Assembly (NCBI GenBank): GCA_903899845.1
Contig: CAIUKV010000138.1
Span: 1-58,998, forward strand
Length of the DNA: 58,998 nt
From: an uncultured Actinomycetes bacterium
Lineage (GTDB): Bacteria; Actinomycetota; Acidimicrobiia; IMCC26256; PALSA-555
Reading direction: 5' to 3'
In this document: piece by piece, positions 1 through 58,998 of the stretch
Position numbering within the stretch: position 1 is the first letter of the stretch
How the letters are laid out: each line of letters begins with the position of its first letter
Translations under genes and position numbers: made by a program
Notes under the pieces: model-generated
The model's database searches: none
What the model was told of the DNA's origin: nothing
The model's input: the letters and a program-made list of their open reading frames with translations, nothing else

Positions 1-1
1 G

Positions 2-634
2 GTGCGCACCGCCGCCGCCGACGTCGCCGATGCCGACGCGCTGGGCGACGCGATCGCCGCGCTCGGCGCTGCGCTCGGCCCGCCCGACGTGCTGGTGACC
101 AGCGCTGGGTACGCCCGGCCCGGGCCCTTCGCCGACCTCGACCTCGCCCAGTTCCGGGCCCAGATGGAGATCGACTACTTCGGCACGCTCCACGCCGTGC
201 GGGCGGTCGTGCCCGGGATGGTGGCGCGGCGCCGGGGCCACCTCGTGCTGGTCTCGTCGACGGTCGCCTTCGTGGGGGTCTACGGCTACTCGGCCTACGC
301 CCCGGCCAAGCACGCGGTGCGGGGCCTGGCCGAGACGCTGCGACCGGAGCTCAAGCCCCACGGGATCACCGTCGCCTGCGCCTACCCGCCCGACACCGAC
401 ACGCCCGGTTACGCCGAGGAGAACCGCCACAAGCCCGAGGTCACCCGGCGCATCTCGGCGACGATCCGGCCCCGGTCGGCCCCGGCCGTCGCGGCGGCGA
501 TCCGCCGGGGGATCGAGCGCGACCGGCGCGTCATCACCGCCGACCCGGGCACCGCGTTCCTGGCCCGGGCCGGGGCCCTGATCGCCCCGGTCCTCCACCG
601 GTCGCTCGACCGGCACCTGCCCGCGGGCGACTGA
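2..634 (+). CDS. Short-chain dehydrogenase, 3-ketodihydrosphingosine-reductase-like (N-terminus outside window)
   Basis: The visible 210 residues are the C-terminal three quarters of a classical SDR; the glycine-rich cofactor loop lies before the window. Seen: a TSAG motif at residues 33-36 in place of the usual NNAG, a catalytic serine pair near 85-86, and YAPAK at 99-103. [14 protein letters not shown] block near 129-141 is characteristic of 3-dehydrosphinganine reductases, which reduce the C3 ketone of 3-ketosphinganine with NADPH. The substrate assignment rests on that block alone, so other lipid-ketone reductase roles remain possible. It lies 92 nt upstream of fumC on the same strand, but fumC has its own promoter-like hexamer. 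Confidence 0.75.
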
Positions 635-678
635 CGACCCGTGGCCCGCCGGATCGGCCCGCCCCGGCCCGGGCGCAG

Positions 679-684
679 TACGGT
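679..684 (+). promoter_or_regulatory. -10-like hexamer upstream of fumC
   Basis: TACGGT about 42 nt before the fumC ATG. Transcription would begin near 691, leaving a leader of about 36 nt that contains the GGGGAGG ribosome site. No convincing -35 element was identified. Confidence 0.4.
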
Positions 685-726
685 CTCGGGCGGTTCGGCC
701 GTCCGACGAGTCCGGGGAGGTTGGCG

Positions 727-2133
<1,407 letters not shown>

Positions 2134-2168
2134 GCGGAGCGGAGCCCGGCGAGCACCGTGGGGTCCGA

Positions 2169-2196
2169 CGAGCCGGGCTGAGCGGAGCCCGGCTCG
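2169..2196. terminator. Bidirectional hairpin between fumC and the peptide transporter operon
   Basis: A perfect 11-bp inverted repeat (2169-2179 with 2186-2196) with a 6-nt loop lies between two converging genes. A related 8-bp hairpin (2124-2131 with 2143-2150) overlaps the fumC stop, and its 19-nt left half is repeated exactly at 2121-2139 and 2169-2187. There is no U-tract, as is common for high-GC actinobacterial terminators. Confidence 0.6.
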
Positions 2197-2198
2197 GC

Positions 2199-3226
2199 TC
2201 AGCCGGCGCGGGGGCCGAAGTCGATCGTCTCGCCCGGGGTGAGCGGGAAGTGGCAGGCCACGTACTGACCGTCGGCGACCGCCCGCAGCTCGGGCTCCTC
2301 GGTGGCGCAGCGCTCCTCGGCCCGGGGGCAGCGGGTCCGGAACCGGCAGCCGCTGGGCGGGGCCATGGGGGAGGGGATCTCGCCGCCGAGCACCCGGCTG
2401 GTGTCGGGCCGCACGCCCGGGTCGGGGACGGGGATCGCCGCGAGGAGCGCAGCGGTGTACGGATGCGCGGGTGAGGCGTAGAGGGCGTCGGGGGCGGCCA
2501 CCTCGCAGACCTTGCCGAGGTACATCACCATCACCCGGTCGCTGACGTTCTTGACCACGGCGAGGTCGTGGGCGATGAAGACGAGGGTGAGGCCGTAGCG
2601 GGCCTTCATGTCCTCGAGCAGGTTGAGGATCTGGGCCTGCACGGACACGTCGAGCGCCGACACCGGCTCGTCGCAGATGATCAGCCTGGGCTCGGTCACC
2701 ACCGCCCGGGCGATCGAGATCCGCTGGCACTGGCCGCCGGAGAACTCGTGGGGTCGTCGTCCGGCGTTCGCGGGGTCGATGCCGACCGCCTCGAGCACCT
2801 CGTCGACCTTGGCGTCGCGCGCGGCCTTGTCGCCGATGCCCCAGATGTCGAGCCCCTCGCGCACGATGTCGCGCACCGTGCGGCGGGGGTTGAGCGACGA
2901 GATGGGGTCCTGGAAGATCATCTGCAGGCGGGGCCGGGTGGCCCGCAGCGCCTCGCCCTTGAGGGCGGTCAGCTCCACGCCGTCGTAGACGACGGTCCCC
3001 GACTTGGGCGGGGGGAGCTGCATGACCGCCCGCCCGGTGGTCGACTTGCCGCAGCCGGACTCGCCGACGATGCCGAGGGTCTCGCCCTCGAGGATGTCGA
3101 GCGACACGTCGGACACCGCGTTGACGACCAGTCCGGTGCGCCCGACCGGGAACTCCACCACCAGGTGCTCGACCCGCAGCAGCGACGCGTCGGGGCTGCG
3201 CAGATGGGCGGTGCCGCGCCCGGCCA

Positions 3227-3227
<1 letters not shown>
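2199..3227 (-). CDS. Oligo/dipeptide ABC transporter ATPase, OppF/DppF type
   Basis: Second ATPase of a peptide importer, 342 residues, acting on the cytoplasmic face. It has Walker A GESGCGKST near 55-63, Q-loop FQDP near 105, an ABC signature reading SGGQCQR (Cys where Arg is usual) near 163, and Walker B LIICDEP near 182. The C-terminal oligopeptide-transporter region has the HPYTAAL motif and a four-cysteine cluster near residues 300-330, typical of OppD/OppF. The ATG overlaps the stop of the preceding ATPase gene by one base (TGATG), so translation is probably coupled. Last gene of the operon; the substrate could be peptides or other oligomers. Confidence 0.9.
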
Positions 3228-4314
<1,087 letters not shown>

Positions 4315-4318
<4 letters not shown>

Positions 4319-5349
4319 ACGGCGCTCTCCCGGACGTCGAGGCGGGCCCGGACGACGTCACCGAGGAAGTTCAGGCTGAGCACGGTGAAGAAGATCATCA
4401 GGGCGGGGAGGAAGATGATGTGGGGCGACTCCTTGAGCCGACCGCGGTCGAGGCCGATGATGTTGCCCCACGACGGGGTGGGGGGCCGGACGCCGACCCC
4501 GAGGATGCTCAGGGTGCCTTCGGCGACGATCGCGACCGCGATGCCGAGCAGCGCGATCGAGAACATGGCGGGCAGCACGTTGGGCAGGACCTCGCGGAGC
4601 ATGATCCGCACCGGCTTGGCGCCCTGGGCCCGGGCGGCGAGCACGAACTCGCGTTGGGACCAGGAGAGGGCGGAGGCCCGGGTGATCCGCCCGAGCAGGG
4701 GGATCGACACGATGCCGATGGCCAGGATGAGGATCAGCTTCGGGTCGACCGAGCTCTGCCCGGTGGACGCCGCGGCCCCGGCGAGGAAGGCCACGAGGGC
4801 GAGGGCGAGCACCACCGCAGGGATGGCCAGGAACACGTTGAACAGCGAGGTGATCACGGCGTCGGTCCGCCGGCCGAAGTAGCCGGCGATCAGCCCGAAC
4901 GTGCCACCGAACACCAGCCCGAACAGCACGGCGCCGGTGGCGACGATCAGCGACGACCAGCTGCCGTACGCGAGCCGGGCGATCATGTCGCGGCCGTTGC
5001 TGTCGCACCCGAGCAGGAACCCGGACGCGGTGCCGTCGGTCGAGAACGGGCCGCGCCGGGCGCAGGCGACGTAGGACCGGTTGGGGTCCTTGAGCGGGAG
5101 CACGCCGAGCTGGGCGAGGACGGCGACGATCACGATGAACGCCAGCCAGCCGATCGCGAGCCAGGCGCCCACGCCCAGCCCGCGCCCGACACGACGGCGG
5201 CCTTCGCCCCCGCTCTCGACCGCGGAGACGTAGAGGTTGGCCTGCGCGACGACGAGGCCCGGCTCGAGGGATCCCTCGGCGTAGCGGTCGAGGTCCCGGT
5301 TCCCGTCGGCACCGACGGGGGGGACGGCGTCAGGCGTCGGCTCGGGCAC
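4315..5349 (-). CDS. Peptide ABC transporter permease, OppC/DppC type
   Basis: Inner-membrane subunit, 344 residues. A hydrophilic N-terminal arm of about 60 residues precedes the first helix. The DSNGRDMIARL motif near 118 is the usual OppC landmark after the periplasmic loop. Five further hydrophobic segments follow, with an EAA-loop motif (AARAQGAKPVRIMLREVLPN) that contacts the ATPases. GTG start at 5349 lies inside the end of the upstream permease gene (20-nt overlap), so the two permeases are likely made together. Member of the five-gene opp/dpp-like operon. Confidence 0.92.
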
Positions 5350-6346
5350 GGCGGATCCTCGGGTCGAGCAGGATGTAGCAGAAGTCCACGGCGAAGTTGA
5401 TCAGCACGAAGATGAAGGCCAGCACGAAGATGTAGCTCTGGAGCTCCACGTACTCGCGGGCCGCGATCGCGGTCGCGATCTGGGTCCCCATGCCCGGGAT
5501 CCCGAAGATGACCTCGACCACGATGGCGCCACCGATGAGCGTGCCGACGTTGAGGCCGGCCACCGTGAGCAGCGTGAGGCTCGAGGGGCGGAGCGCGTGT
5601 CGGAACAGGATCCGACGGTTCGGGACCCCCTTCGCCTTGGCCATGGTGATGAAGTTCTCCTGGAGCGTCGCGATCATGTCGCTGCGCAGGAGCCGCATGT
5701 AGATCGCGACCTGACCGACCGCCAGCGCGATGACCGGCAGCACCATGTACTTGAGGTGCTCCACGCTCGGGGTGCGTGCCGAGTCGAAGAGCGGGTCGAG
5801 CCAGCCCGGCTCGTAGCCCGCGGTCGGGAGCCACTTGAGGCGGGCACCGATGACGTACGAGAGCAGGAGCGCGAGCACGAAGTTGGGGAGCGCCAGGAAC
5901 CCGAACGCCGTGGTGTTGACGGCCCGGTCCGTCCGGGTGCCCGCCCGATAGGCGGTGAGCACGCCGAGGGGGATCGCGAGGGCCAGCGCCACCAGCTGGG
6001 CGTAGATCACCAGTTGGATCGACACCGGCAGCGACTGCTTGATCAGCTCACCCACCGGCTGGTTGGTCGCGTACTTCCGGCCCAGGTTGCCCTGCAGCAG
6101 TCCCGTGGTCCCCTCGCTCTTGATCACGGGGATGCCGAGGTAGTTGACGTACTGCTGCAGGAACGGCTTGTCGAGGCCGAGGTCCTTCGCGAGCGCGGCC
6201 CGCTGCTGGTCGCTGCCGAACGGGATGATCGTCTTGGCCGGGTCTCCGGGGAGCAGACGCACCAGGCTGAACGTGAAGAACGTGACCAGCAACAGGACGA
6301 TCGCCAGTTGCAGGAAACGCCGCGCGATCAGCCGGAGCGCTGCCAC
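5330..6346 (-). CDS. Peptide ABC transporter permease, OppB/DppB type
   Basis: Inner-membrane permease, 338 residues. The N-terminal helix is followed by RLLPGDPA, the conserved loop of DppB/OppB proteins. An EAA loop (AKAKGVPNRRILFRHALRP) lies near residue 240 and six hydrophobic segments are visible. The GTG start at 6346 is preceded by GGGGGG with a 7-nt gap. It lies 42 nt downstream of the binding-protein gene in the same direction. Confidence 0.92.
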   Translation of the reverse strand: MAALRLIARRFLQLAIVLLLVTFFTFSLVRLLPGDPAKTIIPFGSDQQRAALAKDLGLDKPFLQQYVNYLGIPVIKSEGTTGLLQGNLGRKYATNQPVGELIKQSLPVSIQLVIYAQLVALALAIPLGVLTAYRAGTRTDRAVNTTAFGFLALPNFVLALLLSYVIGARLKWLPTAGYEPGWLDPLFDSARTPSVEHLKYMVLPVIALAVGQVAIYMRLLRSDMIATLQENFITMAKAKGVPNRRILFRHALRPSSLTLLTVAGLNVGTLIGGAIVVEVIFGIPGMGTQIATAIAAREYVELQSYIFVLAFIFVLINFAVDFCYILLDPRIRRARADA

Positions 6347-6388
6347 CCCGAATCCCCCCGGATCGTGCTCCGCCGTCGGGCGAGCCGC

Positions 6389-8014
6389 CTACTTCTTGGT
6401 GAGGTAGAGCCCGTCGACGGGGATGCGCCCGTACAGGTACAGGGGCTTCGATCCGTCGGGCAGTGGCGCCCCGAGGATCCCGCCCATGCCCTTCGAGGCG
6501 ATGGTCCAGTCCACGAACCAGGCCGGGATCAGCCACGGCGAGCCCATCATCGCCTTGTTGAAGTCCTCGTAGGCGGCCTTCCCGTCGGCGGTGGTGAGGG
6601 CGGCCCGGCCGGCGTCGAGCGACGCCTGCACGGTGGCGTCGTCGATCTTGCCGAAGTTCACGGGGGAGCCCTTCGAGAACCAGACGTAGTTGCCGGCGTC
6701 GCCGTAGGCGGGGTCGCTGTGGAAGTTGCGCCACAGCAGCACCGAGAACTTGCCGGCCAGCGCCTCGTTGATCAGGGAGCTCTGGTCGACCTGGGCGAGG
6801 GTGGCGTTGATGCCCGCCGCCTTGGCCTGCTCCACGAGCAGCTGGGCCTCGGCCAGGCTGCCCGAGTCGTTGGTGGTCAGGAAGCTGACGTCGAAGGCGC
6901 CGCCGTTGGCCGCCTTGACCTTGGCGACCAGCTCCTTGGCCTTCTTGAGGTCGTAGGTGGGCAGGCCGGACTTCTTGAGGTAGCCCTGGCCCTTCGAGTC
7001 GATGATGCTGTTGGCCACGTCGAACAGGCCCTTGTTGCGGATCTGGTTGATCTTCTTGATGTTGAGCGCGTGGGCCAGGGCGAGGCGGGCGTCCGGGCTG
7101 TTGAACGGCGCCTTCGCCGTGTTGAGCAGGTAGTACCGGACGTCACGGTTGCCCGGGGGCTCGGTGGTGAGTTGAACCCCGGACACGCCACCGAGGCTGT
7201 CGATCGCGTCGGCCGCCGAGGTGTGCATCAGCGTCAGCTGGCCGCCCTCGAGCTGGTTCTGACGGGACGGCGTGTCGGGGATCGGCACGAACGTGATCTT
7301 GTCGAGGTAGGGCAACTTGGTGCCCTTGGCGTCCTTCTTCCAGTAGTTGGCGTTCTTCACCGCCACGAAGGACTCGTTGGTCTTCCACGTCTCGAGCTTG
7401 AACGGACCGGTGCCGATCAGGTTGGTCGCGCAGGTGCCCGGGTTGTTGATCTGGGCCGGGGCCATGATCCCGGCGCGACCGACGAGGTACAGGTAGGCCG
7501 GGAACGCCGCCCACGGCACCTTGGTCGTGACCTTGACGGTTGCGTCGTCGACCTTGCTGACGCTGGCGATGTTGCTGAACACGAACTGGAACAGCAGGCC
7601 CTTGCGCCAGGCCTCGATGTTGGCGACGATCGCGTCGGCGTTGAACGGCGTGCCGTCGTGGAAGGTGATGCCGGGGCGGGCCTTGATCGTCCACTCGTTG
7701 AACGTGGCGTTCGGGGTGACCGACTCGGCCAGGTTCGGCACGTACTCACCCTTGGTGTTGGGGGCGGTGAGCGTGTCGTAGATCGCGGCGACGACCTGGA
7801 TGCCCGAGATCGCGAGGTTGGCCTGGCTCAGGCAGTAGCCCCCGGTCGTCTCGGCCTCGAGGCCGAAGCGGACCTCACCGCCCGGCTTCGGGGTCGCGGC
7901 ACCGGCGGGTGCGGCGACGGCGGCGAGCGTGGCGGCGGCGACCGCGGCGGCGGCCACCGCGGCGATCACTCGGCTCCGACCACGACCTGCACGGCGGGAC
8001 GACTGCTGACCCAC
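6389..8014 (-). CDS. Peptide ABC transporter substrate-binding protein, family 5 (OppA/DppA type)
   Basis: Exported solute-binding protein, 541 residues, first gene of the transporter operon. A basic N-terminus and an alanine-rich hydrophobic stretch end in a likely cleavage region APAGA near residue 39. No lipobox cysteine is seen at the cleavage site, unlike many Gram-positive homologues. Family 5 landmarks include the LAESVTPNATFNEWTIKARP region and FHDGTPFNADA near 125. The GTG at 8014 follows a purine-rich GAGGGGG. Ligand not predictable from sequence. Confidence 0.9.
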   Translation of the reverse strand: MGQQSSRRAGRGRSRVIAAVAAAAVAAATLAAVAAPAGAATPKPGGEVRFGLEAETTGGYCLSQANLAISGIQVVAAIYDTLTAPNTKGEYVPNLAESVTPNATFNEWTIKARPGITFHDGTPFNADAIVANIEAWRKGLLFQFVFSNIASVSKVDDATVKVTTKVPWAAFPAYLYLVGRAGIMAPAQINNPGTCATNLIGTGPFKLETWKTNESFVAVKNANYWKKDAKGTKLPYLDKITFVPIPDTPSRQNQLEGGQLTLMHTSAADAIDSLGGVSGVQLTTEPPGNRDVRYYLLNTAKAPFNSPDARLALAHALNIKKINQIRNKGLFDVANSIIDSKGQGYLKKSGLPTYDLKKAKELVAKVKAANGGAFDVSFLTTNDSGSLAEAQLLVEQAKAAGINATLAQVDQSSLINEALAGKFSVLLWRNFHSDPAYGDAGNYVWFSKGSPVNFGKIDDATVQASLDAGRAALTTADGKAAYEDFNKAMMGSPWLIPAWFVDWTIASKGMGGILGAPLPDGSKPLYLYGRIPVDGLYLTKK

Positions 8015-8048
8015 GGGTACCCCCTCGGTGTTCCGTTGGCTCCGGTTG

Positions 8049-8084
8049 TGTGGTGCGTTGGGTGGTGCGTTGGGTGGTGCGCGT
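8049..8084. repeat. Three 12-nt imperfect tandem repeats in the peptide-operon leader
   Basis: The unit GGTGGTGCGTTG at 8061-8072 is flanked by variant copies at 8049-8060 and 8073-8084. They lie 35-70 nt upstream of the binding-protein start, where a promoter or operator for the minus-strand operon would be expected. Function is unknown. Confidence 0.6.
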
Positions 8085-8194
8085 TGCGTGGTTCCGGCCG
8101 GCCGGCGATCCGGGCGGGCCGCTGAGCGCGCATGCTACTCGCATTCCGCAGGGCGCGAAACGGCGCCCCCGGCCCTTGCCCCGCCCCGGTCCAC

Positions 8195-8200
8195 TACGGT
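8195..8200 (+). promoter_or_regulatory. -10 hexamer of a probably leaderless transcript (arfB-like gene)
   Basis: TACGGT is followed by exactly 7 nt and then the ATG at 8208. Transcription would start at or next to the start codon. No Shine-Dalgarno sequence precedes the ATG. Confidence 0.55.
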
Positions 8201-8207
8201 CGGGCCC

Positions 8208-8639
8208 ATGGGCACGGGCGCCGGTCCGGGTGGGGTCCTCCGGGTGACGCCGACCTGTCGTATCCCGCTCGCCGAGCTCGAGTGGCGGGTCAGTCGGTCG
8301 GGCGGACCGGGCGGGCAGCACGCCAACACCGCCGACACCCGGGTGGAGGTCCGCTTCTCGGTGGCCGACTCGGCCGCTCTCGGACCCCGCCAGCGGGCCC
8401 GCCTCCTCGAGCGCCTCGGCCCGGTGGTGCGGGCGGTCGCCGCCGACTCACGGTCCCAGGCCCGCAACCGGGCCCTGGCGCTCGAGCGGCTCGCCGCCCG
8501 GCTCGCCGCCGGCCTCGCGGTCACCCCGCCCCGGCGACCGACCCGGCCCTCGGGCGCCGCGGTGTCCCGCCGACTCGACGCCAAGGCCCACCAGGCGCGC
8601 CGGAAGGCCGCCCGGCGCCGCCCCACGGCCGAGGACTGA
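8208..8639 (+). CDS. arfB: ArfB/YaeJ-like peptidyl-tRNA hydrolase, ribosome rescue factor
   Basis: A short release-factor-like protein of 143 residues. The catalytic GGQ motif sits in SGGPGGQHANTADTRV near residues 31-46, the context found in ArfB/ICT1 rather than in full RF1/RF2. The basic C-terminal tail rich in Arg and Lys (near 110-140) is what ArfB inserts into the empty mRNA channel of stalled ribosomes. It hydrolyses peptidyl-tRNA codon-independently. The RF1/RF2 codon-recognition domains are absent, which is normal for this family. Its transcript is probably leaderless, and it is divergent from the peptide operon. Confidence 0.9.
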   Translation: MGTGAGPGGVLRVTPTCRIPLAELEWRVSRSGGPGGQHANTADTRVEVRFSVADSAALGPRQRARLLERLGPVVRAVAADSRSQARNRALALERLAARLAAGLAVTPPRRPTRPSGAAVSRRLDAKAHQARRKAARRRPTAED

Positions 8640-8656
8640 CGGGTTCCGGGCCCGGG

Positions 8657-8689
8657 CTCGATCCGGCCTCGACCCGGCCTCGATCCGGC
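8657..8689. repeat. Three 11-nt tandem repeats between convergent genes
   Basis: CTCGATCCGGC occurs at 8657-8667 and 8679-8689 with one variant copy (CTCGACCCGGC) between them. The array fills the gap between the convergent arfB-like and esterase genes. No function is apparent. Confidence 0.7.
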
Positions 8690-8690
8690 C

Positions 8691-9917
8691 TCAGCCGGGG
8701 TCGGCCGGGTCGCCGGCGGGCTGCGCGGCGATGCTCGCGCAGAACTGGTGGATCGCGCTGACCGCGGCTTCCGAGCGGATCGAGTGGAAGATCTCGAACG
8801 CGTGGGGAGCCCCGGGCAGCTCCAGGTACACCACCGGGGGTCCGGGGGTGGCCCGGAGCCGGTCGACGAACGCCCGGGTCTGGGCCACGGGCACGAGGTT
8901 GTCGGCCGAGCCCTGGACCACGAGGAACGGGACCCGTCGGGCCCCGACCCGCTCGATCGGCGACCAGTCGCGCAGCGGTCCGGGGTCGCGGTCGGGCGCG
9001 ACGCCGAACACCCACGTGCTCAGGCGGTCGGCCCAGCGCTGGGCCCGCCGACCGCGGACGGTGAGCAGGGCGACGAGGTCGGTCGGTGGGTACACCGGCA
9101 CGGCAGCCAGCACCGAGGTGTCGGCGTCCTCGAACTCGGGCTGGAGCCCGGGCTCCCCGGCCGTCAGCGCTGCGAGGGCCGCGAGGTGCCCGCCCGCCGA
9201 CCCGCCGGTGACCACCACCCGGGTGGGGTCGCCGCCGAGCTCGGCGATGTGGGCCCGGATCCAGGCCAGGGCCGCCTTGACGTCGACCAGTGGGTCGGGG
9301 AAGTGCGCCTTCGGGGCCAGCCGGTAGTTGATCGCCACGCACACCCACCCGGCGGCGGCCATCCGGTTCATGAGCGGTCGACCCTGCTGGCGCTTGTCGC
9401 CGATCACCCAGCCACCGCCGTGGATCTGCAGGAGGACGGGCGCCCCGGTGCAGCCGCCCCGGGGCCGGTACACGTCGCAGAGGTGACGGCGGTCGGCGCC
9501 GGGGGCGTAGCGCAGGTCGGCGACCCGCTCGACCCGCCGGTCGGCCAGCCAGAACGGGACCAGCAGGCGGCGCCAGCGGCCCCGGTCGGGGGTGGGGGCG
9601 GCGAAGCCCGCGGCGACCATCGCCCGTCGGACCGCCGGACCGCTCCGGGCGGCCAGGGCCGTCTCCACCCCGAGCAGGACCACGCCGAGCCCGGCGAGGC
9701 CGAGCCCGATCACGCCCGCCGGGTGGTCGAGCCCCCCGGCGAGGACGAGGACCCCCACGGCGCCGCCCAGGACGAGCACCGTCCACTGGGCCAGCTCGGC
9801 GACCAGCCACTCGGCCACGAACCCGATCGCCAGCCCCGGCAGCGAGCGGGACGGGGCCAGGACGTTGATCCCGAGGGCGAGGGTCAGCCCGCCGACGCCG
9901 AGGAGGAGCCAGGACAC
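8691..9917 (-). CDS. Membrane-anchored alpha/beta hydrolase, HSL/family IV esterase type
   Basis: 408 residues: about 90 N-terminal residues with three or four hydrophobic helices, then a cytoplasmic or surface alpha/beta-hydrolase domain. The oxyanion motif HGGGW is at 166-170. The nucleophile elbow GGSAGG is at 238-243 (Ser240). An acid in QGSADN and a histidine in GAPHAF complete the triad. This is the hormone-sensitive-lipase family of carboxylesterases; the natural ester is unknown. The GTG at 9917 lies 14 nt after the stop of the upstream hydrolase, so the two are probably co-transcribed. The N-terminal membrane domain is unusual for small family IV esterases. Confidence 0.82.
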   Translation of the reverse strand: MSWLLLGVGGLTLALGINVLAPSRSLPGLAIGFVAEWLVAELAQWTVLVLGGAVGVLVLAGGLDHPAGVIGLGLAGLGVVLLGVETALAARSGPAVRRAMVAAGFAAPTPDRGRWRRLLVPFWLADRRVERVADLRYAPGADRRHLCDVYRPRGGCTGAPVLLQIHGGGWVIGDKRQQGRPLMNRMAAAGWVCVAINYRLAPKAHFPDPLVDVKAALAWIRAHIAELGGDPTRVVVTGGSAGGHLAALAALTAGEPGLQPEFEDADTSVLAAVPVYPPTDLVALLTVRGRRAQRWADRLSTWVFGVAPDRDPGPLRDWSPIERVGARRVPFLVVQGSADNLVPVAQTRAFVDRLRATPGPPVVYLELPGAPHAFEIFHSIRSEAAVSAIHQFCASIAAQPAGDPADPG

Positions 9918-9931
9918 GGGCGTCCCCAGGC

Positions 9932-11101
9932 CTACCGGCGCTCCTGGATCCGGACGCCCACGGGCGCGAACCGGTCCATGGTCGCCTGGTCGAGCCCGAC
10001 CGGCTTCTTGTCGATCCCGAAGGCCGCGCGCAGCTGCGCGGTGACCGCGTGCTCGACCGGCCCCCAGGACGGGTCCGGGTCGGTCGCCGGGGTGGTGCAG
10101 CCGTCGGTGGCGAGGCGGGCGAGGTTGTCGGGCACCGGGAGGCCGGCGGACCGGGCGACGCCGACCAGCCCCCCGGCCCCGCCGACCGGGCAGACCCCGC
10201 CGATGTCGGCGTGGCCGGCGTCGTCGATCACCACGAGCCGGGCCGGGGGCCGGGCGGCGGCGAAGCCCTGCTGCACGCTCGCGAGGGGCACGATCTGCTC
10301 GGCCGCGCCGGTCACGAACAGCACCGGGACGGGGGGGAAGGTCAGGGTCGCGCCGGTGGCGGAGCTGACGCCGCTGGCCGAGATCGGGATGGCCGTGACC
10401 ACGCCGGGCTCGGCGCCGAAGCGCAGGGCCGTGCCCCCACCCGCCGAGTGACCCGTGATCGCGACGCCGTCGGCCCGGACGCGGCCCCGCAGCGGCCCGC
10501 CCTTCCGGTCGTTCTCGGCCCGCAGGAGCGCCTCGGTGTTGCGCATGGTCACGACGTCGTCGACCGGGGTCGCCGGCGGGCTGCCCAGAGCCGCGGCGAG
10601 GCCGCGCTCGGTGACGTCGGGCGACGCGACGACGAAGCCCCACGACGCGAGATGGGCGCCCAGGTAGGCCAGTTGCTCCCGGTAGCCGGAGAAGCCGTGG
10701 GCCATGAGCACGAGCGGGAAGGCGCCCTTGCGGGTCGCGGCCGGGACGTCGCGGTAGGCGTCGGTCTCGTAGGTGGCGGTCGCGCCCGCGGGGAGGAAGG
10801 CGCGTATCCCGGCCGGCGCCTTGGGGACGACGTCGAACCGGTCGGGCGTCGCCTTGGCCACCGCCCGCTTCGGCGCCGGGTACCACACCTCGACCTTCCG
10901 GTCGGGCAGGTCCAGGGTGGTCACCCCGGCCGCGTAGGGGCCGGGCGCGGCGTAGGCGGGGGCCGAGCGGTCCCGGGCCCCGGCCGGCGCGGCGAGGCCG
11001 ACGACCAGGGTGACCGCCAGCCCGGCGACGACGACGAGGGCGAGGCGGCGCCTCGGCGCGGACCGACGGTCGGCGGGGAGGGGACGGGCGCGGTGCTCCA
11101 C
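9932..11101 (-). CDS. Secreted alpha/beta hydrolase (chlorophyllase/polyester-hydrolase-like fold)
   Basis: 389 residues with an N-terminal basic patch and hydrophobic helix (about 20-40) ending in a likely signal peptidase site APAGA. The hydrolase core shows the oxyanion HGFSGY motif near 135, nucleophile GHSAGG near 217-222 (Ser219), and a histidine in DDAGHAD. This arrangement resembles the cutinase/PET-hydrolase and PAF-acetylhydrolase-like group of secreted esterases; the substrate is not predictable. The GTG at 11101 has GGAG 6 nt upstream. An earlier ATG at 11170 is in frame but lacks a ribosome site. Confidence 0.78.
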   Translation of the reverse strand: MEHRARPLPADRRSAPRRRLALVVVAGLAVTLVVGLAAPAGARDRSAPAYAAPGPYAAGVTTLDLPDRKVEVWYPAPKRAVAKATPDRFDVVPKAPAGIRAFLPAGATATYETDAYRDVPAATRKGAFPLVLMAHGFSGYREQLAYLGAHLASWGFVVASPDVTERGLAAALGSPPATPVDDVVTMRNTEALLRAENDRKGGPLRGRVRADGVAITGHSAGGGTALRFGAEPGVVTAIPISASGVSSATGATLTFPPVPVLFVTGAAEQIVPLASVQQGFAAARPPARLVVIDDAGHADIGGVCPVGGAGGLVGVARSAGLPVPDNLARLATDGCTTPATDPDPSWGPVEHAVTAQLRAAFGIDKKPVGLDQATMDRFAPVGVRIQERR

Positions 11102-11206
11102 GGTGCACTCCGGGGGTTCGGTGTCGGAGGGACGGACCAGGGCGACAACCGATCGGGAGGCGCGATCCATCCCGCCCGCTGACGTGCGCGCCGGGACCCG
11201 GTTCGC

Positions 11207-11212
11207 TAGTGT
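11207..11212 (+). promoter_or_regulatory. Possible -10 element for the Liv operon
   Basis: TAGTGT in the 255-bp gap between the divergent secreted hydrolase and the Liv binding protein. If used, it gives a leader of about 140 nt before the ATG at 11357. That leader contains several inverted repeats and could carry regulation. No -35 was assigned. Confidence 0.3.
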
Positions 11213-11356
11213 CACGCCTCACCGGTCGGGATCCGTCCCGGATTCACCGGGGGAACCGGGTCCGACACCGGTCGCGGCGGGAGACCGCCGGGCCCGGGGT
11301 GGTCGGTTGGGAACGTTCGGGTGAGAACAGTCGTGCACGAGCACTGGGGGGTAGCG

Positions 11357-12664
11357 ATGCGCACAGGGACGCAGACGAAGCGGGGCCTGGCCCTCGTGGT
11401 CGCGGTCGCCGCGGCGGTCTCGATGACGGGGCTGATCACGCCGGCCGGGGCCCAGTCGGGCAAGGTCCCCGGGGTGACCGCCAAGGAGATCAAGGTCGGT
11501 GCGGTGGTCGGCAAGACCAACCCGACCGGCGCTCCGTACGACCAGGTCGCCGAGGGCGCCGAGATGTACTTCGACTACGTCAACAAGAAGGGCGGCATCT
11601 TCGGCAAGAAGTACAAGATGGTCGCCGTCCTCGACGACCAGACCCGGGACTCGAAGAACCTGATCAACACCCGGTCGCTGGTGGAGGAGAAGGACGTCTT
11701 CGCGGTGATCATGGCCACCCAGACGTTCGCCGGGGCGCAGTACCTGGTCGACAAGGGCGTGCCCACGTTCGGGTGGACCATCCAGTCCGAGTGGGCCCTC
11801 GGACCGAACCTCTTCGGCGACAAGGGCTCGTGGCTGTGCTTCGGCGCCGGCTGTGTCAACTGGGCCCCGGTCTTCGTCGCCCAGAAGGAGGGGGCGAAGG
11901 CCGCAGCCTCGCTCGCGTACGGGTCCTCCCCGCAGTCGGCCGACTGCTCGAAGGCGATCGAGTCGACCTTCGCCCGGTACGGGCCCCCGAGCGTCCTCAA
12001 CGACCGGAGCCTCTCGTTCGGGTTCTCGGCCAATGACATCTCGGCCGGGGTCAAGGAGATCAAGGACCGCGGCGTCGGGTTCGTGGCCCCGTGCATGGAC
12101 CTCAACGGGGCGATCAACTTCAACAAGGCGCTCAAGCAGGCGGGCCTCCCCAACGTGAAGTGGTACGCCCCCGAGGGGTACCGCGAGGAGGTGCTCCAGC
12201 AGCTCGGCCCGGAGCTCGAGAACTTCACCTTCGCCGTGAGCTTCCTGCCGTTCGACCAGGCCCAGTACTCGCCGGGGATGAAGACCTTCATCGCCGAGGC
12301 GAAGAAGCGGAAGTACGCCCTGAGCGAGCACCTGCTGGTCGGGTGGCAGAACGCGATGCTCCTCAACGAGGGGATCAAGCTCTCGGGCAAGGACTTCACC
12401 CAGAAGTCGGTGATCGACCAGATCAACAAGATCAAGTCCTGGACCGCCGACGGCACCCGGGCCCCGATCGACTGGACCACCGCCCACGGGCCGACCCCGG
12501 CCAACGACACCGGGTGCAGCGCCTTCGTGCAGGTCAAGAACGGCAAGTTCGAGACCGTGTACGGCCAGCCGGGCAAGCCCTTCGTGTGCATCAAGGAGAA
12601 CCCCTGGCCGGCGTCGCTCACCGAGGTCACGTACCTCGCGCCCGGTGCGGCGGAGGTGAAGTGA
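11357..12664 (+). CDS. Branched-chain amino-acid-type ABC transporter substrate-binding protein
   Basis: Exported type I periplasmic-binding-fold protein of 435 residues. The signal peptide (residues 1-31) ends around TPAGA-QS. The mature protein begins with KVPGVTAKEIKVGAVV, the opening strand typical of LivK/Leu-Ile-Val receptors, and continues with an EGAEMYFDYVNKKGGIFGKK block. Four cysteines (two near CFGAGC) may form disulfides. Such receptors bind amino acids but also amides, aromatic acids or urea, so the ligand is open. The ATG at 11357 is preferred over the GTG at 11321 because of GGGGGG 5 nt upstream and the signal peptide. First gene of the Liv operon. Confidence 0.88.
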   Translation: MRTGTQTKRGLALVVAVAAAVSMTGLITPAGAQSGKVPGVTAKEIKVGAVVGKTNPTGAPYDQVAEGAEMYFDYVNKKGGIFGKKYKMVAVLDDQTRDSKNLINTRSLVEEKDVFAVIMATQTFAGAQYLVDKGVPTFGWTIQSEWALGPNLFGDKGSWLCFGAGCVNWAPVFVAQKEGAKAAASLAYGSSPQSADCSKAIESTFARYGPPSVLNDRSLSFGFSANDISAGVKEIKDRGVGFVAPCMDLNGAINFNKALKQAGLPNVKWYAPEGYREEVLQQLGPELENFTFAVSFLPFDQAQYSPGMKTFIAEAKKRKYALSEHLLVGWQNAMLLNEGIKLSGKDFTQKSVIDQINKIKSWTADGTRAPIDWTTAHGPTPANDTGCSAFVQVKNGKFETVYGQPGKPFVCIKENPWPASLTEVTYLAPGAAEVK

Positions 12665-12676
12665 CGCCTGGCCGTC

Positions 12677-12702
12677 GGGCGCCCCTCTCCGGAGGGGCGC
12701 CC
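12677..12702 (+). terminator. Strong intercistronic hairpin between Liv binding protein and permease
   Basis: A perfect 11-bp stem (12677-12687 with 12692-12702) is closed by the tetraloop TCCG, 13 nt after the binding-protein stop. In binding-protein operons such hairpins act as attenuators or mRNA stabilisers, allowing more receptor than membrane subunits. Which role applies here is inferred only. Confidence 0.6.
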
Positions 12703-12732
12703 CGGCCCGGCTCGGGCGCCTAGGCCGCGGCG

Positions 12733-15489
12733 ATGGCGTTCAGCGACTGGGTCCAGTACTTCATCGAGGGCTTCCCCGTCGGGTGCATCTACGGGCTCGT
12801 CGCGATCGGGCTCGTCCTCACCTACAAGACGTCGGGGGTGTTCAACCTCGCGTTCGGCGCGCAGGCGTTCATGTCGGCGGCGATCATGTACGAGATGGTC
12901 GAGGCCGGCCAGCCCCGCTGGCTGGCGCTCGTCGTCTCGGTGTTCCTGGTCGCCCCGTTGTTCGGGCTGCTGCTCGACCGGGCCCTGTTCCGCTACATGC
13001 GGAACTCGTCGTGGGTCGTGAAGCTGGTCTCGTCGCTCGGCCTGTTCGTCGCGCTGCCGGAGATCGTCAAGGCGGTGCTGACGGGGGTGAAGCCCCAGTT
13101 CAACCCACCGAGCGTCGCCGGGCTCATCGGCATGACCGACCTGGCCGGGTCCGACGGGGTGTTCCAGATCGGCGACTACGTCATCTCGGCCGATCGCATG
13201 ACCGTCGTGGTCGTGACGGTCGCCGCGGTCGCCGGGTTCGCGGTGCTGTTCCGCTACACCGCCCTGGGCCTGCAGATGCGGGCCATCGTGGAGAGCTTCC
13301 GCATGGTCGAGCTCGCCGGGGTCAACAGCGAGCGGGTCAGCATGGCCGCCTGGATGCTGTCGAGCTTCCTCGCCGGCCTCGCCGGGGTGCTCCTCGCCCC
13401 CGACATCGGATCGATCGACGCGATCCCGTACACCCTGCTGCTCGTGGCCGCGGTGTCGGCGGCGGCGTTCGGTCGGCTCACCAGCATCCCGCTCGCCCTG
13501 ATCGGCGCCGCCATCCTCGGGGTGGGGCAGCGGGCGATCATCGGCTTCAGCTACGAGTTCGACTGGCCCCAGAACATCCAGACCGGCGTGCGCCCGGCGC
13601 TCCCCTTCGTCGCGCTGTTCCTGCTGCTCATCCTGCTCCCCGCGTTCAAGGGCCGCCGCGACGTCACCGACCCGCTGTCGGGGGTGGATCCGCCCCCGCC
13701 GGCCATGGCCCACGAGTACAAGGACCGCTCGCTGGCCAAGGCGTCGCGCGTCGCCTTCTACGTCGTGATCGCGTTGTTCCTGGCCGCCGTGTGCTTCGGG
13801 ATGTCCGACGTCTGGGTGTTCCGGTTCACCGACGCGTTCGCGCTGGCGATCGCGTTTCTCTCGGTCACCGTCTTCACCGGCCTCGGGGGGCAGATCTCGC
13901 TCGGCCAGGCCGCCTTTGCCGGGATCGGGGGCTACGCCACGGCCAACCTCGCGACCGAGAACGGCGTCCCCGTCCTGCTCGCCCTGCTGATCGGCGTGGC
14001 GCTCGCCGTCCTCGTGGGGGCGCTGCTCGCCATTCCGGCCCTCCGCCTCGGGGGGATCTTCCTCACCCTGGCGACGCTGGCGTTCGCGCTCATGGCCCAG
14101 AACATCGTCTTCTCGAACGACGCCGTTGCGGGTGGCCCCAACGGCATGACGGTGCCCCGCCCCGGGTTCCTCGAGGGCACCGCGTTCCTCGGTCGCGACC
14201 AGCGCTACTTCCTGTTCGTGTTCGCCTGCTTCGCGGTGGTCGGCTTCCTGGTGATCTTCGTGCGGTCGGGGACCACCGGGCGCTACTTCGCCGCGTTGCG
14301 CGGCAGCGAGACCGCGGCGGCGTCGATCGGGATCAACGGCACCCGCCAGCGGGTGCTGCTCTTCGCCCTGTCGGCCGGCATCGCCGGGCTCGCGGGCGGG
14401 ATCTTCGCCATGAACTCGGGCGTGGTCGACTTCCAGACCCAGGAGTACCAGGCCCTGTTCGGCGTGGCCTGGGTCGTGCTCGTGGTGTCGCTCGGCAGCC
14501 GCACGGTCGACGGGGCGGTGAACGCCGCGATCAGCTTCGTGCTGTTCCAGTGGCTCCTGTCCGACTATCTCGGCATGGAGGCCACCATCGCCCTCATCGG
14601 TTTCGGGTTCGGTGCCATCACCTACGCCCGCCACCCCGAGGGCATCGTCGAGTTCCGGACCCGCACCAGCATCCTCGAGCGCCGCAAGGCGGCGCTGCTC
14701 AAGGTGCGCACCGCCGAGATGCTGGCCACCGGCCCGCTGCCGGCGGGCTACCTCCCGGGGGCCCGGGTCGTCCTCCCGGCCCTGGCCGGGCCGGTCGTCC
14801 TGGTGCTCGCGATCGTCGTCCGCCGCATCCTGGGCGGTCCCGACGGCGCACCGGTGTGGCTGATCGCGGTGTGCGTGGTGCCGAGCGTGGTGTTCGCCCT
14901 GGCCTGGATCGGATGGACGCACCGCCGCCTGGTCGCCCAGGGCGGATACCGCTGGGGCTGGTGGGTGCTCCTCGGCGGCGCCGCCGTCGGGTTGCTCGTG
15001 GGGTGGTACCTCACGGGGCCCGCCGCCGAGCCGGGTGCCTTCGGGCCCCCCGAGTCCTGGGTGTGGATCGACGCCCCCACCTGGCTGGGCGCGCTCCTCG
15101 GGGCCGTGTGCGGCTTCGGCGTCGCGGCGTTCTTCATGCTGCCGGTGCAGGTCGAGCAGGTGGCGCGGGTCCTCGACTTCCGCCTCCCGCCGGTCACCTG
15201 GCGGGCCGGCCGGGCCCCGACCATCTGGATCGTGCTCGGGACCTTCCTGTGCTACTGGGCGTCCGACGGCTGGGAGCCACCGTTCCTGTGGCCGCTGTAC
15301 CTGATGGCCCTGGTCGCGGCGATCGTGGTGAGCCAGTGGATGGGCCAGGTCCAGGGCGCGATCAACGAGCTGGTGATCGGCGAGGTCGACGTCGCGCCGG
15401 GGGTCCCCCTGGCCGAGGACGGCCTCCCCGAGGCCCTGCCCGAGCTGTCCGACGCCACGCCGGCGCCGTCCGGAGGTGCGCCGTCGTGA
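12733..15489 (+). CDS. Fused LivH-LivM permease with an additional six-helix C-terminal membrane domain
   Basis: 918 residues combining both Liv permeases. Residues 1-300 are LivH-like (GLVAIGLVLTYKTSGVFNLAFGA near 20). A charged linker lies near 304-335. Residues 336-665 are LivM-like (GGQISLGQAAFAGIGGY near 380). A further stretch, 676-918, carries about six hydrophobic helices and ends in an acidic, Pro/Ala-rich tail. Separate or simply fused LivH-LivM proteins are known; the extra domain matches neither permease and its role is unknown. It may be a regulatory or assembly module. The stop overlaps the next start by 4 nt (GTGA). No clear ribosome site precedes the ATG. Confidence 0.88.
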   Translation: MAFSDWVQYFIEGFPVGCIYGLVAIGLVLTYKTSGVFNLAFGAQAFMSAAIMYEMVEAGQPRWLALVVSVFLVAPLFGLLLDRALFRYMRNSSWVVKLVSSLGLFVALPEIVKAVLTGVKPQFNPPSVAGLIGMTDLAGSDGVFQIGDYVISADRMTVVVVTVAAVAGFAVLFRYTALGLQMRAIVESFRMVELAGVNSERVSMAAWMLSSFLAGLAGVLLAPDIGSIDAIPYTLLLVAAVSAAAFGRLTSIPLALIGAAILGVGQRAIIGFSYEFDWPQNIQTGVRPALPFVALFLLLILLPAFKGRRDVTDPLSGVDPPPPAMAHEYKDRSLAKASRVAFYVVIALFLAAVCFGMSDVWVFRFTDAFALAIAFLSVTVFTGLGGQISLGQAAFAGIGGYATANLATENGVPVLLALLIGVALAVLVGALLAIPALRLGGIFLTLATLAFALMAQNIVFSNDAVAGGPNGMTVPRPGFLEGTAFLGRDQRYFLFVFACFAVVGFLVIFVRSGTTGRYFAALRGSETAAASIGINGTRQRVLLFALSAGIAGLAGGIFAMNSGVVDFQTQEYQALFGVAWVVLVVSLGSRTVDGAVNAAISFVLFQWLLSDYLGMEATIALIGFGFGAITYARHPEGIVEFRTRTSILERRKAALLKVRTAEMLATGPLPAGYLPGARVVLPALAGPVVLVLAIVVRRILGGPDGAPVWLIAVCVVPSVVFALAWIGWTHRRLVAQGGYRWGWWVLLGGAAVGLLVGWYLTGPAAEPGAFGPPESWVWIDAPTWLGALLGAVCGFGVAAFFMLPVQVEQVARVLDFRLPPVTWRAGRAPTIWIVLGTFLCYWASDGWEPPFLWPLYLMALVAAIVVSQWMGQVQGAINELVIGEVDVAPGVPLAEDGLPEALPELSDATPAPSGGAPS

Positions 15490-16295
15490 CCACCGCACCC
15501 ACCCCGACGCCGCCGTCCGACGCCACCGGCGCCCGTCCGCCCATCCTCGACGCCCGCGGCGTCACCAAGCGCTTCGCCGGGATCACCGCCCTCCACGGGG
15601 TCGACCTCCAGGTTGCCCCGGGCGAGTTCGTGGGCCTGATCGGTCCGAACGGCGCGGGCAAGACCACGTTCTTCAACTGCCTGCTCGGCATCCTGCGGCC
15701 CGAGGAGGGCACCGTCACCTTCGCCGGGCGCGACGTCACCGGCCTGCCCGTGTACCAGCGGGCCCGCATGGGCTTCGGCCGCACCTTCCAGCGCCTCGAG
15801 CTCTTCGCCGGCATGTCGGTGCGCGACCACTTCATCGTCGCCGACCGGGCCCACCGCAACGAGGGCCGGCTCTGGAAGGACCTGCTGAACCGGTCCAAGC
15901 CCACCGCCGAGGAGCGCGCCCGCGCCGACGCCATGCTCGACCTGCTCCGCCTCGGCGCCGAGGCGGACAAGCCGGCCGAGATGCTCAGCCTGGGCCGGGG
16001 GCGACTGGTCGAGCTGGGCCGGGCGCTGATGACCGAGCCCACGCTGCTGCTGCTCGACGAGCCGTCGTCGGGCCTCGACGTCCGCGAGACCGCGGCGTTC
16101 GCCGCCCGTCTGGCCAAGGTCCAGGAGGAGCACGAGTTCGCGGTGCTCCTGGTCGAGCACGACGTCGAGATGGTGCGCAGCCTGGTGAGCCGGCTCTACG
16201 TGCTCGACTTCGGCACGCTGATCGCGTCGGGCCCCACCGACGAGGTGTTCAGCGACGACGCCGTGCGCAAGGCCTACCTGGGGAGCAGCGAATGA
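15486..16295 (+). CDS. livG: Branched-chain amino-acid-type ABC transporter ATPase, LivG
   Basis: 269-residue ATPase with Walker A GPNGAGKT at 53-60, a Q-loop RTFQRLELF near 99-107, Walker B LLLLDEP near 187-193 and H-loop VEHD near 220. The signature loop reads LSLGRGR near 167-173 instead of the common LSGGQ or LPYGQ; the Gln is replaced by Arg. The GTG start overlaps the permease stop (GTGA) with GGAGG 9 nt upstream. The partner ATPase follows directly with a 4-nt overlap (ATGA), giving the usual G-then-F order. Confidence 0.9.
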   Translation: MTTAPTPTPPSDATGARPPILDARGVTKRFAGITALHGVDLQVAPGEFVGLIGPNGAGKTTFFNCLLGILRPEEGTVTFAGRDVTGLPVYQRARMGFGRTFQRLELFAGMSVRDHFIVADRAHRNEGRLWKDLLNRSKPTAEERARADAMLDLLRLGAEADKPAEMLSLGRGRLVELGRALMTEPTLLLLDEPSSGLDVRETAAFAARLAKVQEEHEFAVLLVEHDVEMVRSLVSRLYVLDFGTLIASGPTDEVFSDDAVRKAYLGSSE

Positions 16296-17047
16296 CCGTC
16301 ACCGAGCCGTCGGCCGCCCCGGCCGCCGAGCCGCTGCTGCTCGAGCTGCGCGATGTGTACGCGGGCTACGGGCCGTTCCGGTCGCTGTTCGGGGTCGACC
16401 TGCAGATCCCGCCCCGCTCGGTGCTCGCCCTGCTCGGGGCCAACGGCTCGGGCAAGACCACCGTGGTCCGGGTGGCCTCGGGGCTGATCGTCCCGACTGC
16501 GGGGCACCTGTACTTCGACGGCACCGACGTCACCGGGCAGCGGGCCTACCGGCTCGCCCAGCAGGGGGTCGTCCACGCGCCCGAGGGCCGCTCCGTGTTC
16601 GCCTCGCTCACCGTCGAGGACAACCTCGTCCTGACCTTCCGCGAGGTGTTCGGGCGGCGGGGCACCAAGGCGAAGCTCGAGCAGGCCTACGAGCTGTTCC
16701 CCCGGATGGGGGAGCGCCGCCGCCAGTTGGCCGGCACCCTCTCGGGGGGCGAGCAGCGCATGCTCTCGCTGGCCCGGGTGCTGGTGCGGGGGCCGAAGCT
16801 CCTCATCACCGACGAGCTGTCGCTCGGCCTCGCCCCGGTGATCATCGACGAGGTCTACGAGACCCTCGGCACCATCCGGGACTCGGGCTGCTCGCTGATG
16901 ATCGTCGAGCAGCACGTCCACCAGGCCCTGACGCTCGCCGACCAGGTGGTGGTGCTGGCCAAGGGCCGCGTGGTCCTGAGCGGCACCCGTGAGGAGATGG
17001 GCGACCTCTCCGAGAAGCTGCTCCCGGCCGTCCACGGCGAGCTCTGA
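16292..17047 (+). CDS. livF: Branched-chain amino-acid-type ABC transporter ATPase, LivF
   Basis: 251 residues. Walker A GANGSGKT at 49-56, HAPEGRSVF near 95 (the LivF hallmark), signature LSGGEQR at 150-156, Walker B LLITDE at 170-175 and the SLGLAP motif typical of LivF. Pairs with LivG to drive import through the fused permease. Last gene of the operon, followed by a hairpin terminator and a convergent gene. Confidence 0.93.
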   Translation: MTVTEPSAAPAAEPLLLELRDVYAGYGPFRSLFGVDLQIPPRSVLALLGANGSGKTTVVRVASGLIVPTAGHLYFDGTDVTGQRAYRLAQQGVVHAPEGRSVFASLTVEDNLVLTFREVFGRRGTKAKLEQAYELFPRMGERRRQLAGTLSGGEQRMLSLARVLVRGPKLLITDELSLGLAPVIIDEVYETLGTIRDSGCSLMIVEQHVHQALTLADQVVVLAKGRVVLSGTREEMGDLSEKLLPAVHGEL

Positions 17048-17053
17048 GCGGCC

Positions 17054-17071
17054 CGCCCGCCGGTGCGGGCG
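17054..17071. terminator. Hairpin terminator after livF
   Basis: Perfect 7-bp stem (17054-17060 with 17065-17071) with tetraloop CGGT, 6 nt after the livF stop and 8 nt before the stop of the convergent secreted-protein gene. Probably serves both directions. Confidence 0.5.
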
Positions 17072-17078
17072 TGGAAGC

Positions 17079-17567
17079 TCAGGGGCAGCGCCCGGCCAGG
17101 CTCGGGTCCTCGAGGGTCATCCGGGCGCAGAAGGTGGGGGTCGCGACCTTCCACGCCCCGGCTCGGCGGACGGCGCGGCCCGTGGGGAGCACGTCGGGGA
17201 GCACCACCCCCGCGAGCACGAGGTCGGCCTCCACCCGGGCCCGGTCCGGGCGGGGGCAGCGGACCCGGACCACGGTCACCGTGGTGCTGGCCGTGGCGGG
17301 GTCGGAGGCGGCGCGCTCGAGCAGGGCCCGGACCGCGGGCTCGTCGGCCCGGTCGAGGGCGCTCGCCCGCTGCTCGAGGGCGAGGCCCGAGGACCGGCCG
17401 AACACGTCGGCGTAGGCCTGGACGATCGCGGGGCGGGCCCCGACCGGGCAGCGCCCCGGCGCGGTGGCCCCGGACGCGATCGTGGCCGGCGCCCCGAGGG
17501 CACCGGCCACGATCCCGATCCCGATCCCGACGGCCGCCAGTGTGCGGGCGGCGGGACCGTGCCTCAA
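17079..17567 (-). CDS. Secreted four-cysteine protein, second of a tandem pair
   Basis: Unrecognised, 162 residues. An N-terminal hydrophobic segment (about 9-30) looks like a signal peptide or anchor. Four cysteines follow: GRCP, VRVRC, TFCARM and a C-terminal GRCP. A GAWKV segment precedes the third cysteine. The TTG start is chosen because its first bases overlap the TGA of the upstream gene (TTGA), the same coupling seen elsewhere in the window. The spacing of cysteines, the internal TTVTV segment and the G-x-W motif match the upstream neighbour, so the two look like diverged paralogues. Possibly an NTF2-like or MTB12-like exported fold, but this is weak. Confidence 0.6.
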   Translation of the reverse strand: MRHGPAARTLAAVGIGIGIVAGALGAPATIASGATAPGRCPVGARPAIVQAYADVFGRSSGLALEQRASALDRADEPAVRALLERAASDPATASTTVTVVRVRCPRPDRARVEADLVLAGVVLPDVLPTGRAVRRAGAWKVATPTFCARMTLEDPSLAGRCP

Positions 17568-18097
17568 CTCGAGGCGGCCTTGATGCAGTCCGGGCCGACC
17601 GTCGGCGTGTTGGGGTTGCGGCCGATGAGGTCGCACACGGTGAGGGCGTCGATGAGCCACTTGCCCTTCACGAGGACGGCGTCACCGCTGAAGTTCAGGC
17701 CGGCCCCGGTGGCGGGCGGGCTGCTCACCGCGCTGGCGGGCTGGTTGAGGGCCAGGTCGTAGGTGAAGGTGGCTCCGGTCTTGCCGTCGCAGGTCGCCAC
17801 GACCTTGACCGGAACGGTGACGCCGGTGGACTGGCCGGAGGCCCGAGCCGCGTTGGTGCTGACCTCGACCGGCGCCAGGATCTTGGTGCCGTCCTTGACG
17901 TTGGCGACGCGCTCGGCGGCGGTCTGGCCGGCGAAGAACGGGATGAACGCCTTCTGGATGTTGACGTTGAGATTCTTGTCCGCCTTGCAGCTCGTGATCT
18001 TCGCCGTCTTCTTGGCGGCGAAGGCCGGCGAGGCGGCGGTGACGAGGCCGGTGCCGAGCGTGAGGCTCGCCACCAGCAGGATCGCGACGCGGCGCAT
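17564..18097 (-). CDS. Secreted four-cysteine protein, first of a tandem pair
   Basis: Unrecognised, 177 residues. A clean signal peptide (1-28, ending SPAFA-AK) precedes a domain with four cysteines (SCKADK, VATCDGK, LTVCDLI, PDCIKA). A helix-rich N-terminal half and a strand-rich C-terminal half with KGKWLIDALTVC resemble actinobacterial low-molecular-weight exported antigens, though no family can be named firmly. The ATG at 18097 follows CCAGGGGGAATCC, a good ribosome site. The downstream paralogue starts within its stop codon. The cysteines probably form two disulfides outside the membrane. Confidence 0.72.
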   Translation of the reverse strand: MRRVAILLVASLTLGTGLVTAASPAFAAKKTAKITSCKADKNLNVNIQKAFIPFFAGQTAAERVANVKDGTKILAPVEVSTNAARASGQSTGVTVPVKVVATCDGKTGATFTYDLALNQPASAVSSPPATGAGLNFSGDAVLVKGKWLIDALTVCDLIGRNPNTPTVGPDCIKAASS

Positions 18098-18188
18098 GGA
18101 TTCCCCCTGGATGCAGTGGATGCTGACGCCGACACGCTAACACGGCCTCCTGTCCGGCGGGCGTCGCCCCGAGCCGGATCGGGCCGGA

Positions 18189-18827
18189 TCAGGCCGGATC
18201 AGGTGCGATCCCGCCGCAGATGCCGGCGTGGACGGCCGCGGCGACGGCCTCGAGCAGGGCGTCGGGGTCCGCCCGGGTGACCCCGGTGGCGGCGTAGTAG
18301 CAGGACCGCTCGACCAGCGCGACCAGGGCCACGGCGGCGATCCGGGGGTCGAGGTCGGGCGCGGCGGGGGCGATCCGGGTGGCGAGGCGGTCGGTGAAGG
18401 CCGCGGCGAGCGAACCCCCGAGCCGCCCCACCGCCGAGTCGGAGACCTCGGCCTCGGTCCAGGCCCGCAGCAGGGCGCCGTGCTCGGCGTAGAGCGCCTG
18501 GAAGCGGGCGAGCCAGGTCCGCACCGCGCGGCGGCCGTCGGGCCCAGGGTCGAGCGGGGGGAACTCGTCGGCCAGGGCGGTCATCGCGTCGGCCACCGTC
18601 CGGGCCAGGGTCTCGAACAGGTCCTCCTTGCCCGAGAAGTAGAGGTAGAAGTTGCCGTGGGAGGTCCGGGCCCGGGCCACGACGTCGTCGACCCGGGTGG
18701 CGTGGTAGCCCCGTTCGGCGAACACCGCGGCCCCGGCCTCGAGCAGGCGGGCGAGGGTGCGCCGGCCCCGGACGTTGAGCGCCCGACCCTGCACGGTCGG
18801 GGTCGGCACGGCGGCGGGGGTGGACAC
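18189..18827 (-). CDS. TetR-family transcriptional regulator
   Basis: 212 residues. The N-terminal helix-turn-helix spans about 20-65, with GAAVFAERGYHATRVDDVVARA and the TSHGNFYLYFSGKEDLF segment typical of TetR recognition helices. The C-terminal part is a ligand-binding domain of unknown specificity. The GTG at 18827 is chosen because TACGGT lies exactly 7 nt upstream, giving a leaderless transcript; longer in-frame starts upstream would overlap the divergent promoter. It is divergent from the MaoC/SDR/TIM-barrel operon across 86 bp and is the obvious candidate to repress it. Confidence 0.85.
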   Translation of the reverse strand: MSTPAAVPTPTVQGRALNVRGRRTLARLLEAGAAVFAERGYHATRVDDVVARARTSHGNFYLYFSGKEDLFETLARTVADAMTALADEFPPLDPGPDGRRAVRTWLARFQALYAEHGALLRAWTEAEVSDSAVGRLGGSLAAAFTDRLATRIAPAAPDLDPRIAAVALVALVERSCYYAATGVTRADPDALLEAVAAAVHAGICGGIAPDPA

Positions 18828-18834
18828 GGTCGGC

Positions 18835-18840
18835 ACCGTA
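18835..18840 (-). promoter_or_regulatory. -10 hexamer of the leaderless tetR-type gene
   Basis: TACGGT read on the minus strand, 7 nt before the GTG start at 18827. It decides the start codon for the regulator. Confidence 0.5.
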
Positions 18841-18899
18841 GTTCCGGTCCGGGCCCGGAGGGCGGGTGACGCCCGTGTCATCTTCGTCGGGGTTCGCGA

Positions 18900-18905
18900 T
18901 ACGCT
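18900..18905 (+). promoter_or_regulatory. -10 hexamer before the MaoC-like gene
   Basis: TACGCT followed by 8 nt and the ATG at 18914, with no Shine-Dalgarno. Consistent with a leaderless transcript for the operon. Confidence 0.5.
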
Positions 18906-18913
18906 CCCGCCCC

Positions 18914-19333
18914 ATGACCACACCTGCCTACGACGACATCGCCGTCGGCGACGAGGCCCCCGCCCTCGTCGTCGAGAAGCTGAGCCGCACGAACTTCGTG
19001 CGCTACGCCGGCGCCTCCGGGGACTTCAACCCGATGCACCACGACGACACCATCGCCACCTCGGTGGGGAACCCCTCGGTGTTCGGCCACGGCATGCTCA
19101 CCGCCGGCCTGATGGCCCGGGTGGTCAAGGACTGGTTCGGGCCCGAGGCCTTCCGCCGCTACCAGGTGCGGTTCTCGAAGCAGGTCTGGCCGGGCGACAC
19201 CCTCACCTTCACGGCGGTGGTGACGGGCAAGCGTGAGGAGAGCGGCGAGCGGCTGGTCGACCTCGAGTGCAAGGCCACCAACCAGGACGGCGTCGAGGTG
19301 CTCGTGGGCGCGGCGACCGCGGCGGTCGCCTGA
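18914..19333 (+). CDS. MaoC-like (R)-specific enoyl-CoA hydratase
   Basis: A single hot-dog domain of 139 residues. The motif GDFNPMHHD near 36-44 supplies the Asp/His pair used by R-hydratases to add water to enoyl-CoA, followed by GHGMLTAGLMARV, the central helix of the fold. Its neighbour downstream is an SDR resembling the hydroxyacyl-CoA dehydrogenase half of bifunctional enzyme type 2, so the two may catalyse consecutive steps on one acyl-CoA. The stop overlaps the next start by one base (TGATG). Confidence 0.88.
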   Translation: MTTPAYDDIAVGDEAPALVVEKLSRTNFVRYAGASGDFNPMHHDDTIATSVGNPSVFGHGMLTAGLMARVVKDWFGPEAFRRYQVRFSKQVWPGDTLTFTAVVTGKREESGERLVDLECKATNQDGVEVLVGAATAAVA

Positions 19334-20232
19334 TGGGCCTGCTCGACGGCCGCGTCGCCGTCGTCACCGGCTCGGGCCGGGGCATCGGCCGCGAGTTCGC
19401 GCTGTGCATGGCCGCCGAAGGGGCCAAGGTCGTCGTCAACGACGTCGGGGTCAGCCTCGACGGGCGCGGCACCGAGGAGGACCCGGCGGCGAGCGTGTGC
19501 CGCGAGATCGAGGCGCACGGTGGCCAGGCCGTGCCGAACTACGACTCGGTCACCGACTTCGCCGGCGCCGAGCGCATCGTGCAGACCGCGGTCGACGCGT
19601 TCGGCACCATCGACATCCTGGTCAACAACGCCGGCATCGTGCGCGACCGCACGCTCGTGAAGATGGACGAGCAGGACTTCGACGCCGTCATCGCGGTGCA
19701 CCTCAAGGGCTCGTTCAACTGCACGCGCCACGCGGCGCCGATCATGAAGGACCAGGGCTACGGCCGGATCATCAACATCACCTCCTCGGCCGGCCTGCGC
19801 GGCAACTTCGGTCAGACGAACTACGGCGCGGCCAAGGCGGGCCTGATGGGGATGACCTTCGTCTGGGCGCTCGAGCTCGGCCGCTACGGCATCACCGTCA
19901 ACGCGGTGGCACCGGCCGGGGCGACCCGGATGACGGCGGCGCTGTTCGAGCGGTCGGGTGCCGAGCCGCCGCCCCAGCAGAACCCGGCGCTCAACGCCCC
20001 GCTCATCGCCTTCCTCGCCTCGGAGCGGGCCGGGCACGTGAACGGCCAGATCCTCGGCCGCAGCGACTACGCGTTCACGCTGTTCCAGCACCCCAAGCAG
20101 ATCGCGTTCATGTGGCAGGAGGGCGGGTTCACCCCCCAGGAGCTCGCCGACAACTTCGACGTGATCCTGGGCCAGCACCTCCAGCAGGTCGGCATGGTGA
20201 TGCCGGGCGGCATGGAGCGCCCGGGCGGCTGA
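19333..20232 (+). CDS. SDR oxidoreductase similar to the (3R)-hydroxyacyl-CoA dehydrogenase domain of MFE-2
   Basis: 299 residues. The NAD(P) loop TGSGRGIGRE is near 12-21, NNAG near 99-102, a catalytic serine pair in ITSSAG near 152, and YGAAK near 168-172. The insertion GVSLDGRGTEEDPA after the second strand is a hallmark of peroxisomal MFE-2-type dehydrogenases. The long C-terminal tail (about 250-299) also fits that group. It is likely to oxidise the 3-hydroxyacyl-CoA made by the adjacent MaoC hydratase. Confidence 0.85.
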   Translation: MGLLDGRVAVVTGSGRGIGREFALCMAAEGAKVVVNDVGVSLDGRGTEEDPAASVCREIEAHGGQAVPNYDSVTDFAGAERIVQTAVDAFGTIDILVNNAGIVRDRTLVKMDEQDFDAVIAVHLKGSFNCTRHAAPIMKDQGYGRIINITSSAGLRGNFGQTNYGAAKAGLMGMTFVWALELGRYGITVNAVAPAGATRMTAALFERSGAEPPPQQNPALNAPLIAFLASERAGHVNGQILGRSDYAFTLFQHPKQIAFMWQEGGFTPQELADNFDVILGQHLQQVGMVMPGGMERPGG

Positions 20233-20250
20233 GCCCGGTCGGCGACGCCC

Positions 20251-20886
20251 GTGGGCCGCTACTCGCTCGGTGTCGTCGACGTCGCGTTCTGGCCCGACCG
20301 GGGCGCAGCCGCGGCCGAGCGGGCCCGGGCCCTCGGGTTCGAGCACATCGACGTCGCGGTCGACGTCGATCCGGCGACCCTCGTGCTGCCGGTGGGGTGC
20401 CCCACCGCCTTCCCCCGTCCGGCCCCGGGATGGTGCGCGACGCCCGCCCCGGCCGCCGGCGAGGGTCGCTGGGAGCAGACCGTGGCGCGGTTCCGGGCCT
20501 CGCCCGGTGCCCTGCTCGAGCCCTGGGCGGGCGCGTGCGTGCACTCGCTCGAGACGGTGCGGGCGATGGCGGCCGAGGTGCCGGGGCTGCGGTTCCTGAT
20601 CGACACCGGGCACGTGGCCGACTGGGGCGAGGACCCGTGCGAGCTGCTCCAGTGGGCCGACCACGTGCAGCTGCGCCAGGGCGCGCCGGGCCGGACCCAG
20701 CTGCACGTCGACGACCCCGACGGGGTGGTGGACTTCGCCGCCGTGCTGGCCCGACTCGACGCGCTCGGCTACCGCGGGGTGTGCTCGGTCGAGCACTTCG
20801 ACCTGCCCGACCTGGGCTGGCCGCTGGCCGACCCGGTGGGCTGGGCCGACGACCTGCGCCGCCACGTCGCCGCGTTGATGGACTGA
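20251..20886 (+). CDS. Sugar-phosphate isomerase/epimerase-like TIM-barrel protein
   Basis: 211 residues of the xylose-isomerase-like/AP-endonuclease-2 fold. Visible metal-site elements are the DTGH motif near 121-124, a histidine in LHVDDPDG near 151 and VEHFD near 179. It is shorter than typical family members (about 250-280), lacking part of the first barrel strands. The reaction is unknown. GTG start at 20251, 18 nt after the SDR, without a ribosome site; cotranscription with MaoC/SDR is likely. Confidence 0.65.
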   Translation: MGRYSLGVVDVAFWPDRGAAAAERARALGFEHIDVAVDVDPATLVLPVGCPTAFPRPAPGWCATPAPAAGEGRWEQTVARFRASPGALLEPWAGACVHSLETVRAMAAEVPGLRFLIDTGHVADWGEDPCELLQWADHVQLRQGAPGRTQLHVDDPDGVVDFAAVLARLDALGYRGVCSVEHFDLPDLGWPLADPVGWADDLRRHVAALMD

Positions 20887-20920
20887 CGCGCTAGCGGACT
20901 GACGGACTGACGGGCCGGGC

Positions 20921-22528
20921 TCAGGCCTCGAGCCGGTCCCGCAGCTCGCGCTTGAGGATCTTGTTCATCGCGTTGCGGGGCATGGCCTCCACCACGTGCC
21001 ACTCCTCGGGGACCTTGTACGCGGCGAGCTCGGCCCGACACCGGTCGGCGAGCTCGTCGGCGGTGAGCGTCGCGTCGGGTGCCGGCTCCACGAAGGCCAC
21101 GACCCGCTCGCCGAGTCGGGGGTCGGGGCGGCCGACGACCGCGCAGGCCGCGACCCGGGGGTCGCCGTGCAGGACCCGCTCGACCTCCGCCGGGTACACG
21201 TTCGCGCCGCCGCGGATCACGAGGTCGTGGCGGCGGTCGCGCACGAACAGCTCGCCCTGTTCGTCGACGCACCCGAGGTCCCCGGTGTGCAGCATCCCGC
21301 CCCGCAGGGCCGCGGCCGTGGCCTCGGGCTGGTTCCAGTACCCGAGCATCGGCGTGTAGACGCCGGCCCACGGGCCGTCGGTCCGGGGCGCCACGCAGAT
21401 CTCGCCGACCTCGCCCGGGGGAACCTCGCGGTCGGCGTCGTCGACGATCACGATCCGCACGTGGGGGAGCGCGGAGCCCGCGCCGCCCGGGACCGGCGGC
21501 GCGGCCGGATCGCTCATCGTCACCGCGGTCGGGGCCTCGGTGAGCCCGTAGCCGACCGTCACCTCGGTGCCGTAGCGGGCCCGGTACAGGTCACGGAAGA
21601 CGTCGGGGCAGTCGGCCCCGCCCACTCCGGGCGTGGTGAGGCTGGCGAGGTCGGCCTCGGCGACCTCCGGGTGGGTCAGCAGCCCGTGGAGGATCGCGGG
21701 CACGGTCGAGCACGACGTGACCCGCTCGTCGCGGATCCAGGCCGCGAGCCCGACCGGGTCGACCCGGTCGATGGCCACACAGGTCGCGCCGCCCTGGAAC
21801 GCGACCAGCGGGCCCAGCGCGATCAGGTTCAGGATCGTGAGGGGCAGGAGCACGCCGAGCCGGGTGTCGGTGTCGGTGGTGCCGCGGCTGCGGGCGACCG
21901 CACCGGGGAGCAGCAGGTTGTGCTGGCTGTGGACAGCGCCCTTCGGGAACCCGGTCGTGCCGCTGGTGTAGGCGATGGCCGCCGGAGCGAACGGGTCCAC
22001 GACCGGGCGGTCGCCGGGGGTCGCGGCCGCGACCCGGGCGTGCCACTCGTCGCGGGGTCCGGCCGCCGGGTCGCAGGGGACGAGCGCGTGGAGCCCGGGG
22101 AGGTCGCCGGTGTGGGGACCCACCTCGTCGACCACCGCAGGGTCGGCGACCAGGACCCCCACGTCGGCGTCGTGCAGGATGTAGGCCTTCTCGGGCGGGG
22201 CGAGCGGGAGGTTGACCCCCAGCCAGATCGCGCCGAGCCGCATGCAGGCGAGGAAGCCGACGACGATCTCGGGGTGGTTGGCGGTGGCGAAGGCGACCCG
22301 ATCCCCGGATGACACCCCGAGGTCGCGCAGCGCGGCGGCGGCCCGGTCGACCTCGAGGTCGAGTGCCGCGAACGTGTAGCGCCGGTGCCGTCCGACCAGC
22401 GCCTCCCGGGCCGGGTCGGCGGCGAGCCCGGGGTCGAGCACGGCGGCCACGGTCCGGGGCCCCCCGCCGGGGATCTCCGGCCGGGTCGAGGGGGCGATCA
22501 GCCCGGCGGTCGGCGCGGGGGGCTCCAT
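20921..22528 (-). CDS. AMP-dependent acyl-CoA synthetase/ligase
   Basis: 535 residues of the adenylate-forming superfamily. The P-loop-like TSGTTGFPKG lies near 188-197, YGLTEAP near 325, and the hinge region DRRHDLVIRGGANVYPAEVE near 430. The catalytic lysine is in NKILKRELR near the C-terminus. Activates a carboxylic acid to its CoA thioester through an acyl-AMP; chain length or aromatic nature cannot be read. Starts 4 nt after the upstream SDR; third gene of the amidohydrolase operon. Confidence 0.9.
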   Translation of the reverse strand: MEPPAPTAGLIAPSTRPEIPGGGPRTVAAVLDPGLAADPAREALVGRHRRYTFAALDLEVDRAAAALRDLGVSSGDRVAFATANHPEIVVGFLACMRLGAIWLGVNLPLAPPEKAYILHDADVGVLVADPAVVDEVGPHTGDLPGLHALVPCDPAAGPRDEWHARVAAATPGDRPVVDPFAPAAIAYTSGTTGFPKGAVHSQHNLLLPGAVARSRGTTDTDTRLGVLLPLTILNLIALGPLVAFQGGATCVAIDRVDPVGLAAWIRDERVTSCSTVPAILHGLLTHPEVAEADLASLTTPGVGGADCPDVFRDLYRARYGTEVTVGYGLTEAPTAVTMSDPAAPPVPGGAGSALPHVRIVIVDDADREVPPGEVGEICVAPRTDGPWAGVYTPMLGYWNQPEATAAALRGGMLHTGDLGCVDEQGELFVRDRRHDLVIRGGANVYPAEVERVLHGDPRVAACAVVGRPDPRLGERVVAFVEPAPDATLTADELADRCRAELAAYKVPEEWHVVEAMPRNAMNKILKRELRDRLEA

Positions 22529-22532
22529 CGGC

Positions 22533-23303
22533 TCACGCGCCCATGTACCAGCCGCCGCTGGCGTTGATCGTCGCGCCGGTCACGAAGCTGGACTCCTCCG
22601 ACGCCAGCCACGCGACCACCGCGGCGATCTCCTCGGGCTGCCCGAGCCGGCGCAGCGGGGTGCGCTCGGCCTCCGGCGCCAGGCGGTCGGCGTGCTTCTC
22701 GACGAACTTCGTCCACACGATCCCGACCGCGATCGCGTTGGCCCGGATCCCGAAGGGCCCGCCCTCGGCGGCGATGGTGCGGGTCAGGGACTGCAGGCCG
22801 GCCTTGGCCGCTGCGTAGGGACCCTCGGTCCCGCCGCCGCCGAGCGCACTGGCCACCGACGAGACGTTCACCACGCTCCCGCCGCCCCGCTCGATCATCC
22901 CCGGCATCACCCGCTTGGCTAGGTACCAGCAGCCGGTGAGGTCGACCGCGAGCACCCGGTCCCAGTCGCCGGGGTCGTAGTCGACGACGAGGCCGAGGAC
23001 GTTCACCGCCGCGTTGTTGACGAGCAGGTCGATCGGCCCGAGGTCGGTGGTGACCGCGTCGACGACCGTGTCGATCTGGTCGCGGTCGCCGGCGTCGAGG
23101 AGATGCCCGACCACCGTGGCGTCGGGGAACTCGGCCTGGAGGTCGGCGACGGTGGCGGCGGTGCGGCCGGCGTGCACGTCGGTGACGACCACGGCGGCAC
23201 CCTCGGCGGCGAGCCGGCGGGCGCAGGCCCGGCCGATCCCCGACCCGGCGGCGCCGGTGACCAGCGCGACCCGGCCCCCGAACCCGTAGCGGGCGATGCT
23301 CAC
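22533..23303 (-). CDS. Short-chain dehydrogenase/reductase
   Basis: Classical SDR, 256 residues. Cofactor loop TGAAGSGIGRA near 16-26, NNAAVN in the NNAG position near 97, catalytic serine in NVSSVAS near 150 and YAAAK near 166-170. C-terminal GATINASGGWYMGA is typical of dihydrodiol/beta-hydroxy dehydrogenases. The GTG start at 23303 overlaps the amidohydrolase stop by 4 nt (GTGA). Within the operon it probably oxidises an alcohol formed from the same substrate handled by the amidohydrolase and CoA ligase. Confidence 0.88.
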   Translation of the reverse strand: MSIARYGFGGRVALVTGAAGSGIGRACARRLAAEGAAVVVTDVHAGRTAATVADLQAEFPDATVVGHLLDAGDRDQIDTVVDAVTTDLGPIDLLVNNAAVNVLGLVVDYDPGDWDRVLAVDLTGCWYLAKRVMPGMIERGGGSVVNVSSVASALGGGGTEGPYAAAKAGLQSLTRTIAAEGGPFGIRANAIAVGIVWTKFVEKHADRLAPEAERTPLRRLGQPEEIAAVVAWLASEESSFVTGATINASGGWYMGA

Positions 23304-24502
23304 GTGCCGGCGGGGACGCGCACGCCCCCGAGCAGGTCGCGGAGGTTGTCGCGCATGATCCGGCGCACGTCGCCGTCGGACAGGCCGGGGAGCGACTCGA
23401 CGAAGTCGCGGGGCTCGGCCAGGCCCTCGGCGTGGGGGAAGTCGGAGCCGAACAGCACGCGGTCGGCGCCGATCACCCCGGCCAGTGCCGGGATGTCCTC
23501 CTCGTGGAAGGGCGACACCCACACGTGGCGCCGGAAGATCTCGCTCGGCTTCTCGGTGATGCGCCCTCCGAGCCACGGCCCGTTGCGGCCCATCCCGTTC
23601 ATCTTGTTCATCTGCTTGCACAGGTACGGGACGTAGAGCGAGCCGTTCTCGACGCTGAGGCAGCGCACGCCGGGGAAGCGACCGAAGAGGTTGTGGAGGA
23701 CGAGGGCCGAGAAGGTGTCCATGATCGGCCGGTCGCCGTAGAAGTTGCACCACTGGAACGCCGACTGCTTGTGCGAGGAGGGGTTGGTCTCCTCGCCCCA
23801 GAACGGGCTCATCATCTCGTTGTACCCCGACTCGCCGATGTGGAACGCGACGAGGACCCCGGCCTCGTCCACCCGGGCCCAGAACGGGTCGAAGTGCGGG
23901 TCGGCGGGCGAGCGGCCGAAGGCCGGCCCGGGGCGCAGCGAGATGCATCGGGCGCCGCGGTCGAGCACCCACTCGAGCTCCGCCACGGCGCGGTCGACGT
24001 CGCGCAGCGAGCACAGTGGCGCGGCGAAGATGCGGTCCTGGTGGGCGAAGCCCCAGTCGTCGTCGAGCCAGCGGTTGAAGGCGTGGAAGTTCGCGTAGAG
24101 CTGGTCGGGGTCGTCCTTCATGAAGTGCTCGACGCACACCGCGAGCGTGGGGAACAGCAGGGCCGCCTCGACCCCCTGGGCGTCCATCAGCGTGAGGCGG
24201 GCGTCACGGTTCACGTAGGCGGGGTGCACCGGCTCCACCGCGTCGGACTCGGTGAAGGTGCCCGACGCCATCGCCCGCAGCATCTCGCGCAGCGAGCCGG
24301 GCCGGGCCCACTCGTCGCGGAACGGGGCCTCGAGGAACGTGAACGGGGTCGAGCCGATCATCACCCGCTCGCGTCCGTCGGCGTCGGTCACGGCCACGAT
24401 CGCCCGGTCCCGGAACTCGGGCTCGAGGTACCGGGTGAAGCAGTCCCGGGGCTCGTAGTAGTGGTTGTCGGCGTCGAAGAGGCCGTAGTCGGGGATCGTC
24501 AT
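23300..24502 (-). CDS. Amidohydrolase family 2 (metal-dependent TIM-barrel hydrolase/decarboxylase)
   Basis: 400 residues. The N-terminal LFDADNHYYE takes the place of the DxHxH metal motif: D-x-D-N-H, a known variant in actinobacterial members. Further landmarks are the barrel histidine in LVAFHIGESGYN near 205 and FGSDFPHAEG near 360, whose Asp is catalytic. Family members hydrolyse or decarboxylate cyclic and aromatic acids; the substrate is unknown. The ATG at 24502 has CCGGAGGACCCC directly upstream. First gene of an operon with an SDR and an acyl-CoA ligase, divergent from a Tat-exported protein. Confidence 0.87.
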   Translation of the reverse strand: MTIPDYGLFDADNHYYEPRDCFTRYLEPEFRDRAIVAVTDADGRERVMIGSTPFTFLEAPFRDEWARPGSLREMLRAMASGTFTESDAVEPVHPAYVNRDARLTLMDAQGVEAALLFPTLAVCVEHFMKDDPDQLYANFHAFNRWLDDDWGFAHQDRIFAAPLCSLRDVDRAVAELEWVLDRGARCISLRPGPAFGRSPADPHFDPFWARVDEAGVLVAFHIGESGYNEMMSPFWGEETNPSSHKQSAFQWCNFYGDRPIMDTFSALVLHNLFGRFPGVRCLSVENGSLYVPYLCKQMNKMNGMGRNGPWLGGRITEKPSEIFRRHVWVSPFHEEDIPALAGVIGADRVLFGSDFPHAEGLAEPRDFVESLPGLSDGDVRRIMRDNLRDLLGGVRVPAGT

Positions 24503-24543
24503 GGGGTCCTCCGGGGGACGTGACACGGCGGTGCCGGTCGGTC

Positions 24544-24549
24544 CATACT
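24544..24549 (+). promoter_or_regulatory. Possible -10 element for the Tat-exported protein gene
   Basis: CATACT lies 31 nt before the ATG at 24581, which has a strong GGGGGAGGGG ribosome site. Sited in the 78-bp divergent gap with the amidohydrolase operon. Confidence 0.35.
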
Positions 24550-24580
24550 GCCCCAAACGGAGCGCACCGGGGGAGGGGCG

Positions 24581-25780
24581 ATGACCGGCTCGTCGTACGA
24601 CTCATCGAACGACTCGTCGAACGAATCGCAGGACGACTCGTCGGCGCGTGATCCGGGTGGGGCGGCCTGGTCGCGGCGGGAGGTGCTCCGCCGGGGCGCG
24701 CTCGGGGGCGCGGCGCTGGCCGGTGGGCTCTCACTCGCGGGCCTGGTCGGCGCAGCGCCCGCCGGCGCGGCGAAGGCGGCCGCGAAGGTCACGGTGACCC
24801 TGCCCGACTACCCGTACTTCGCGGGCACGGTCATCGCGCCGGACCCGGCGCTGCTCGACCGGCTCGCCGCCCAGTACGCCAGGCGCCGAGGGCGGGCGCC
24901 GCTCGAGATGACCCGGTTCCTCTTCGGTGACGTCCCGGTGCAGTGCTTCGACGAGATCTTTCGGACCAAGAACCCGGCCCGGACGCTGCCCATGGGCGCG
25001 TACCTCTGGTTGTTCCACCTGTCGGGCTACTTCGGTGGGGTCTGGCTCCGGGGCGAGCTCGTGCGCACGGGCAAGAACCCGACGATCGCAGCGTTCTCCA
25101 CGGCCCAGAGCCAACAGGCGTTCACCGCCCAGGCCAACCGGGCTGCGGCGGTACTCGCCGACGCGACCGGGTCCGATGCGGCCGTGCTCGCCTACAACCG
25201 GGCCAGCCTCCTCGACCGCGCCGACCCGGCCGACCCGAGCCGGACCATCACGGGGCTCGCCGACACCTACGGCTACAACGAGGGCTACCTCCTCCAGATC
25301 GTCGAGAAGCCCCCGGTCGGGCTCAGCACCCCGCCGAAGTTCGTGGTCTGTCCGACCGACCCCGGGACCCGGCCCCTCTACTGCCAGTACGCGACGTCGC
25401 AGGTCCGCGCGGTCGCGCAGTTCGATCCCGTGTCGCGTCGCCTCGCCGGGGGTCGGGGCGAGTACGGGACCCTTCGGGACCAGGTCGTCCCGGTGCAGGC
25501 GAAGGCCATCACCCGGGGACGCCAGGTCTGGGACACCTTCCTCAACGTGCAGGGCTTCGCGCAGCCGGCCTACGAGCAGCTCCTCGACATCAGCTCGGCC
25601 TTCCTCGAGACGGTGCAGGCCACCGCCCTGTCCACGGTGGAGGCGGTGGCCGAGTCCGACGCCGCGCTGGGTCGACAGGCCGCCACCGCCAACGCCTGCA
25701 TGGGCATCTGGCTGGCCTCGTACACGACCGGCCTGATCGACGGTCGCCCCGACCGCGCCATCCCGACCTTCTCGACCTGA
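24581..25780 (+). CDS. Tat-exported protein of unknown function
   Basis: 399 residues, family not recognised. The first 24 residues are Ser/Asp/Asn-rich and come from a 12-nt tandem repeat. A twin-arginine signal follows (SRREVLRRGALGG near 31-43 and a hydrophobic stretch ending GAAPAGA near 63). The mature part is mixed alpha/beta with three cysteines and several aromatic segments, for example LPMGAYLWLFHLSGYFGG near 136. Tat export suggests that it folds or binds a cofactor in the cytoplasm first. It is divergent from an amidohydrolase operon. Start supported by GGGGGAGGGG. Confidence 0.75.
   Translation: MTGSSYDSSNDSSNESQDDSSARDPGGAAWSRREVLRRGALGGAALAGGLSLAGLVGAAPAGAAKAAAKVTVTLPDYPYFAGTVIAPDPALLDRLAAQYARRRGRAPLEMTRFLFGDVPVQCFDEIFRTKNPARTLPMGAYLWLFHLSGYFGGVWLRGELVRTGKNPTIAAFSTAQSQQAFTAQANRAAAVLADATGSDAAVLAYNRASLLDRADPADPSRTITGLADTYGYNEGYLLQIVEKPPVGLSTPPKFVVCPTDPGTRPLYCQYATSQVRAVAQFDPVSRRLAGGRGEYGTLRDQVVPVQAKAITRGRQVWDTFLNVQGFAQPAYEQLLDISSAFLETVQATALSTVEAVAESDAALGRQAATANACMGIWLASYTTGLIDGRPDRAIPTFST
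24599..24646 (+). repeat. Four 12-nt repeats in the N-terminal coding region of the Tat-exported protein
   Basis: Units at 24599, 24611, 24623 and 24635, each a variant of GACTCGTCGAAC. They encode the DSSN-DSSN-ESQD-DSSA segment ahead of the Tat signal. Confidence 0.75.
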
Positions 25781-25877
25781 TTCCCGCCGCGTCCGCCCGG
25801 CCGCCTGTTGATCCGCGGGCGGTCCGCCGACGTCCGGGCGGGTCGCTGACGTGCGGGCGGGCCGCCGACGGAGTGGA

Positions 25878-25883
25878 TAGGGT
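25878..25883 (+). promoter_or_regulatory. -10 hexamer of a leaderless transcript
   Basis: TAGGGT, then 7 nt (CCGGCCC), then the GTG start at 25891. The same arrangement occurs at 29201. No ribosome site is present. Confidence 0.6.
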
Positions 25884-25890
25884 CCGGCCC

Positions 25891-26823
25891 GTGGGGGTCC
25901 GGGTCCTGAACCTGCTGGGCGAGGCCGCGGCGGATGCGGCCCGGGCCGCGGTGCCCGACGCCGACGTCCGCACCCACCCGGCCGACGCGGTCCCCGACGA
26001 TCTCACCGCCGAGGTCCTGTTCAGCACGTTCACCCCCGGCCCGGTGCACGAGCGGCTCGACGCGATCGGGGTGCGGTGGATGCACGTCCCGAGCACGGGC
26101 GTCGACACCTGGCCCCGGGAGCTCCTGGCCGGGCGCACGGTCACCTGCGGTCGGGGGGTGAGCGCCGTGCCGATCGCCGAGTACTGCCTCGCGGCCATGC
26201 TCGCGTTCGAGAAGGACATCCCCGCGATCTTCCTCTCGGGGGTGCCCGCGCACTGGAACTTCCACACCCCGATGGGCGAGCTCGCGGGCCGGACCGTCGG
26301 TCTGGTCGGACTCGGCGGGATCGGCGAGGCGGTGGCGGTCCGGGCCCGGGCGTTCGGGTGCCGGGTGCGGGCGTTGCGTCGCCACCCCGGGCTCGGGGCC
26401 CCCGACGGCGTGGAGCTGGCCGCCGACCTCGCCGACCTCCTGGGCTCGACCGACCACCTGGTGCTGGCCGCGCCGGCGACCGCCGCGACCGCCCATCTCC
26501 TCGACGACACCGCGCTCGCCGCGGTCAAGCCCGGCATCCACGTGATCAACGTGGCGCGGGGCTCCCTGATCGACCAGGACGCGCTGCGCCGCGCCCTCGA
26601 CGACGGTCGCGTGGCGCGGGCGACGCTCGACACCGTCACCCCCGAGCCGCTGCCCGAGGGGCACTGGCTGTTCTCCCACCCGCAGGTCCGGGTGACCGCC
26701 CACGTGTCGTGGGGGTCCCCGCACGGCCTCGCCCGGATCAACCAGGCGATCGCCGACAACCTCGTGCGGTACGTGGCCGGCGAGCCGCTCGTCGGCGTGG
26801 TCGACCCCACCGAGGGCTACTGA
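25891..26823 (+). CDS. D-isomer-specific 2-hydroxyacid dehydrogenase
   Basis: 310 residues, NAD(P)-dependent. Nucleotide-binding GLGGIGEAVAVRARAFG near 145-161. Catalytic Arg in NVARGSLIDQDALRRAL near 225 and a DTVTPEPLPEGHWL block near 250-263. The usual catalytic Glu-His pair falls in this last region. Reduces 2-ketoacids or oxidises 2-hydroxyacids; substrate unknown. The start is set by a TAGGGT hexamer 7 nt upstream. The next gene, a Gfo/Idh/MocA oxidoreductase, begins 2 nt after the stop, so both probably act on a common hydroxy or sugar-acid intermediate. Confidence 0.88.
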   Translation: MGVRVLNLLGEAAADAARAAVPDADVRTHPADAVPDDLTAEVLFSTFTPGPVHERLDAIGVRWMHVPSTGVDTWPRELLAGRTVTCGRGVSAVPIAEYCLAAMLAFEKDIPAIFLSGVPAHWNFHTPMGELAGRTVGLVGLGGIGEAVAVRARAFGCRVRALRRHPGLGAPDGVELAADLADLLGSTDHLVLAAPATAATAHLLDDTALAAVKPGIHVINVARGSLIDQDALRRALDDGRVARATLDTVTPEPLPEGHWLFSHPQVRVTAHVSWGSPHGLARINQAIADNLVRYVAGEPLVGVVDPTEGY

Positions 26824-26825
26824 CG

Positions 26826-27944
26826 GTGGCGCCGTCCGACCGACCCGGCGACCGACCCGGCGCGGTCGTGGTCGGCACCGGGTTCGGTGTCCGGGTCCAC
26901 GTGCCCGCGCTGCGGGCCGCCGGGTTCGAGGTGGTCGCGCTCGTCGGCACCGACGCCGACCGCACGGCCCGGCGAGCCGAGCGGGCCGGCGTGCGGTTCG
27001 CGACGACCGACCTCGCCGCCGCGCTCGCCCGCGACGACGTGGTCGCCGTCACCATCGCGACGCCACCCGCGACCCACGCCCCGCTCGCGATCGCGGCGGT
27101 CGGGTCCGGTCGCCACGTGATCTGCGAGAAGCCGTTCGCGCTCGACGCGGCCGAGGCGCGGTCGATGCTCGCCGCGGCCGAGGCCGCGGGCGTGGTGCAC
27201 CTCGTCGGCCACGAGTTCCGGTGGGCGCCCGAGCGGGCGCTGGCGGCCCGGGCCCTCGCCGCGGGTGCGGTGGGGGAGCCCCGCTTCGCGACGTTCGTGA
27301 GCCATGTGCCGCTGGTCGGCGACCCGGCGGCCCGGGTGCCCGACTGGTGGTTCGACGCCGCCGCCGGCGGGGGCTGGCTGGGCGCCTCGGCCTCGCACGT
27401 CGTGGATCAGATCCGCATCTGGCTGGGGGAGTTCGCCTCGCTGAGCGCGACCCTCGGCGTCACCTCGGCCCGCACCGGGGTGGCCGAGGACTCCTGCACG
27501 ATCCGGTTCCGGCTGGCCAACGGCGTGGCCGGGGTGCTCCACCAGACCGCCGCCGCCTGGGGGACGCCCGCCGGGCTGACCCGGGTCGACGGCACCGACG
27601 GGTCGCTGTGGACCGACGGCGACGCGGTGTGGGTGGCCGACCGGTCCGGGACCCGGGCGCTGCCGGTGCCCCCGGACCTCGCGCTCCCGCCCGCCCCCGA
27701 TGTCAGCGACGACCCCCGGCACCGGTTCACCCACCTCGAGCTCGGGCCGTACACGCGCTGCTGCGAGGTCCTGCGGGCAGCGGTCGACGGCCGCCCGCTC
27801 CCCGACGCGGTGCCGCCCCCGACCTTCGCCGACGGGGTCGCGGGCATGGTCGTGCTCGACGCCGCGCGGGCGTCCGCCGCGGCCGACGGCATCCGGATCG
27901 ACCTCGGCGCCCCGACCGGGGCGGGTCACCAGGCGGTGCCGTAG
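26826..27944 (+). CDS. Gfo/Idh/MocA family oxidoreductase
   Basis: 372 residues. Rossmann motif VVGTGFGVRVHVPAL near 14-28; the signature CEKPFALDAAEA near 99-110 contains the conserved catalytic EKP lysine. A C-terminal alpha/beta dimer domain follows. Acts on sugars, inositols or related hydroxyl compounds with NAD(P); substrate unknown. GTG at 26826 lies directly behind the dehydrogenase stop. Its last 19 bp overlap the end of the convergent nitroreductase gene, an unusually tight convergent junction. Confidence 0.87.
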   Translation: MAPSDRPGDRPGAVVVGTGFGVRVHVPALRAAGFEVVALVGTDADRTARRAERAGVRFATTDLAAALARDDVVAVTIATPPATHAPLAIAAVGSGRHVICEKPFALDAAEARSMLAAAEAAGVVHLVGHEFRWAPERALAARALAAGAVGEPRFATFVSHVPLVGDPAARVPDWWFDAAAGGGWLGASASHVVDQIRIWLGEFASLSATLGVTSARTGVAEDSCTIRFRLANGVAGVLHQTAAAWGTPAGLTRVDGTDGSLWTDGDAVWVADRSGTRALPVPPDLALPPAPDVSDDPRHRFTHLELGPYTRCCEVLRAAVDGRPLPDAVPPPTFADGVAGMVVLDAARASAAADGIRIDLGAPTGAGHQAVP

Positions 27945-28531
27945 CGGTCGCGGTGGGTGTGCTCGGCGACCGGCTCGCGGCGGGGCGGGCCGAGCGGACG
28001 CACGGGGTGGCCGAGCGGCACGATCGCCTGGGGTACCACGTGGTCGGGCAGGCCCAGGAGCGCGGCGAGCGGCGCGCCGGCCGCCGCGCCGAGGGTGGTG
28101 AGCGCGGATCCGAGGCCGAGGGCGCCGGCCGCGAGCAGCAGGTTCTGCACGCACGGGAAGATCGACGACCCGACCGTGGCGGGCAGGCCCCGCTCGAGGT
28201 CGGCGCACACGACCACGAGCACCGGGGCCGTCCGGTAGCCGCCGCCGGCGATGCCCTCGTCGACCTCCTTGAGGAGCTCCGGGGTCAGGCGGGTCTCGGA
28301 GAACGCGCGTCCGTTCGCGTTCCAGGCCGCCTCCGTGAGGTCGTGGATCTTCGTCTGCACGGCCGGGTCGCGCACCACCACGAACTCCCAGGGCTGCTTG
28401 TTCTCCGCGCTCGGGGCGTGGGTCGCGGCCCGCAGGACCGTCTCGACCGTGGCGTCGTCGACCGGCGCGGCGGCGAACTCGCGGTGCGCGCGCTGGTTGA
28501 GGACGACGGAGAAGAAGTCGGTCGTGCTCAC
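27926..28531 (-). CDS. Nitroreductase family FMN-dependent oxidoreductase
   Basis: 201 residues. The N-terminal QRAHREF motif near 13-19 binds the FMN phosphate, followed by APSAENKQPWEFVVV near 39-53, the standard nitroreductase segment. The C-terminal region has LGHP and the basic residues that close the flavin site. Two-electron reduction of nitro, quinone or enone groups is typical. The GTG start at 28531 overlaps the upstream stop by 4 nt (GTGA), so it is coupled to the 214-residue protein. Confidence 0.87.
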   Translation of the reverse strand: MSTTDFFSVVLNQRAHREFAAAPVDDATVETVLRAATHAPSAENKQPWEFVVVRDPAVQTKIHDLTEAAWNANGRAFSETRLTPELLKEVDEGIAGGGYRTAPVLVVVCADLERGLPATVGSSIFPCVQNLLLAAGALGLGSALTTLGAAAGAPLAALLGLPDHVVPQAIVPLGHPVRPLGPPRREPVAEHTHRDRYGTAW

Positions 28532-29172
28532 CGGGTCTGCGCTCCCACGAGCGCGAACGAGTTGACGTACATGATCCGCAGCGCGGGATGCACGGCCCAG
28601 GCGGTGCACTCGGGGGAGCCCCACGGACCGATGCGGGCCTCGACCAGCGGGCGCATCCGCTTGAACGTGACCTCGGCGTCGGGGTCGTCGAACTCGTAGA
28701 AGTGCAGGTACCGGGGGTCGCCCTGCGTGGCGTGCTCGTACGGGGTGATCATCGTGAACCCGGGGATCCCCGCCTCGACGATGTGGTTGATGTGCACGAA
28801 GTCGCCCCAGTCGCGCAGGGCCTGGGCCTCGGCGTCCGACGGTGGGCTGATGAGCACGAGCGACAGCCCGACGGTGGGCCGACCCGTGAGCCGGCCCTGG
28901 CCGGGGCGGGGCGTGCGGACGAAGTGGTGCCCGGTGGTCCCGGGCGGGGTCGGGGGCGGGGTGAAGGTCCCGTCGCACTCGTAGACCCCGAGCGTGTCGA
29001 ACTCGGGCAGCTCGCGGGGGAGGTCGGGCCGGTCCCGGTAGACGTTGCGCCACCAGGTCGCCCGGGTCACCCCGGGTCGGGCCAGGACGTCGGCGACCCG
29101 GTCGGCCGCGTAGGCCTCGGGGGTCGCGTCGGTCATCTCGAGGTACAGCACGGGGGTGAGTCGGTCCTCCAT
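28528..29172 (-). CDS. Conserved hypothetical protein with two apparent dimeric alpha/beta-barrel (EthD-like) halves
   Basis: 214 residues. Two halves show the same strand-helix-strand layout: TPVLYLEMTDA to LGVYE (about 6-65) and GLSLVLISPP to YLHFYEFDD (about 100-165), as in duplicated ferredoxin-like EthD/ABM proteins. No catalytic motif is recognised. Such proteins often help oxygenases or remove toxic intermediates; that is inference. The ATG at 29172 has no ribosome site but a TACGAT hexamer 8 nt upstream. Co-transcribed with the nitroreductase and divergent from a deazaflavin-dependent oxidoreductase. Confidence 0.65.
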   Translation of the reverse strand: MEDRLTPVLYLEMTDATPEAYAADRVADVLARPGVTRATWWRNVYRDRPDLPRELPEFDTLGVYECDGTFTPPPTPPGTTGHHFVRTPRPGQGRLTGRPTVGLSLVLISPPSDAEAQALRDWGDFVHINHIVEAGIPGFTMITPYEHATQGDPRYLHFYEFDDPDAEVTFKRMRPLVEARIGPWGSPECTAWAVHPALRIMYVNSFALVGAQTR

Positions 29173-29180
29173 CGCCGCGG

Positions 29181-29186
29181 ATCGTA
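29181..29186 (-). promoter_or_regulatory. -10 hexamer, minus strand, leaderless
   Basis: TACGAT on the minus strand, 8 nt before the ATG at 29172. Placed back-to-back with TAGGGT at 29201 within a 41-bp divergent gap. Confidence 0.5.
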
Positions 29187-29200
29187 CGCGCGCCGGGCCC

Positions 29201-29206
29201 TAGGGT
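29201..29206 (+). promoter_or_regulatory. -10 hexamer, plus strand, leaderless
   Basis: TAGGGT followed by 7 nt and the GTG at 29214. The spacing is identical to that at 25878. Confidence 0.6.
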
Positions 29207-29213
29207 GGGCCCC

Positions 29214-29657
29214 GTGATCGGCGCCACGAAACCCAATCCCACCTTCGTCCGGTGGTTCTCCTCCCTGCACCGGGCCGTGGTGCGGACCACCGGGGGTCGG
29301 CTGCTGACCCGGTTCCGGGGCGAGCCGATGATCCTGCTCACCACCACGGGACGGCGCACCGGCGAGCCCCGCACCTGGCCCCTCACCGGCCTGCGGGCGG
29401 GCACCGGCTGGGCGGTGGCCGCCTCCAACGGGGGCCACGACCGCCACCCCGCGTGGTACCTGAACCTGGCCGCCGACCCCGAGGCGGTCGTCCAGGACGG
29501 CCGGCGCCGCGTGGCGGTGCGGGCCCGGATCACCGAGGGGGCGGAGCGGGCCGAGTGGTACGGGCGGTTCGAGGCCTACCTCGACAACTACGCCGCCTAC
29601 CGGGCCGCCACGGCGCGCGAGATCCCCGTGGTGCTCCTCGAGCCGGTCGCTGGATAG
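29214..29657 (+). CDS. Deazaflavin (F420)-dependent nitroreductase-like protein
   Basis: 147 residues, the DDN/split-beta-barrel family abundant in actinobacteria. Signature LLTTTGRRTGEPRTWPL near 39-55 forms the F420 phosphate site, and ASNGGHDRHPAWYLNL near 71-86 is the second family motif. Reduces its substrate with F420H2; which substrate is unknown. The GTG at 29214 is fixed by the TAGGGT hexamer. Its TAG stop is itself the first part of the hexamer preceding the next gene. Confidence 0.88.
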   Translation: MIGATKPNPTFVRWFSSLHRAVVRTTGGRLLTRFRGEPMILLTTTGRRTGEPRTWPLTGLRAGTGWAVAASNGGHDRHPAWYLNLAADPEAVVQDGRRRVAVRARITEGAERAEWYGRFEAYLDNYAAYRAATAREIPVVLLEPVAG

Positions 29658-29660
29658 CCT
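29655..29660 (+). promoter_or_regulatory. Possible -10 element overlapping a stop codon
   Basis: TAGCCT begins with the TAG stop of the upstream gene and lies 9 nt before the ATG at 29670. The spacing is longer than the 6-8 nt seen elsewhere, so leaderless use is less certain. Confidence 0.3.
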
Positions 29661-29669
29661 GCGTCCCCG

Positions 29670-30833
29670 ATGGACCTCTCCCTCTCCGCCGACGAGCAGG
29701 CGTTCGCCGACGAGTTCCGCAGTTGGCTCGACGCGAACCTCGACCTGCCCCCCTCGTTCGACAGCTTCGACGACGAGATCGCCTGGGGCCGCACCTGGCA
29801 GGCCAAGCTGGCCGCCGACCGTTGGGTCGGCATCCACTGGCCGTCGGAGTACGGGGGGCGCAGCGCCTCCCCCGTGCAGGTGGCGATCTACAACCTGGAG
29901 TACGGCCGGTCGCGGGCCCTCCAGCTGGTCAACCGCACCGGCGTCAACCTGGCCGGGCCCACCCTGCTCGCCCACGGCACCGAGGAGCAGAAGGCCCGCT
30001 GGCTGCCGTCGATCCTCGACGCGGCCGAGATCTGGTGCCAGCTGTTCTCCGAGCCCGAGGCCGGATCCGACCTCGCCGGACTGCGCACCACCGCCACCCC
30101 GGTGGAGGGCGGCTGGGTCCTCAACGGCCAGAAGGTCTGGACCAGCTACGCGCAGTACTCGCGCTGGGGGATCTGCCTGGCCCGGACCGACACCGAGCTC
30201 CCCAAGCACAAGGGCATCTCCTACCTCGTGGTCGACATGGAGGCCGACGGGGTCGAGATCCGTCCCCTGCGCCAGATCACCGGCGATCACGAGTTCAACG
30301 AGGTGTTCTTCACCGACGCCTTCGTGCCCGAGAACCACCTGATCGGCGGGCTCAACAACGGCTGGGCCGTCGCCAACACGACCCTGGCCCACGAGCGGGG
30401 CACCACGTTCCCGTTCAAGGAGCAGGTCGTCCACGAGGTGTTCCTCGACGACCTCTACCGCCAGGCCGACGCCGCGGGCACACTCGACGACCCTGCGGTG
30501 GCCGAGGCGCTGGTCGACTCGTTCGTGGAGCTGCGGGTGCTGCGCCTCCACAACTGGCGCACGCTGTCGCGCCTGGCCAAGGGCATCGAGCCCGGGCCCG
30601 AGTCGAGCTGGATCAAGCTGGCCTGGACCGACATGACCCAGCACATGGCCACCACGGCGCTCGATCTGTGCGGGCCCGCCGCGCCGCTGTGGCGGGGAGC
30701 CGCCGACCTGCCCGGCGACGGCAAGTGGCAGCGCCAGTGGCTGTGGAGCAAGGCCGGGTCGATCGCGGGCGGCACGTCCGAGGTCCAGAAGAACATCGTC
30801 TCGGAGCGCATCCTCGGCCTGCCCCGGGGCTGA
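29670..30833 (+). CDS. Acyl-CoA dehydrogenase
   Basis: 387 residues, FAD enzyme of beta-oxidation-type pathways. Substrate/FAD motif CQLFSEPEAGSDLAGLRT near 122-139 is the family signature, with LNGQKVWTSYA near 151. The C-terminal half keeps GGTSEVQKNIVSERILGLPRG. The position of the catalytic base cannot be assigned safely. The N-terminal part (WLDANLDLPPSF) fits the long-chain or cholesterol-type subgroup of actinobacteria. Transfers electrons to ETF. Followed 16 nt later by a VOC-domain gene in the same direction. Confidence 0.92.
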   Translation: MDLSLSADEQAFADEFRSWLDANLDLPPSFDSFDDEIAWGRTWQAKLAADRWVGIHWPSEYGGRSASPVQVAIYNLEYGRSRALQLVNRTGVNLAGPTLLAHGTEEQKARWLPSILDAAEIWCQLFSEPEAGSDLAGLRTTATPVEGGWVLNGQKVWTSYAQYSRWGICLARTDTELPKHKGISYLVVDMEADGVEIRPLRQITGDHEFNEVFFTDAFVPENHLIGGLNNGWAVANTTLAHERGTTFPFKEQVVHEVFLDDLYRQADAAGTLDDPAVAEALVDSFVELRVLRLHNWRTLSRLAKGIEPGPESSWIKLAWTDMTQHMATTALDLCGPAAPLWRGAADLPGDGKWQRQWLWSKAGSIAGGTSEVQKNIVSERILGLPRG

Positions 30834-30849
30834 GCGGCCCGCTCCGGCC

Positions 30850-31230
30850 ATGGTGCGCGTCGTCGGGTTCGACCATCTCGTGCTGGTGGTGGCCGACGTC
30901 GAGCGGTCCCTGGCCTGGTACACGGCGCGACTCGGGTTGGCCGGCGATCGGGTGGAGGAGTGGCGGCGGGGCGAGGTCCCGTTCCCGTCGGTGCGCATCG
31001 ACGCCACCACGGTCATCGACCTGCTCGCCGGTGCGCCCACCGGGACCAACGTGGACCACCTCTGCCTCGTGGTCGCGCCCGGCACCGACCTCGACGCGCT
31101 GGTCGCGTCGGGCGACTTCGACGTGGTCTCGGCACCGGTCGACGGCCGCTACGGGGCCCAGGGCCTGGCCCGCAGCTGCTACGTGCGCGACCCCGACGGC
31201 ACCGTGGTCGAGCTGCGCACCTACGGGTGA
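30850..31230 (+). CDS. VOC/glyoxalase-fold protein
   Basis: 126 residues with two beta-alpha-beta-beta-beta units. VGFDHLVLVVADVERSLAWY opens the first unit and VDHLCLVVAPGTDLDAL the second; RDPDGTVVELRTYG closes the protein. His near 9, His near 69 and Glu near 122 are in the usual metal positions. Members are lyases, isomerases such as methylmalonyl-CoA epimerase, dioxygenases or binding proteins. It is too short for most dioxygenases. Downstream of the acyl-CoA dehydrogenase, likely same transcript. Confidence 0.8.
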   Translation: MVRVVGFDHLVLVVADVERSLAWYTARLGLAGDRVEEWRRGEVPFPSVRIDATTVIDLLAGAPTGTNVDHLCLVVAPGTDLDALVASGDFDVVSAPVDGRYGAQGLARSCYVRDPDGTVVELRTYG

Positions 31231-31264
31231 GCCGGCCCGCCGGCGTCGGGGGCGTCGGACCCCT

Positions 31265-31999
31265 TCAGACGAGGTCGAGCACGGCGGTGAGGTCGGTGGC
31301 GCACAGCGCGTCGGCGGTGGGATCGGCCGGCGCGGTCGGGTCGGGCCAGTGCCCGTCGCGGAGGAGGTACAGCGGCGTCATGCCCGCGGCCCGGGGCCCG
31401 ACGACGTCGGGACCCCAGGTGTCGCCCACGAACAGCGTGTGGGCCGGGTCGGCCCCGGTGGCGTACAGGGTGTGCTCGAAGATCCGGGGGTGGGGCTTGC
31501 GGGCTCCGGCCCACGCCGACGACACCTGCACGTCGGTCGCGCCGGTGAGGCCGACCTCGTCGATCGCCTCGGCGAGGTCCCAGTCCCAGTTGGAGCACAC
31601 CGCGGTCTGGATGCCGCGGGCCCGCAGCTCGGCGAGCACGGTCGCGCTCTCCGGGTAGGCCTCGAGCACGCGGCTGGCCCGACCGCTGCGCAGCGTCTCG
31701 ACGATCAGCTCGTGCTCCCCGGGGTGCACGTCGGACTCGGCCAGCATCCCGAGGAGTCGCTCGCGCTGCCAGCGCTCGTAGGCCTCGGCGTCGGCGGAGT
31801 GCTCGACGTGGACCAGCCCGTCGTGCTCGTTCTCGAACCACCAGCGCTGCCGCACCTCCTCGGGGAGCGTGTAGCCGTGCTGCGCGAGCACGGCGTCGAT
31901 CCCGAGCCAGTGGGTGGCGTGGCCGAGGGTGCCGTAGAAGTCGAACACCACGGTCCGGATCGACCGGTCGAGGGCGAAGGCGGGGGTGAGTGCGGTCAC
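31265..31999 (-). CDS. HAD-superfamily hydrolase (subfamily IA)
   Basis: 244 residues. Motif I reads FDFYGTLGH near 20-28: the nucleophile Asp is present, but the position of the second Asp is Tyr, as in haloacid dehalogenase and REG-2-like members. Motif II SNWD near 136, a lysine in GARKPHPRIFEH near 170 and motif III VGDTWGPDVVG near 190 complete the site. The missing acid/base Asp makes ordinary phosphatase activity less certain. GTG start with a GACAAT hexamer 6 nt upstream. Confidence 0.8.
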   Translation of the reverse strand: MTALTPAFALDRSIRTVVFDFYGTLGHATHWLGIDAVLAQHGYTLPEEVRQRWWFENEHDGLVHVEHSADAEAYERWQRERLLGMLAESDVHPGEHELIVETLRSGRASRVLEAYPESATVLAELRARGIQTAVCSNWDWDLAEAIDEVGLTGATDVQVSSAWAGARKPHPRIFEHTLYATGADPAHTLFVGDTWGPDVVGPRAAGMTPLYLLRDGHWPDPTAPADPTADALCATDLTAVLDLV

Positions 32000-32005
32000 C
32001 GGCCC

Positions 32006-32011
32006 ATTGTC
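32006..32011 (-). promoter_or_regulatory. Possible -10 hexamer of the HAD hydrolase gene
   Basis: GACAAT on the minus strand, 6 nt before the GTG at 31999. Weaker match to TANNNT than the others. Confidence 0.3.
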
Positions 32012-32037
32012 GCAGGCCGGGGGCCGGCGGCGGCCGG

Positions 32038-33699
32038 TCAGCCGACGACGAGACGGGCGGCGCGCAGCGCGGTGGCGACGATGGTGAGCGTCGGTCCGTA
32101 CCCCGTGGAGGTCGGGAACACCGACGAGTCGGTGACCACCACGTTCTCGACGTCCCAGCAGCGCTGGCCCGGGTCGCAGACGCTGGTCCGGGGGTCGGTC
32201 CCCATGCGGGCGGTGCCCATGATGTGGCGCGACCGGGGCGTCGGGTCGGCGCCCGGGCGGAGGTTCTCGCGCAGCGTCGGCGACGTCACCCAGAAGGTGG
32301 TGTGCGCGCCGGCCTCCCGCATCACGGCCTCGAGCCGGGGCGCCCAGTGGGTGGCGGCCACGACGTCGTGGCGGTGCGGGGTGTAGGTGACCCGCCCGGC
32401 GGGCCGCCCCCAGGCGTCGCGGACCCGCGGGTCGTCGTCGATGCGGTTGCCCGCCTGGGGGAGGTCCTCGCCCTGCATCGTGAACGCGGCCATCCGGTCG
32501 CGCATCACCGACTCGAGCATCGCGCGGCTGTGCGCCTCACCCGGAGGGAGGTGCAGCGCCTCGAGGATCGGCAGGCCCGCACCACCGTGCTCGACGATGC
32601 CGCCGCGGGCGTAGGGGAGCCCGGCCTGGTGGGCCGCGGCGAGGGCCGCGGCGTCGGGCACGATCGGGTCGTCCATCAGGTGGGTCACCGAGCGACCCTT
32701 GTACGCGTGCAGGCGGAACGGGAACAGGCCGAGCACGAGGGTCTGGAGGTGGTACATGAGGTAGCGCCCGACCACGTCGGGATTGCCGACGCCCGACCGG
32801 GCGAGCAGGCGGGGGGTCTCGAACGCCCCGGCCGCCACGACCACCGTCTCGGCGTGGACCTCGCCCGGTTCACCGGCGGCGTCGACGTACCGCACGCCCC
32901 GGGCCCGACGGCCGGTGGCGTCGAGCACGATCTCGGTGACCCGGACCCCGGGGCGGATCTCGGTGCGGCCGGTGCGCAGCGCGGCCCGCAGCATCCCCAC
33001 CGGGTCGCCCTTGGCCTCGATCGGGCAGCCGAAGTCGGCGCAGAACCCGCAGTTGTTGCACGCGGGCCGCCCGTCGTACTCGACGCTGTTGACGCCGGTG
33101 GGCGCCCGGTAGGGGTGGTACCCGAGCCGCTCGGCCGCGGCCGTGGTCAGGGTGGCGCAGAACATGTCGGGGCCGGGCGGCATCGGGTACGGCCCCGAGC
33201 GCCACGCTGCGAACGGGTTGGCGGTGTGGTCGCCGGCCACCCCCACGAGCCGCTCCGCCTCGGTGTAGAACGGCTCGAGCTCGGCGTAGCCGAACGGCCA
33301 GTCCACGACGTCGGCGCCGTCCACCGGCCCGAGGGTCGAGCGGGCGCAGAAGTCCTCCTCGCGGAAGCGGGGGAGCTTGCCGTCGGCGTGGAAGCCGCCG
33401 CCGCCCACGGTGGACGGCAGGTTGTTGACGTCGCCCACGAACTCGTGGTCGCCCCCGGACTCGTCGCCCCGGAACGTGCGGGGCTCGAGCAGCGGGTCGG
33501 GGCCGAGGAAGTGCCGACGGGTGAACTTGAGCTCGTCGTTGCTCACGTGGCCGAGTGGGCCGTAGGGGGCGTCGAGGGCGAGGAGGTGGTTGGCGCCCTT
33601 CTCGAGCATGCACACCGAGCGGCCCGCCTCGGCGAGCACCTGGGCGGCGGTGGCGCCGCCCGGTCCCGTGCCGACCACGATCGCGTCGAAGTCACGCAC
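32038..33699 (-). CDS. GMC-family FAD oxidoreductase with cysteine-rich insert
   Basis: 553 residues. FAD-binding VVGTGPGGATAAQVLAEAG near 8-26; second motif GGGFHADGKLP near 95. A cysteine-rich segment, CNNCGFCADFGCPIEAKG near 215-232, marks the membrane-type gluconate/alcohol dehydrogenase branch. The C-terminal HIMGTARMG and GYGPTLTIVATALRAA blocks bind the isoalloxazine and substrate. Oxidises an alcohol or sugar group. The GTG start overlaps the small-subunit gene by 8 nt, so large and small subunit are translated as a pair. No export signal is seen in either. Confidence 0.88.
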   Translation of the reverse strand: MRDFDAIVVGTGPGGATAAQVLAEAGRSVCMLEKGANHLLALDAPYGPLGHVSNDELKFTRRHFLGPDPLLEPRTFRGDESGGDHEFVGDVNNLPSTVGGGGFHADGKLPRFREEDFCARSTLGPVDGADVVDWPFGYAELEPFYTEAERLVGVAGDHTANPFAAWRSGPYPMPPGPDMFCATLTTAAAERLGYHPYRAPTGVNSVEYDGRPACNNCGFCADFGCPIEAKGDPVGMLRAALRTGRTEIRPGVRVTEIVLDATGRRARGVRYVDAAGEPGEVHAETVVVAAGAFETPRLLARSGVGNPDVVGRYLMYHLQTLVLGLFPFRLHAYKGRSVTHLMDDPIVPDAAALAAAHQAGLPYARGGIVEHGGAGLPILEALHLPPGEAHSRAMLESVMRDRMAAFTMQGEDLPQAGNRIDDDPRVRDAWGRPAGRVTYTPHRHDVVAATHWAPRLEAVMREAGAHTTFWVTSPTLRENLRPGADPTPRSRHIMGTARMGTDPRTSVCDPGQRCWDVENVVVTDSSVFPTSTGYGPTLTIVATALRAARLVVG

Positions 33700-34258
33700 G
33701 ACCGCTCACCTCGGCCTCGGTGTACCCGCGGGGCTGGGAGTCGCCGGGGAAGCCGATCGCCCGCCAGCCCCCGCCGGCGCGGTTGCCCCCGTACTCGGGC
33801 GCGGCGTAGGCGCCTTCGCAGGCGTGCTCGTAGCACAGGGACCGGAACTCGGGGTCGGCGGCGAGGCGGCGGTCCTGCTCGTCGGGGTCCTGCTCGGCGA
33901 AGTCGGCGCCCAGGGCGGCGAGCCCGGCCCGGTAGCGCGCCTGCCAGCCGACGACCGGCCCGTTGAACTCGCGGGCGGGATCCCCCTGCGAGCCCTCGAT
34001 GCGGGTGCGCCAGGCCAGCTCCTCCATCGGGGTGAGGGGCAGGAACCGTCGGAAGCCCGGGTCGCCGCCCGCCCGGCCCGAGAACGGCCCGCCCGCCCAG
34101 ATCCGCGGGGGATCGACGGTGAAGGCGCCGAGCAGCCCGTCGACGTAGTCGGCGACCCCGAGCGCGGCGGCGCCGGGATGCCCGTCGACCGGGGGGATCA
34201 GACGGTCGCACGCCGCGGCGAGCGTGCGGTGCTCGGCGGCGGTCAGGAACTCGGGCAC
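33692..34258 (-). CDS. Gluconate-2-dehydrogenase subunit-3-like small subunit
   Basis: 188 residues. The family landmark is the C-terminal EYGGNRAGGGWRAIGFPGD segment followed by SQPRGYTE. N-terminal LTAAEHRTLAAACDRLIPP is typical. In characterised systems this subunit escorts the flavin subunit across the membrane on a Tat signal, but here the N-terminus has no twin-arginine signal, so the pair is probably cytoplasmic. A TAGCGT hexamer 6 nt upstream supports the GTG at 34258 as a leaderless start. First gene of the pair, divergent from an acyl-CoA ligase. Confidence 0.85.
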   Translation of the reverse strand: MPEFLTAAEHRTLAAACDRLIPPVDGHPGAAALGVADYVDGLLGAFTVDPPRIWAGGPFSGRAGGDPGFRRFLPLTPMEELAWRTRIEGSQGDPAREFNGPVVGWQARYRAGLAALGADFAEQDPDEQDRRLAADPEFRSLCYEHACEGAYAAPEYGGNRAGGGWRAIGFPGDSQPRGYTEAEVSGRA

Positions 34259-34264
34259 GGGGGG

Positions 34265-34270
34265 ACGCTA
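34265..34270 (-). promoter_or_regulatory. -10 hexamer of a leaderless transcript (dehydrogenase small subunit)
   Basis: TAGCGT on the minus strand, 6 nt before the GTG at 34258. The 16-bp palindrome begins 18 nt further upstream, placing it in the -35 region of this promoter. Confidence 0.5.
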
Positions 34271-34287
34271 GTGCTCCGCCCCATGAC

Positions 34288-34303
34288 CTGACACATGTGT
34301 CAG
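34288..34303. promoter_or_regulatory. Perfect 16-bp palindrome, candidate TetR-type operator
   Basis: CTGACACATGTGTCAG is a perfect inverted repeat between the divergent GMC-oxidoreductase pair and the acyl-CoA ligase. Its size and symmetry match TetR- or GntR-family operators. It could control both directions. No regulator gene lies next to it; the only TetR in the window is at 18.2-18.8 kb. Confidence 0.65.
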
Positions 34304-34406
34304 TATTGGTCGCAGCGCACGGCGGCACGGCCACCGCTGCGCCCGGAGTCCGTCGGTGTGACCGCCGGGACGGAAGAGACCGGGACCGACGAGGAGGACG
34401 GGGCTC

Positions 34407-35915
34407 ATGACGGCCACGATCGGGATCAGCGAGCACGCCCGGCGGTCTCCCGCCAAGCCCGCGCTGATCGAGGGCGACCGGCTCGTCACCTTCGGCGAGT
34501 ACGACGCCCGCACCACCCGTCTCGCCCACGCGCTCGAGGCGCGCGGGATCGGCCCGGGCGACCGGGTCGCGATCATGCTGCCCAACTGCGTCGAGTTCCT
34601 CGAGGTCTGGGCCGCGGCGAGCAAGGTCGCCGCCCCGGTCGTGCTCGTGAACTGGCACCTCAAGCGTGACGAGCTCACGTACATCCTCGAGGACTCCGGC
34701 GCCAAGCTCCTCGTCGCCCACGCCGACCTGCTGGAGTTCGCCGAGCCCGCGGCCCGGGCGACCGGGTGCGGCCTCCTCGTCGTGGGCCGGGGCGACGCCT
34801 ACGAGGCCGCGATCGCGGGCGGGGCGGCGGAGCCGGCGCTCGAGCTCGTCGCCCTGCAGTCGCCGATCTTCTACACGTCGGGGACCACCGGCCGGCCCAA
34901 GGGCGTCGTGCACGGCCAGATCGACCCGGCCCGGGCGTCGCTCGCCACCGAGGCCCAGGTCGTGCTGTGGGGGTGGACCGCCGACGACGTCTACATCGTC
35001 ACCGGTCCCCTCTATCACGCCGGCCCCGGCGGCTGGGCCATGGCCGCGCTCGCCGTGGGCGCGACCACCGTGGTCCTCCCGGCCTTCGACGCCCGCGAGT
35101 GGTTCCGACTGGTGGCCCGGCACCGGGTCACCTGCACCTTCGCGGTGCCCGCGCACTTCATCCGCATGCTCGAGGTGCCCGAGGCCGAGCGGGCCGCCTT
35201 CGACCTGTCGTCGCTGCGCCTCGTCGTCCATGCCGGCGCGCCGTGCCCGGTGCCGGTGAAGTACCGGATCATCGAGGCGCTGGCCCCCTGCGAGATCTCC
35301 GAGCTCTACGGCATGAGCGAGGGCGGGGCGACCAAGATCACGATGGCCGAGTGGCTGGCCCGGCCCGGCAGCGTGGGCACGCCCTGGCCGGGAACCGAGG
35401 TGCGCATCCTCGACGAGTTCGGCGACGAGGTCCCCACCGGCACGCCCGGGCTGATCTACGTGCGCCCGGCCGGGGGCATGCGCTTCCACTACCACGACGA
35501 CGACGACAAGACCTCGGGCGCCTGGCGCGACGACGCGTTCACGGTCGGCGACGTCGGCTACGTCGACGCCGACGGCTACCTGTTCCTCACCGACCGGGCC
35601 GCCGACATGGTCATCCGGGGCGGCGTCAACGTCTACCCGCGTGAGATCGAGGACGTGCTCTACACCCACCCGGCGGTGGTCGACTGCGCCGTGTTCGGCG
35701 TCCCCGACGAGCGGCTCGGGGAGCAGCTCATGGCCGTGGTCGAGGCCCGCAGCGCGGTGACCGCCGACGAGCTCACCGCGTTCCTGCGCGAGCGCCTCGC
35801 CGACTTCAAGGTGCCGGCCCGGGTGGAGCTCGTCGCCGAGCTGCCCCGCCAGCCCAACGGCAAGGTCCTCAAGCGCGTGCTGCGTGAGCAGCACTGGGAC
35901 ACCGGCACGATCTGA
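34407..35915 (+). CDS. AMP-dependent acyl-CoA ligase
   Basis: 502 residues, ANL superfamily. P-loop-like YTSGTTGRPKGVVHG near 153-167, ELYGMSEGGATK near 298-309, GDVGYVDADGYLFLTDR near 385 and the hinge ADMVIRGGVNVYPREIE near 402. The catalytic lysine is in NGKVLKRVLRE near 487. Activates a carboxylate to the CoA ester. The ATG at 34407 follows GAGGAGGACGGGGCTC. It sits behind the 16-bp palindrome with a leader of up to 100 nt. Downstream, a hairpin separates it from a convergent SDR. Confidence 0.9.
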   Translation: MTATIGISEHARRSPAKPALIEGDRLVTFGEYDARTTRLAHALEARGIGPGDRVAIMLPNCVEFLEVWAAASKVAAPVVLVNWHLKRDELTYILEDSGAKLLVAHADLLEFAEPAARATGCGLLVVGRGDAYEAAIAGGAAEPALELVALQSPIFYTSGTTGRPKGVVHGQIDPARASLATEAQVVLWGWTADDVYIVTGPLYHAGPGGWAMAALAVGATTVVLPAFDAREWFRLVARHRVTCTFAVPAHFIRMLEVPEAERAAFDLSSLRLVVHAGAPCPVPVKYRIIEALAPCEISELYGMSEGGATKITMAEWLARPGSVGTPWPGTEVRILDEFGDEVPTGTPGLIYVRPAGGMRFHYHDDDDKTSGAWRDDAFTVGDVGYVDADGYLFLTDRAADMVIRGGVNVYPREIEDVLYTHPAVVDCAVFGVPDERLGEQLMAVVEARSAVTADELTAFLRERLADFKVPARVELVAELPRQPNGKVLKRVLREQHWDTGTI

Positions 35916-35929
35916 CCCGCCGACCCGAC

Positions 35930-35949
35930 CCGGCGGCCCGACCCGCCGG
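35930..35949. terminator. Hairpin between convergent acyl-CoA ligase and SDR
   Basis: A 7-bp stem (35930-35936 with 35943-35949), 6-nt loop, 14 nt after the ligase stop. Confidence 0.45.
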
Positions 35950-35992
35950 CCCGCCCGGGGATCCCGGACGGACCGGCGGAGCCGGAAGTGCC

Positions 35993-36907
35993 TCAGGCGG
36001 TCGGGTCGCTGATGTTCAGCAGGAACGGCGGGACGCCGGGGTCCGACTTCGAGAACAGCGTGGCGCGCTGGGCGGCGATGGCCTCGATCGTCCAGGCCGA
36101 GTCCGAGGTGATCTCGGTGATCGGACGCCAGCCCTGCACGATCTGCGCGACGCCCCCCTGGATCTTGAGCACCTGGCCGGTGACGCCCTCGCTGAGGTCG
36201 GAGGCGAGCCAGCACACGCCGGCGGCGATGTTGGCCGGGTCGAGCTTGGCCGCCAGGTCGTCGTTCGGCGCCATCAGGTCCTCGGTGAGCCGGGTCAGCG
36301 CCACCGGGGCGATGCAGTTCACCCGCACGCCGAAGCGCTCGAGCTCCCGGGCCAGCACGATCGTCATCGACGCGATGCCGGCCTTGGCCGCCGCGTAGTT
36401 GGCCTGCCCGGCGTTGCCGTAGAGACCCGACTCGGACGCGGTGTTCACGACCTTCGCGTTCACCTTCTCGCCGGTGTCCTTGCTCTTCTGGCGCCAGTAG
36501 GCGGCGGCGAAGCGGGTGGGGGCGAAGTGGCCCTTCAGGTGGACCTTGACGACCGCGTCCCACTCCTCCTCGGTCATGTTGAAGCTCATCTTGTCGCGCA
36601 GGATCCCGGCGTTGTTGACCAGGATGTCGAGCGAGCCGAACGTCTCGATCGCCTGGTTGACCATCGCCTCGGCGCCGGTCCAGCTCGAGCAGTCGTCGGT
36701 GTTCGCAGCGGCGCGCCCGCCGGCGGCGACGATCTCGTCGACCACCTGCTGGGCGGGGCCGACGTCGGACCCCTCACCGGTGCGGGCACCACCGAGGTCG
36801 TTGACCACGACCGCGGCGCCCTCCTTGGCCAGCAGCAGCGCCTCCTCGCGGCCGATGCCGCGGCCGGCCCCGGTGACGATGGCGACCTTGCCGTCGAACA
36901 GACCCAT
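35993..36907 (-). CDS. SDR oxidoreductase, MFE-2/17-beta-HSD4-like
   Basis: 304 residues. Cofactor loop TGAGRGIGREEALLLA near 12-27, NNAG near 97-100, catalytic YAAAK near 171-175 with an upstream NTASESG. The NDLGGARTGEGSD insert resembles 3-hydroxyacyl-CoA dehydrogenases of the MFE-2 group. The ATG at 36907 has GGGGAG 5 nt upstream. It lies 99 nt downstream of the enoyl-CoA hydratase gene and may be transcribed with the thiolase cluster or from its own promoter. Confidence 0.87.
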   Translation of the reverse strand: MGLFDGKVAIVTGAGRGIGREEALLLAKEGAAVVVNDLGGARTGEGSDVGPAQQVVDEIVAAGGRAAANTDDCSSWTGAEAMVNQAIETFGSLDILVNNAGILRDKMSFNMTEEEWDAVVKVHLKGHFAPTRFAAAYWRQKSKDTGEKVNAKVVNTASESGLYGNAGQANYAAAKAGIASMTIVLARELERFGVRVNCIAPVALTRLTEDLMAPNDDLAAKLDPANIAAGVCWLASDLSEGVTGQVLKIQGGVAQIVQGWRPITEITSDSAWTIEAIAAQRATLFSKSDPGVPPFLLNISDPTA

Positions 36908-37006
36908 TGCAACTCCCCTGTGTGCGACGTGAGCACCGGCCGGCGGCGCCGGGGGTGCCTGCGGCCCGCGGCTGCGGGCCGAGCGTCGGGGAGCGTACCG
37001 GGACCG

Positions 37007-37801
37007 TCAGCCGCCCGTGAAGTTCGGGTCCCGCTTCTCGGTGAAGGCGGCCATGCCCTCCCGCAGGTCCTCGGAGGTGGCGGCCAGCGACTGGTAGGCC
37101 CCCTCGAGGTCGAGCGACCGGGTCAGATCGGTCTCGAACGAGTCGTTGAGGAGGCGCTTCGACAGCCCGAGCGACCGGGTCGGCCCGGCGGCCAGGCGCT
37201 GGGCCAGGGCCTCGGCGGTGGCGGCGAGCTCCCCGGCCTCCACGCAGCGGTAGGCCAGCCCGAGGTCCACGGCCTCCTGGCCCTTGGCCCCCTCGCCCAG
37301 CATGACCATGGCCTTGGCCCGGGGCAGGCCGACGAGGCGGGGGAGGAGGTACGCGCCCCCGGCGTCGACCACGAGGCCCCAGCGGGCGAAGGTCCACAGG
37401 AACCGGGTGTGGGGCGCCACGAGCACGAAGTCGCAGGCCAGGGCCAGGTGGGCGCCGGGGCCGACCGCAGCCCCGTTCACGCAGGCCACCGTGGGCTTGT
37501 CGAGCTCCCACAGCTCGCGGATGTAGGACTGCACGCCGACGCGCAGGGCCTCGGCGGTGCTGCGGGTCCGGTAGCCCGGCTCGGCCGCCTTGACGACGGT
37601 GGAGGCCGACAGGTCCATGCCCGAGCAGAACGCGTCACCGGCGCCGGTGATCAGCAGGGCCCGCACGGCGTCGTTCTGGCGGGCGTCGCGCACGGCGTCG
37701 ACGATGGCGTCGCGCATCTCGACGGTGAGCGCGTTCTTGGCCTCGGGGCGGTCGAGGGTGATGCGCCCGACGTGGTCGGCGCCGATCTCGTAGCGGATCA
37801 C
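37007..37801 (-). CDS. Enoyl-CoA hydratase/isomerase family protein
   Basis: 264 residues, crotonase fold. GDAFCSGMDLSAS near 59-71 and GAAVGPGAHLALACDF near 108-123 form the CoA oxyanion hole. The second acidic residue of classical hydratases falls at Val/Asp in WGLVVDAGGAYLLPRLVG near 140, consistent with a crotonase that may be a hydratase or isomerase. GTG at 37801 has AGGAG 4 nt upstream. It is 34 nt after the thiolase and likely in the same operon. Confidence 0.88.
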   Translation of the reverse strand: MIRYEIGADHVGRITLDRPEAKNALTVEMRDAIVDAVRDARQNDAVRALLITGAGDAFCSGMDLSASTVVKAAEPGYRTRSTAEALRVGVQSYIRELWELDKPTVACVNGAAVGPGAHLALACDFVLVAPHTRFLWTFARWGLVVDAGGAYLLPRLVGLPRAKAMVMLGEGAKGQEAVDLGLAYRCVEAGELAATAEALAQRLAAGPTRSLGLSKRLLNDSFETDLTRSLDLEGAYQSLAATSEDLREGMAAFTEKRDPNFTGG

Positions 37802-37835
37802 GTCGCTCCTCGCGTGTCGTGGGATCAGGTTCGGG

Positions 37836-39011
37836 TCAGCGGTTGGTGGTGAGGATGTTGATGACCGAGACGCCCGAGCCTCGGCCCCCGACGTTGTGCT
37901 GGAGCGCGAAGCCGTTGCGGATCTCCGCCTGACGCTCGTCGGCCTGGCCCCGCAGCTGCAGCCAGCACTCGACGATCTGGGCCACTCCGGTCGCGCCGAT
38001 CGGGTGCCCCTTGGCCAGCAGGCCGCCGGAGGTGTTGACCGGGATGCGCCCGGTGATCGCGGTCTCGCCCTCGAGCGACGCGACCCCACCCTTGCCCTTC
38101 TCGACGAAGCCGAGGTCCTCGATGTCGAGGATCTCGGTGATGGTGAAGCAGTCGTGCACCTCGGCGCAGTCGATCTGGCCCGGCTCGACCCCGGCCATCT
38201 TGTAGGCGCGCTCCGCGGCCATGGTGGTGGCCCGCAGCCCGGTGAACGTGCTCTTCTCGTGCAGGTAGGGGTGGTCGGTGGCCACGCCGAAGCCGGCCAC
38301 GAACACGGGGTCGTCGGTGAACTCGGCGGCGCGGTCGGGGTTCACGAGGAGCACCGCGGCGGCGCCGTCGGTCTGCGGGCAGCAGTCGAGCAGGTGCAGC
38401 GGGTGGCACACCGGCGCCGACTTGAGCGCGTCCTCGATGGTGATCTCGTTCTTGAAGTGCGCGTTCGGGTTGCGCGCGCCGTTGAAGTGGTTCTTCACCG
38501 CCACCGAGGCGAGCATCTCGCGCGTGGTGCCGAACTCGTGCATGTGGCGGGTGGCGAAGGGGGCGAACAGCACCGGGGCGGTCTCGCCCCGCGTGTACAC
38601 CGGGTGCCCGGCCGCGGCGCGGGCGAGCAGGCCCTCGTCGCCGGACTTGTCGCGCATCTTCTCGACCCCGATGACCAGCACGACGTCGTGGACGCCGCTG
38701 GCCACCGCCATCGCGCCGACGCGGAAGGCGTCGCTGCCCGACGGGCAGGCGTTCTCCACCCGGGTGCACGGGATGCCGGCCAGCCCGATCGCGGTGGGGA
38801 CGGTGTTGCCCCCGATGCCCTCCTGGCCCCACAGCGTGCCCCGCTGGGTGGCCACGAACGCGGCCTCCACCAGCTGGGGGTCGAAGCCCTTGTCCACCGA
38901 CGCGACCGCGGCGTCGAACGCGCCCGACGCCATCTGCTCGTAGCTCTGCTCGAACAGCTCACCGAACTTGATCAGCCCGCCGCCGACGACGGCCACCTTG
39001 TTCCACGCCAT
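37836..39011 (-). CDS. Thiolase, SCP2/acetyl-CoA acetyltransferase type
   Basis: 391 residues. The nucleophilic cysteine is in VENACPSGSDAFRVG near 85-99. The second half keeps EVHDCFTITE near 285 and GGLLAKGHPIGATGVAQI near 334-351 with its His and Cys-equivalent loop, as in SCP2-type thiolases that need a DUF35 partner. Cleaves 3-ketoacyl-CoA or makes the reverse bond. It begins 2 nt after the DUF35-fusion gene, fitting the known thiolase/DUF35 pairing. Confidence 0.9.
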   Translation of the reverse strand: MAWNKVAVVGGGLIKFGELFEQSYEQMASGAFDAAVASVDKGFDPQLVEAAFVATQRGTLWGQEGIGGNTVPTAIGLAGIPCTRVENACPSGSDAFRVGAMAVASGVHDVVLVIGVEKMRDKSGDEGLLARAAAGHPVYTRGETAPVLFAPFATRHMHEFGTTREMLASVAVKNHFNGARNPNAHFKNEITIEDALKSAPVCHPLHLLDCCPQTDGAAAVLLVNPDRAAEFTDDPVFVAGFGVATDHPYLHEKSTFTGLRATTMAAERAYKMAGVEPGQIDCAEVHDCFTITEILDIEDLGFVEKGKGGVASLEGETAITGRIPVNTSGGLLAKGHPIGATGVAQIVECWLQLRGQADERQAEIRNGFALQHNVGGRGSGVSVINILTTNR

Positions 39012-39013
39012 GA

Positions 39014-40453
39014 TCAGGCCTCCTCGGTCGCGGCGGCCGCCGCGGTGTCGTCGGTGTCCGGGGTCCGCACCGCCGCCTTGTACCCGTAGACGGGCACGCC
39101 CCGCTCGTAGGCGTAGCGGCGCAGCACGAGATCGACCTCGGAGCCGATCTCGAGGGTGGAGCCGTCACCCGCCACCTGCAGCATGACCCGGGCGCCGTCG
39201 TCGAGGTCGACCACGGCGAGACCGAGCGGGGCCTGGAACGGCGCCGGCATCGTGTGGTTGATCACGTAGGTGTGCACCACGCCGTGTCGGGCCACCGGCT
39301 CGAGCACGAACTTCGAGGACCCGCAGCTGATGCAGTGGGGGTGGATGGTCGGCGGCGTGTTGATCGTGCCGCAGTCGACGCAGCGTGCGCCGAGCAGGCC
39401 GAGGATCTCGTCGGCGCCCCGCACGAGCTGGGCGCTCTGGGGGGGAACGGCCATGGCGACGGTCTCACCGTTGGGCCGCAGCACGTTGCGGGCCCGCAGC
39501 ACCTCGGTGTAGGTGGCGCTCCGCCCGGTGCCGAGGACGGCGGCGAGGCCGGCCGCCCCGGGGACCGGTCGGTCGGCGTCGACGACGATCCCGGTGGCCC
39601 GACCGCCGCCGAAGCCGACGACCGCGACCCGGCCGGCGACGTCGAGGGCGGCGATCGCGCCGAGGAGCGGGGCGGCGGCACCGGTGTCGCCGAGCGCGCC
39701 GTAGACGCCCGCCGACGCCGGGGTGCCGGCCCCGAGGGTCTTGGCCGCGGCGGCGCCGAGGCGGCCGTCGGGGTCGGGCAGCGACCAGCTGGTCACCTCG
39801 AGGGCGGACAGCTGCTCGCCGAGGTCGCGCATGACCGGGAGGAAGACCTCCTCGCGGAACAGGCGGCCGTCGTAGATGTCGCGGGTCTCGAGCTCGTCGT
39901 CGCCGCGGTAGCGGTCGAGGTAGGGGTGGGTGCGGGTGACCCGGGCCCCGAGCGTGGCTGCGCCCTCGTCGTTGGTGAGGACGAACGCTGCGGCCCCGGC
40001 CCCGGCCCGCTCCTCGAACGACGTGCCCGCGCCGGGGACCACCGCATCGGAGGCCACCACGAGCGCGACCCGGGCGCTGCCGGCCGCGACCGCGTCGGCG
40101 GCGCCGATCAGCGCGTCGATCCCCGAGTGGGTCGACCCGGCGCACAGGGCGCCGCCGGACTTCGCCGACAGCCCGATGGCCGCGGCGAGGAAGGAGTGGC
40201 TCGGGCCCTCGGCGAACGGGGGTCGGCTGGTGCCCCACCACAAGCCGTCGACGATGTCGGTCTGGAGGCCGCTCGCCGCCAGGGCCCGGAGCGCGGCGTC
40301 GGCGGCCAGCGTGAGCACGTCCTCGTCGGCGGGGCAGGCGGCGGCCTGGCCCCGTCCGCCCTTCCGGCCCCAGGCCGTGGCCACCTCCGACGCCGGCAGG
40401 CGCCAGGCCGGGGCGGCGGCGCCGACGGCGATGATCTGTACGGGATTGGTCAC
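39014..40453 (-). CDS. HMG-CoA-synthase-like thiolase-fold protein fused to a DUF35 zinc-ribbon/OB domain
   Basis: 479 residues in two parts. Residues 1-330 have the thiolase fold of ketoacyl synthase III/HMG-CoA synthase, with a candidate active cysteine in GALCAGSTHSG near 101-111. Residues 345-470 are DUF35: the rubredoxin-like zinc ribbon CVDCGTINTPP with CISCGS (near 357-378), then an OB fold that recruits acyl-CoA. In archaea and actinobacteria, DUF35 proteins channel substrate between thiolase and HMG-CoA synthase; here the domain is fused. The GTG start is fixed by TAGGAT 6 nt upstream. First gene of the thiolase operon. Confidence 0.85.
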   Translation of the reverse strand: MTNPVQIIAVGAAAPAWRLPASEVATAWGRKGGRGQAAACPADEDVLTLAADAALRALAASGLQTDIVDGLWWGTSRPPFAEGPSHSFLAAAIGLSAKSGGALCAGSTHSGIDALIGAADAVAAGSARVALVVASDAVVPGAGTSFEERAGAGAAAFVLTNDEGAATLGARVTRTHPYLDRYRGDDELETRDIYDGRLFREEVFLPVMRDLGEQLSALEVTSWSLPDPDGRLGAAAAKTLGAGTPASAGVYGALGDTGAAAPLLGAIAALDVAGRVAVVGFGGGRATGIVVDADRPVPGAAGLAAVLGTGRSATYTEVLRARNVLRPNGETVAMAVPPQSAQLVRGADEILGLLGARCVDCGTINTPPTIHPHCISCGSSKFVLEPVARHGVVHTYVINHTMPAPFQAPLGLAVVDLDDGARVMLQVAGDGSTLEIGSEVDLVLRRYAYERGVPVYGYKAAVRTPDTDDTAAAAATEEA

Positions 40454-40459
40454 GCGGGG

Positions 40460-40465
40460 ATCCTA
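40460..40465 (-). promoter_or_regulatory. -10 hexamer of the leaderless DUF35-fusion operon
   Basis: TAGGAT on the minus strand, 6 nt before the GTG at 40453. Confidence 0.55.
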
Positions 40466-40554
40466 CCGAGGGGCGCACGGCCCCGGCCGTCCGAGGCGCG
40501 GGGTCGCTAACCTCCACCCCCTGGCGGTGCGGCTCCCCGGAGGTGCACCGACGC

Positions 40555-40626
40555 GGCGGTGTAGCCGAGTGGCTCAGGCAAGGGTCTGCAAAACCCTGGA
40601 CGCGGGTTCAATTCCCGCCACCGCCT
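40555..40626 (+). tRNA. tRNA-Cys (anticodon GCA)
   Basis: Full cloverleaf of 72 nt. Acceptor GGCGGTG (40555-40561) pairs with CACCGCC (40619-40625), discriminator U at 40626. The anticodon stem AGGGT/ACCCT encloses CTGCAAA with GCA at 40588-40590. T-stem GCGGG/CCCGC encloses TTCAATT. The 3' CCA is not encoded. Its 3' end marks the edge of a lower-GC pocket, the kind of site used by integrases, though no integrase is seen. Confidence 0.95.
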
Positions 40627-40636
40627 CCGCGGGTAT

Positions 40637-40671
40637 TTAGCGAATATCACATAGTTGACTTAGCGAATATC
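40637..40671. repeat. 12-bp direct repeat directly behind tRNA-Cys
   Basis: TTAGCGAATATC occurs at 40637-40648 and again at 40660-40671 (23-nt period), starting 11 nt after the tRNA. It is strikingly AT-rich for this genome. Could be integrase arm sites, a plasmid or phage remnant, or an operator. Confidence 0.7.
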
Positions 40672-40689
40672 GGAGCGGCCGGCTCAGAC

Positions 40690-40709
40690 CCTCTGAGGGG
40701 CCTCAGAGG
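40690..40709. terminator. Hairpin downstream of tRNA-Cys
   Basis: Perfect 8-bp stem (40690-40697 with 40702-40709), loop GGGC, about 65 nt after the tRNA. No U-tract. Confidence 0.4.
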
Positions 40710-40814
40710 CTGCCTGCGGGGCCGGGCCACGGCCGTGACTGTCGTGCCCGTCCGCGCGTGGCCAGAGGTCAAATCGTGCTTGTGGGTGCGTTACATAGAC
40801 TCCGGTTTATTTGT

Positions 40815-41030
40815 ATGGCTTCAGACTTTGAGTACCTCGGTGTGCAGAATCTTCAATGCGGATTCAGGGAGAAGTCGACGGGCATGACGTACTGGCTTAA
40901 TGGGCCGGAACGGGACGACGCCCCGGTAGCGCTGCTTGACGGAGATGAAGTCGTGATCCCCACGCTGAACGGACGGGCCGTGTGGTCGATTCGCGAGCGC
41001 CGAATACTTCGATCCGAGTTTGGCGCTTGA
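40815..41030 (+). CDS. Small hypothetical protein in the low-GC pocket
   Basis: 71 residues, not recognised. A mixed sequence with EYLGVQNLQCGFR near the start and DGDEVVIPTLNGRAVWSI near 42-59, compatible with a small beta-rich domain. No Shine-Dalgarno; TACATA about 18 nt upstream could be a -10. Codon use has many A/T third positions, unlike neighbours outside the pocket. The reading frame stays free of frameshift beyond its TGA through two further stops to 41414, so it may be the 5' part of a decayed gene. Confidence 0.45.
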   Translation: MASDFEYLGVQNLQCGFREKSTGMTYWLNGPERDDAPVALLDGDEVVIPTLNGRAVWSIRERRILRSEFGA

Positions 41031-41414
41031 CCGGCGGGGTCACGGGGGCTGAGCGAATGTGCGGGGATCCCGCCTAGTGCACGCATCTGGGTACTCAACC
41101 TTCTGGAGCTTCCCGAAACCCTTCTTCGGCGTTCTCGCGGCGAGGGGCTTGTGACCTCTGATGGCCCAGAAGCCATTGATGAGAAGGTGAGGCGCCTCCG
41201 CGAACACAACTACTCGTAGCCCTGCTTCGCCGTCGTTGAAGGGTCTCGAAATTGGCTCCTGTGCTATCAGCGTCACATGAGCGAGCCGGACTACGTCGTC
41301 TACTGCGGGACCGAGGTCGATCTCTACTTCCTTGGAGTACCGATCCTTGATCGCGGATGGGAAGTGGAAAGCACGCAGATGTCCATCGCTGATGTCATTC
41401 GTGAGGCTCCATGA
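41031..41414 (+). pseudogene. Possible degenerate coding remnant with in-frame stops, ending in a 45-codon ORF
   Basis: The frame of the 71-residue ORF continues with protein-like sequence: 41031-41219 (ending TAG) includes ARIWVLNLLELPETLLRR and DEKVRRLREHNYS, and 41220-41414 includes CFAVVEGSRNWLLCY and DYVVYCGTEVDLYFLG. The first part has no plausible start codon. The last part could be expressed as a 45-residue ORF from the ATG at 41277; its TGA overlaps the ATG of the next gene (ATGA). A competing minus-strand ORF (41040-41498) exists. I favour a decayed or partly expressed gene, but cannot settle it. Confidence 0.35.
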
Positions 41415-42124
41415 CCGCCGATAGTGACGCGCTTCATCAGCTATCGCACGGCAAGCGCAGTGATCGTCTGCGCCTCGATACGCAGTTGCCAGCGCCAACG
41501 GTTGCAGCGATGAGGGCAGTGCTGGCTAACACGGCGCAAGCCCGAGCGGACAGATCCCTTGCCGCCATGTGGAACGCAACAAGTGGCGAGCCAGACCTTC
41601 AAGATGCCGCCCACGCGATCGCGCTGAGGCTGTGGCTCAACCGATGGGTCTGCCGAATCGCATACCCCAAGGACGACGTCGACGTCTTCGTCGTCAGTCT
41701 GAATGAATGGGCGAAGCGTTGGTCCGCAAGGCTCCCGTCGCGCCGTGCACCACTCGCGGACTTGCCCGATGACGCACTCGACGCGCTTGGGCAGGCGTAT
41801 GACGACCTCCAACGCGCGCCGGCGTCGGTTGTTCGACGAGACCGGCTCCGCCGGATCGGGCCCACTGCGGCGGCCAAGCTCCTCTTTGCCCTGCGCCCAA
41901 ACGGCGTGACTCCTTGGGACCGGCAAATCGCAGCGACCGTAGGCGGAACGACTCGGCTGCACTTCGTTGCGCATCTCACACGATGTCGCGCCTGGGCGTC
42001 CGCCCTGGCCGCCGAGTGTGCTTCGCTGGGAGTCGACGACCTCGCCGTGTACGTAGGACGGCCCGATTCGTCGGTGGCGAAGTTGATTGATGAGTGGCTC
42101 TACCTCACCGTCACGCGCGCATGA
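41411..42124 (+). CDS. Unrecognised 237-residue protein in the tRNA-adjacent pocket
   Basis: Largely helical, family not recognised. The C-terminal half reads RLRRIGPTAAAKLLFALRPN, VTPWDRQIA, a HLTRCRAW element and GRPDSSVAKLIDEWLY; the KLLFALRP-x-VTPWDR segment recalls proteins with a helix-hairpin-helix fold, where a WDR element follows the hairpin, but this is a weak resemblance. The N-terminal 60 residues are polar and basic. Translation start overlaps the upstream 45-codon ORF (ATGA). Codon use and GC are lower than flanking genes, suggesting acquisition. A hairpin follows at 42203. Confidence 0.7.
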   Translation: MTADSDALHQLSHGKRSDRLRLDTQLPAPTVAAMRAVLANTAQARADRSLAAMWNATSGEPDLQDAAHAIALRLWLNRWVCRIAYPKDDVDVFVVSLNEWAKRWSARLPSRRAPLADLPDDALDALGQAYDDLQRAPASVVRRDRLRRIGPTAAAKLLFALRPNGVTPWDRQIAATVGGTTRLHFVAHLTRCRAWASALAAECASLGVDDLAVYVGRPDSSVAKLIDEWLYLTVTRA

Positions 42125-42172
42125 GGAACGAGGGTGCGCGATTGCTCTCGTGCTTATCCGTTCCCCAGGATG

Positions 42173-42184
42173 GTTCACGTGAAC
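42173..42184. promoter_or_regulatory. 12-bp palindrome
   Basis: GTTCACGTGAAC is a perfect inverted repeat 49 nt after the 237-residue gene. Could be a regulator site or part of a transcript end; no gene starts close by. Confidence 0.35.
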
Positions 42185-42202
42185 GGACCCTGAACGCAAG
42201 CT

Positions 42203-42226
42203 GGCCCACCTCGAGGGGAGTGGGCC
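42203..42226 (+). terminator. Hairpin after the 237-residue gene
   Basis: 7-bp stem GGCCCAC/GTGGGCC (42203-42209 with 42220-42226), 10-nt loop, followed by GCTTTCG. The short T run supports a terminator on the plus strand. Confidence 0.5.
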
Positions 42227-42731
42227 GCTTTCGCCCCAAGGGTCAGGTGCATTCGCGTTAGGACCACGACGGACGGCTCCCTGGGGTTAGCGGTGCCGAT
42301 TCTCCACTAGGCGCCCATCTGGACGCGCGCGGCAACGGCAGTGCTACCGCGGAGCCGTGCCGTGGTGTGCATGGGGGCAAGGAACCCGCGAAAACCGGGC
42401 GTGCCCAACGCGAAAACGGCTGATCAGCCCCCTGAAAGTCGCCGGTCAGAGGCGCAGGTCAGGGCGCATGCCGACGATTTCGCGTAACAGCCCTCTGCGG
42501 AGGGTCGTCGATCCGGACGGCCACGGCGACCCCCTCGTCGTGACGTCGCACCTGGCGCTCCATGTGCACCACCGGGGCCTCGAGGGCGTGGTGGTGTCGG
42601 TCGATGTCGATCGTCCGGCCACCCGTCCCCGGGTTGCGGGGCGCCCCGGGCGCGTGTCCCACCCGGGGCGCACAATGACCTCGGAGTCCCGGTCCGGCGG
42701 AGGCACGGGGCGGGCCCGTGGTGAGACCCCC

Positions 42732-42767
42732 GGGTGACGCGCCGAGTGACGCGCCGGGAGACGCGCA
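42732..42767 (+). repeat. Three 12-nt repeats before the 282-residue gene
   Basis: GGGTGACGCGCC, GAGTGACGCGCC and GGGAGACGCGCA in tandem, ending 15 nt before the ATG at 42783. They adjoin the GGAAGGAGAAGG ribosome site. Confidence 0.65.
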
Positions 42768-42782
42768 GGAAGGAGAAGGACC

Positions 42783-43631
42783 ATGATCCTCGACCGACCC
42801 GGTGACACCGAGTTCGACCCCGTGGCCGAGTACGGCGCCATCCGGATCCTGGCGGCGGGGGCGGCGCAGGCCTGGACCGTCGCGGTCGGCCTGGCCGCGG
42901 CCGTGAGCGACTTCCGGATGCGCCAGAGCGACGTGGAGCCGACGCCGGTGCCGGGCCTCGCCGAGCTCGTCGACCGGATCACCGAGGACTTCACCGACCT
43001 CAGCGCCATCCTGGACGCCGCCCTGTCCGTGGCGGAGTCCCCCGCAGACGCCGTGGCGCCCGTCGGGGTCGGACGGCTCGGCCGCGCCCGGCTCCTGCAC
43101 GCCCGCATCGGGACCACGACCCGACGTGTCGCCCAGGCGGTGCTCGGTGCCACCAGTCTCGGTGCCGGCACCGACGACACCCTTCGCCTCGAGCTCGCGG
43201 CCAGCGTGGCCCTGACCGACCGTTCGGCGGTCCCGCTCGTGGCCGACGGTCCGGTCGAGCTGTTCGCAACCACCCGTGACGACCTCGTCCTCGAGGTCGC
43301 CGGCGTGGTCGCCCGCCTGCTCGTCGACTGGGGCGGGGCCGTGGCGCTGCGCACCGCCGACGGGGCCGGTGTCGACCTCGAGGTCGACGGCGACGTCGTG
43401 GTCGTCACCCCCCATGCCCTGCCGCCCGGTCCCGGGATCCAGCGCTGGTCCTCCCCGGTGGTGATCGCCGACCTCGCCGGCGGGGTGGTGGCCACCCTCG
43501 TCGAGGGCGCCGGGATCGAGACCGCGCTCGAGATCGAGGCTACGGTGATCGAGCCCCACCCGTCCCGCCGTGCCCATTCCGACCCGTTCACCGGCACCGT
43601 TGCCGACCCGGAAGGAGCCGACGATGCCTGA
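42783..43631 (+). CDS. Unknown protein coupled to an HD hydrolase; possible degenerate kinase-like ATPase fold
   Basis: 282 residues, not recognised. The N-terminal half (to about 130) is helical, including LAELVDRITEDFTDLSAILDAALSVAES. The C-terminal half alternates strands and helices: LVLEVAGVVARLLVDWGG, DGDVVVVTPHALP, then VVIADLAGGVVATLVEGAG and IEATVI. This order faintly resembles the HATPase fold of histidine kinases with the ATP motifs lost, which is speculation. ATG at 42783 is supported by GGAAGGAGAAGGACC. Its last 8 nt overlap the start of the HD-hydrolase gene, so the two products are made together. Confidence 0.65.
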   Translation: MILDRPGDTEFDPVAEYGAIRILAAGAAQAWTVAVGLAAAVSDFRMRQSDVEPTPVPGLAELVDRITEDFTDLSAILDAALSVAESPADAVAPVGVGRLGRARLLHARIGTTTRRVAQAVLGATSLGAGTDDTLRLELAASVALTDRSAVPLVADGPVELFATTRDDLVLEVAGVVARLLVDWGGAVALRTADGAGVDLEVDGDVVVVTPHALPPGPGIQRWSSPVVIADLAGGVVATLVEGAGIETALEIEATVIEPHPSRRAHSDPFTGTVADPEGADDA

Positions 43632-44625
43632 CCGTCCACCGATCCTCGACGAGCTGGGCGTCGACGGCGCCATGGATCCCGCGGCGCACGGGGTCTACCT
43701 GAAGGCGCTGACCTACGCGGTCGCGCTGCACACCGAGGTTCGCAAGGGGGGCCGCGAGGTCCCGTACCTCTCCCACCTGCTCGACGCGTCGAGTACGGTC
43801 TGGGAGGACGGCGGCACGGTCGAGGCCGCGGTCGCCGCACTTCTCCACGACTCGGTCGAGGACAAGGGCGAGACCGGCGCCCGCCTCGCCGCCACGTTCG
43901 GCACGACCGTGGCCGAGATCGTCGTGGGCTGCACCGACTCCGGCGAGGTGGGCGACGGCCCAAAGCCGCCGTTCCTCGTGCGGAAGGCCGAGCACCTCGA
44001 CCGGCTCCGGGTGCGAGCCGATCGTGTGGCCGCCGGCACGGGCTCGGCGGTCGATCTCGGGGTGCTGCAGGTCACCGGGGCCGACAAGTGCTCCAACCTC
44101 CGAGCCATCCTCGGCGACGTCGAGCAGCACGGACGGGAGTACCTACGCCACTTCAAGGGTGGGCTCTTCCTGACCACCTGGTACTACGAGACGGTGATCG
44201 GCATCCTCGGGCTCGGATTCCCTGCCGCCGGTGATGCGCCGTCGTCGTCGCGGGTGGTCTGCGCCCTGCGGCGGGAACTGCCGCGGCTGCAGGCCGTGCG
44301 CGACGACGCCCTCGAGGAGATCGGGCCTGCGGCCGCTCGGATCGCCGCGGTCCTCCGTGCGGCGGGCGGCCCGCGCGTGGGATCGCTCTCGTCACCCTCG
44401 CTGCCCGCCGGCGCGGAGGCCGACCTCGTCGCCCGCGAGGCGGCGTACCGGCTGCACCAGGCGGGGGCGACCGCCGCCGGCATCGACGGCGCGGACGCGG
44501 AGGGCGAGCGGGTGGTCCGGACGCTCTTGGCCCAGCTCTACGAGCCCGGGGGCAAGGTGGTCGACCCGGCCGCCGACAGGCCACTGGCCGTCGCCGTCGT
44601 TGCCGCTTCGGCGGCCCCGGCCTGA
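43624..44625 (+). CDS. HD-domain (p)ppGpp-hydrolase-like protein, RelA/SpoT HD family
   Basis: 333 residues. The RelA/SpoT-type HD domain occupies about 20-190. Metal ligands are in YLSHLLD (His near 50), LLHDSVED (His-Asp near 73) and the VTGADKCSNL segment near 150, matching the small (p)ppGpp 3'-pyrophosphohydrolases (MESH1-type). There is no synthetase or TGS/ACT domain. The remaining C-terminal part (about 200-333) is helical and unassigned. Predicted to remove (p)ppGpp or a related nucleotide. The start is inside the upstream unknown gene (8-nt overlap). Confidence 0.85.
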   Translation: MPDRPPILDELGVDGAMDPAAHGVYLKALTYAVALHTEVRKGGREVPYLSHLLDASSTVWEDGGTVEAAVAALLHDSVEDKGETGARLAATFGTTVAEIVVGCTDSGEVGDGPKPPFLVRKAEHLDRLRVRADRVAAGTGSAVDLGVLQVTGADKCSNLRAILGDVEQHGREYLRHFKGGLFLTTWYYETVIGILGLGFPAAGDAPSSSRVVCALRRELPRLQAVRDDALEEIGPAAARIAAVLRAAGGPRVGSLSSPSLPAGAEADLVAREAAYRLHQAGATAAGIDGADAEGERVVRTLLAQLYEPGGKVVDPAADRPLAVAVVAASAAPA

Positions 44626-44681
44626 GGCGTCGGGCCGGCCGCACGGAGGTCCGGTTCCCGGCCCGGCCGGTCCGGACTGCC

Positions 44682-45434
44682 TCAGTCGGCGTTGCGGGGC
44701 CCGCGCGTCTCGGGTGTCGTGAGCGCGGATGGTTGCAGGGTGCCCGCCACGATTGCCGCCGCCACGTCCGACAGGTTGACGTCGTTCTCGCGAGCGTGGT
44801 GGCGGAGCGCAGCGAAGGCGCCCTCCATGTCGAGGTGTTGGCGCTCCGCGATGATGCCCTTCGCCTGTTCGATCGTGACGCGCGTGTGCCACGCCGAATT
44901 GACCTGATCGGCCAGTTCGGTCGACCGGAGACTCGCTCGGTACTGCAGGATCGCGATCGTTGCGATGTCGGCGAAGGCACGAGCGGCCCGGAGGCTGTCC
45001 GCTTCGAAGGTCTCTCCGGTGGACTGGAACAGGTTCAACGCGCCGATCACGTGGTGACGCAGGCGAAGGGGCAGCGCGTAGACGGACCCGAACCCGCTGG
45101 AGAGCGCCTCGGCGGCGAACAGCGGCCACCGGTCGGTCGCACCCTCGAGGTCGTGGTGGCTGACGACCTCGCCGGTCTGGAAGCCCTCGAGACAGGGCCC
45201 TTGCTCGTTCTGCAGCTCGAACAGCTCGAGGAGTCGCATCTGCTCGCTGGCCGAGGCGATGACGCGCAGGACGCCGTCGGGGCCGGCGAGCATGAGCCCC
45301 GCCGCGCTGGCGCCGAGGATGGAGACGCAACGGCCGGTGGGCGTGATCAAGATCTCGATCACGTCGAAGTCGGCGACGAGGTCGTCGGCGAGCGCGACCA
45401 TCGCTTCACCGAGCTCGGCTTGTATGGATTTCAC
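44682..45434 (-). CDS. GAF-ANTAR transcription antitermination regulator
   Basis: 250 residues: a GAF sensor domain (about 10-165, with ASEQMRLLELFELQNEQGPCLEGFQTGE) and a C-terminal ANTAR RNA-binding domain (about 180-240; VTIEQAKGIIAERQHLDMEGAFAALRHHAREND). ANTAR proteins bind dual hairpins in nascent mRNA and prevent termination; GAF ligands are unknown here. The GTG at 45434 has AGGAG 6 nt upstream and begins in front of the GAF domain; longer in-frame starts give an Arg-rich leader that does not look coding. Lies next to a second, frameshifted copy of the same architecture. Confidence 0.88.
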   Translation of the reverse strand: MKSIQAELGEAMVALADDLVADFDVIEILITPTGRCVSILGASAAGLMLAGPDGVLRVIASASEQMRLLELFELQNEQGPCLEGFQTGEVVSHHDLEGATDRWPLFAAEALSSGFGSVYALPLRLRHHVIGALNLFQSTGETFEADSLRAARAFADIATIAILQYRASLRSTELADQVNSAWHTRVTIEQAKGIIAERQHLDMEGAFAALRHHARENDVNLSDVAAAIVAGTLQPSALTTPETRGPRNAD

Positions 45435-45540
45435 GAGCGCTCCTGCCGGCTCGGTGTCGCTACTCCGCGAGCGCGGACGCTCGGTGGCGAGGCGGTGGCG
45501 CAGTTTACGCCGTGGTGCGTGTCGACGGGACGGGCGTCGC

Positions 45541-46265
45541 TCATGGGTTCGGATCGATCGCATCGTGAGGATCGAAGCGGAGTCGGAGGCCCACCACCCG
45601 TCGCGCGACCTCCGCCAACGGCGTACCCGTTCGGAAGGCATGGGCTCGAAGTCGGACCAGTGCCTGCTCGACCGTCACGTCGAGCTGGACGGACATCATC
45701 CCCGCGGCCTGGTGGATCACCCAGTGGAAGTTCGCGCCCGCCGCGAGCTCGGTGGCCAGGTCTCCGGGTGGTGCGCCGGCCTGCACGAGCAGGATGATCT
45801 CGGCGGTGAGGTCGGCGAGGACGAGCGCGTCGGCGTGCTGCTCCACGCTGAGCCATCCGGGCTGGGTGCGGTAGAGGTTGAGGGCGCCGAGACCCGCAGC
45901 ACCGACGCGGATCGGAAAACCGAAGACGGCCCGGACCCCCGCTGCGATCGCGGGGGGCTGAAGGCGATCCACCGAGGCGTCGTCGGAGACATGAGGTCCG
46001 GTTCGAGCGCCGGCCGCCCGTCGTTGCAGGCGTCGATGCACGGCCCTTCCCCGAGCGTGAACTGCAGTTCCTCGATGAGCGCCGCGAGGCCGGCCGTGGC
46101 GCCGAGGGGACCGGACGGTGCGCCGTCCCGGAAGAGCATGATGCCTGCGCCGTCGGTGGCCGTGACGTCGGCGCAGGCCTGGCAGAGCTGCTCGATGCGA
46201 AACTCCGACTGACCGGGCTGGACCAGCCGACCGAGCAGGCGGAGGCGGCGCTCTGGTTGACCCAT
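45541..46265 (-). pseudogene. GAF-ANTAR regulator with a frameshift
   Basis: Two reading frames together give one GAF-ANTAR protein. From the ATG at 46265 the first frame encodes the GAF start (LRLLGRLVQ to GEGPCIDACNDGRPALEPDLMS). From about 45985-45990 coding shifts to the other frame (DDASVDRLQPPAIAAGV to the ANTAR part, VTVEQALVRLRAHAFRTGTPLAEVARRVV). Removing one base from the run read TCTCC at 45985-45989 joins them. Either a genuine frameshift mutation or a base-call error. It is the neighbour and probable paralogue of the intact regulator at 44682-45434. Confidence 0.75.
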
Positions 46266-46440
46266 CGTTGGTGTCCGGGCCTTGCCTGCGCTGCCGGGCC
46301 CCCGAGCGAGTCACCAGATCCCGACGGACGGTACCAGGGGGGACGCGGTCGGCTTCCCGGCCCCGAGGGTCGGCCTGGGTGGACGACGTCGGCGACGGTG
46401 CGTTCACCGGCAGGGAGCGCCGGGCCCGTCGCCGGTCGGC

Positions 46441-47040
46441 TCAGTCGTCGCGGTCGCCCCGCTCGCCCCGCTCGCCGGACCCGCCGGGCGCCTCGACGCC
46501 ACGGTCGATGCGCTGCTGGGTGTCGTTCCAGACCGCCTTGGCCCCGGAGTGGCCGATCCGGATCACCGTGACCGTCGCGCCGACCGAAAAGACGAGACCG
46601 AGCACGAGGGCGACGGTGCCGACGATCCGGAGCTGTCGGGCTCGTGCGTCGGCGACCGGTCCGGCGACCGGGCCGGCCCCGGGGGCGCCTGCCGCCCCGG
46701 AAGCCGTCGGCCCGCGTCGGGCGGCGATCCGGTCGACGACCATGACCACGAGGAGGGCGAGGAACATCGCCAGCACCCAGGGGCGGATCGACTCGCCCAT
46801 CTCGGTGTGGGCCTCGACCAGGCGGGTCTCGCGCACGTAGTCCTCGAGTGCCTCGCCGGCCGAGATGGCCAGCTGGGTCGCGATCCCGGCGACCACCACC
46901 AGGCCCACCGTGACCCAGCCGATCCGAGCCCGGAGCGCCGGCCAGCACATGGCGACGGCCCCGAGGAGGCCGAGGGGGATCAGCACGATCGGCAGGTGGG
47001 CGAACAGGGGATGGGCGGGCAGGCCCAGGATCGAGGTCAC
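46441..47040 (-). CDS. DUF2231-family membrane protein
   Basis: 199 residues. LGLPAHPLFAHLPIVLIPLGLLGA near 5-28 is the DUF2231 signature (a conserved HPL-x-H-x-PI motif in the first helix). Four hydrophobic helices are visible (about 15-35, 45-65, 95-115, 150-175). The histidines suggest haem or metal binding, unproven. The C-terminus is polar and charged. The GTG at 47040 has GGAGG 6 nt upstream. An unrelated sulfotransferase lies upstream on the same strand. Confidence 0.8.
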   Translation of the reverse strand: MTSILGLPAHPLFAHLPIVLIPLGLLGAVAMCWPALRARIGWVTVGLVVVAGIATQLAISAGEALEDYVRETRLVEAHTEMGESIRPWVLAMFLALLVVMVVDRIAARRGPTASGAAGAPGAGPVAGPVADARARQLRIVGTVALVLGLVFSVGATVTVIRIGHSGAKAVWNDTQQRIDRGVEAPGGSGERGERGDRDD

Positions 47041-47060
47041 GGCAAGCCTCCGGGGGGTGG

Positions 47061-47084
47061 GCGGCTCGGCGGCTCGGCGGCTCG
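47061..47084. repeat. Three 8-nt repeats upstream of the DUF2231 gene
   Basis: GCGGCTCG repeated three times in the region upstream of the minus-strand start at 47040. No function apparent. Confidence 0.6.
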
Positions 47085-47196
47085 GCGGGTGCAGCAGCAG
47101 GCTACGGGACGACGCCGAGGACGCACCCACTGGCGGTCCGAGACCGGAGTCGCAGCCAGCTCCCGGGCGTCCGCCCCCAGGTTCGGCGCAGCGAGG

Positions 47197-48123
47197 TCAG
47201 GCCCAGTCGTCCCAGCCGAGCATCTCGGCGGTCCGGCGTCGGTCGTCGGCGTACGCGACGGTGAGTGCCTCGCGGACCGCCGGGTCGATCGGTGGGCGCT
47301 CGGCCGGCGCGGTGCGCACGCCGGTGCGGATGGTCCGGGTGGTGCGGACCACCGCACCGACGAGGCGTTTCGCCGGACCGAGGCGGACCGGGCGCCCGGC
47401 GCCGGACGCTCGGGCGGCCTCCGGGGCGTGGGAGGTGCGGAGCCGCTCGGGGTCGAGCACGTTGCGCTCGCCGCTGACGTCGGGCGTGAAGTCCGGGTCA
47501 ACTCCGAGGAACGCGAAGATTCGTTGCACGGTGGCCAGGCGGTCGTGGTCGAGGTCGGTGCTGCGGACCGCGAGCACGCGGTCCGCTCCCACCGCGTGGC
47601 GCCACCGGTGGAGGTGCTCGCCGTACAGGCCCGTGCGGCGGTAGGCGTAGTGCCACCCCCAGCCCCGGGCCAGGCGGTCGTCCTCGGCCGCGAGGGCGGC
47701 GGCGAAGTCGAGGCCGTCCCAGCGGCCCCGCCGCCACATCCACCACGCCGAGTAGGCCCGGGCCACGGGGTCGCGCAGCAGCGCGACCACCCGTACCTCC
47801 GGGTTGGCGTCGACGACCCGGGCGGGCACGGTCGGGTCGACCAGGTATCCCGTGCTCATCTCCCCGGTGCGCCGGTCCCCGGCGTCGGCGAACAGCGCGC
47901 GGTAGTCGTCGCGGTCGAAGACGCTCCGGCCGAGGACGACCCGGTCGACCGGACCCGTCCAGGCGGGCGGGCGGTCCTCCCCCGGTCCACAGAAGAAGTG
48001 GGGCTCCTTCCTGGGGGAGAGGTGCAGCCCCGGATGCTGGCGCAGGTAGGTGAAGAGCGACGTCGTCCCCGCCTTCTGAGCGCCGATCACCAGGAAGTCG
48101 GGGAAGGGCATCGGAGGAGTCAC
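47197..48123 (-). CDS. PAPS-dependent sulfotransferase
   Basis: 308 residues. The 5'-phosphosulfate loop GAQKAGTTSLFTYLRQHP is at about 14-31, and the 3'-phosphate motif LLRDPVARAYSAWWMWR near 116-132. Transfers sulfate from PAPS to a hydroxyl or amine of a carbohydrate, lipid or protein tyrosine; acceptor unknown. GTG start at 48123. The next upstream gene on this strand is a glycosyltransferase, so a sulfated glycan or glycolipid is a reasonable guess. Confidence 0.87.
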   Translation of the reverse strand: MTPPMPFPDFLVIGAQKAGTTSLFTYLRQHPGLHLSPRKEPHFFCGPGEDRPPAWTGPVDRVVLGRSVFDRDDYRALFADAGDRRTGEMSTGYLVDPTVPARVVDANPEVRVVALLRDPVARAYSAWWMWRRGRWDGLDFAAALAAEDDRLARGWGWHYAYRRTGLYGEHLHRWRHAVGADRVLAVRSTDLDHDRLATVQRIFAFLGVDPDFTPDVSGERNVLDPERLRTSHAPEAARASGAGRPVRLGPAKRLVGAVVRTTRTIRTGVRTAPAERPPIDPAVREALTVAYADDRRRTAEMLGWDDWA

Positions 48124-48187
48124 GGCGATCGTCGGGGGGAGCGGCCGGGCGAACTGTAGGGGAACGCTGGGATCGGCGCGGCAACCC

Positions 48188-49237
48188 CTACCCGGGCGGA
48201 CGCCGCAATCGGTGGCGGAGGGCGTCGGTCGTGGCCCCGAGGAGACATCGGGCGGCGGCGGCGCGGTCGCACCGGCCGCGGTCGGGCGCCCACAGGAAGT
48301 CGATCCATCGGTCGGTCACGGCGTCGCGCGCGAACTCGGTGCGTCGGGCGGCGACTCCGGCCTCGATCCGGGTCATCGCCGCGGGGTCGCCGAGGAGGCG
48401 CTCGACCTGGGCGAGGACCGCGGCCGGGGACTCCACGACCACCGCGTCCACGTCGGGCTGGGCCAGGTCGAGGTACCCGGTCTGGGGGGCGATCAGCGGC
48501 ACGCACCCGGCCGCCCAGGCGTTCACCAGCTTGGTCGGCGGCTTGCGGGGGAGGGACGGCCCGGCGTCCCATCGGAGCTGCGGCCGCGCCACGCAGAGCA
48601 CGGCGTCGACGGTGGAGAAGTCGGGCCACGCCGCCACCGCGTCGTCGATGCGGAGCTCGACCCCGAGCGCGGCCAGCCGACGCGCGAAGTCCGGGTCCCG
48701 GTACTCCGGCGGCACGTTGTCGGTGTGGGCCTTCATCGCGAGCGTGCGCACCGTGCCCCGGCGGTCGGGGTCCCGCGGCACCAGGGCCCGCTGGGGGAGC
48801 AGCGGGATCCAGACGGCCCGCGGGTCCTGACGGGCCGCGGTCGGGGTCGGCGCCACCCGGGTTCCGGCGAACGCGGGCAGACGCCCGGGGTGTGGATGGT
48901 CGCCCAGCACGACCACGAGGCGGTGGCCGGTGAGGGCCAGCCGGGCGGTGTGGGCCTGCTCCCGTCGCCGGGGATGGCCGAGCCACGACACCAGGTGGTC
49001 GGCCGACATGACCAGGAGCGCGCCCCGGGGTGGGTGGGGCCCGATGGTCACCGGCAGCCCGAGGTCGCGCAGGCGGGCGAAGAGCTCGACCACCTGGTGT
49101 CCCTCGCCGTCGGCGTAGCGCTCGGGCGCGCGGTCCGGCTCCCAGACCGCCACCGCGCCCGGCACGACCGCGGCGACGAAGTGCACCGGTCGGCGGGGGT
49201 GACCGTCGGCAGGGTCACGGCGCTCCGACGGGCCCAC
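48188..49237 (-). CDS. Glycosyltransferase-like protein, GT-B fold
   Basis: 349 residues. The C-terminal half has the donor-binding layout of GT-B enzymes: KPPTKLVNAWAAGCVPLIAPQTGYLDL near 255-281 and an E-x-x-AVLAQVERLLGDPAAM segment near 295. The middle contains DDAVAAWPDFSTVDAVLCVAR. The first 60 residues are less conserved. Sugar donor and acceptor are unknown. The GTG at 49237 lies 4 nt after the RNase D stop, with GAGGAG about 10 nt upstream. Downstream is a sulfotransferase. Confidence 0.75.
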   Translation of the reverse strand: MGPSERRDPADGHPRRPVHFVAAVVPGAVAVWEPDRAPERYADGEGHQVVELFARLRDLGLPVTIGPHPPRGALLVMSADHLVSWLGHPRRREQAHTARLALTGHRLVVVLGDHPHPGRLPAFAGTRVAPTPTAARQDPRAVWIPLLPQRALVPRDPDRRGTVRTLAMKAHTDNVPPEYRDPDFARRLAALGVELRIDDAVAAWPDFSTVDAVLCVARPQLRWDAGPSLPRKPPTKLVNAWAAGCVPLIAPQTGYLDLAQPDVDAVVVESPAAVLAQVERLLGDPAAMTRIEAGVAARRTEFARDAVTDRWIDFLWAPDRGRCDRAAAARCLLGATTDALRHRLRRPPG

Positions 49238-49241
49238 GCGC

Positions 49242-50405
49242 TCAGTCCTCCTCGAGGCGCAGGCGCCGTCCCCCGTCGACGAGCCGGACCACCGCACGAC
49301 CCTCCAGGACCTTGCGGAGCTCCAGGCCACAGTGCTCGGCCCGCCACCCGTCGTCGAGGCGCGACGGTCGCCCGTAGACGAGGTCCTTCACGTCGTCGCG
49401 GGTGGCGAGCAGCTTCTTGTCGATCCGCTCGGCGGTGGCCAGCTCGGTGACCCAGGCCGAGAGCAGCGCCACCGCGGCATCGAGCTCGGGGACGTCCTCG
49501 TGGCGGGGTGGGCGGCGCACCTGCTCGGGGTCGAGGGACCGACCCTCCTCCACCGCGGCGAGGAGCTCGCGCGCGACGGGAGCGGGCAGCCCCGAGACCC
49601 CGCGCAGGCGTCCGATGTCGTCGGTGCTCCGGGGTGGCCGCCGCACGACCGCGGCGAGGGCGAGCTCGGAGAGCACGAACCGCGGGGGGACGTCGAGCTG
49701 GCGGGCCCGACGGTCGCGCCACGCGGCCACCGTCTGCGCGATGCGCGCCTCCTCGCCCTTCATCGCCGAGGCCCCCTTGATCCGCCACCAGGCGGTCTCG
49801 GGGTCGACGGCCTTCGGTGGGGTCACGCGCAGGTGCTCGCACTCGGTCGTCGCCCAGGCTTCGCGGCCGAGCGACTCCAGCCGGTCACGCAGCGCAGCGG
49901 TGAGCGCGAGCAGGTGGGCCACGTCGTCGGCGGCGTATCGGCGGGCGGCCGGGCTGAGGGGACGGGCGCTCCAGTCGGTGAGCTGCTCCCCCTTGTCGAG
50001 GCGGATCCCGAGCAGCACCGACACCAAGGACGCGAGTGACGGGGTGCCCAGCCCCACGAAGCCCGCCGCGAGCTGCACGTCGAAGAGTCCCGCCGGCCGC
50101 TCGCCGATGGCGCGGTCGAGGATCGGGAGGTCGCTCGCCCCGGCGTGGGTGATCATCGTCGCGGGATTGCGCAGGACCTCGCCGAGCGCGCGCACGTCGC
50201 ACAGGAACGGGTCGACGAGGGCGACGCCGGACCGCCACGACAGCTGGACCAGGCAGAGCCTGGGCCAGTAGGAGCGCTCGGCCATGAACTCCGTGTCGAG
50301 GCCGTAGGCCGGCTCGTCGAGCAGGATCCGGACCACCTCGGCCAGGCTGCGGTCGTCGTCGACCCACCGGACCGGCAGGTCGGTGCCCGGGGTCGGGGTG
50401 CTCAT
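49242..50405 (-). CDS. rnd: Ribonuclease D
   Basis: 387 residues. DEDD exonuclease motifs: LDTEFMAERSYWPRL near 36-50 (Exo I), ITHAGASDLPIL near 91-102 (Exo II) and RYAADDVAHLLAL near 155-167 (Exo III, Y-x-x-x-D). An HRDC domain follows near 205-285. Trims the 3' ends of tRNA precursors and other structured RNA. The ATG at 50405 overlaps the SDR stop by 4 nt (ATGA). Confidence 0.93.
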   Translation of the reverse strand: MSTPTPGTDLPVRWVDDDRSLAEVVRILLDEPAYGLDTEFMAERSYWPRLCLVQLSWRSGVALVDPFLCDVRALGEVLRNPATMITHAGASDLPILDRAIGERPAGLFDVQLAAGFVGLGTPSLASLVSVLLGIRLDKGEQLTDWSARPLSPAARRYAADDVAHLLALTAALRDRLESLGREAWATTECEHLRVTPPKAVDPETAWWRIKGASAMKGEEARIAQTVAAWRDRRARQLDVPPRFVLSELALAAVVRRPPRSTDDIGRLRGVSGLPAPVARELLAAVEEGRSLDPEQVRRPPRHEDVPELDAAVALLSAWVTELATAERIDKKLLATRDDVKDLVYGRPSRLDDGWRAEHCGLELRKVLEGRAVVRLVDGGRRLRLEED

Positions 50406-51226
50406 GCGTCGACCCCGGGGCGGTAGCGGGCCAGGTCGCGGGTGAGGCGCTCCTCGTCGGTGGTCGTCCGCCAGGCGGCGAGCAGGTCGTCGCCCACCGG
50501 GTCGCACGCCGTGCGCATCGGCGCGTCGTCGTCGAGCACGGTGTCGACGATCCGTGCCGCCGCCGCCTCGGGGGTCACCGCGAGCGACCGCGTCGCGTCG
50601 CGCCCGGCCATCATCCGCTCGGCGACGGCGCGGTACGCGGGCAGCTCGACCGCGGGCAGGTACTCGGACCCGGCGAGGCCGTCCGTCGCGACCGGCCCGG
50701 GCATCACCTCGAGCACGCGGATCCCGAACGGAGCCAGCTCCACGGCGAGCGTCTCGACCAGCGCGTGCAGCGCCGCCTTCGACGCCCGGTAGGCGCCGTA
50801 GAAGGGTGAGGCGAGGAGGACCGCCGCCGACGTCACGGTGCAGACGACCCCCCCGCCCCGGCGGCGGAGGACGGGGATGGCCTGCTGCAGCACGGCGATC
50901 TGCCCGACGAGGTTGGTCTCGACCAGGTCCCGCACCACGTCGAGCGGCACCGCCTCGACCGGGAGGTAGCCCGTCTGCAGGCCGGCGTTGTTGACCACCA
51001 CACGGAGGTCGTCGGGCAGGTCGAGGGGTGTGACCGCCTCCAGGTCGAGTGGGGCGACGGTGACGGGGAGGCCCTCGGCCGCGACCGCGTCGAGGAGCGG
51101 ACCGGCGGTGGCCGGGTCCCGCACGGTCGCGACCACCGGGTGGCCCCGGCGGGCGAGCTCGAGCGCCACCGCCCGGCCGATGCCCCGGTTGGCGCCGGTG
51201 ACGAGTGCGCTCCCGGAGGCCGGCAT
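50402..51226 (-). CDS. Short-chain dehydrogenase/reductase
   Basis: 274 residues. VTGANRGIGRAVALELARRG near 10-29, NNAG near 79-82, catalytic serine in TVTSAAV near 127 and YRASK near 143-147. Reaction not predictable. The ATG at 51226 is preferred because a CAGGAT hexamer lies 6 nt upstream and the cofactor fold begins directly after it; in-frame starts further upstream add only an unlikely leader. Its stop overlaps the RNase D start by 4 nt. Confidence 0.87.
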   Translation of the reverse strand: MPASGSALVTGANRGIGRAVALELARRGHPVVATVRDPATAGPLLDAVAAEGLPVTVAPLDLEAVTPLDLPDDLRVVVNNAGLQTGYLPVEAVPLDVVRDLVETNLVGQIAVLQQAIPVLRRRGGGVVCTVTSAAVLLASPFYGAYRASKAALHALVETLAVELAPFGIRVLEVMPGPVATDGLAGSEYLPAVELPAYRAVAERMMAGRDATRSLAVTPEAAAARIVDTVLDDDAPMRTACDPVGDDLLAAWRTTTDEERLTRDLARYRPGVDA

Positions 51227-51232
51227 CCCCGC

Positions 51233-51238
51233 ATCCTG
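51233..51238 (-). promoter_or_regulatory. Possible -10 hexamer of the SDR-RNase D operon
   Basis: CAGGAT on the minus strand, 6 nt before the ATG at 51226. One base off the TANNNT pattern. Confidence 0.35.
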
Positions 51239-51345
51239 GCACCGGGGGGCGCCGAGCGTGCTCATGGTCGCGCCGCCGTGCCGCCGCCCCGGGGTCCGTG
51301 CCACCATCGTGGGGCTCGGGAACCGACGTACCGGACGGGAGACGC

Positions 51346-52203
51346 GTGACGATGGAGACGCTGGCGGGGCGGGGCGCGGTGTGCGTCGGTGGTGGCAGCG
51401 GGGTCGGGCGAGGGATCGCCCGGGGGCTCGCCGCGGCGGGGGCCCGGGTGCTCGTCGCCGACATCGAGGAGGCCAACGCCGCGCGCGTGTGCGACGAGAT
51501 CGTCGCCGCGGGCGGTGCCGGGGCCGCCGCCGGCGTCGACGCCACCGACCCCGACGCCCTGGCCGACCTCGCCCGCACGGCCGCCGGGACCCTCGGCGCG
51601 GTGCACGTGCTGGTCCACACGGTGGGGGTCATCGCCGACACCCCGCTCGCGGCGGCGACCGAGGTGGAGTGGGGTTGGTTCCTCGAGCTGCACCTGCTGT
51701 CGGCGGTCCGGACGGTCAACGCGTTCCTGCCCGAGCTGCGGCGTCATCCGGGTGACGCCCACGTCGTGGTCACCGCGTCGATGGCCGGCCTGCTCGCGCT
51801 CCCGCCTGCGTACACGGGCGGGGTCAACACCGGGCTGTACTCGGTGGCCAAGCACGCGCTCGTCGGCTACGGCGAGATGCTGCGGGGCGAGCTCGCCGAC
51901 GAGGGCATCGGGGTGTCGGTGCTGTGCCCGGGCCGGGTGTCGAGCAACCTGGCGGCCACGTCGGCCCGGAACCGTCCCGACCGCTTCGGCGGCGCGTTCG
52001 CCGGGCCGCCCGACGGGTCCGAGCCGCCCGGGGCGATGCCCAACGAGGCGGTCGGCCCGATCGTGGTCCGGGGCATCCTCGGCGACCGGGCGTTCATCCT
52101 CACCCATCCCGAGGCCCGCCCGATGGTCGAGCGTCGCCAGCAGGCGCTGCTCGCCGACTTCGCCTACTTCGCCGAGGCCTCCGGCCCCTCCGGGCCGACG
52201 TGA
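51346..52203 (+). CDS. Short-chain dehydrogenase/reductase with altered active-site motifs
   Basis: 285 residues. Cofactor loop GGGSGVGRGIARGLA near 13-27 lacks the leading TG, and the NNAG position reads HTVG near 89. YSVAK near 165-169 is intact with a VTASMAG serine segment before it. The C-terminal part (GAMPNEAVGPIVVRGIL) resembles the 3-oxoacyl reductase-like group acting on large substrates. GTG at 51346 has GGGAG 4 nt upstream; ATG at 51352 is the alternative. Coupled to the thioesterase through a GTGA overlap. Confidence 0.82.
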   Translation: MTMETLAGRGAVCVGGGSGVGRGIARGLAAAGARVLVADIEEANAARVCDEIVAAGGAGAAAGVDATDPDALADLARTAAGTLGAVHVLVHTVGVIADTPLAAATEVEWGWFLELHLLSAVRTVNAFLPELRRHPGDAHVVVTASMAGLLALPPAYTGGVNTGLYSVAKHALVGYGEMLRGELADEGIGVSVLCPGRVSSNLAATSARNRPDRFGGAFAGPPDGSEPPGAMPNEAVGPIVVRGILGDRAFILTHPEARPMVERRQQALLADFAYFAEASGPSGPT

Positions 52204-53045
52204 GCGATCCGGCGCCGTCGCCCTCGGCGGCCGGTCCCGGGCGCTTCGGCCGGGCCAGCGCCGTCCGCGCGCTCGGCGACGGGCGGTTCGCGGCCGAGAT
52301 CGCCGCGGGCTGGGACATCGCGGGCAACGCCGACGGTGGCTACCTGCTGGCGATCGCGGCCCGGGCGGTGACGAGCGTGACCGGCACGCCCGATCCGGTG
52401 ACCGTGACCGCCCACTTCCTCGCGCCGGGTCGCCCGGGTCCGGCCACCGTGACGGTCGACCTCGTGCGCCGGGGGCGCCGGCACGCCACCGCCGGGTTCC
52501 GGCTGACCTCGGGGCCCCCGGACGACCCGGTGGTCCACCTCGTGGGGGTGTGCACGACCACCGACCTCGCCGGTGCGACCGGCCCCGTCCGCGTCGACGT
52601 CGTCCCTCCCGACCTGCCCCCGGTCGACGACTGCGTCGCAGTGGAGCCGGGCGACCCGTTCCCGCCTCCGTTCATGGCCCAGGTGGACGTCCGCCTCCAC
52701 CCCGACGACCTCCCGTTCCGGGCGGGCGGCCGGTCGGGGAGCCCGCGGGTGCGGGGGTGGTTCCGCCTGCGCGACGACGAGCCGGTCGACGGGCTCGGGC
52801 TGGTGCTCGCGGTCGACGCCTTCCCGCCCACGTCCTTCAACACCGACCTCCCCGTGGCCTGGACGCCGACGGTGGAGCTCACCGCCCACGTCCGGGCCCG
52901 GCCCGCCCCGGGGTGGCTCGCGTGCGCGTTCGTCACCCGCAACATCGCCGGTGGGTACCTCGAGACCGACGGCGAGGTCTGGGACGGACGCGGCGTGCTC
53001 GTCGCGCAGTCGCGCCAGCTCCAGCTGCTGCCACCGACCGCCTGA
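52200..53045 (+). CDS. Acyl-CoA thioesterase-like protein, double hot-dog (TesB-like)
   Basis: 281 residues forming two hot-dog halves: first about 10-125 (WDIAGNADGGYLLAIAARAV, then TVTAHFLAPGRPGPATVTVDLVRRGR), second about 150-280 (GWFRLRDDEPVDGLGLVLAVDAFPPT, WTPTVELTAHVRARPAPGWL). Members hydrolyse acyl-CoA esters; substrate unknown. The GTG start overlaps the SDR stop by 4 nt, suggesting the two act on one acyl substrate. Confidence 0.82.
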   Translation: MSDPAPSPSAAGPGRFGRASAVRALGDGRFAAEIAAGWDIAGNADGGYLLAIAARAVTSVTGTPDPVTVTAHFLAPGRPGPATVTVDLVRRGRRHATAGFRLTSGPPDDPVVHLVGVCTTTDLAGATGPVRVDVVPPDLPPVDDCVAVEPGDPFPPPFMAQVDVRLHPDDLPFRAGGRSGSPRVRGWFRLRDDEPVDGLGLVLAVDAFPPTSFNTDLPVAWTPTVELTAHVRARPAPGWLACAFVTRNIAGGYLETDGEVWDGRGVLVAQSRQLQLLPPTA

Positions 53046-53097
53046 GGTCGCAGAGGTCGCGGACGTCGCGGCGTTCGCCGGCTCACCGGCCGCGCGA

Positions 53098-53748
53098 TCA
53101 GTCGGTCGGTGGGCCCGTCGCCGAGTCGAGGGCGCCCCAGGTGGCCACGATGTCCGCGGTCGGGATGCGGGTGGCCACCACGGGGATCGTGTGGGCCAGG
53201 ACCTGCTCGGCGTATTCACGCGGCACGCCGGCCACGGCGTCGGGGGGCACCACGACCTCGTACCCGAGCCCGACCGCCTCCATCGCCATCCCGGTGATCC
53301 CCACGTTGAGCGACACGCCGGTCGCGATCACGGTGGTCACGCCGAGGTTGCGCAGCACCGCGTCGAGCGTGGTGCCGGTGAACGGGGTCAGGCCGTGCAG
53401 GCGTGCGACCACGACGTCGCCCGGCGCCGGGTCGAGCTCGGGCACCAGCTCGACGTCGGGGGTGCCCACGAGGAGACCCCCGCCCTTCGCGCTCGCCCGC
53501 AGCATCGGGGCGTTGGTGCCCGAGCCCTGCCGGTCGGGGCGGAACTCGGCCGTGCAGTGCACGACACGCGCGCCGACCGCGCGGGCCGCGACGAGCAGAT
53601 CGTGCACCCGGGCCAGCATCCCGCTCGCGTCGACCTCGGCGCGCAGGTCGGGGATCGTGGCGCGGTCACCCACGACCCCGCGCTGGAGCTCCATGGTGCA
53701 CACGGCGGTGTGGGCGGGATCGAGGAGCGCTCGCAGGTCGCGGGGCAC
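53098..53748 (-). CDS. Isochorismatase-fold protein lacking the catalytic cysteine
   Basis: 216 residues of the cysteine hydrolase fold (TAVCTMELQRGVVGD near 14, then a core strand ATGVSLNVGITGMAMEA near 140). In active nicotinamidases and N-carbamoyl hydrolases the latter motif carries a Cys (xxCVxxT); here that position is Gly (NVGIT). The usual catalytic Asp near the N-terminus is Glu (MELQRG). So either the reaction differs (isochorismatase-like ether cleavage needs no Cys) or the protein is non-catalytic. GTG start preceded by TAGCGT 6 nt upstream. Confidence 0.78.
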   Translation of the reverse strand: MPRDLRALLDPAHTAVCTMELQRGVVGDRATIPDLRAEVDASGMLARVHDLLVAARAVGARVVHCTAEFRPDRQGSGTNAPMLRASAKGGGLLVGTPDVELVPELDPAPGDVVVARLHGLTPFTGTTLDAVLRNLGVTTVIATGVSLNVGITGMAMEAVGLGYEVVVPPDAVAGVPREYAEQVLAHTIPVVATRIPTADIVATWGALDSATGPPTD

Positions 53749-53754
53749 GTGGTG

Positions 53755-53760
53755 ACGCTA
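53755..53760 (-). promoter_or_regulatory. -10 hexamer of a leaderless transcript (isochorismatase-like gene)
   Basis: TAGCGT on the minus strand, 6 nt before the GTG at 53748. The same hexamer and spacing as at 34265. Confidence 0.55.
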
Positions 53761-53935
53761 CGCCACGCCGGGCCCGGACCGCACCCGCGCGGTGCCGGGC
53801 GCGCACGGGTCGGCGCGCTGCGCACGGGTGCGTCGCCCGCGGTGGACGGCGGCGCGTCACGGGAGGTGCACCGTGTGTCCCGGGCGGCGGACCGGAGCCC
53901 CGGCCGTCCGACCCGAGCGCACGGAGGTCCCCGAC

Positions 53936-54628
53936 GTGGATCGGCCCCACCCCGCCAGTCCCGGAAACCCCCAGCGGCTGCAGCGACGCCACTCGCGTCG
54001 CGCGCCGCTCGTCGTCGCGCTGGCGGCCCTGCTCGGGCTCGTGGGCGCGCTCGTCGCGCTGCGGTCCGAGGCGGCGGGTCGGCCGGTCGTCGTCGCCGCC
54101 CGTGACCTGGTCCCCGGCGCCCGGCTGACCGCCGCCGACGTGCGGACGGTCGCGGTCGCGGCGCCGGGGTCGGTGCTCGCCCACCTCGTGGCCGGCGACG
54201 CCGCGTGGCGGGGCCGGGTGGTGACCGCGCCGGTGGCCGCGGGCGAGCCGGTGACCCGGACCCGCCTGCGCCCGGCCGCGACCGATGACGGGCGCCGGGT
54301 CATGAGCATCCCGGTCGACCGGGCCCGCGCCGTCGACGGACGGTTGCGCCCGGGCGACCGGGTCGACGTGGTCCAGGCGCTCGACGGCACCGCCGCAGTG
54401 GTCGCGGCGGGCCTCGAGGTCCTCGCCGTGGCCGATGACGCCGACGGCGCGCTCGGCGCGTCGCGCGGCCGTCTGACCGTGACCCTCGCGGTGGACGTGG
54501 CCGAGTCGCAGCGGCTGACCGGCGCCCTGGCCGACGGCGAGTTCGTCCTGACCCGGGTGACCGGGGCCGCTCCCGGCGTGGGGGCCGCGCCGGTCGGGGT
54601 CGGGCGCACCGGGTCGGTCGCCCGATGA
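53936..54628 (+). CDS. CpaB/RcpC-like SAF-domain protein of the Tad pilus
   Basis: 230 residues. A single membrane helix (about 28-48) follows a short basic N-terminus. The SAF domain begins with VVVAARDLVPGARLTAADVRTV near 51-72. A second conserved block, MSIPVDRARAVDGRLRPGDRVDVV, lies near 123-146, as in CpaB proteins that line the secretion channel. The GTG at 53936 follows GGAGG with an 8-nt gap. First gene of the pilus operon, whose promoter lies in the 187-bp divergent gap. Confidence 0.85.
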   Translation: MDRPHPASPGNPQRLQRRHSRRAPLVVALAALLGLVGALVALRSEAAGRPVVVAARDLVPGARLTAADVRTVAVAAPGSVLAHLVAGDAAWRGRVVTAPVAAGEPVTRTRLRPAATDDGRRVMSIPVDRARAVDGRLRPGDRVDVVQALDGTAAVVAAGLEVLAVADDADGALGASRGRLTVTLAVDVAESQRLTGALADGEFVLTRVTGAAPGVGAAPVGVGRTGSVAR

Positions 54629-55800
54629 CGCGCGAGCCCGAGGTCGCCCTGGTCCTGTCGGCCGACGAGTGGGTCGACGAGTTCCACCGGTACTGCGTGG
54701 ACCACGGCGGGGCGCGGGTGCGCTCCCTCGTCCTCGACCCGGCGGTGGCGCTCGACGACGACTTCGACGTGCTGATCGCCGGGGCCCGCTGGCCGGCGCT
54801 CACCCGGCCGCTCGTCGACGCCCTCCACCGCCGGGACCAACGGGTCCTGGTGGTCGGGGACGCCGGCGCAGGGCCGGGCCCGGCCCACGGTCTCGGCGTC
54901 GACGGCATCGTCGGAGCGGCCACCACGCCCGCGGAGCTCGTCGACGCGGTCCGGGCGCTCGTGCCCACCCCGGAGCGACCCGGGGGGCGCCGGGGGTCGG
55001 CCGCGCTACCGGTCGTCCCGGCGGCCGGGCCGGTCCCGCCCGCGGTGGTGGTGGTCGGCGGCCCGCGCGGCGCGGGTTCCACCGAGGTCGCCCTCGCCCT
55101 GGCGGGCTGGTTCACCGCCGGCGGCGCCCGGGCGGTCCTCGTCGACGCCGACCTCGAGGCTCCGGCCGTCGCGGTCCGCCTCGGTCTGCCGGCGGAGCCG
55201 AACCTGTGCACGGCCGTCGATGCTGCCGCCGTCGGACCCGACGCCGTCCCGGGGGCCCTGTTCGATCTCGGCGACGACTGGCCGGTCGTGCTCGTGGGCG
55301 CACCCCGACGTGAGGCGGCGGCGGTCCTCGTCGCATCGGATCTCGGCGCCGTCCTCGATGCGGTCGGGTCGCGGTACGCACCGGTGCTGGTCGACGTGTC
55401 GTCGGGCCCCGACGGGGCCGGCACACCGGCGGGTGCCGCGCTGGCCCGGGCCGGGGCGGTGGTCGCAGTGGGCGCTGCCACCCCGGTCGGTGTGGTGCGC
55501 CTCGTGGAGTGGATCGACGGGGTCCGGGCCGTGGCCCCCGGGGCGACCGTGCACGTCGTGGTGAACCGGGCCCCGGCGGGCCGGGCGCGACGGGCCGAGA
55601 TCGTCGACGCCCTCCGGCGCGGGGGTGGCGTGGCGGGGTGCACCTTCGTTCCTGCGGATCCCCGCGTGGACGACGCCGCCTGGGCGGCGGGCCTGGTGGG
55701 TCGGGGACCGTTCGCCCGGGCGACCGAGCAGATCGGCGCAGCGCTGCGAGACCGTCTGACCCCGGACGGGCCGGGGGAGTCCGGAGGGTGGCGTGCCTGA
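54625..55800 (+). CDS. CpaE/TadZ-like ATPase, pilus localisation protein
   Basis: 391 residues. A receiver-like N-terminal domain (about 1-110) precedes a ParA/MinD-type domain. The deviant Walker A reads GGPRGAGSTEVALALA near 143-158: the signature lysine before Thr/Ser is absent, as in CpaE, which often have GSST or GSTT. The VLVDADLEAPAVAVRLGL segment near 173 is Walker A'/switch-like. Positions the Tad machinery in the cell. Start overlaps the previous stop (ATGA). Confidence 0.82.
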   Translation: MTREPEVALVLSADEWVDEFHRYCVDHGGARVRSLVLDPAVALDDDFDVLIAGARWPALTRPLVDALHRRDQRVLVVGDAGAGPGPAHGLGVDGIVGAATTPAELVDAVRALVPTPERPGGRRGSAALPVVPAAGPVPPAVVVVGGPRGAGSTEVALALAGWFTAGGARAVLVDADLEAPAVAVRLGLPAEPNLCTAVDAAAVGPDAVPGALFDLGDDWPVVLVGAPRREAAAVLVASDLGAVLDAVGSRYAPVLVDVSSGPDGAGTPAGAALARAGAVVAVGAATPVGVVRLVEWIDGVRAVAPGATVHVVVNRAPAGRARRAEIVDALRRGGGVAGCTFVPADPRVDDAAWAAGLVGRGPFARATEQIGAALRDRLTPDGPGESGGWRA

Positions 55801-57061
55801 CGCCGCCGACGCGATCCGCCGGAGCGTGCTCGCCGAGCTCGGTGGGTCCGACGCGGCGGGGATGGCCGATCCCGACCGCCTGCGCGCCGCAGCCACCCGC
55901 GCGGTCGAGGAGTACCAGCGGTCGGCCCGCCAGGCCGGTCGACCGCTCCTCCACGATCCCGACGCAACGCGTGACCGGGTGGTCCGGGCCCTCACCGACC
56001 TCGGTGCGTTGTCCGAGCTGCTCGACCGGGACGACGTCGAGGAGATCTTCGTCGAGGGCGCCCGGGTCTCGTACCTCGACCGGACCGGTCGGCTCCGCGG
56101 TCTGGTCACCCCCACGACCGAGGCCGAGAACCGGCGGCTGGTCGAGCAGCTGCTCGCCACCAGCGACCGTCAGCTGCACACGGCGTCGCCCCTGGTCCAG
56201 GCCCGGGTCCTCGGGGGCTCGGCCCGCCTGACCGCGGCGATCCCCCCGGTCGCCGACGCGCTGTCGGCGACCCTGCGCCGGTACGTGGTGCGGGGCGTCA
56301 CGCTGCGGGAGCTCGCCGACCGGGGCTCGCTCGACGCGCGCGCCGCAACGTTCCTCGAAGCGGTCATGGGCTTCCGCAGTCGCGTCGCGGTCTCGGGGGA
56401 GCCGGGGGCGGGCAAGACGACGCTGCTCGCCGCGCTGCTCGCCGCGGTGCCACCGGAGCACTGTGTGCGGGCCTGCGAGGAGATCCGTGAGCTGGCCGTC
56501 CCGTTCACGCACGGTGCCTACTACGAGACCCGTCCGCCCGCCCTCGACGGGGGCGGTGAGATCTCGCTCCGCCACCTCGTGAAGTTCGTGCTCGCGATGC
56601 GTCCGGACCGGATCGTGGTCGGCGAGGTGCGGGGCGCCGAGGCGTTCGAGCTCACCCGCGCCGTCAACGCCGGGTGTGGATTCCTCTGCACCGTGCACGC
56701 CAACAGCGCGCCCGAGGCGCTCCACGCGCTGGTCAATGCCGCGCTCATGGCCGGCGAGAACGTCACCGAGCGCGTGGTCCAACGGGTCTTCTCATCGGCC
56801 CTCGACCTCGTCGTCCACGTCGAGCGCACCGGCGTCGACGCCGATCGTGGTGGCATCCGACGGGTCGTCACCGAGATCACCGCGGTGGTGCCTGCGCTCA
56901 CCGACGGGTTCACGTGCGAGCCGGTGTTCGTCCGCGACCACGGCGACGGGCCGCTGCGTTGGACCGGTGTGGTCCCGGAGCGGCTCGAGCAGCGCGCCGA
57001 CCGGGCCCTGGGTCGGCCGGGTGGCCTGCGGGCGCTGGTGGAGTCGGGGGAGGACCGATGA
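55793..57061 (+). CDS. cpaF: CpaF/TadA secretion ATPase
   Basis: 422 residues, the hexameric motor of Tad pilus assembly. Walker A GEPGAGKTT near 202-210, Asp box EEIREL near 229, Walker B RIVVGEVRG near 271-279 and His box CTVHANSAPEALHALVNAAL near 300-319. The N-terminal domain carries DDVEEIFVEG near 84. GTG start at 55793, 8 nt inside the end of the upstream gene. Provides energy for pilin export or retraction. Confidence 0.93.
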   Translation: MPDAADAIRRSVLAELGGSDAAGMADPDRLRAAATRAVEEYQRSARQAGRPLLHDPDATRDRVVRALTDLGALSELLDRDDVEEIFVEGARVSYLDRTGRLRGLVTPTTEAENRRLVEQLLATSDRQLHTASPLVQARVLGGSARLTAAIPPVADALSATLRRYVVRGVTLRELADRGSLDARAATFLEAVMGFRSRVAVSGEPGAGKTTLLAALLAAVPPEHCVRACEEIRELAVPFTHGAYYETRPPALDGGGEISLRHLVKFVLAMRPDRIVVGEVRGAEAFELTRAVNAGCGFLCTVHANSAPEALHALVNAALMAGENVTERVVQRVFSSALDLVVHVERTGVDADRGGIRRVVTEITAVVPALTDGFTCEPVFVRDHGDGPLRWTGVVPERLEQRADRALGRPGGLRALVESGEDR

Positions 57062-58023
57062 CGCTCGTGGCTGCGTCGGCGGTGGCGGCGGCGTGCGCCG
57101 CGATCGCCTGGATGCTGTGGTCCCGCTTCGCCGGCCCGGGGCCGGAAGCGCCGGGGCGGGGCCGGGCCTCCGATCTGCCGACCGTCCCGGTCGCCGGACC
57201 GGTTGCGGTGTCGATCGCAACGCAGATCGCCGCTCGGGTCGACGCCCGGATCGTCGCGTGGCTTCGTGAGGCAGGGGTGGACCGTGCGCCCGGGGCGGTG
57301 GCGATCGGGATCGGGGCGGTGGCGGTGGCGGTGTTCCTGCTGGTCGCCACGGCCACCCGCAGCCCGCTGGTGGCCGTCGCCCCGGCCGGTGTCGCGGTGG
57401 CGGTGCCGGTCGCGGCCCTCGGTCACCGGCGACGCCGGCGACGCCGGGCGGTGCTCGCGGCGTGGCCCGACGCGTTGCGCGAGCTCGTGGCCACGCTGGC
57501 GGCCGGCCGCTCCCTCGGCCAGGCGCTCGTCCAGCTCGGCACGACCGGTCCGGAGCCGCTGCGCGCGGTGTTCGGCGACTTCCCGGCGTGGGCCCGGGTC
57601 CTCGGGACCGTGGGAGCGCTCGAAGCGGTGCAGGCCCGCCTGGCCGACCCCACCAGCGACCGGGTGATCGAGGTCCTGCTCGTCGCCCACGAGCACGGCG
57701 GCGCGATCGTGCGGGAGATCCTCGAGGATCTCGTCGTCGCGACCACCGCGGACATCGAGGTGCTCGACGAGATCGACACCGAGGGGCTCGAGATGCGGAT
57801 CAACGGTCGGGCGGTGCTCGTCCTCCCGTGGCTCGTCCTCGTGGCGCTCACGCTGCGGCCGGGACCGTTCCGGGACTTCTACACCTCTCCGGGCGGGACG
57901 CTCGTCATCGTCGCCGCCGGGGTCTGCAGCGCCGCCGGCGCGTGGTGGCTGGGTCGGCTCGGGGCCGAACCGACCGAGCCCCGGGTGTTCGGCGGCGCAG
58001 CCGACGACCGGAGCGGTCGGTGA
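57058..58023 (+). CDS. tadB: TadB-like inner-membrane platform protein
   Basis: 321 residues. N-terminal helix, then about 200 residues with a T2SF domain (RELVATLAAGRSLGQALVQLG near 142-162) and helices near 80-120 and the C-terminus. The GGAIVREILEDLVV stretch near 215 is typical. Works with TadC as the membrane base of the pilus. Start overlaps the CpaF stop (ATGA). Confidence 0.87.
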   Translation: MTLVAASAVAAACAAIAWMLWSRFAGPGPEAPGRGRASDLPTVPVAGPVAVSIATQIAARVDARIVAWLREAGVDRAPGAVAIGIGAVAVAVFLLVATATRSPLVAVAPAGVAVAVPVAALGHRRRRRRRAVLAAWPDALRELVATLAAGRSLGQALVQLGTTGPEPLRAVFGDFPAWARVLGTVGALEAVQARLADPTSDRVIEVLLVAHEHGGAIVREILEDLVVATTADIEVLDEIDTEGLEMRINGRAVLVLPWLVLVALTLRPGPFRDFYTSPGGTLVIVAAGVCSAAGAWWLGRLGAEPTEPRVFGGAADDRSGR

Positions 58024-58802
58024 TGCGGGCCCGTCGCCGCGACCGGATCGGCGCCTACGCCGGAGGTGCGCCGGCGCCCGGATCGGCCTGGCGGCCCGCC
58101 CACCGCCCGGGGCCCGGCCTCTTCCGGTCCGACGACCGGCTCGAGGCCCGCCTGCGGGCGGCGGGCCGGTCCCCGGCCGACGCCGAGCGCTTCCGCGTCC
58201 GCCAGCTCGCCCAGGCCGGCGCCGGCGTCGCGGCCGGTCTCGTGACCGGCGCCGTGCTGGTGGGCTCCACACCGTTCGCCCTGCTCCTCGCCGGGGTCGG
58301 CGGGCTCCTCGGGGTCACGCGGGCGCCGGCCGCCCTGGCCCGCGAGGCCGAGGCCCGCCGGGCCCGCATGCGGCTCGAGCTCGTCACGGTCGATCAGGTG
58401 CTCGCCATCCACGTGCGCGCCGGCGCCGGCCCCGTGCAGGCGGTCACCCGAGTCGTGGCGCGCGGGCGCGGCGCCGTCGTCGACGAGCTGCGTGGGGTCC
58501 TGGCCGCCGTCCGCTCCGGACGTTCCGAGGCCGAGGCGTTCCGGCTCGCCGCGGCCACGACGGCCGAGCCCCACGCCGCGCGCACGTACCGGCTGTTCGC
58601 GCTCGCCGCCGAGCAGGGCGCCGACCTCGGGACCGCGCTGCGGGCGCTCAGCGCCGACCTCCGCGGCGTGCGCCGCGACGAGCTCCGGCGCCGGGCGACC
58701 CGTCGTCGGGCCGCGATGTTGGTCCCGACCATCGCCGTGCTCGCCCCGGTGATGTTGGGCTTCGTGATCGCCCCGCTGCCGTCGCTCGTCCTCGGCCGCT
58801 GA
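58023..58802 (+). CDS. tadC: TadC-like inner-membrane platform protein
   Basis: 259 residues. Basic N-terminal arm, then a hydrophobic hairpin near 68-100 and the T2SF domain (LVTVDQVLAIHVRAGAGPVQAVTRV near 120-144), with a final helix near 232-255. Start overlaps the TadB stop by one base (TGATG). Followed by a hairpin and a new ribosome site for the next, truncated gene. Confidence 0.87.
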   Translation: MRARRRDRIGAYAGGAPAPGSAWRPAHRPGPGLFRSDDRLEARLRAAGRSPADAERFRVRQLAQAGAGVAAGLVTGAVLVGSTPFALLLAGVGGLLGVTRAPAALAREAEARRARMRLELVTVDQVLAIHVRAGAGPVQAVTRVVARGRGAVVDELRGVLAAVRSGRSEAEAFRLAAATTAEPHAARTYRLFALAAEQGADLGTALRALSADLRGVRRDELRRRATRRRAAMLVPTIAVLAPVMLGFVIAPLPSLVLGR

Positions 58803-58830
58803 CCTGTCTCGCACCCGCGAGCACCCACCC

Positions 58831-58847
58831 CCGCCGGGTCCCGGCGG
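58831..58847 (+). terminator. Hairpin between tadC and the DST-repeat gene
   Basis: 7-bp stem (58831-58837 with 58841-58847), loop GTC. Could separate expression of the machinery from that of an abundant pilin. Confidence 0.45.
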
Positions 58848-58866
58848 ACCGAACCCTGGAGGATCC

Positions 58867-58998
58867 GTGTCCCTCGCTTCCGCACCGCCCGACTCCACCG
58901 ACTCCACCGACTCCACCGACTCCACCGACTCCACCGACTCCACCGACTCCACCGACTCCACCGACTCCACCGACTCCACCGACTCCACCGTCTCCACC
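58867..58998 (+). CDS. Truncated ORF with an N-terminal Asp-Ser-Thr repeat, downstream of the Tad operon
   Basis: Begins GTG at 58867, four nt after GGAGG. The visible 44 codons read VSLASAPP followed by eleven DST triplets and VST; the window ends inside it. In Tad operons this slot usually holds the Flp pilin or a TadE/TadF pseudopilin, but no pilin motif is visible yet. The repeat could be a stalk-like, surface-exposed or phosphorylatable linker, or an unstable repeat within a secreted protein. It might alternatively be a non-coding array; the ribosome site favours coding. Confidence 0.5.
   Translation, partial: MSLASAPPDSTDSTDSTDSTDSTDSTDSTDSTDSTDSTDSTVST
58891..58998 (+). repeat. Twelve 9-nt tandem repeats (DST-coding)
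   Basis: Eleven identical copies of GACTCCACC from 58891 to 58989, then GTCTCCACC at 58990-58998. Perfect identity suggests recent expansion; the array may continue beyond the window. Confidence 0.9.

Follow-up and report, generated by a model that had tools for sequence, protein, structure and literature searches.

A small alarmone hydrolase (SAH) that stands alone and a second protein, probably TY-Chap-like, are encoded by two overlapping genes in the 58,998-nucleotide stretch of DNA analysed here (the window), which is part of a 2.9-Mb Acidimicrobiia assembly. We give roughly even chances to the reading that these genes form a two-gene module, in which a metal-dependent SAH is coupled to a TY-Chap-like binding protein and the whole is carried as an accessory in a variable slot beside a tRNA-Cys gene. 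A working partnership of the SAH and the chaperone-like protein is plausible, and it is testable.

The first gene (42783-43631, forward strand) is an open reading frame of 282 residues, whose product we call protein 1; the second (43624-44625, forward strand) begins at the ATG at 43624 and encodes the SAH, a RelH/MixSpo-like HD_4 protein of 333 residues. The two share 8 nt, as the original prediction had claimed; in this overlap, ATGCCTGA (43624-43631, forward strand), the ATG of the SAH gene and the TGA of the protein 1 gene fall together. The motif GGAAGGAG that stands shortly upstream of the SAH start is the SAH gene's own ribosome-binding site, and the same motif lies upstream of the protein 1 gene. 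Codon-position GC is of the coding type throughout both frames, the tail of the SAH included (GC3 0.86-1.00 versus GC2 0.42-0.64). Both genes and their overlap are real; with the genes confirmed, the earlier interpretation as a whole is partly supported. The overlap and the separate ribosome-binding site also speak against chance packing, that is, against the possible but rather doubtful alternative that two accessory genes without a joint function have come to lie in one tRNA-Cys hotspot and overlap through compact, high-GC packing.

HD_4 (E 3.4e-14, Pfam) is the only domain detected in the 333-residue hydrolase, with no synthetase, TGS or ACT domain beside it, and the nearest named NCBI families are RelA/SpoT. 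The closest solved relative in a PDB sequence comparison is RelH of Leptospira (7QOE, E 1.3e-24), followed by RelH of C. glutamicum (7QOC, 6e-13) and a Listeria protein (4YF1, 2e-11); all three have been grouped as MixSpo/RelH (PMC10434055). The best three PDB matches are thus MixSpo/RelH members, and the hydrolase may be nearer to these than to other SAH subgroups. H51, H75, D76, E79, D80, D154 and N158 are kept and are invariant across 30 aligned homologues. R40-K41 is present as well, shifted by one residue in the alignment, with a MESH1-like spacing. The protein therefore has two marks of a RelH/MixSpo-type SAH, HD_4 alone and the conserved metal and catalytic residues (H, HDxxED, D...N and RK), and the proposal of a RelA/SpoT-type HD hydrolase holds. 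Since these residues are kept in all 30 homologues, the enzyme is likely to be active, with Mn2+-dependent removal of alarmones as the predicted reaction. Its substrate range may extend beyond (pp)pGpp, because other SAHs can hydrolyse NADPH and pppApp too (PMC9765508).

The unassigned C-terminal domain noticed earlier is likewise there: a tail of about 110 residues (approximately residues 221-333; 44284-44622, forward strand) that is common to no other SAH we found. Homologues in Acidimicrobiia are mostly 190-250 residues long, and none of them matches the last 110 or so residues. The predicted structure of the hydrolase as a single protein (pLDDT 43) is too poor for use. In the SAH tree the window hydrolase is a long unplaced branch, apart from a well-supported clade formed by the SAHs of its own family, a position that fits foreign origin or fast change. 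A search of phages returned SAHs from Listeria and Bordetella phages alone, all of them distant. The genome of the window also carries an HD_4 paralogue on contig C6 (L042:2920-3669, forward strand), whose catalytic residues are gone (VD stands in place of HD, among other losses); it is a degenerate pseudo-hydrolase adjoining a gene for a luciferase-like monooxygenase. In genome G015 an SAH (HD_4, 2.6e-17) and a polyphosphate kinase 2 (PPK2, 3e-61) are fused in one frame of 512 residues (L021:598-2133, reverse strand), which is a direct link between alarmones and polyphosphate. Two further SAHs, L129:3348-4376 of G039 and one on L116 of G022, have in common an extra C-terminal domain, CFIGG-x-M-x-TSYRVHLD..., that has no Pfam name.

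Numerous SAHs of bacteria are accompanied by toxic synthetases (PMC9765508), and an SAH might on that precedent be the antitoxin of a toxic small alarmone synthetase. The gene content of this genome makes such a role exceedingly improbable. It has one full-length Rel, on another contig, which contains HD_4 with LLHDSVEDT and the only RelA_SpoT synthetase domain in the genome; a domain search found no second alarmone synthetase, and protein 1 has no synthetase domain. It follows that the SAH is neither the sole hydrolase of the cell nor the antitoxin of a small synthetase. No small alarmone synthetase gene neighbours the pair, and a toxSAS toxin-antitoxin pair is largely refuted.

Protein 1 has no match of its own in Pfam, NCBIfam or PADLOC, and to that extent the description of it as a protein of unknown function was apt; it is not, on the other hand, an orphan. 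Seven homologues, all from Acidimicrobiia, were found in about 395 genomes of the class, and none outside the class in a sample of Actinomycetota; a plasmid search gave no match. Scans of genome contigs returned nothing with the single sequence and one contig, the same as that of G036, with the alignment. The homologues and a structure model divide the protein into an N-terminal helical region (about residues 13-145) and a C-terminal region (about 160-250) that is probably TY-Chap3-like. Throughout the family, the helical region contains the conserved stretch AAQAW..A.GL....FR and is followed by T-x-x-E-L-x-x-E-[LV]-A-G-...-R-L and then by strands.

The likeness to TY-Chap3 comes through intermediates. 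Two homologues, L002 and L003, match TY-Chap3 (PF22552) in their last third with Pfam E values of 0.0013-0.0036 and with scores, 18.4 and 19.9 bits, that stay below the cut-off of 27 bits. An iterated profile built on the TY-Chap3 genes of the class reaches them with E values of 4e-10 and 2e-9, values that lean towards a match in that later rounds absorbed these same two sequences. Protein 1 in turn matches L002 and L003 at E 5e-7 to 8e-6, so that it is joined to TY-Chap3 by two matches covering adjoining parts and not the same part. Compared directly with PF22552, the window protein gives no match, and a profile comparison that left out L002 and L003 yielded a 21-column match to the last helix (P 0.045, marginal). 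Because protein 1 alone is unmatched and this last comparison is marginal, we regard it as only probably TY-Chap-like: a putative chaperone-like binding protein, judged by its relatives, and not a member of TY-Chap3. Even so, it places an unannotated protein family of Acidimicrobiia near the YbjN/T3SS-chaperone superfamily, whose fold is believed to serve in ATP-independent protein binding (PMC5398634).

The C-terminal half of protein 1 had originally been likened, faintly, to a kinase ATPase fold, and one could imagine a sensor whose degenerate, GHKL-like domain controls the hydrolase. In agreement with this, the structure model shows a helix followed by strands towards its C terminus, but the model, made from two sequences, is weak (pLDDT mostly below 50 in the C-terminal half). 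A fold search with it was uninformative (best E 0.19) and returned no match to the circularly permuted TY-chaperone fold either; no PDB sequence match was found. Protein 1 has no GHKL match in Pfam or NCBIfam, nor do its homologues in Pfam; a GHKL or histidine-kinase-type ATPase was looked for and rejected, as no HATPase profile match was obtained and no N/G-box motifs are seen in the alignment. Since two homologues carry TY-Chap3 at the C terminus, a chaperone-like binding protein is the likelier identity, and it explains the region better; we think a kinase-like sensor very improbable.

The exact pair is not conserved. No second copy was found in any genome searched, and each of the seven protein 1 homologues lacks an SAH neighbour, the kind of finding that the original prediction had itself named as its refutation. 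What recurs is a looser arrangement. Among the SAH loci elsewhere, 45 in number and 502 kb in all, five (those of genomes G302, G022, G385, G239 and G121) have a genuine TY-Chap3 gene at most 3 kb from the SAH gene. The TY-Chap3 gene stands upstream of the SAH on the same strand in G302 (52 bp away, as part of a TY-Chap3+TY-Chap1 gene) and in G022 (60 bp or less), and 54 bp downstream on the same strand in G385, so both gene orders occur; in G239 and G121 the distance is within 3 kb. From the class-wide density of TY-Chap3 (34 genes in 296 genomes) 0.02 such loci would be expected against the 5 observed (Poisson P about 3e-11; about 7e-8 with the density raised fivefold). The TY-linked SAHs, together with that of the window, are scattered on the SAH tree; 6 changes are needed, at least 5 of them forced by strongly supported branches. 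SAH and TY-Chap3 genes therefore recur as neighbours far above chance, and this is the more general finding, which rescues the idea of a coupled pair in a broader form than was first proposed.

The same data bear on whether the window genes are neighbours and nothing more. That alternative gains from the seven homologues without an SAH neighbour, from the 40 of 45 SAH loci without a TY-Chap neighbour, and from G239 and G276, in which SAHs and relatives of protein 1 are both present on different contigs. Against it stands the proximity of SAH and TY-Chap3 genes in several separate SAH lineages, three times no more than 60 bp apart, although a preference of both gene types for the same islands may explain the neighbourhood without any function. 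The surroundings of the G302 and G385 loci do contain genes of nuclease, helicase and SMC/Lamassu-like type. L146 of G302 (2380-7335) holds in a row the TY-Chap3/TY-Chap1 protein, the SAH and an SMC/Lamassu-like ATPase, a candidate defence locus, and L138 of G385 (1106-5724) a NERD-UvrD helicase, the SAH, TY-Chap3, an unassigned gene and an HNH nuclease.

The window pair itself sits in a variable segment of 5.8 kb (40629-46433), whose left boundary is the 3′ end of a tRNA-Cys (GCA) gene predicted by ARAGORN (40555-40628, forward strand). In the sister species G001, the segment is replaced by about 1.6 kb: the alignment, 94.5% identical in the flank, ends exactly at 40628 and restarts at 46434, and an HNH-endonuclease-like gene, recognised by eye, occupies the slot (L083:6478-7899). 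This difference in content between sister species again favours neighbours without joint function. An island is seen, but we found neither a repeat of the tRNA end nor an integrase at the segment, and a mobile element was rejected. Directly after the tRNA-Cys gene runs a low-GC3 stretch of orphan open reading frames (40629-42124), including one at 41411-42124 for a protein of 237 residues without significant family match. On the other side, two GAF/ANTAR genes adjoin the pair, as originally described; both are on the reverse strand, convergent with the pair, and are not part of its unit. The first is at 44682-45641; in the second (45541-46407) the GAF and ANTAR portions are not read in one and the same frame, which may reflect a pseudogene, a programmed shift or an assembly error.

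If the two-gene module is real, we infer its working as follows, from catalysis and binding by protein 1 to the identity of the partner and a role in conflict or stress. The hydrolase would remove the 3′-pyrophosphate from (pp)pGpp-type nucleotides and, like other SAHs, might also act on pppApp or NADPH. Protein 1, as a divergent TY-Chap-like protein, would bind proteins in a chaperone-like, ATP-independent manner and, through overlapping translation, would be made in step with the hydrolase. Most likely it would bind either the hydrolase itself, with the lineage-specific C-terminal tail as a candidate site, or the clients of the hydrolase, and by doing so would stabilise, localise or restrain local alarmone removal. 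The module would be an accessory of the tRNA-Cys slot, resembling conflict modules that combine TY-Chap proteins with phosphatases. In a larger context, we speculate, while holding it to be unlikely, that SAHs of Acidimicrobiia have repeatedly been recruited with TY-Chap proteins into accessory conflict-type modules, in which TY-Chap directly binds and controls the hydrolase, here by way of its unique tail. Such a hydrolase of alarmones or nucleotides would be gated by a chaperone and would serve in defence against phages or under proteotoxic stress. A TY-Chap partner, if recurrent, would be a concrete, testable regulator at the protein level for alarmone hydrolases that stand alone and have no antitoxin role, and would tie the hydrolysis of alarmones (or NADPH) to accessory conflict islands.

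Among known systems, the hydrolase is closest to RelH/MixSpo (C. glutamicum 7QOC/7QOD, Leptospira levettii 7QOE and Listeria Lmo0812 4YF1), with which it shares HD_4, residues of the HD1-HD6 type and a catalytic core of the same length and order. It differs in its C-terminal tail of roughly 110 additional residues, in a small insertion around residues 132-147, in its long tree branch and in its genetic coupling to a TY-Chap-like gene. The family of protein 1 resembles TY-Chap3 (PF22552), YbjN/AmyR/DR1245 and the T3SS class I chaperone fold in its C-terminal pattern of helix, strands, W...P and helix, and L002 and L003 match the second half of the TY-Chap3 profile; protein 1 itself, by contrast, escapes detection by that profile, carries an additional helical region at its N terminus and is not linked to a secretion system.

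The combination of an alarmone-type HD phosphatase with TY-Chap is itself already known in outline (PMC9503650). A 2022 survey predicted conflict systems centred on ADP-ribosylglycohydrolase (ARG) and ADP-ribose, which may hold an alarmone-related HD phosphatase and TY-Chap1-3; it also lists calcineurin-like phosphatases and WYL regulators among their parts (PMC9503650). On that model, the HD enzyme would act on ADP-ribose-derived or other nucleotides, and TY-Chap, once phages had attacked, would handle proteins that are damaged or ADP-ribosylated. Several loci recall these systems: in G094 a gene for a calcineurin-like phosphatase comes 56 bp behind the protein 1 homologue, a relative in G003 lies near a WYL regulator, and SAHs stand beside the TY-Chap1/3 protein and SMC/Lamassu-like ATPase of G302 and the NERD-UvrD helicase of G385. 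A gene very similar to the G094 phosphatase (recognised by eye) adjoins a TY-Chap3 gene in G059, from which it follows that the protein 1 family and TY-Chap3 share partner types. We nevertheless consider an ARG-type function here distinctly unlikely. Both ADP-ribosylglycohydrolase copies of the genome are on other contigs, 4 of the 12 genomes compared have none, the window genes have no PADLOC match, and the hydrolase appears from its residues to retain all features of a true alarmone hydrolase. The window pair shares with ARG-centred systems the occurrence of phosphatases, including the alarmone-related HD phosphatase, with TY-Chap proteins in variable loci; it differs in being a two-gene unit whose flanks show no ARG gene, no Nudix/WYL regulator and no Macro/NADAR gene. 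As its ARG gene is unlinked, it is not a member of those systems but a variant or a parallel recruitment, and the locus is best read as an ARG-free TY-Chap/SAH module.
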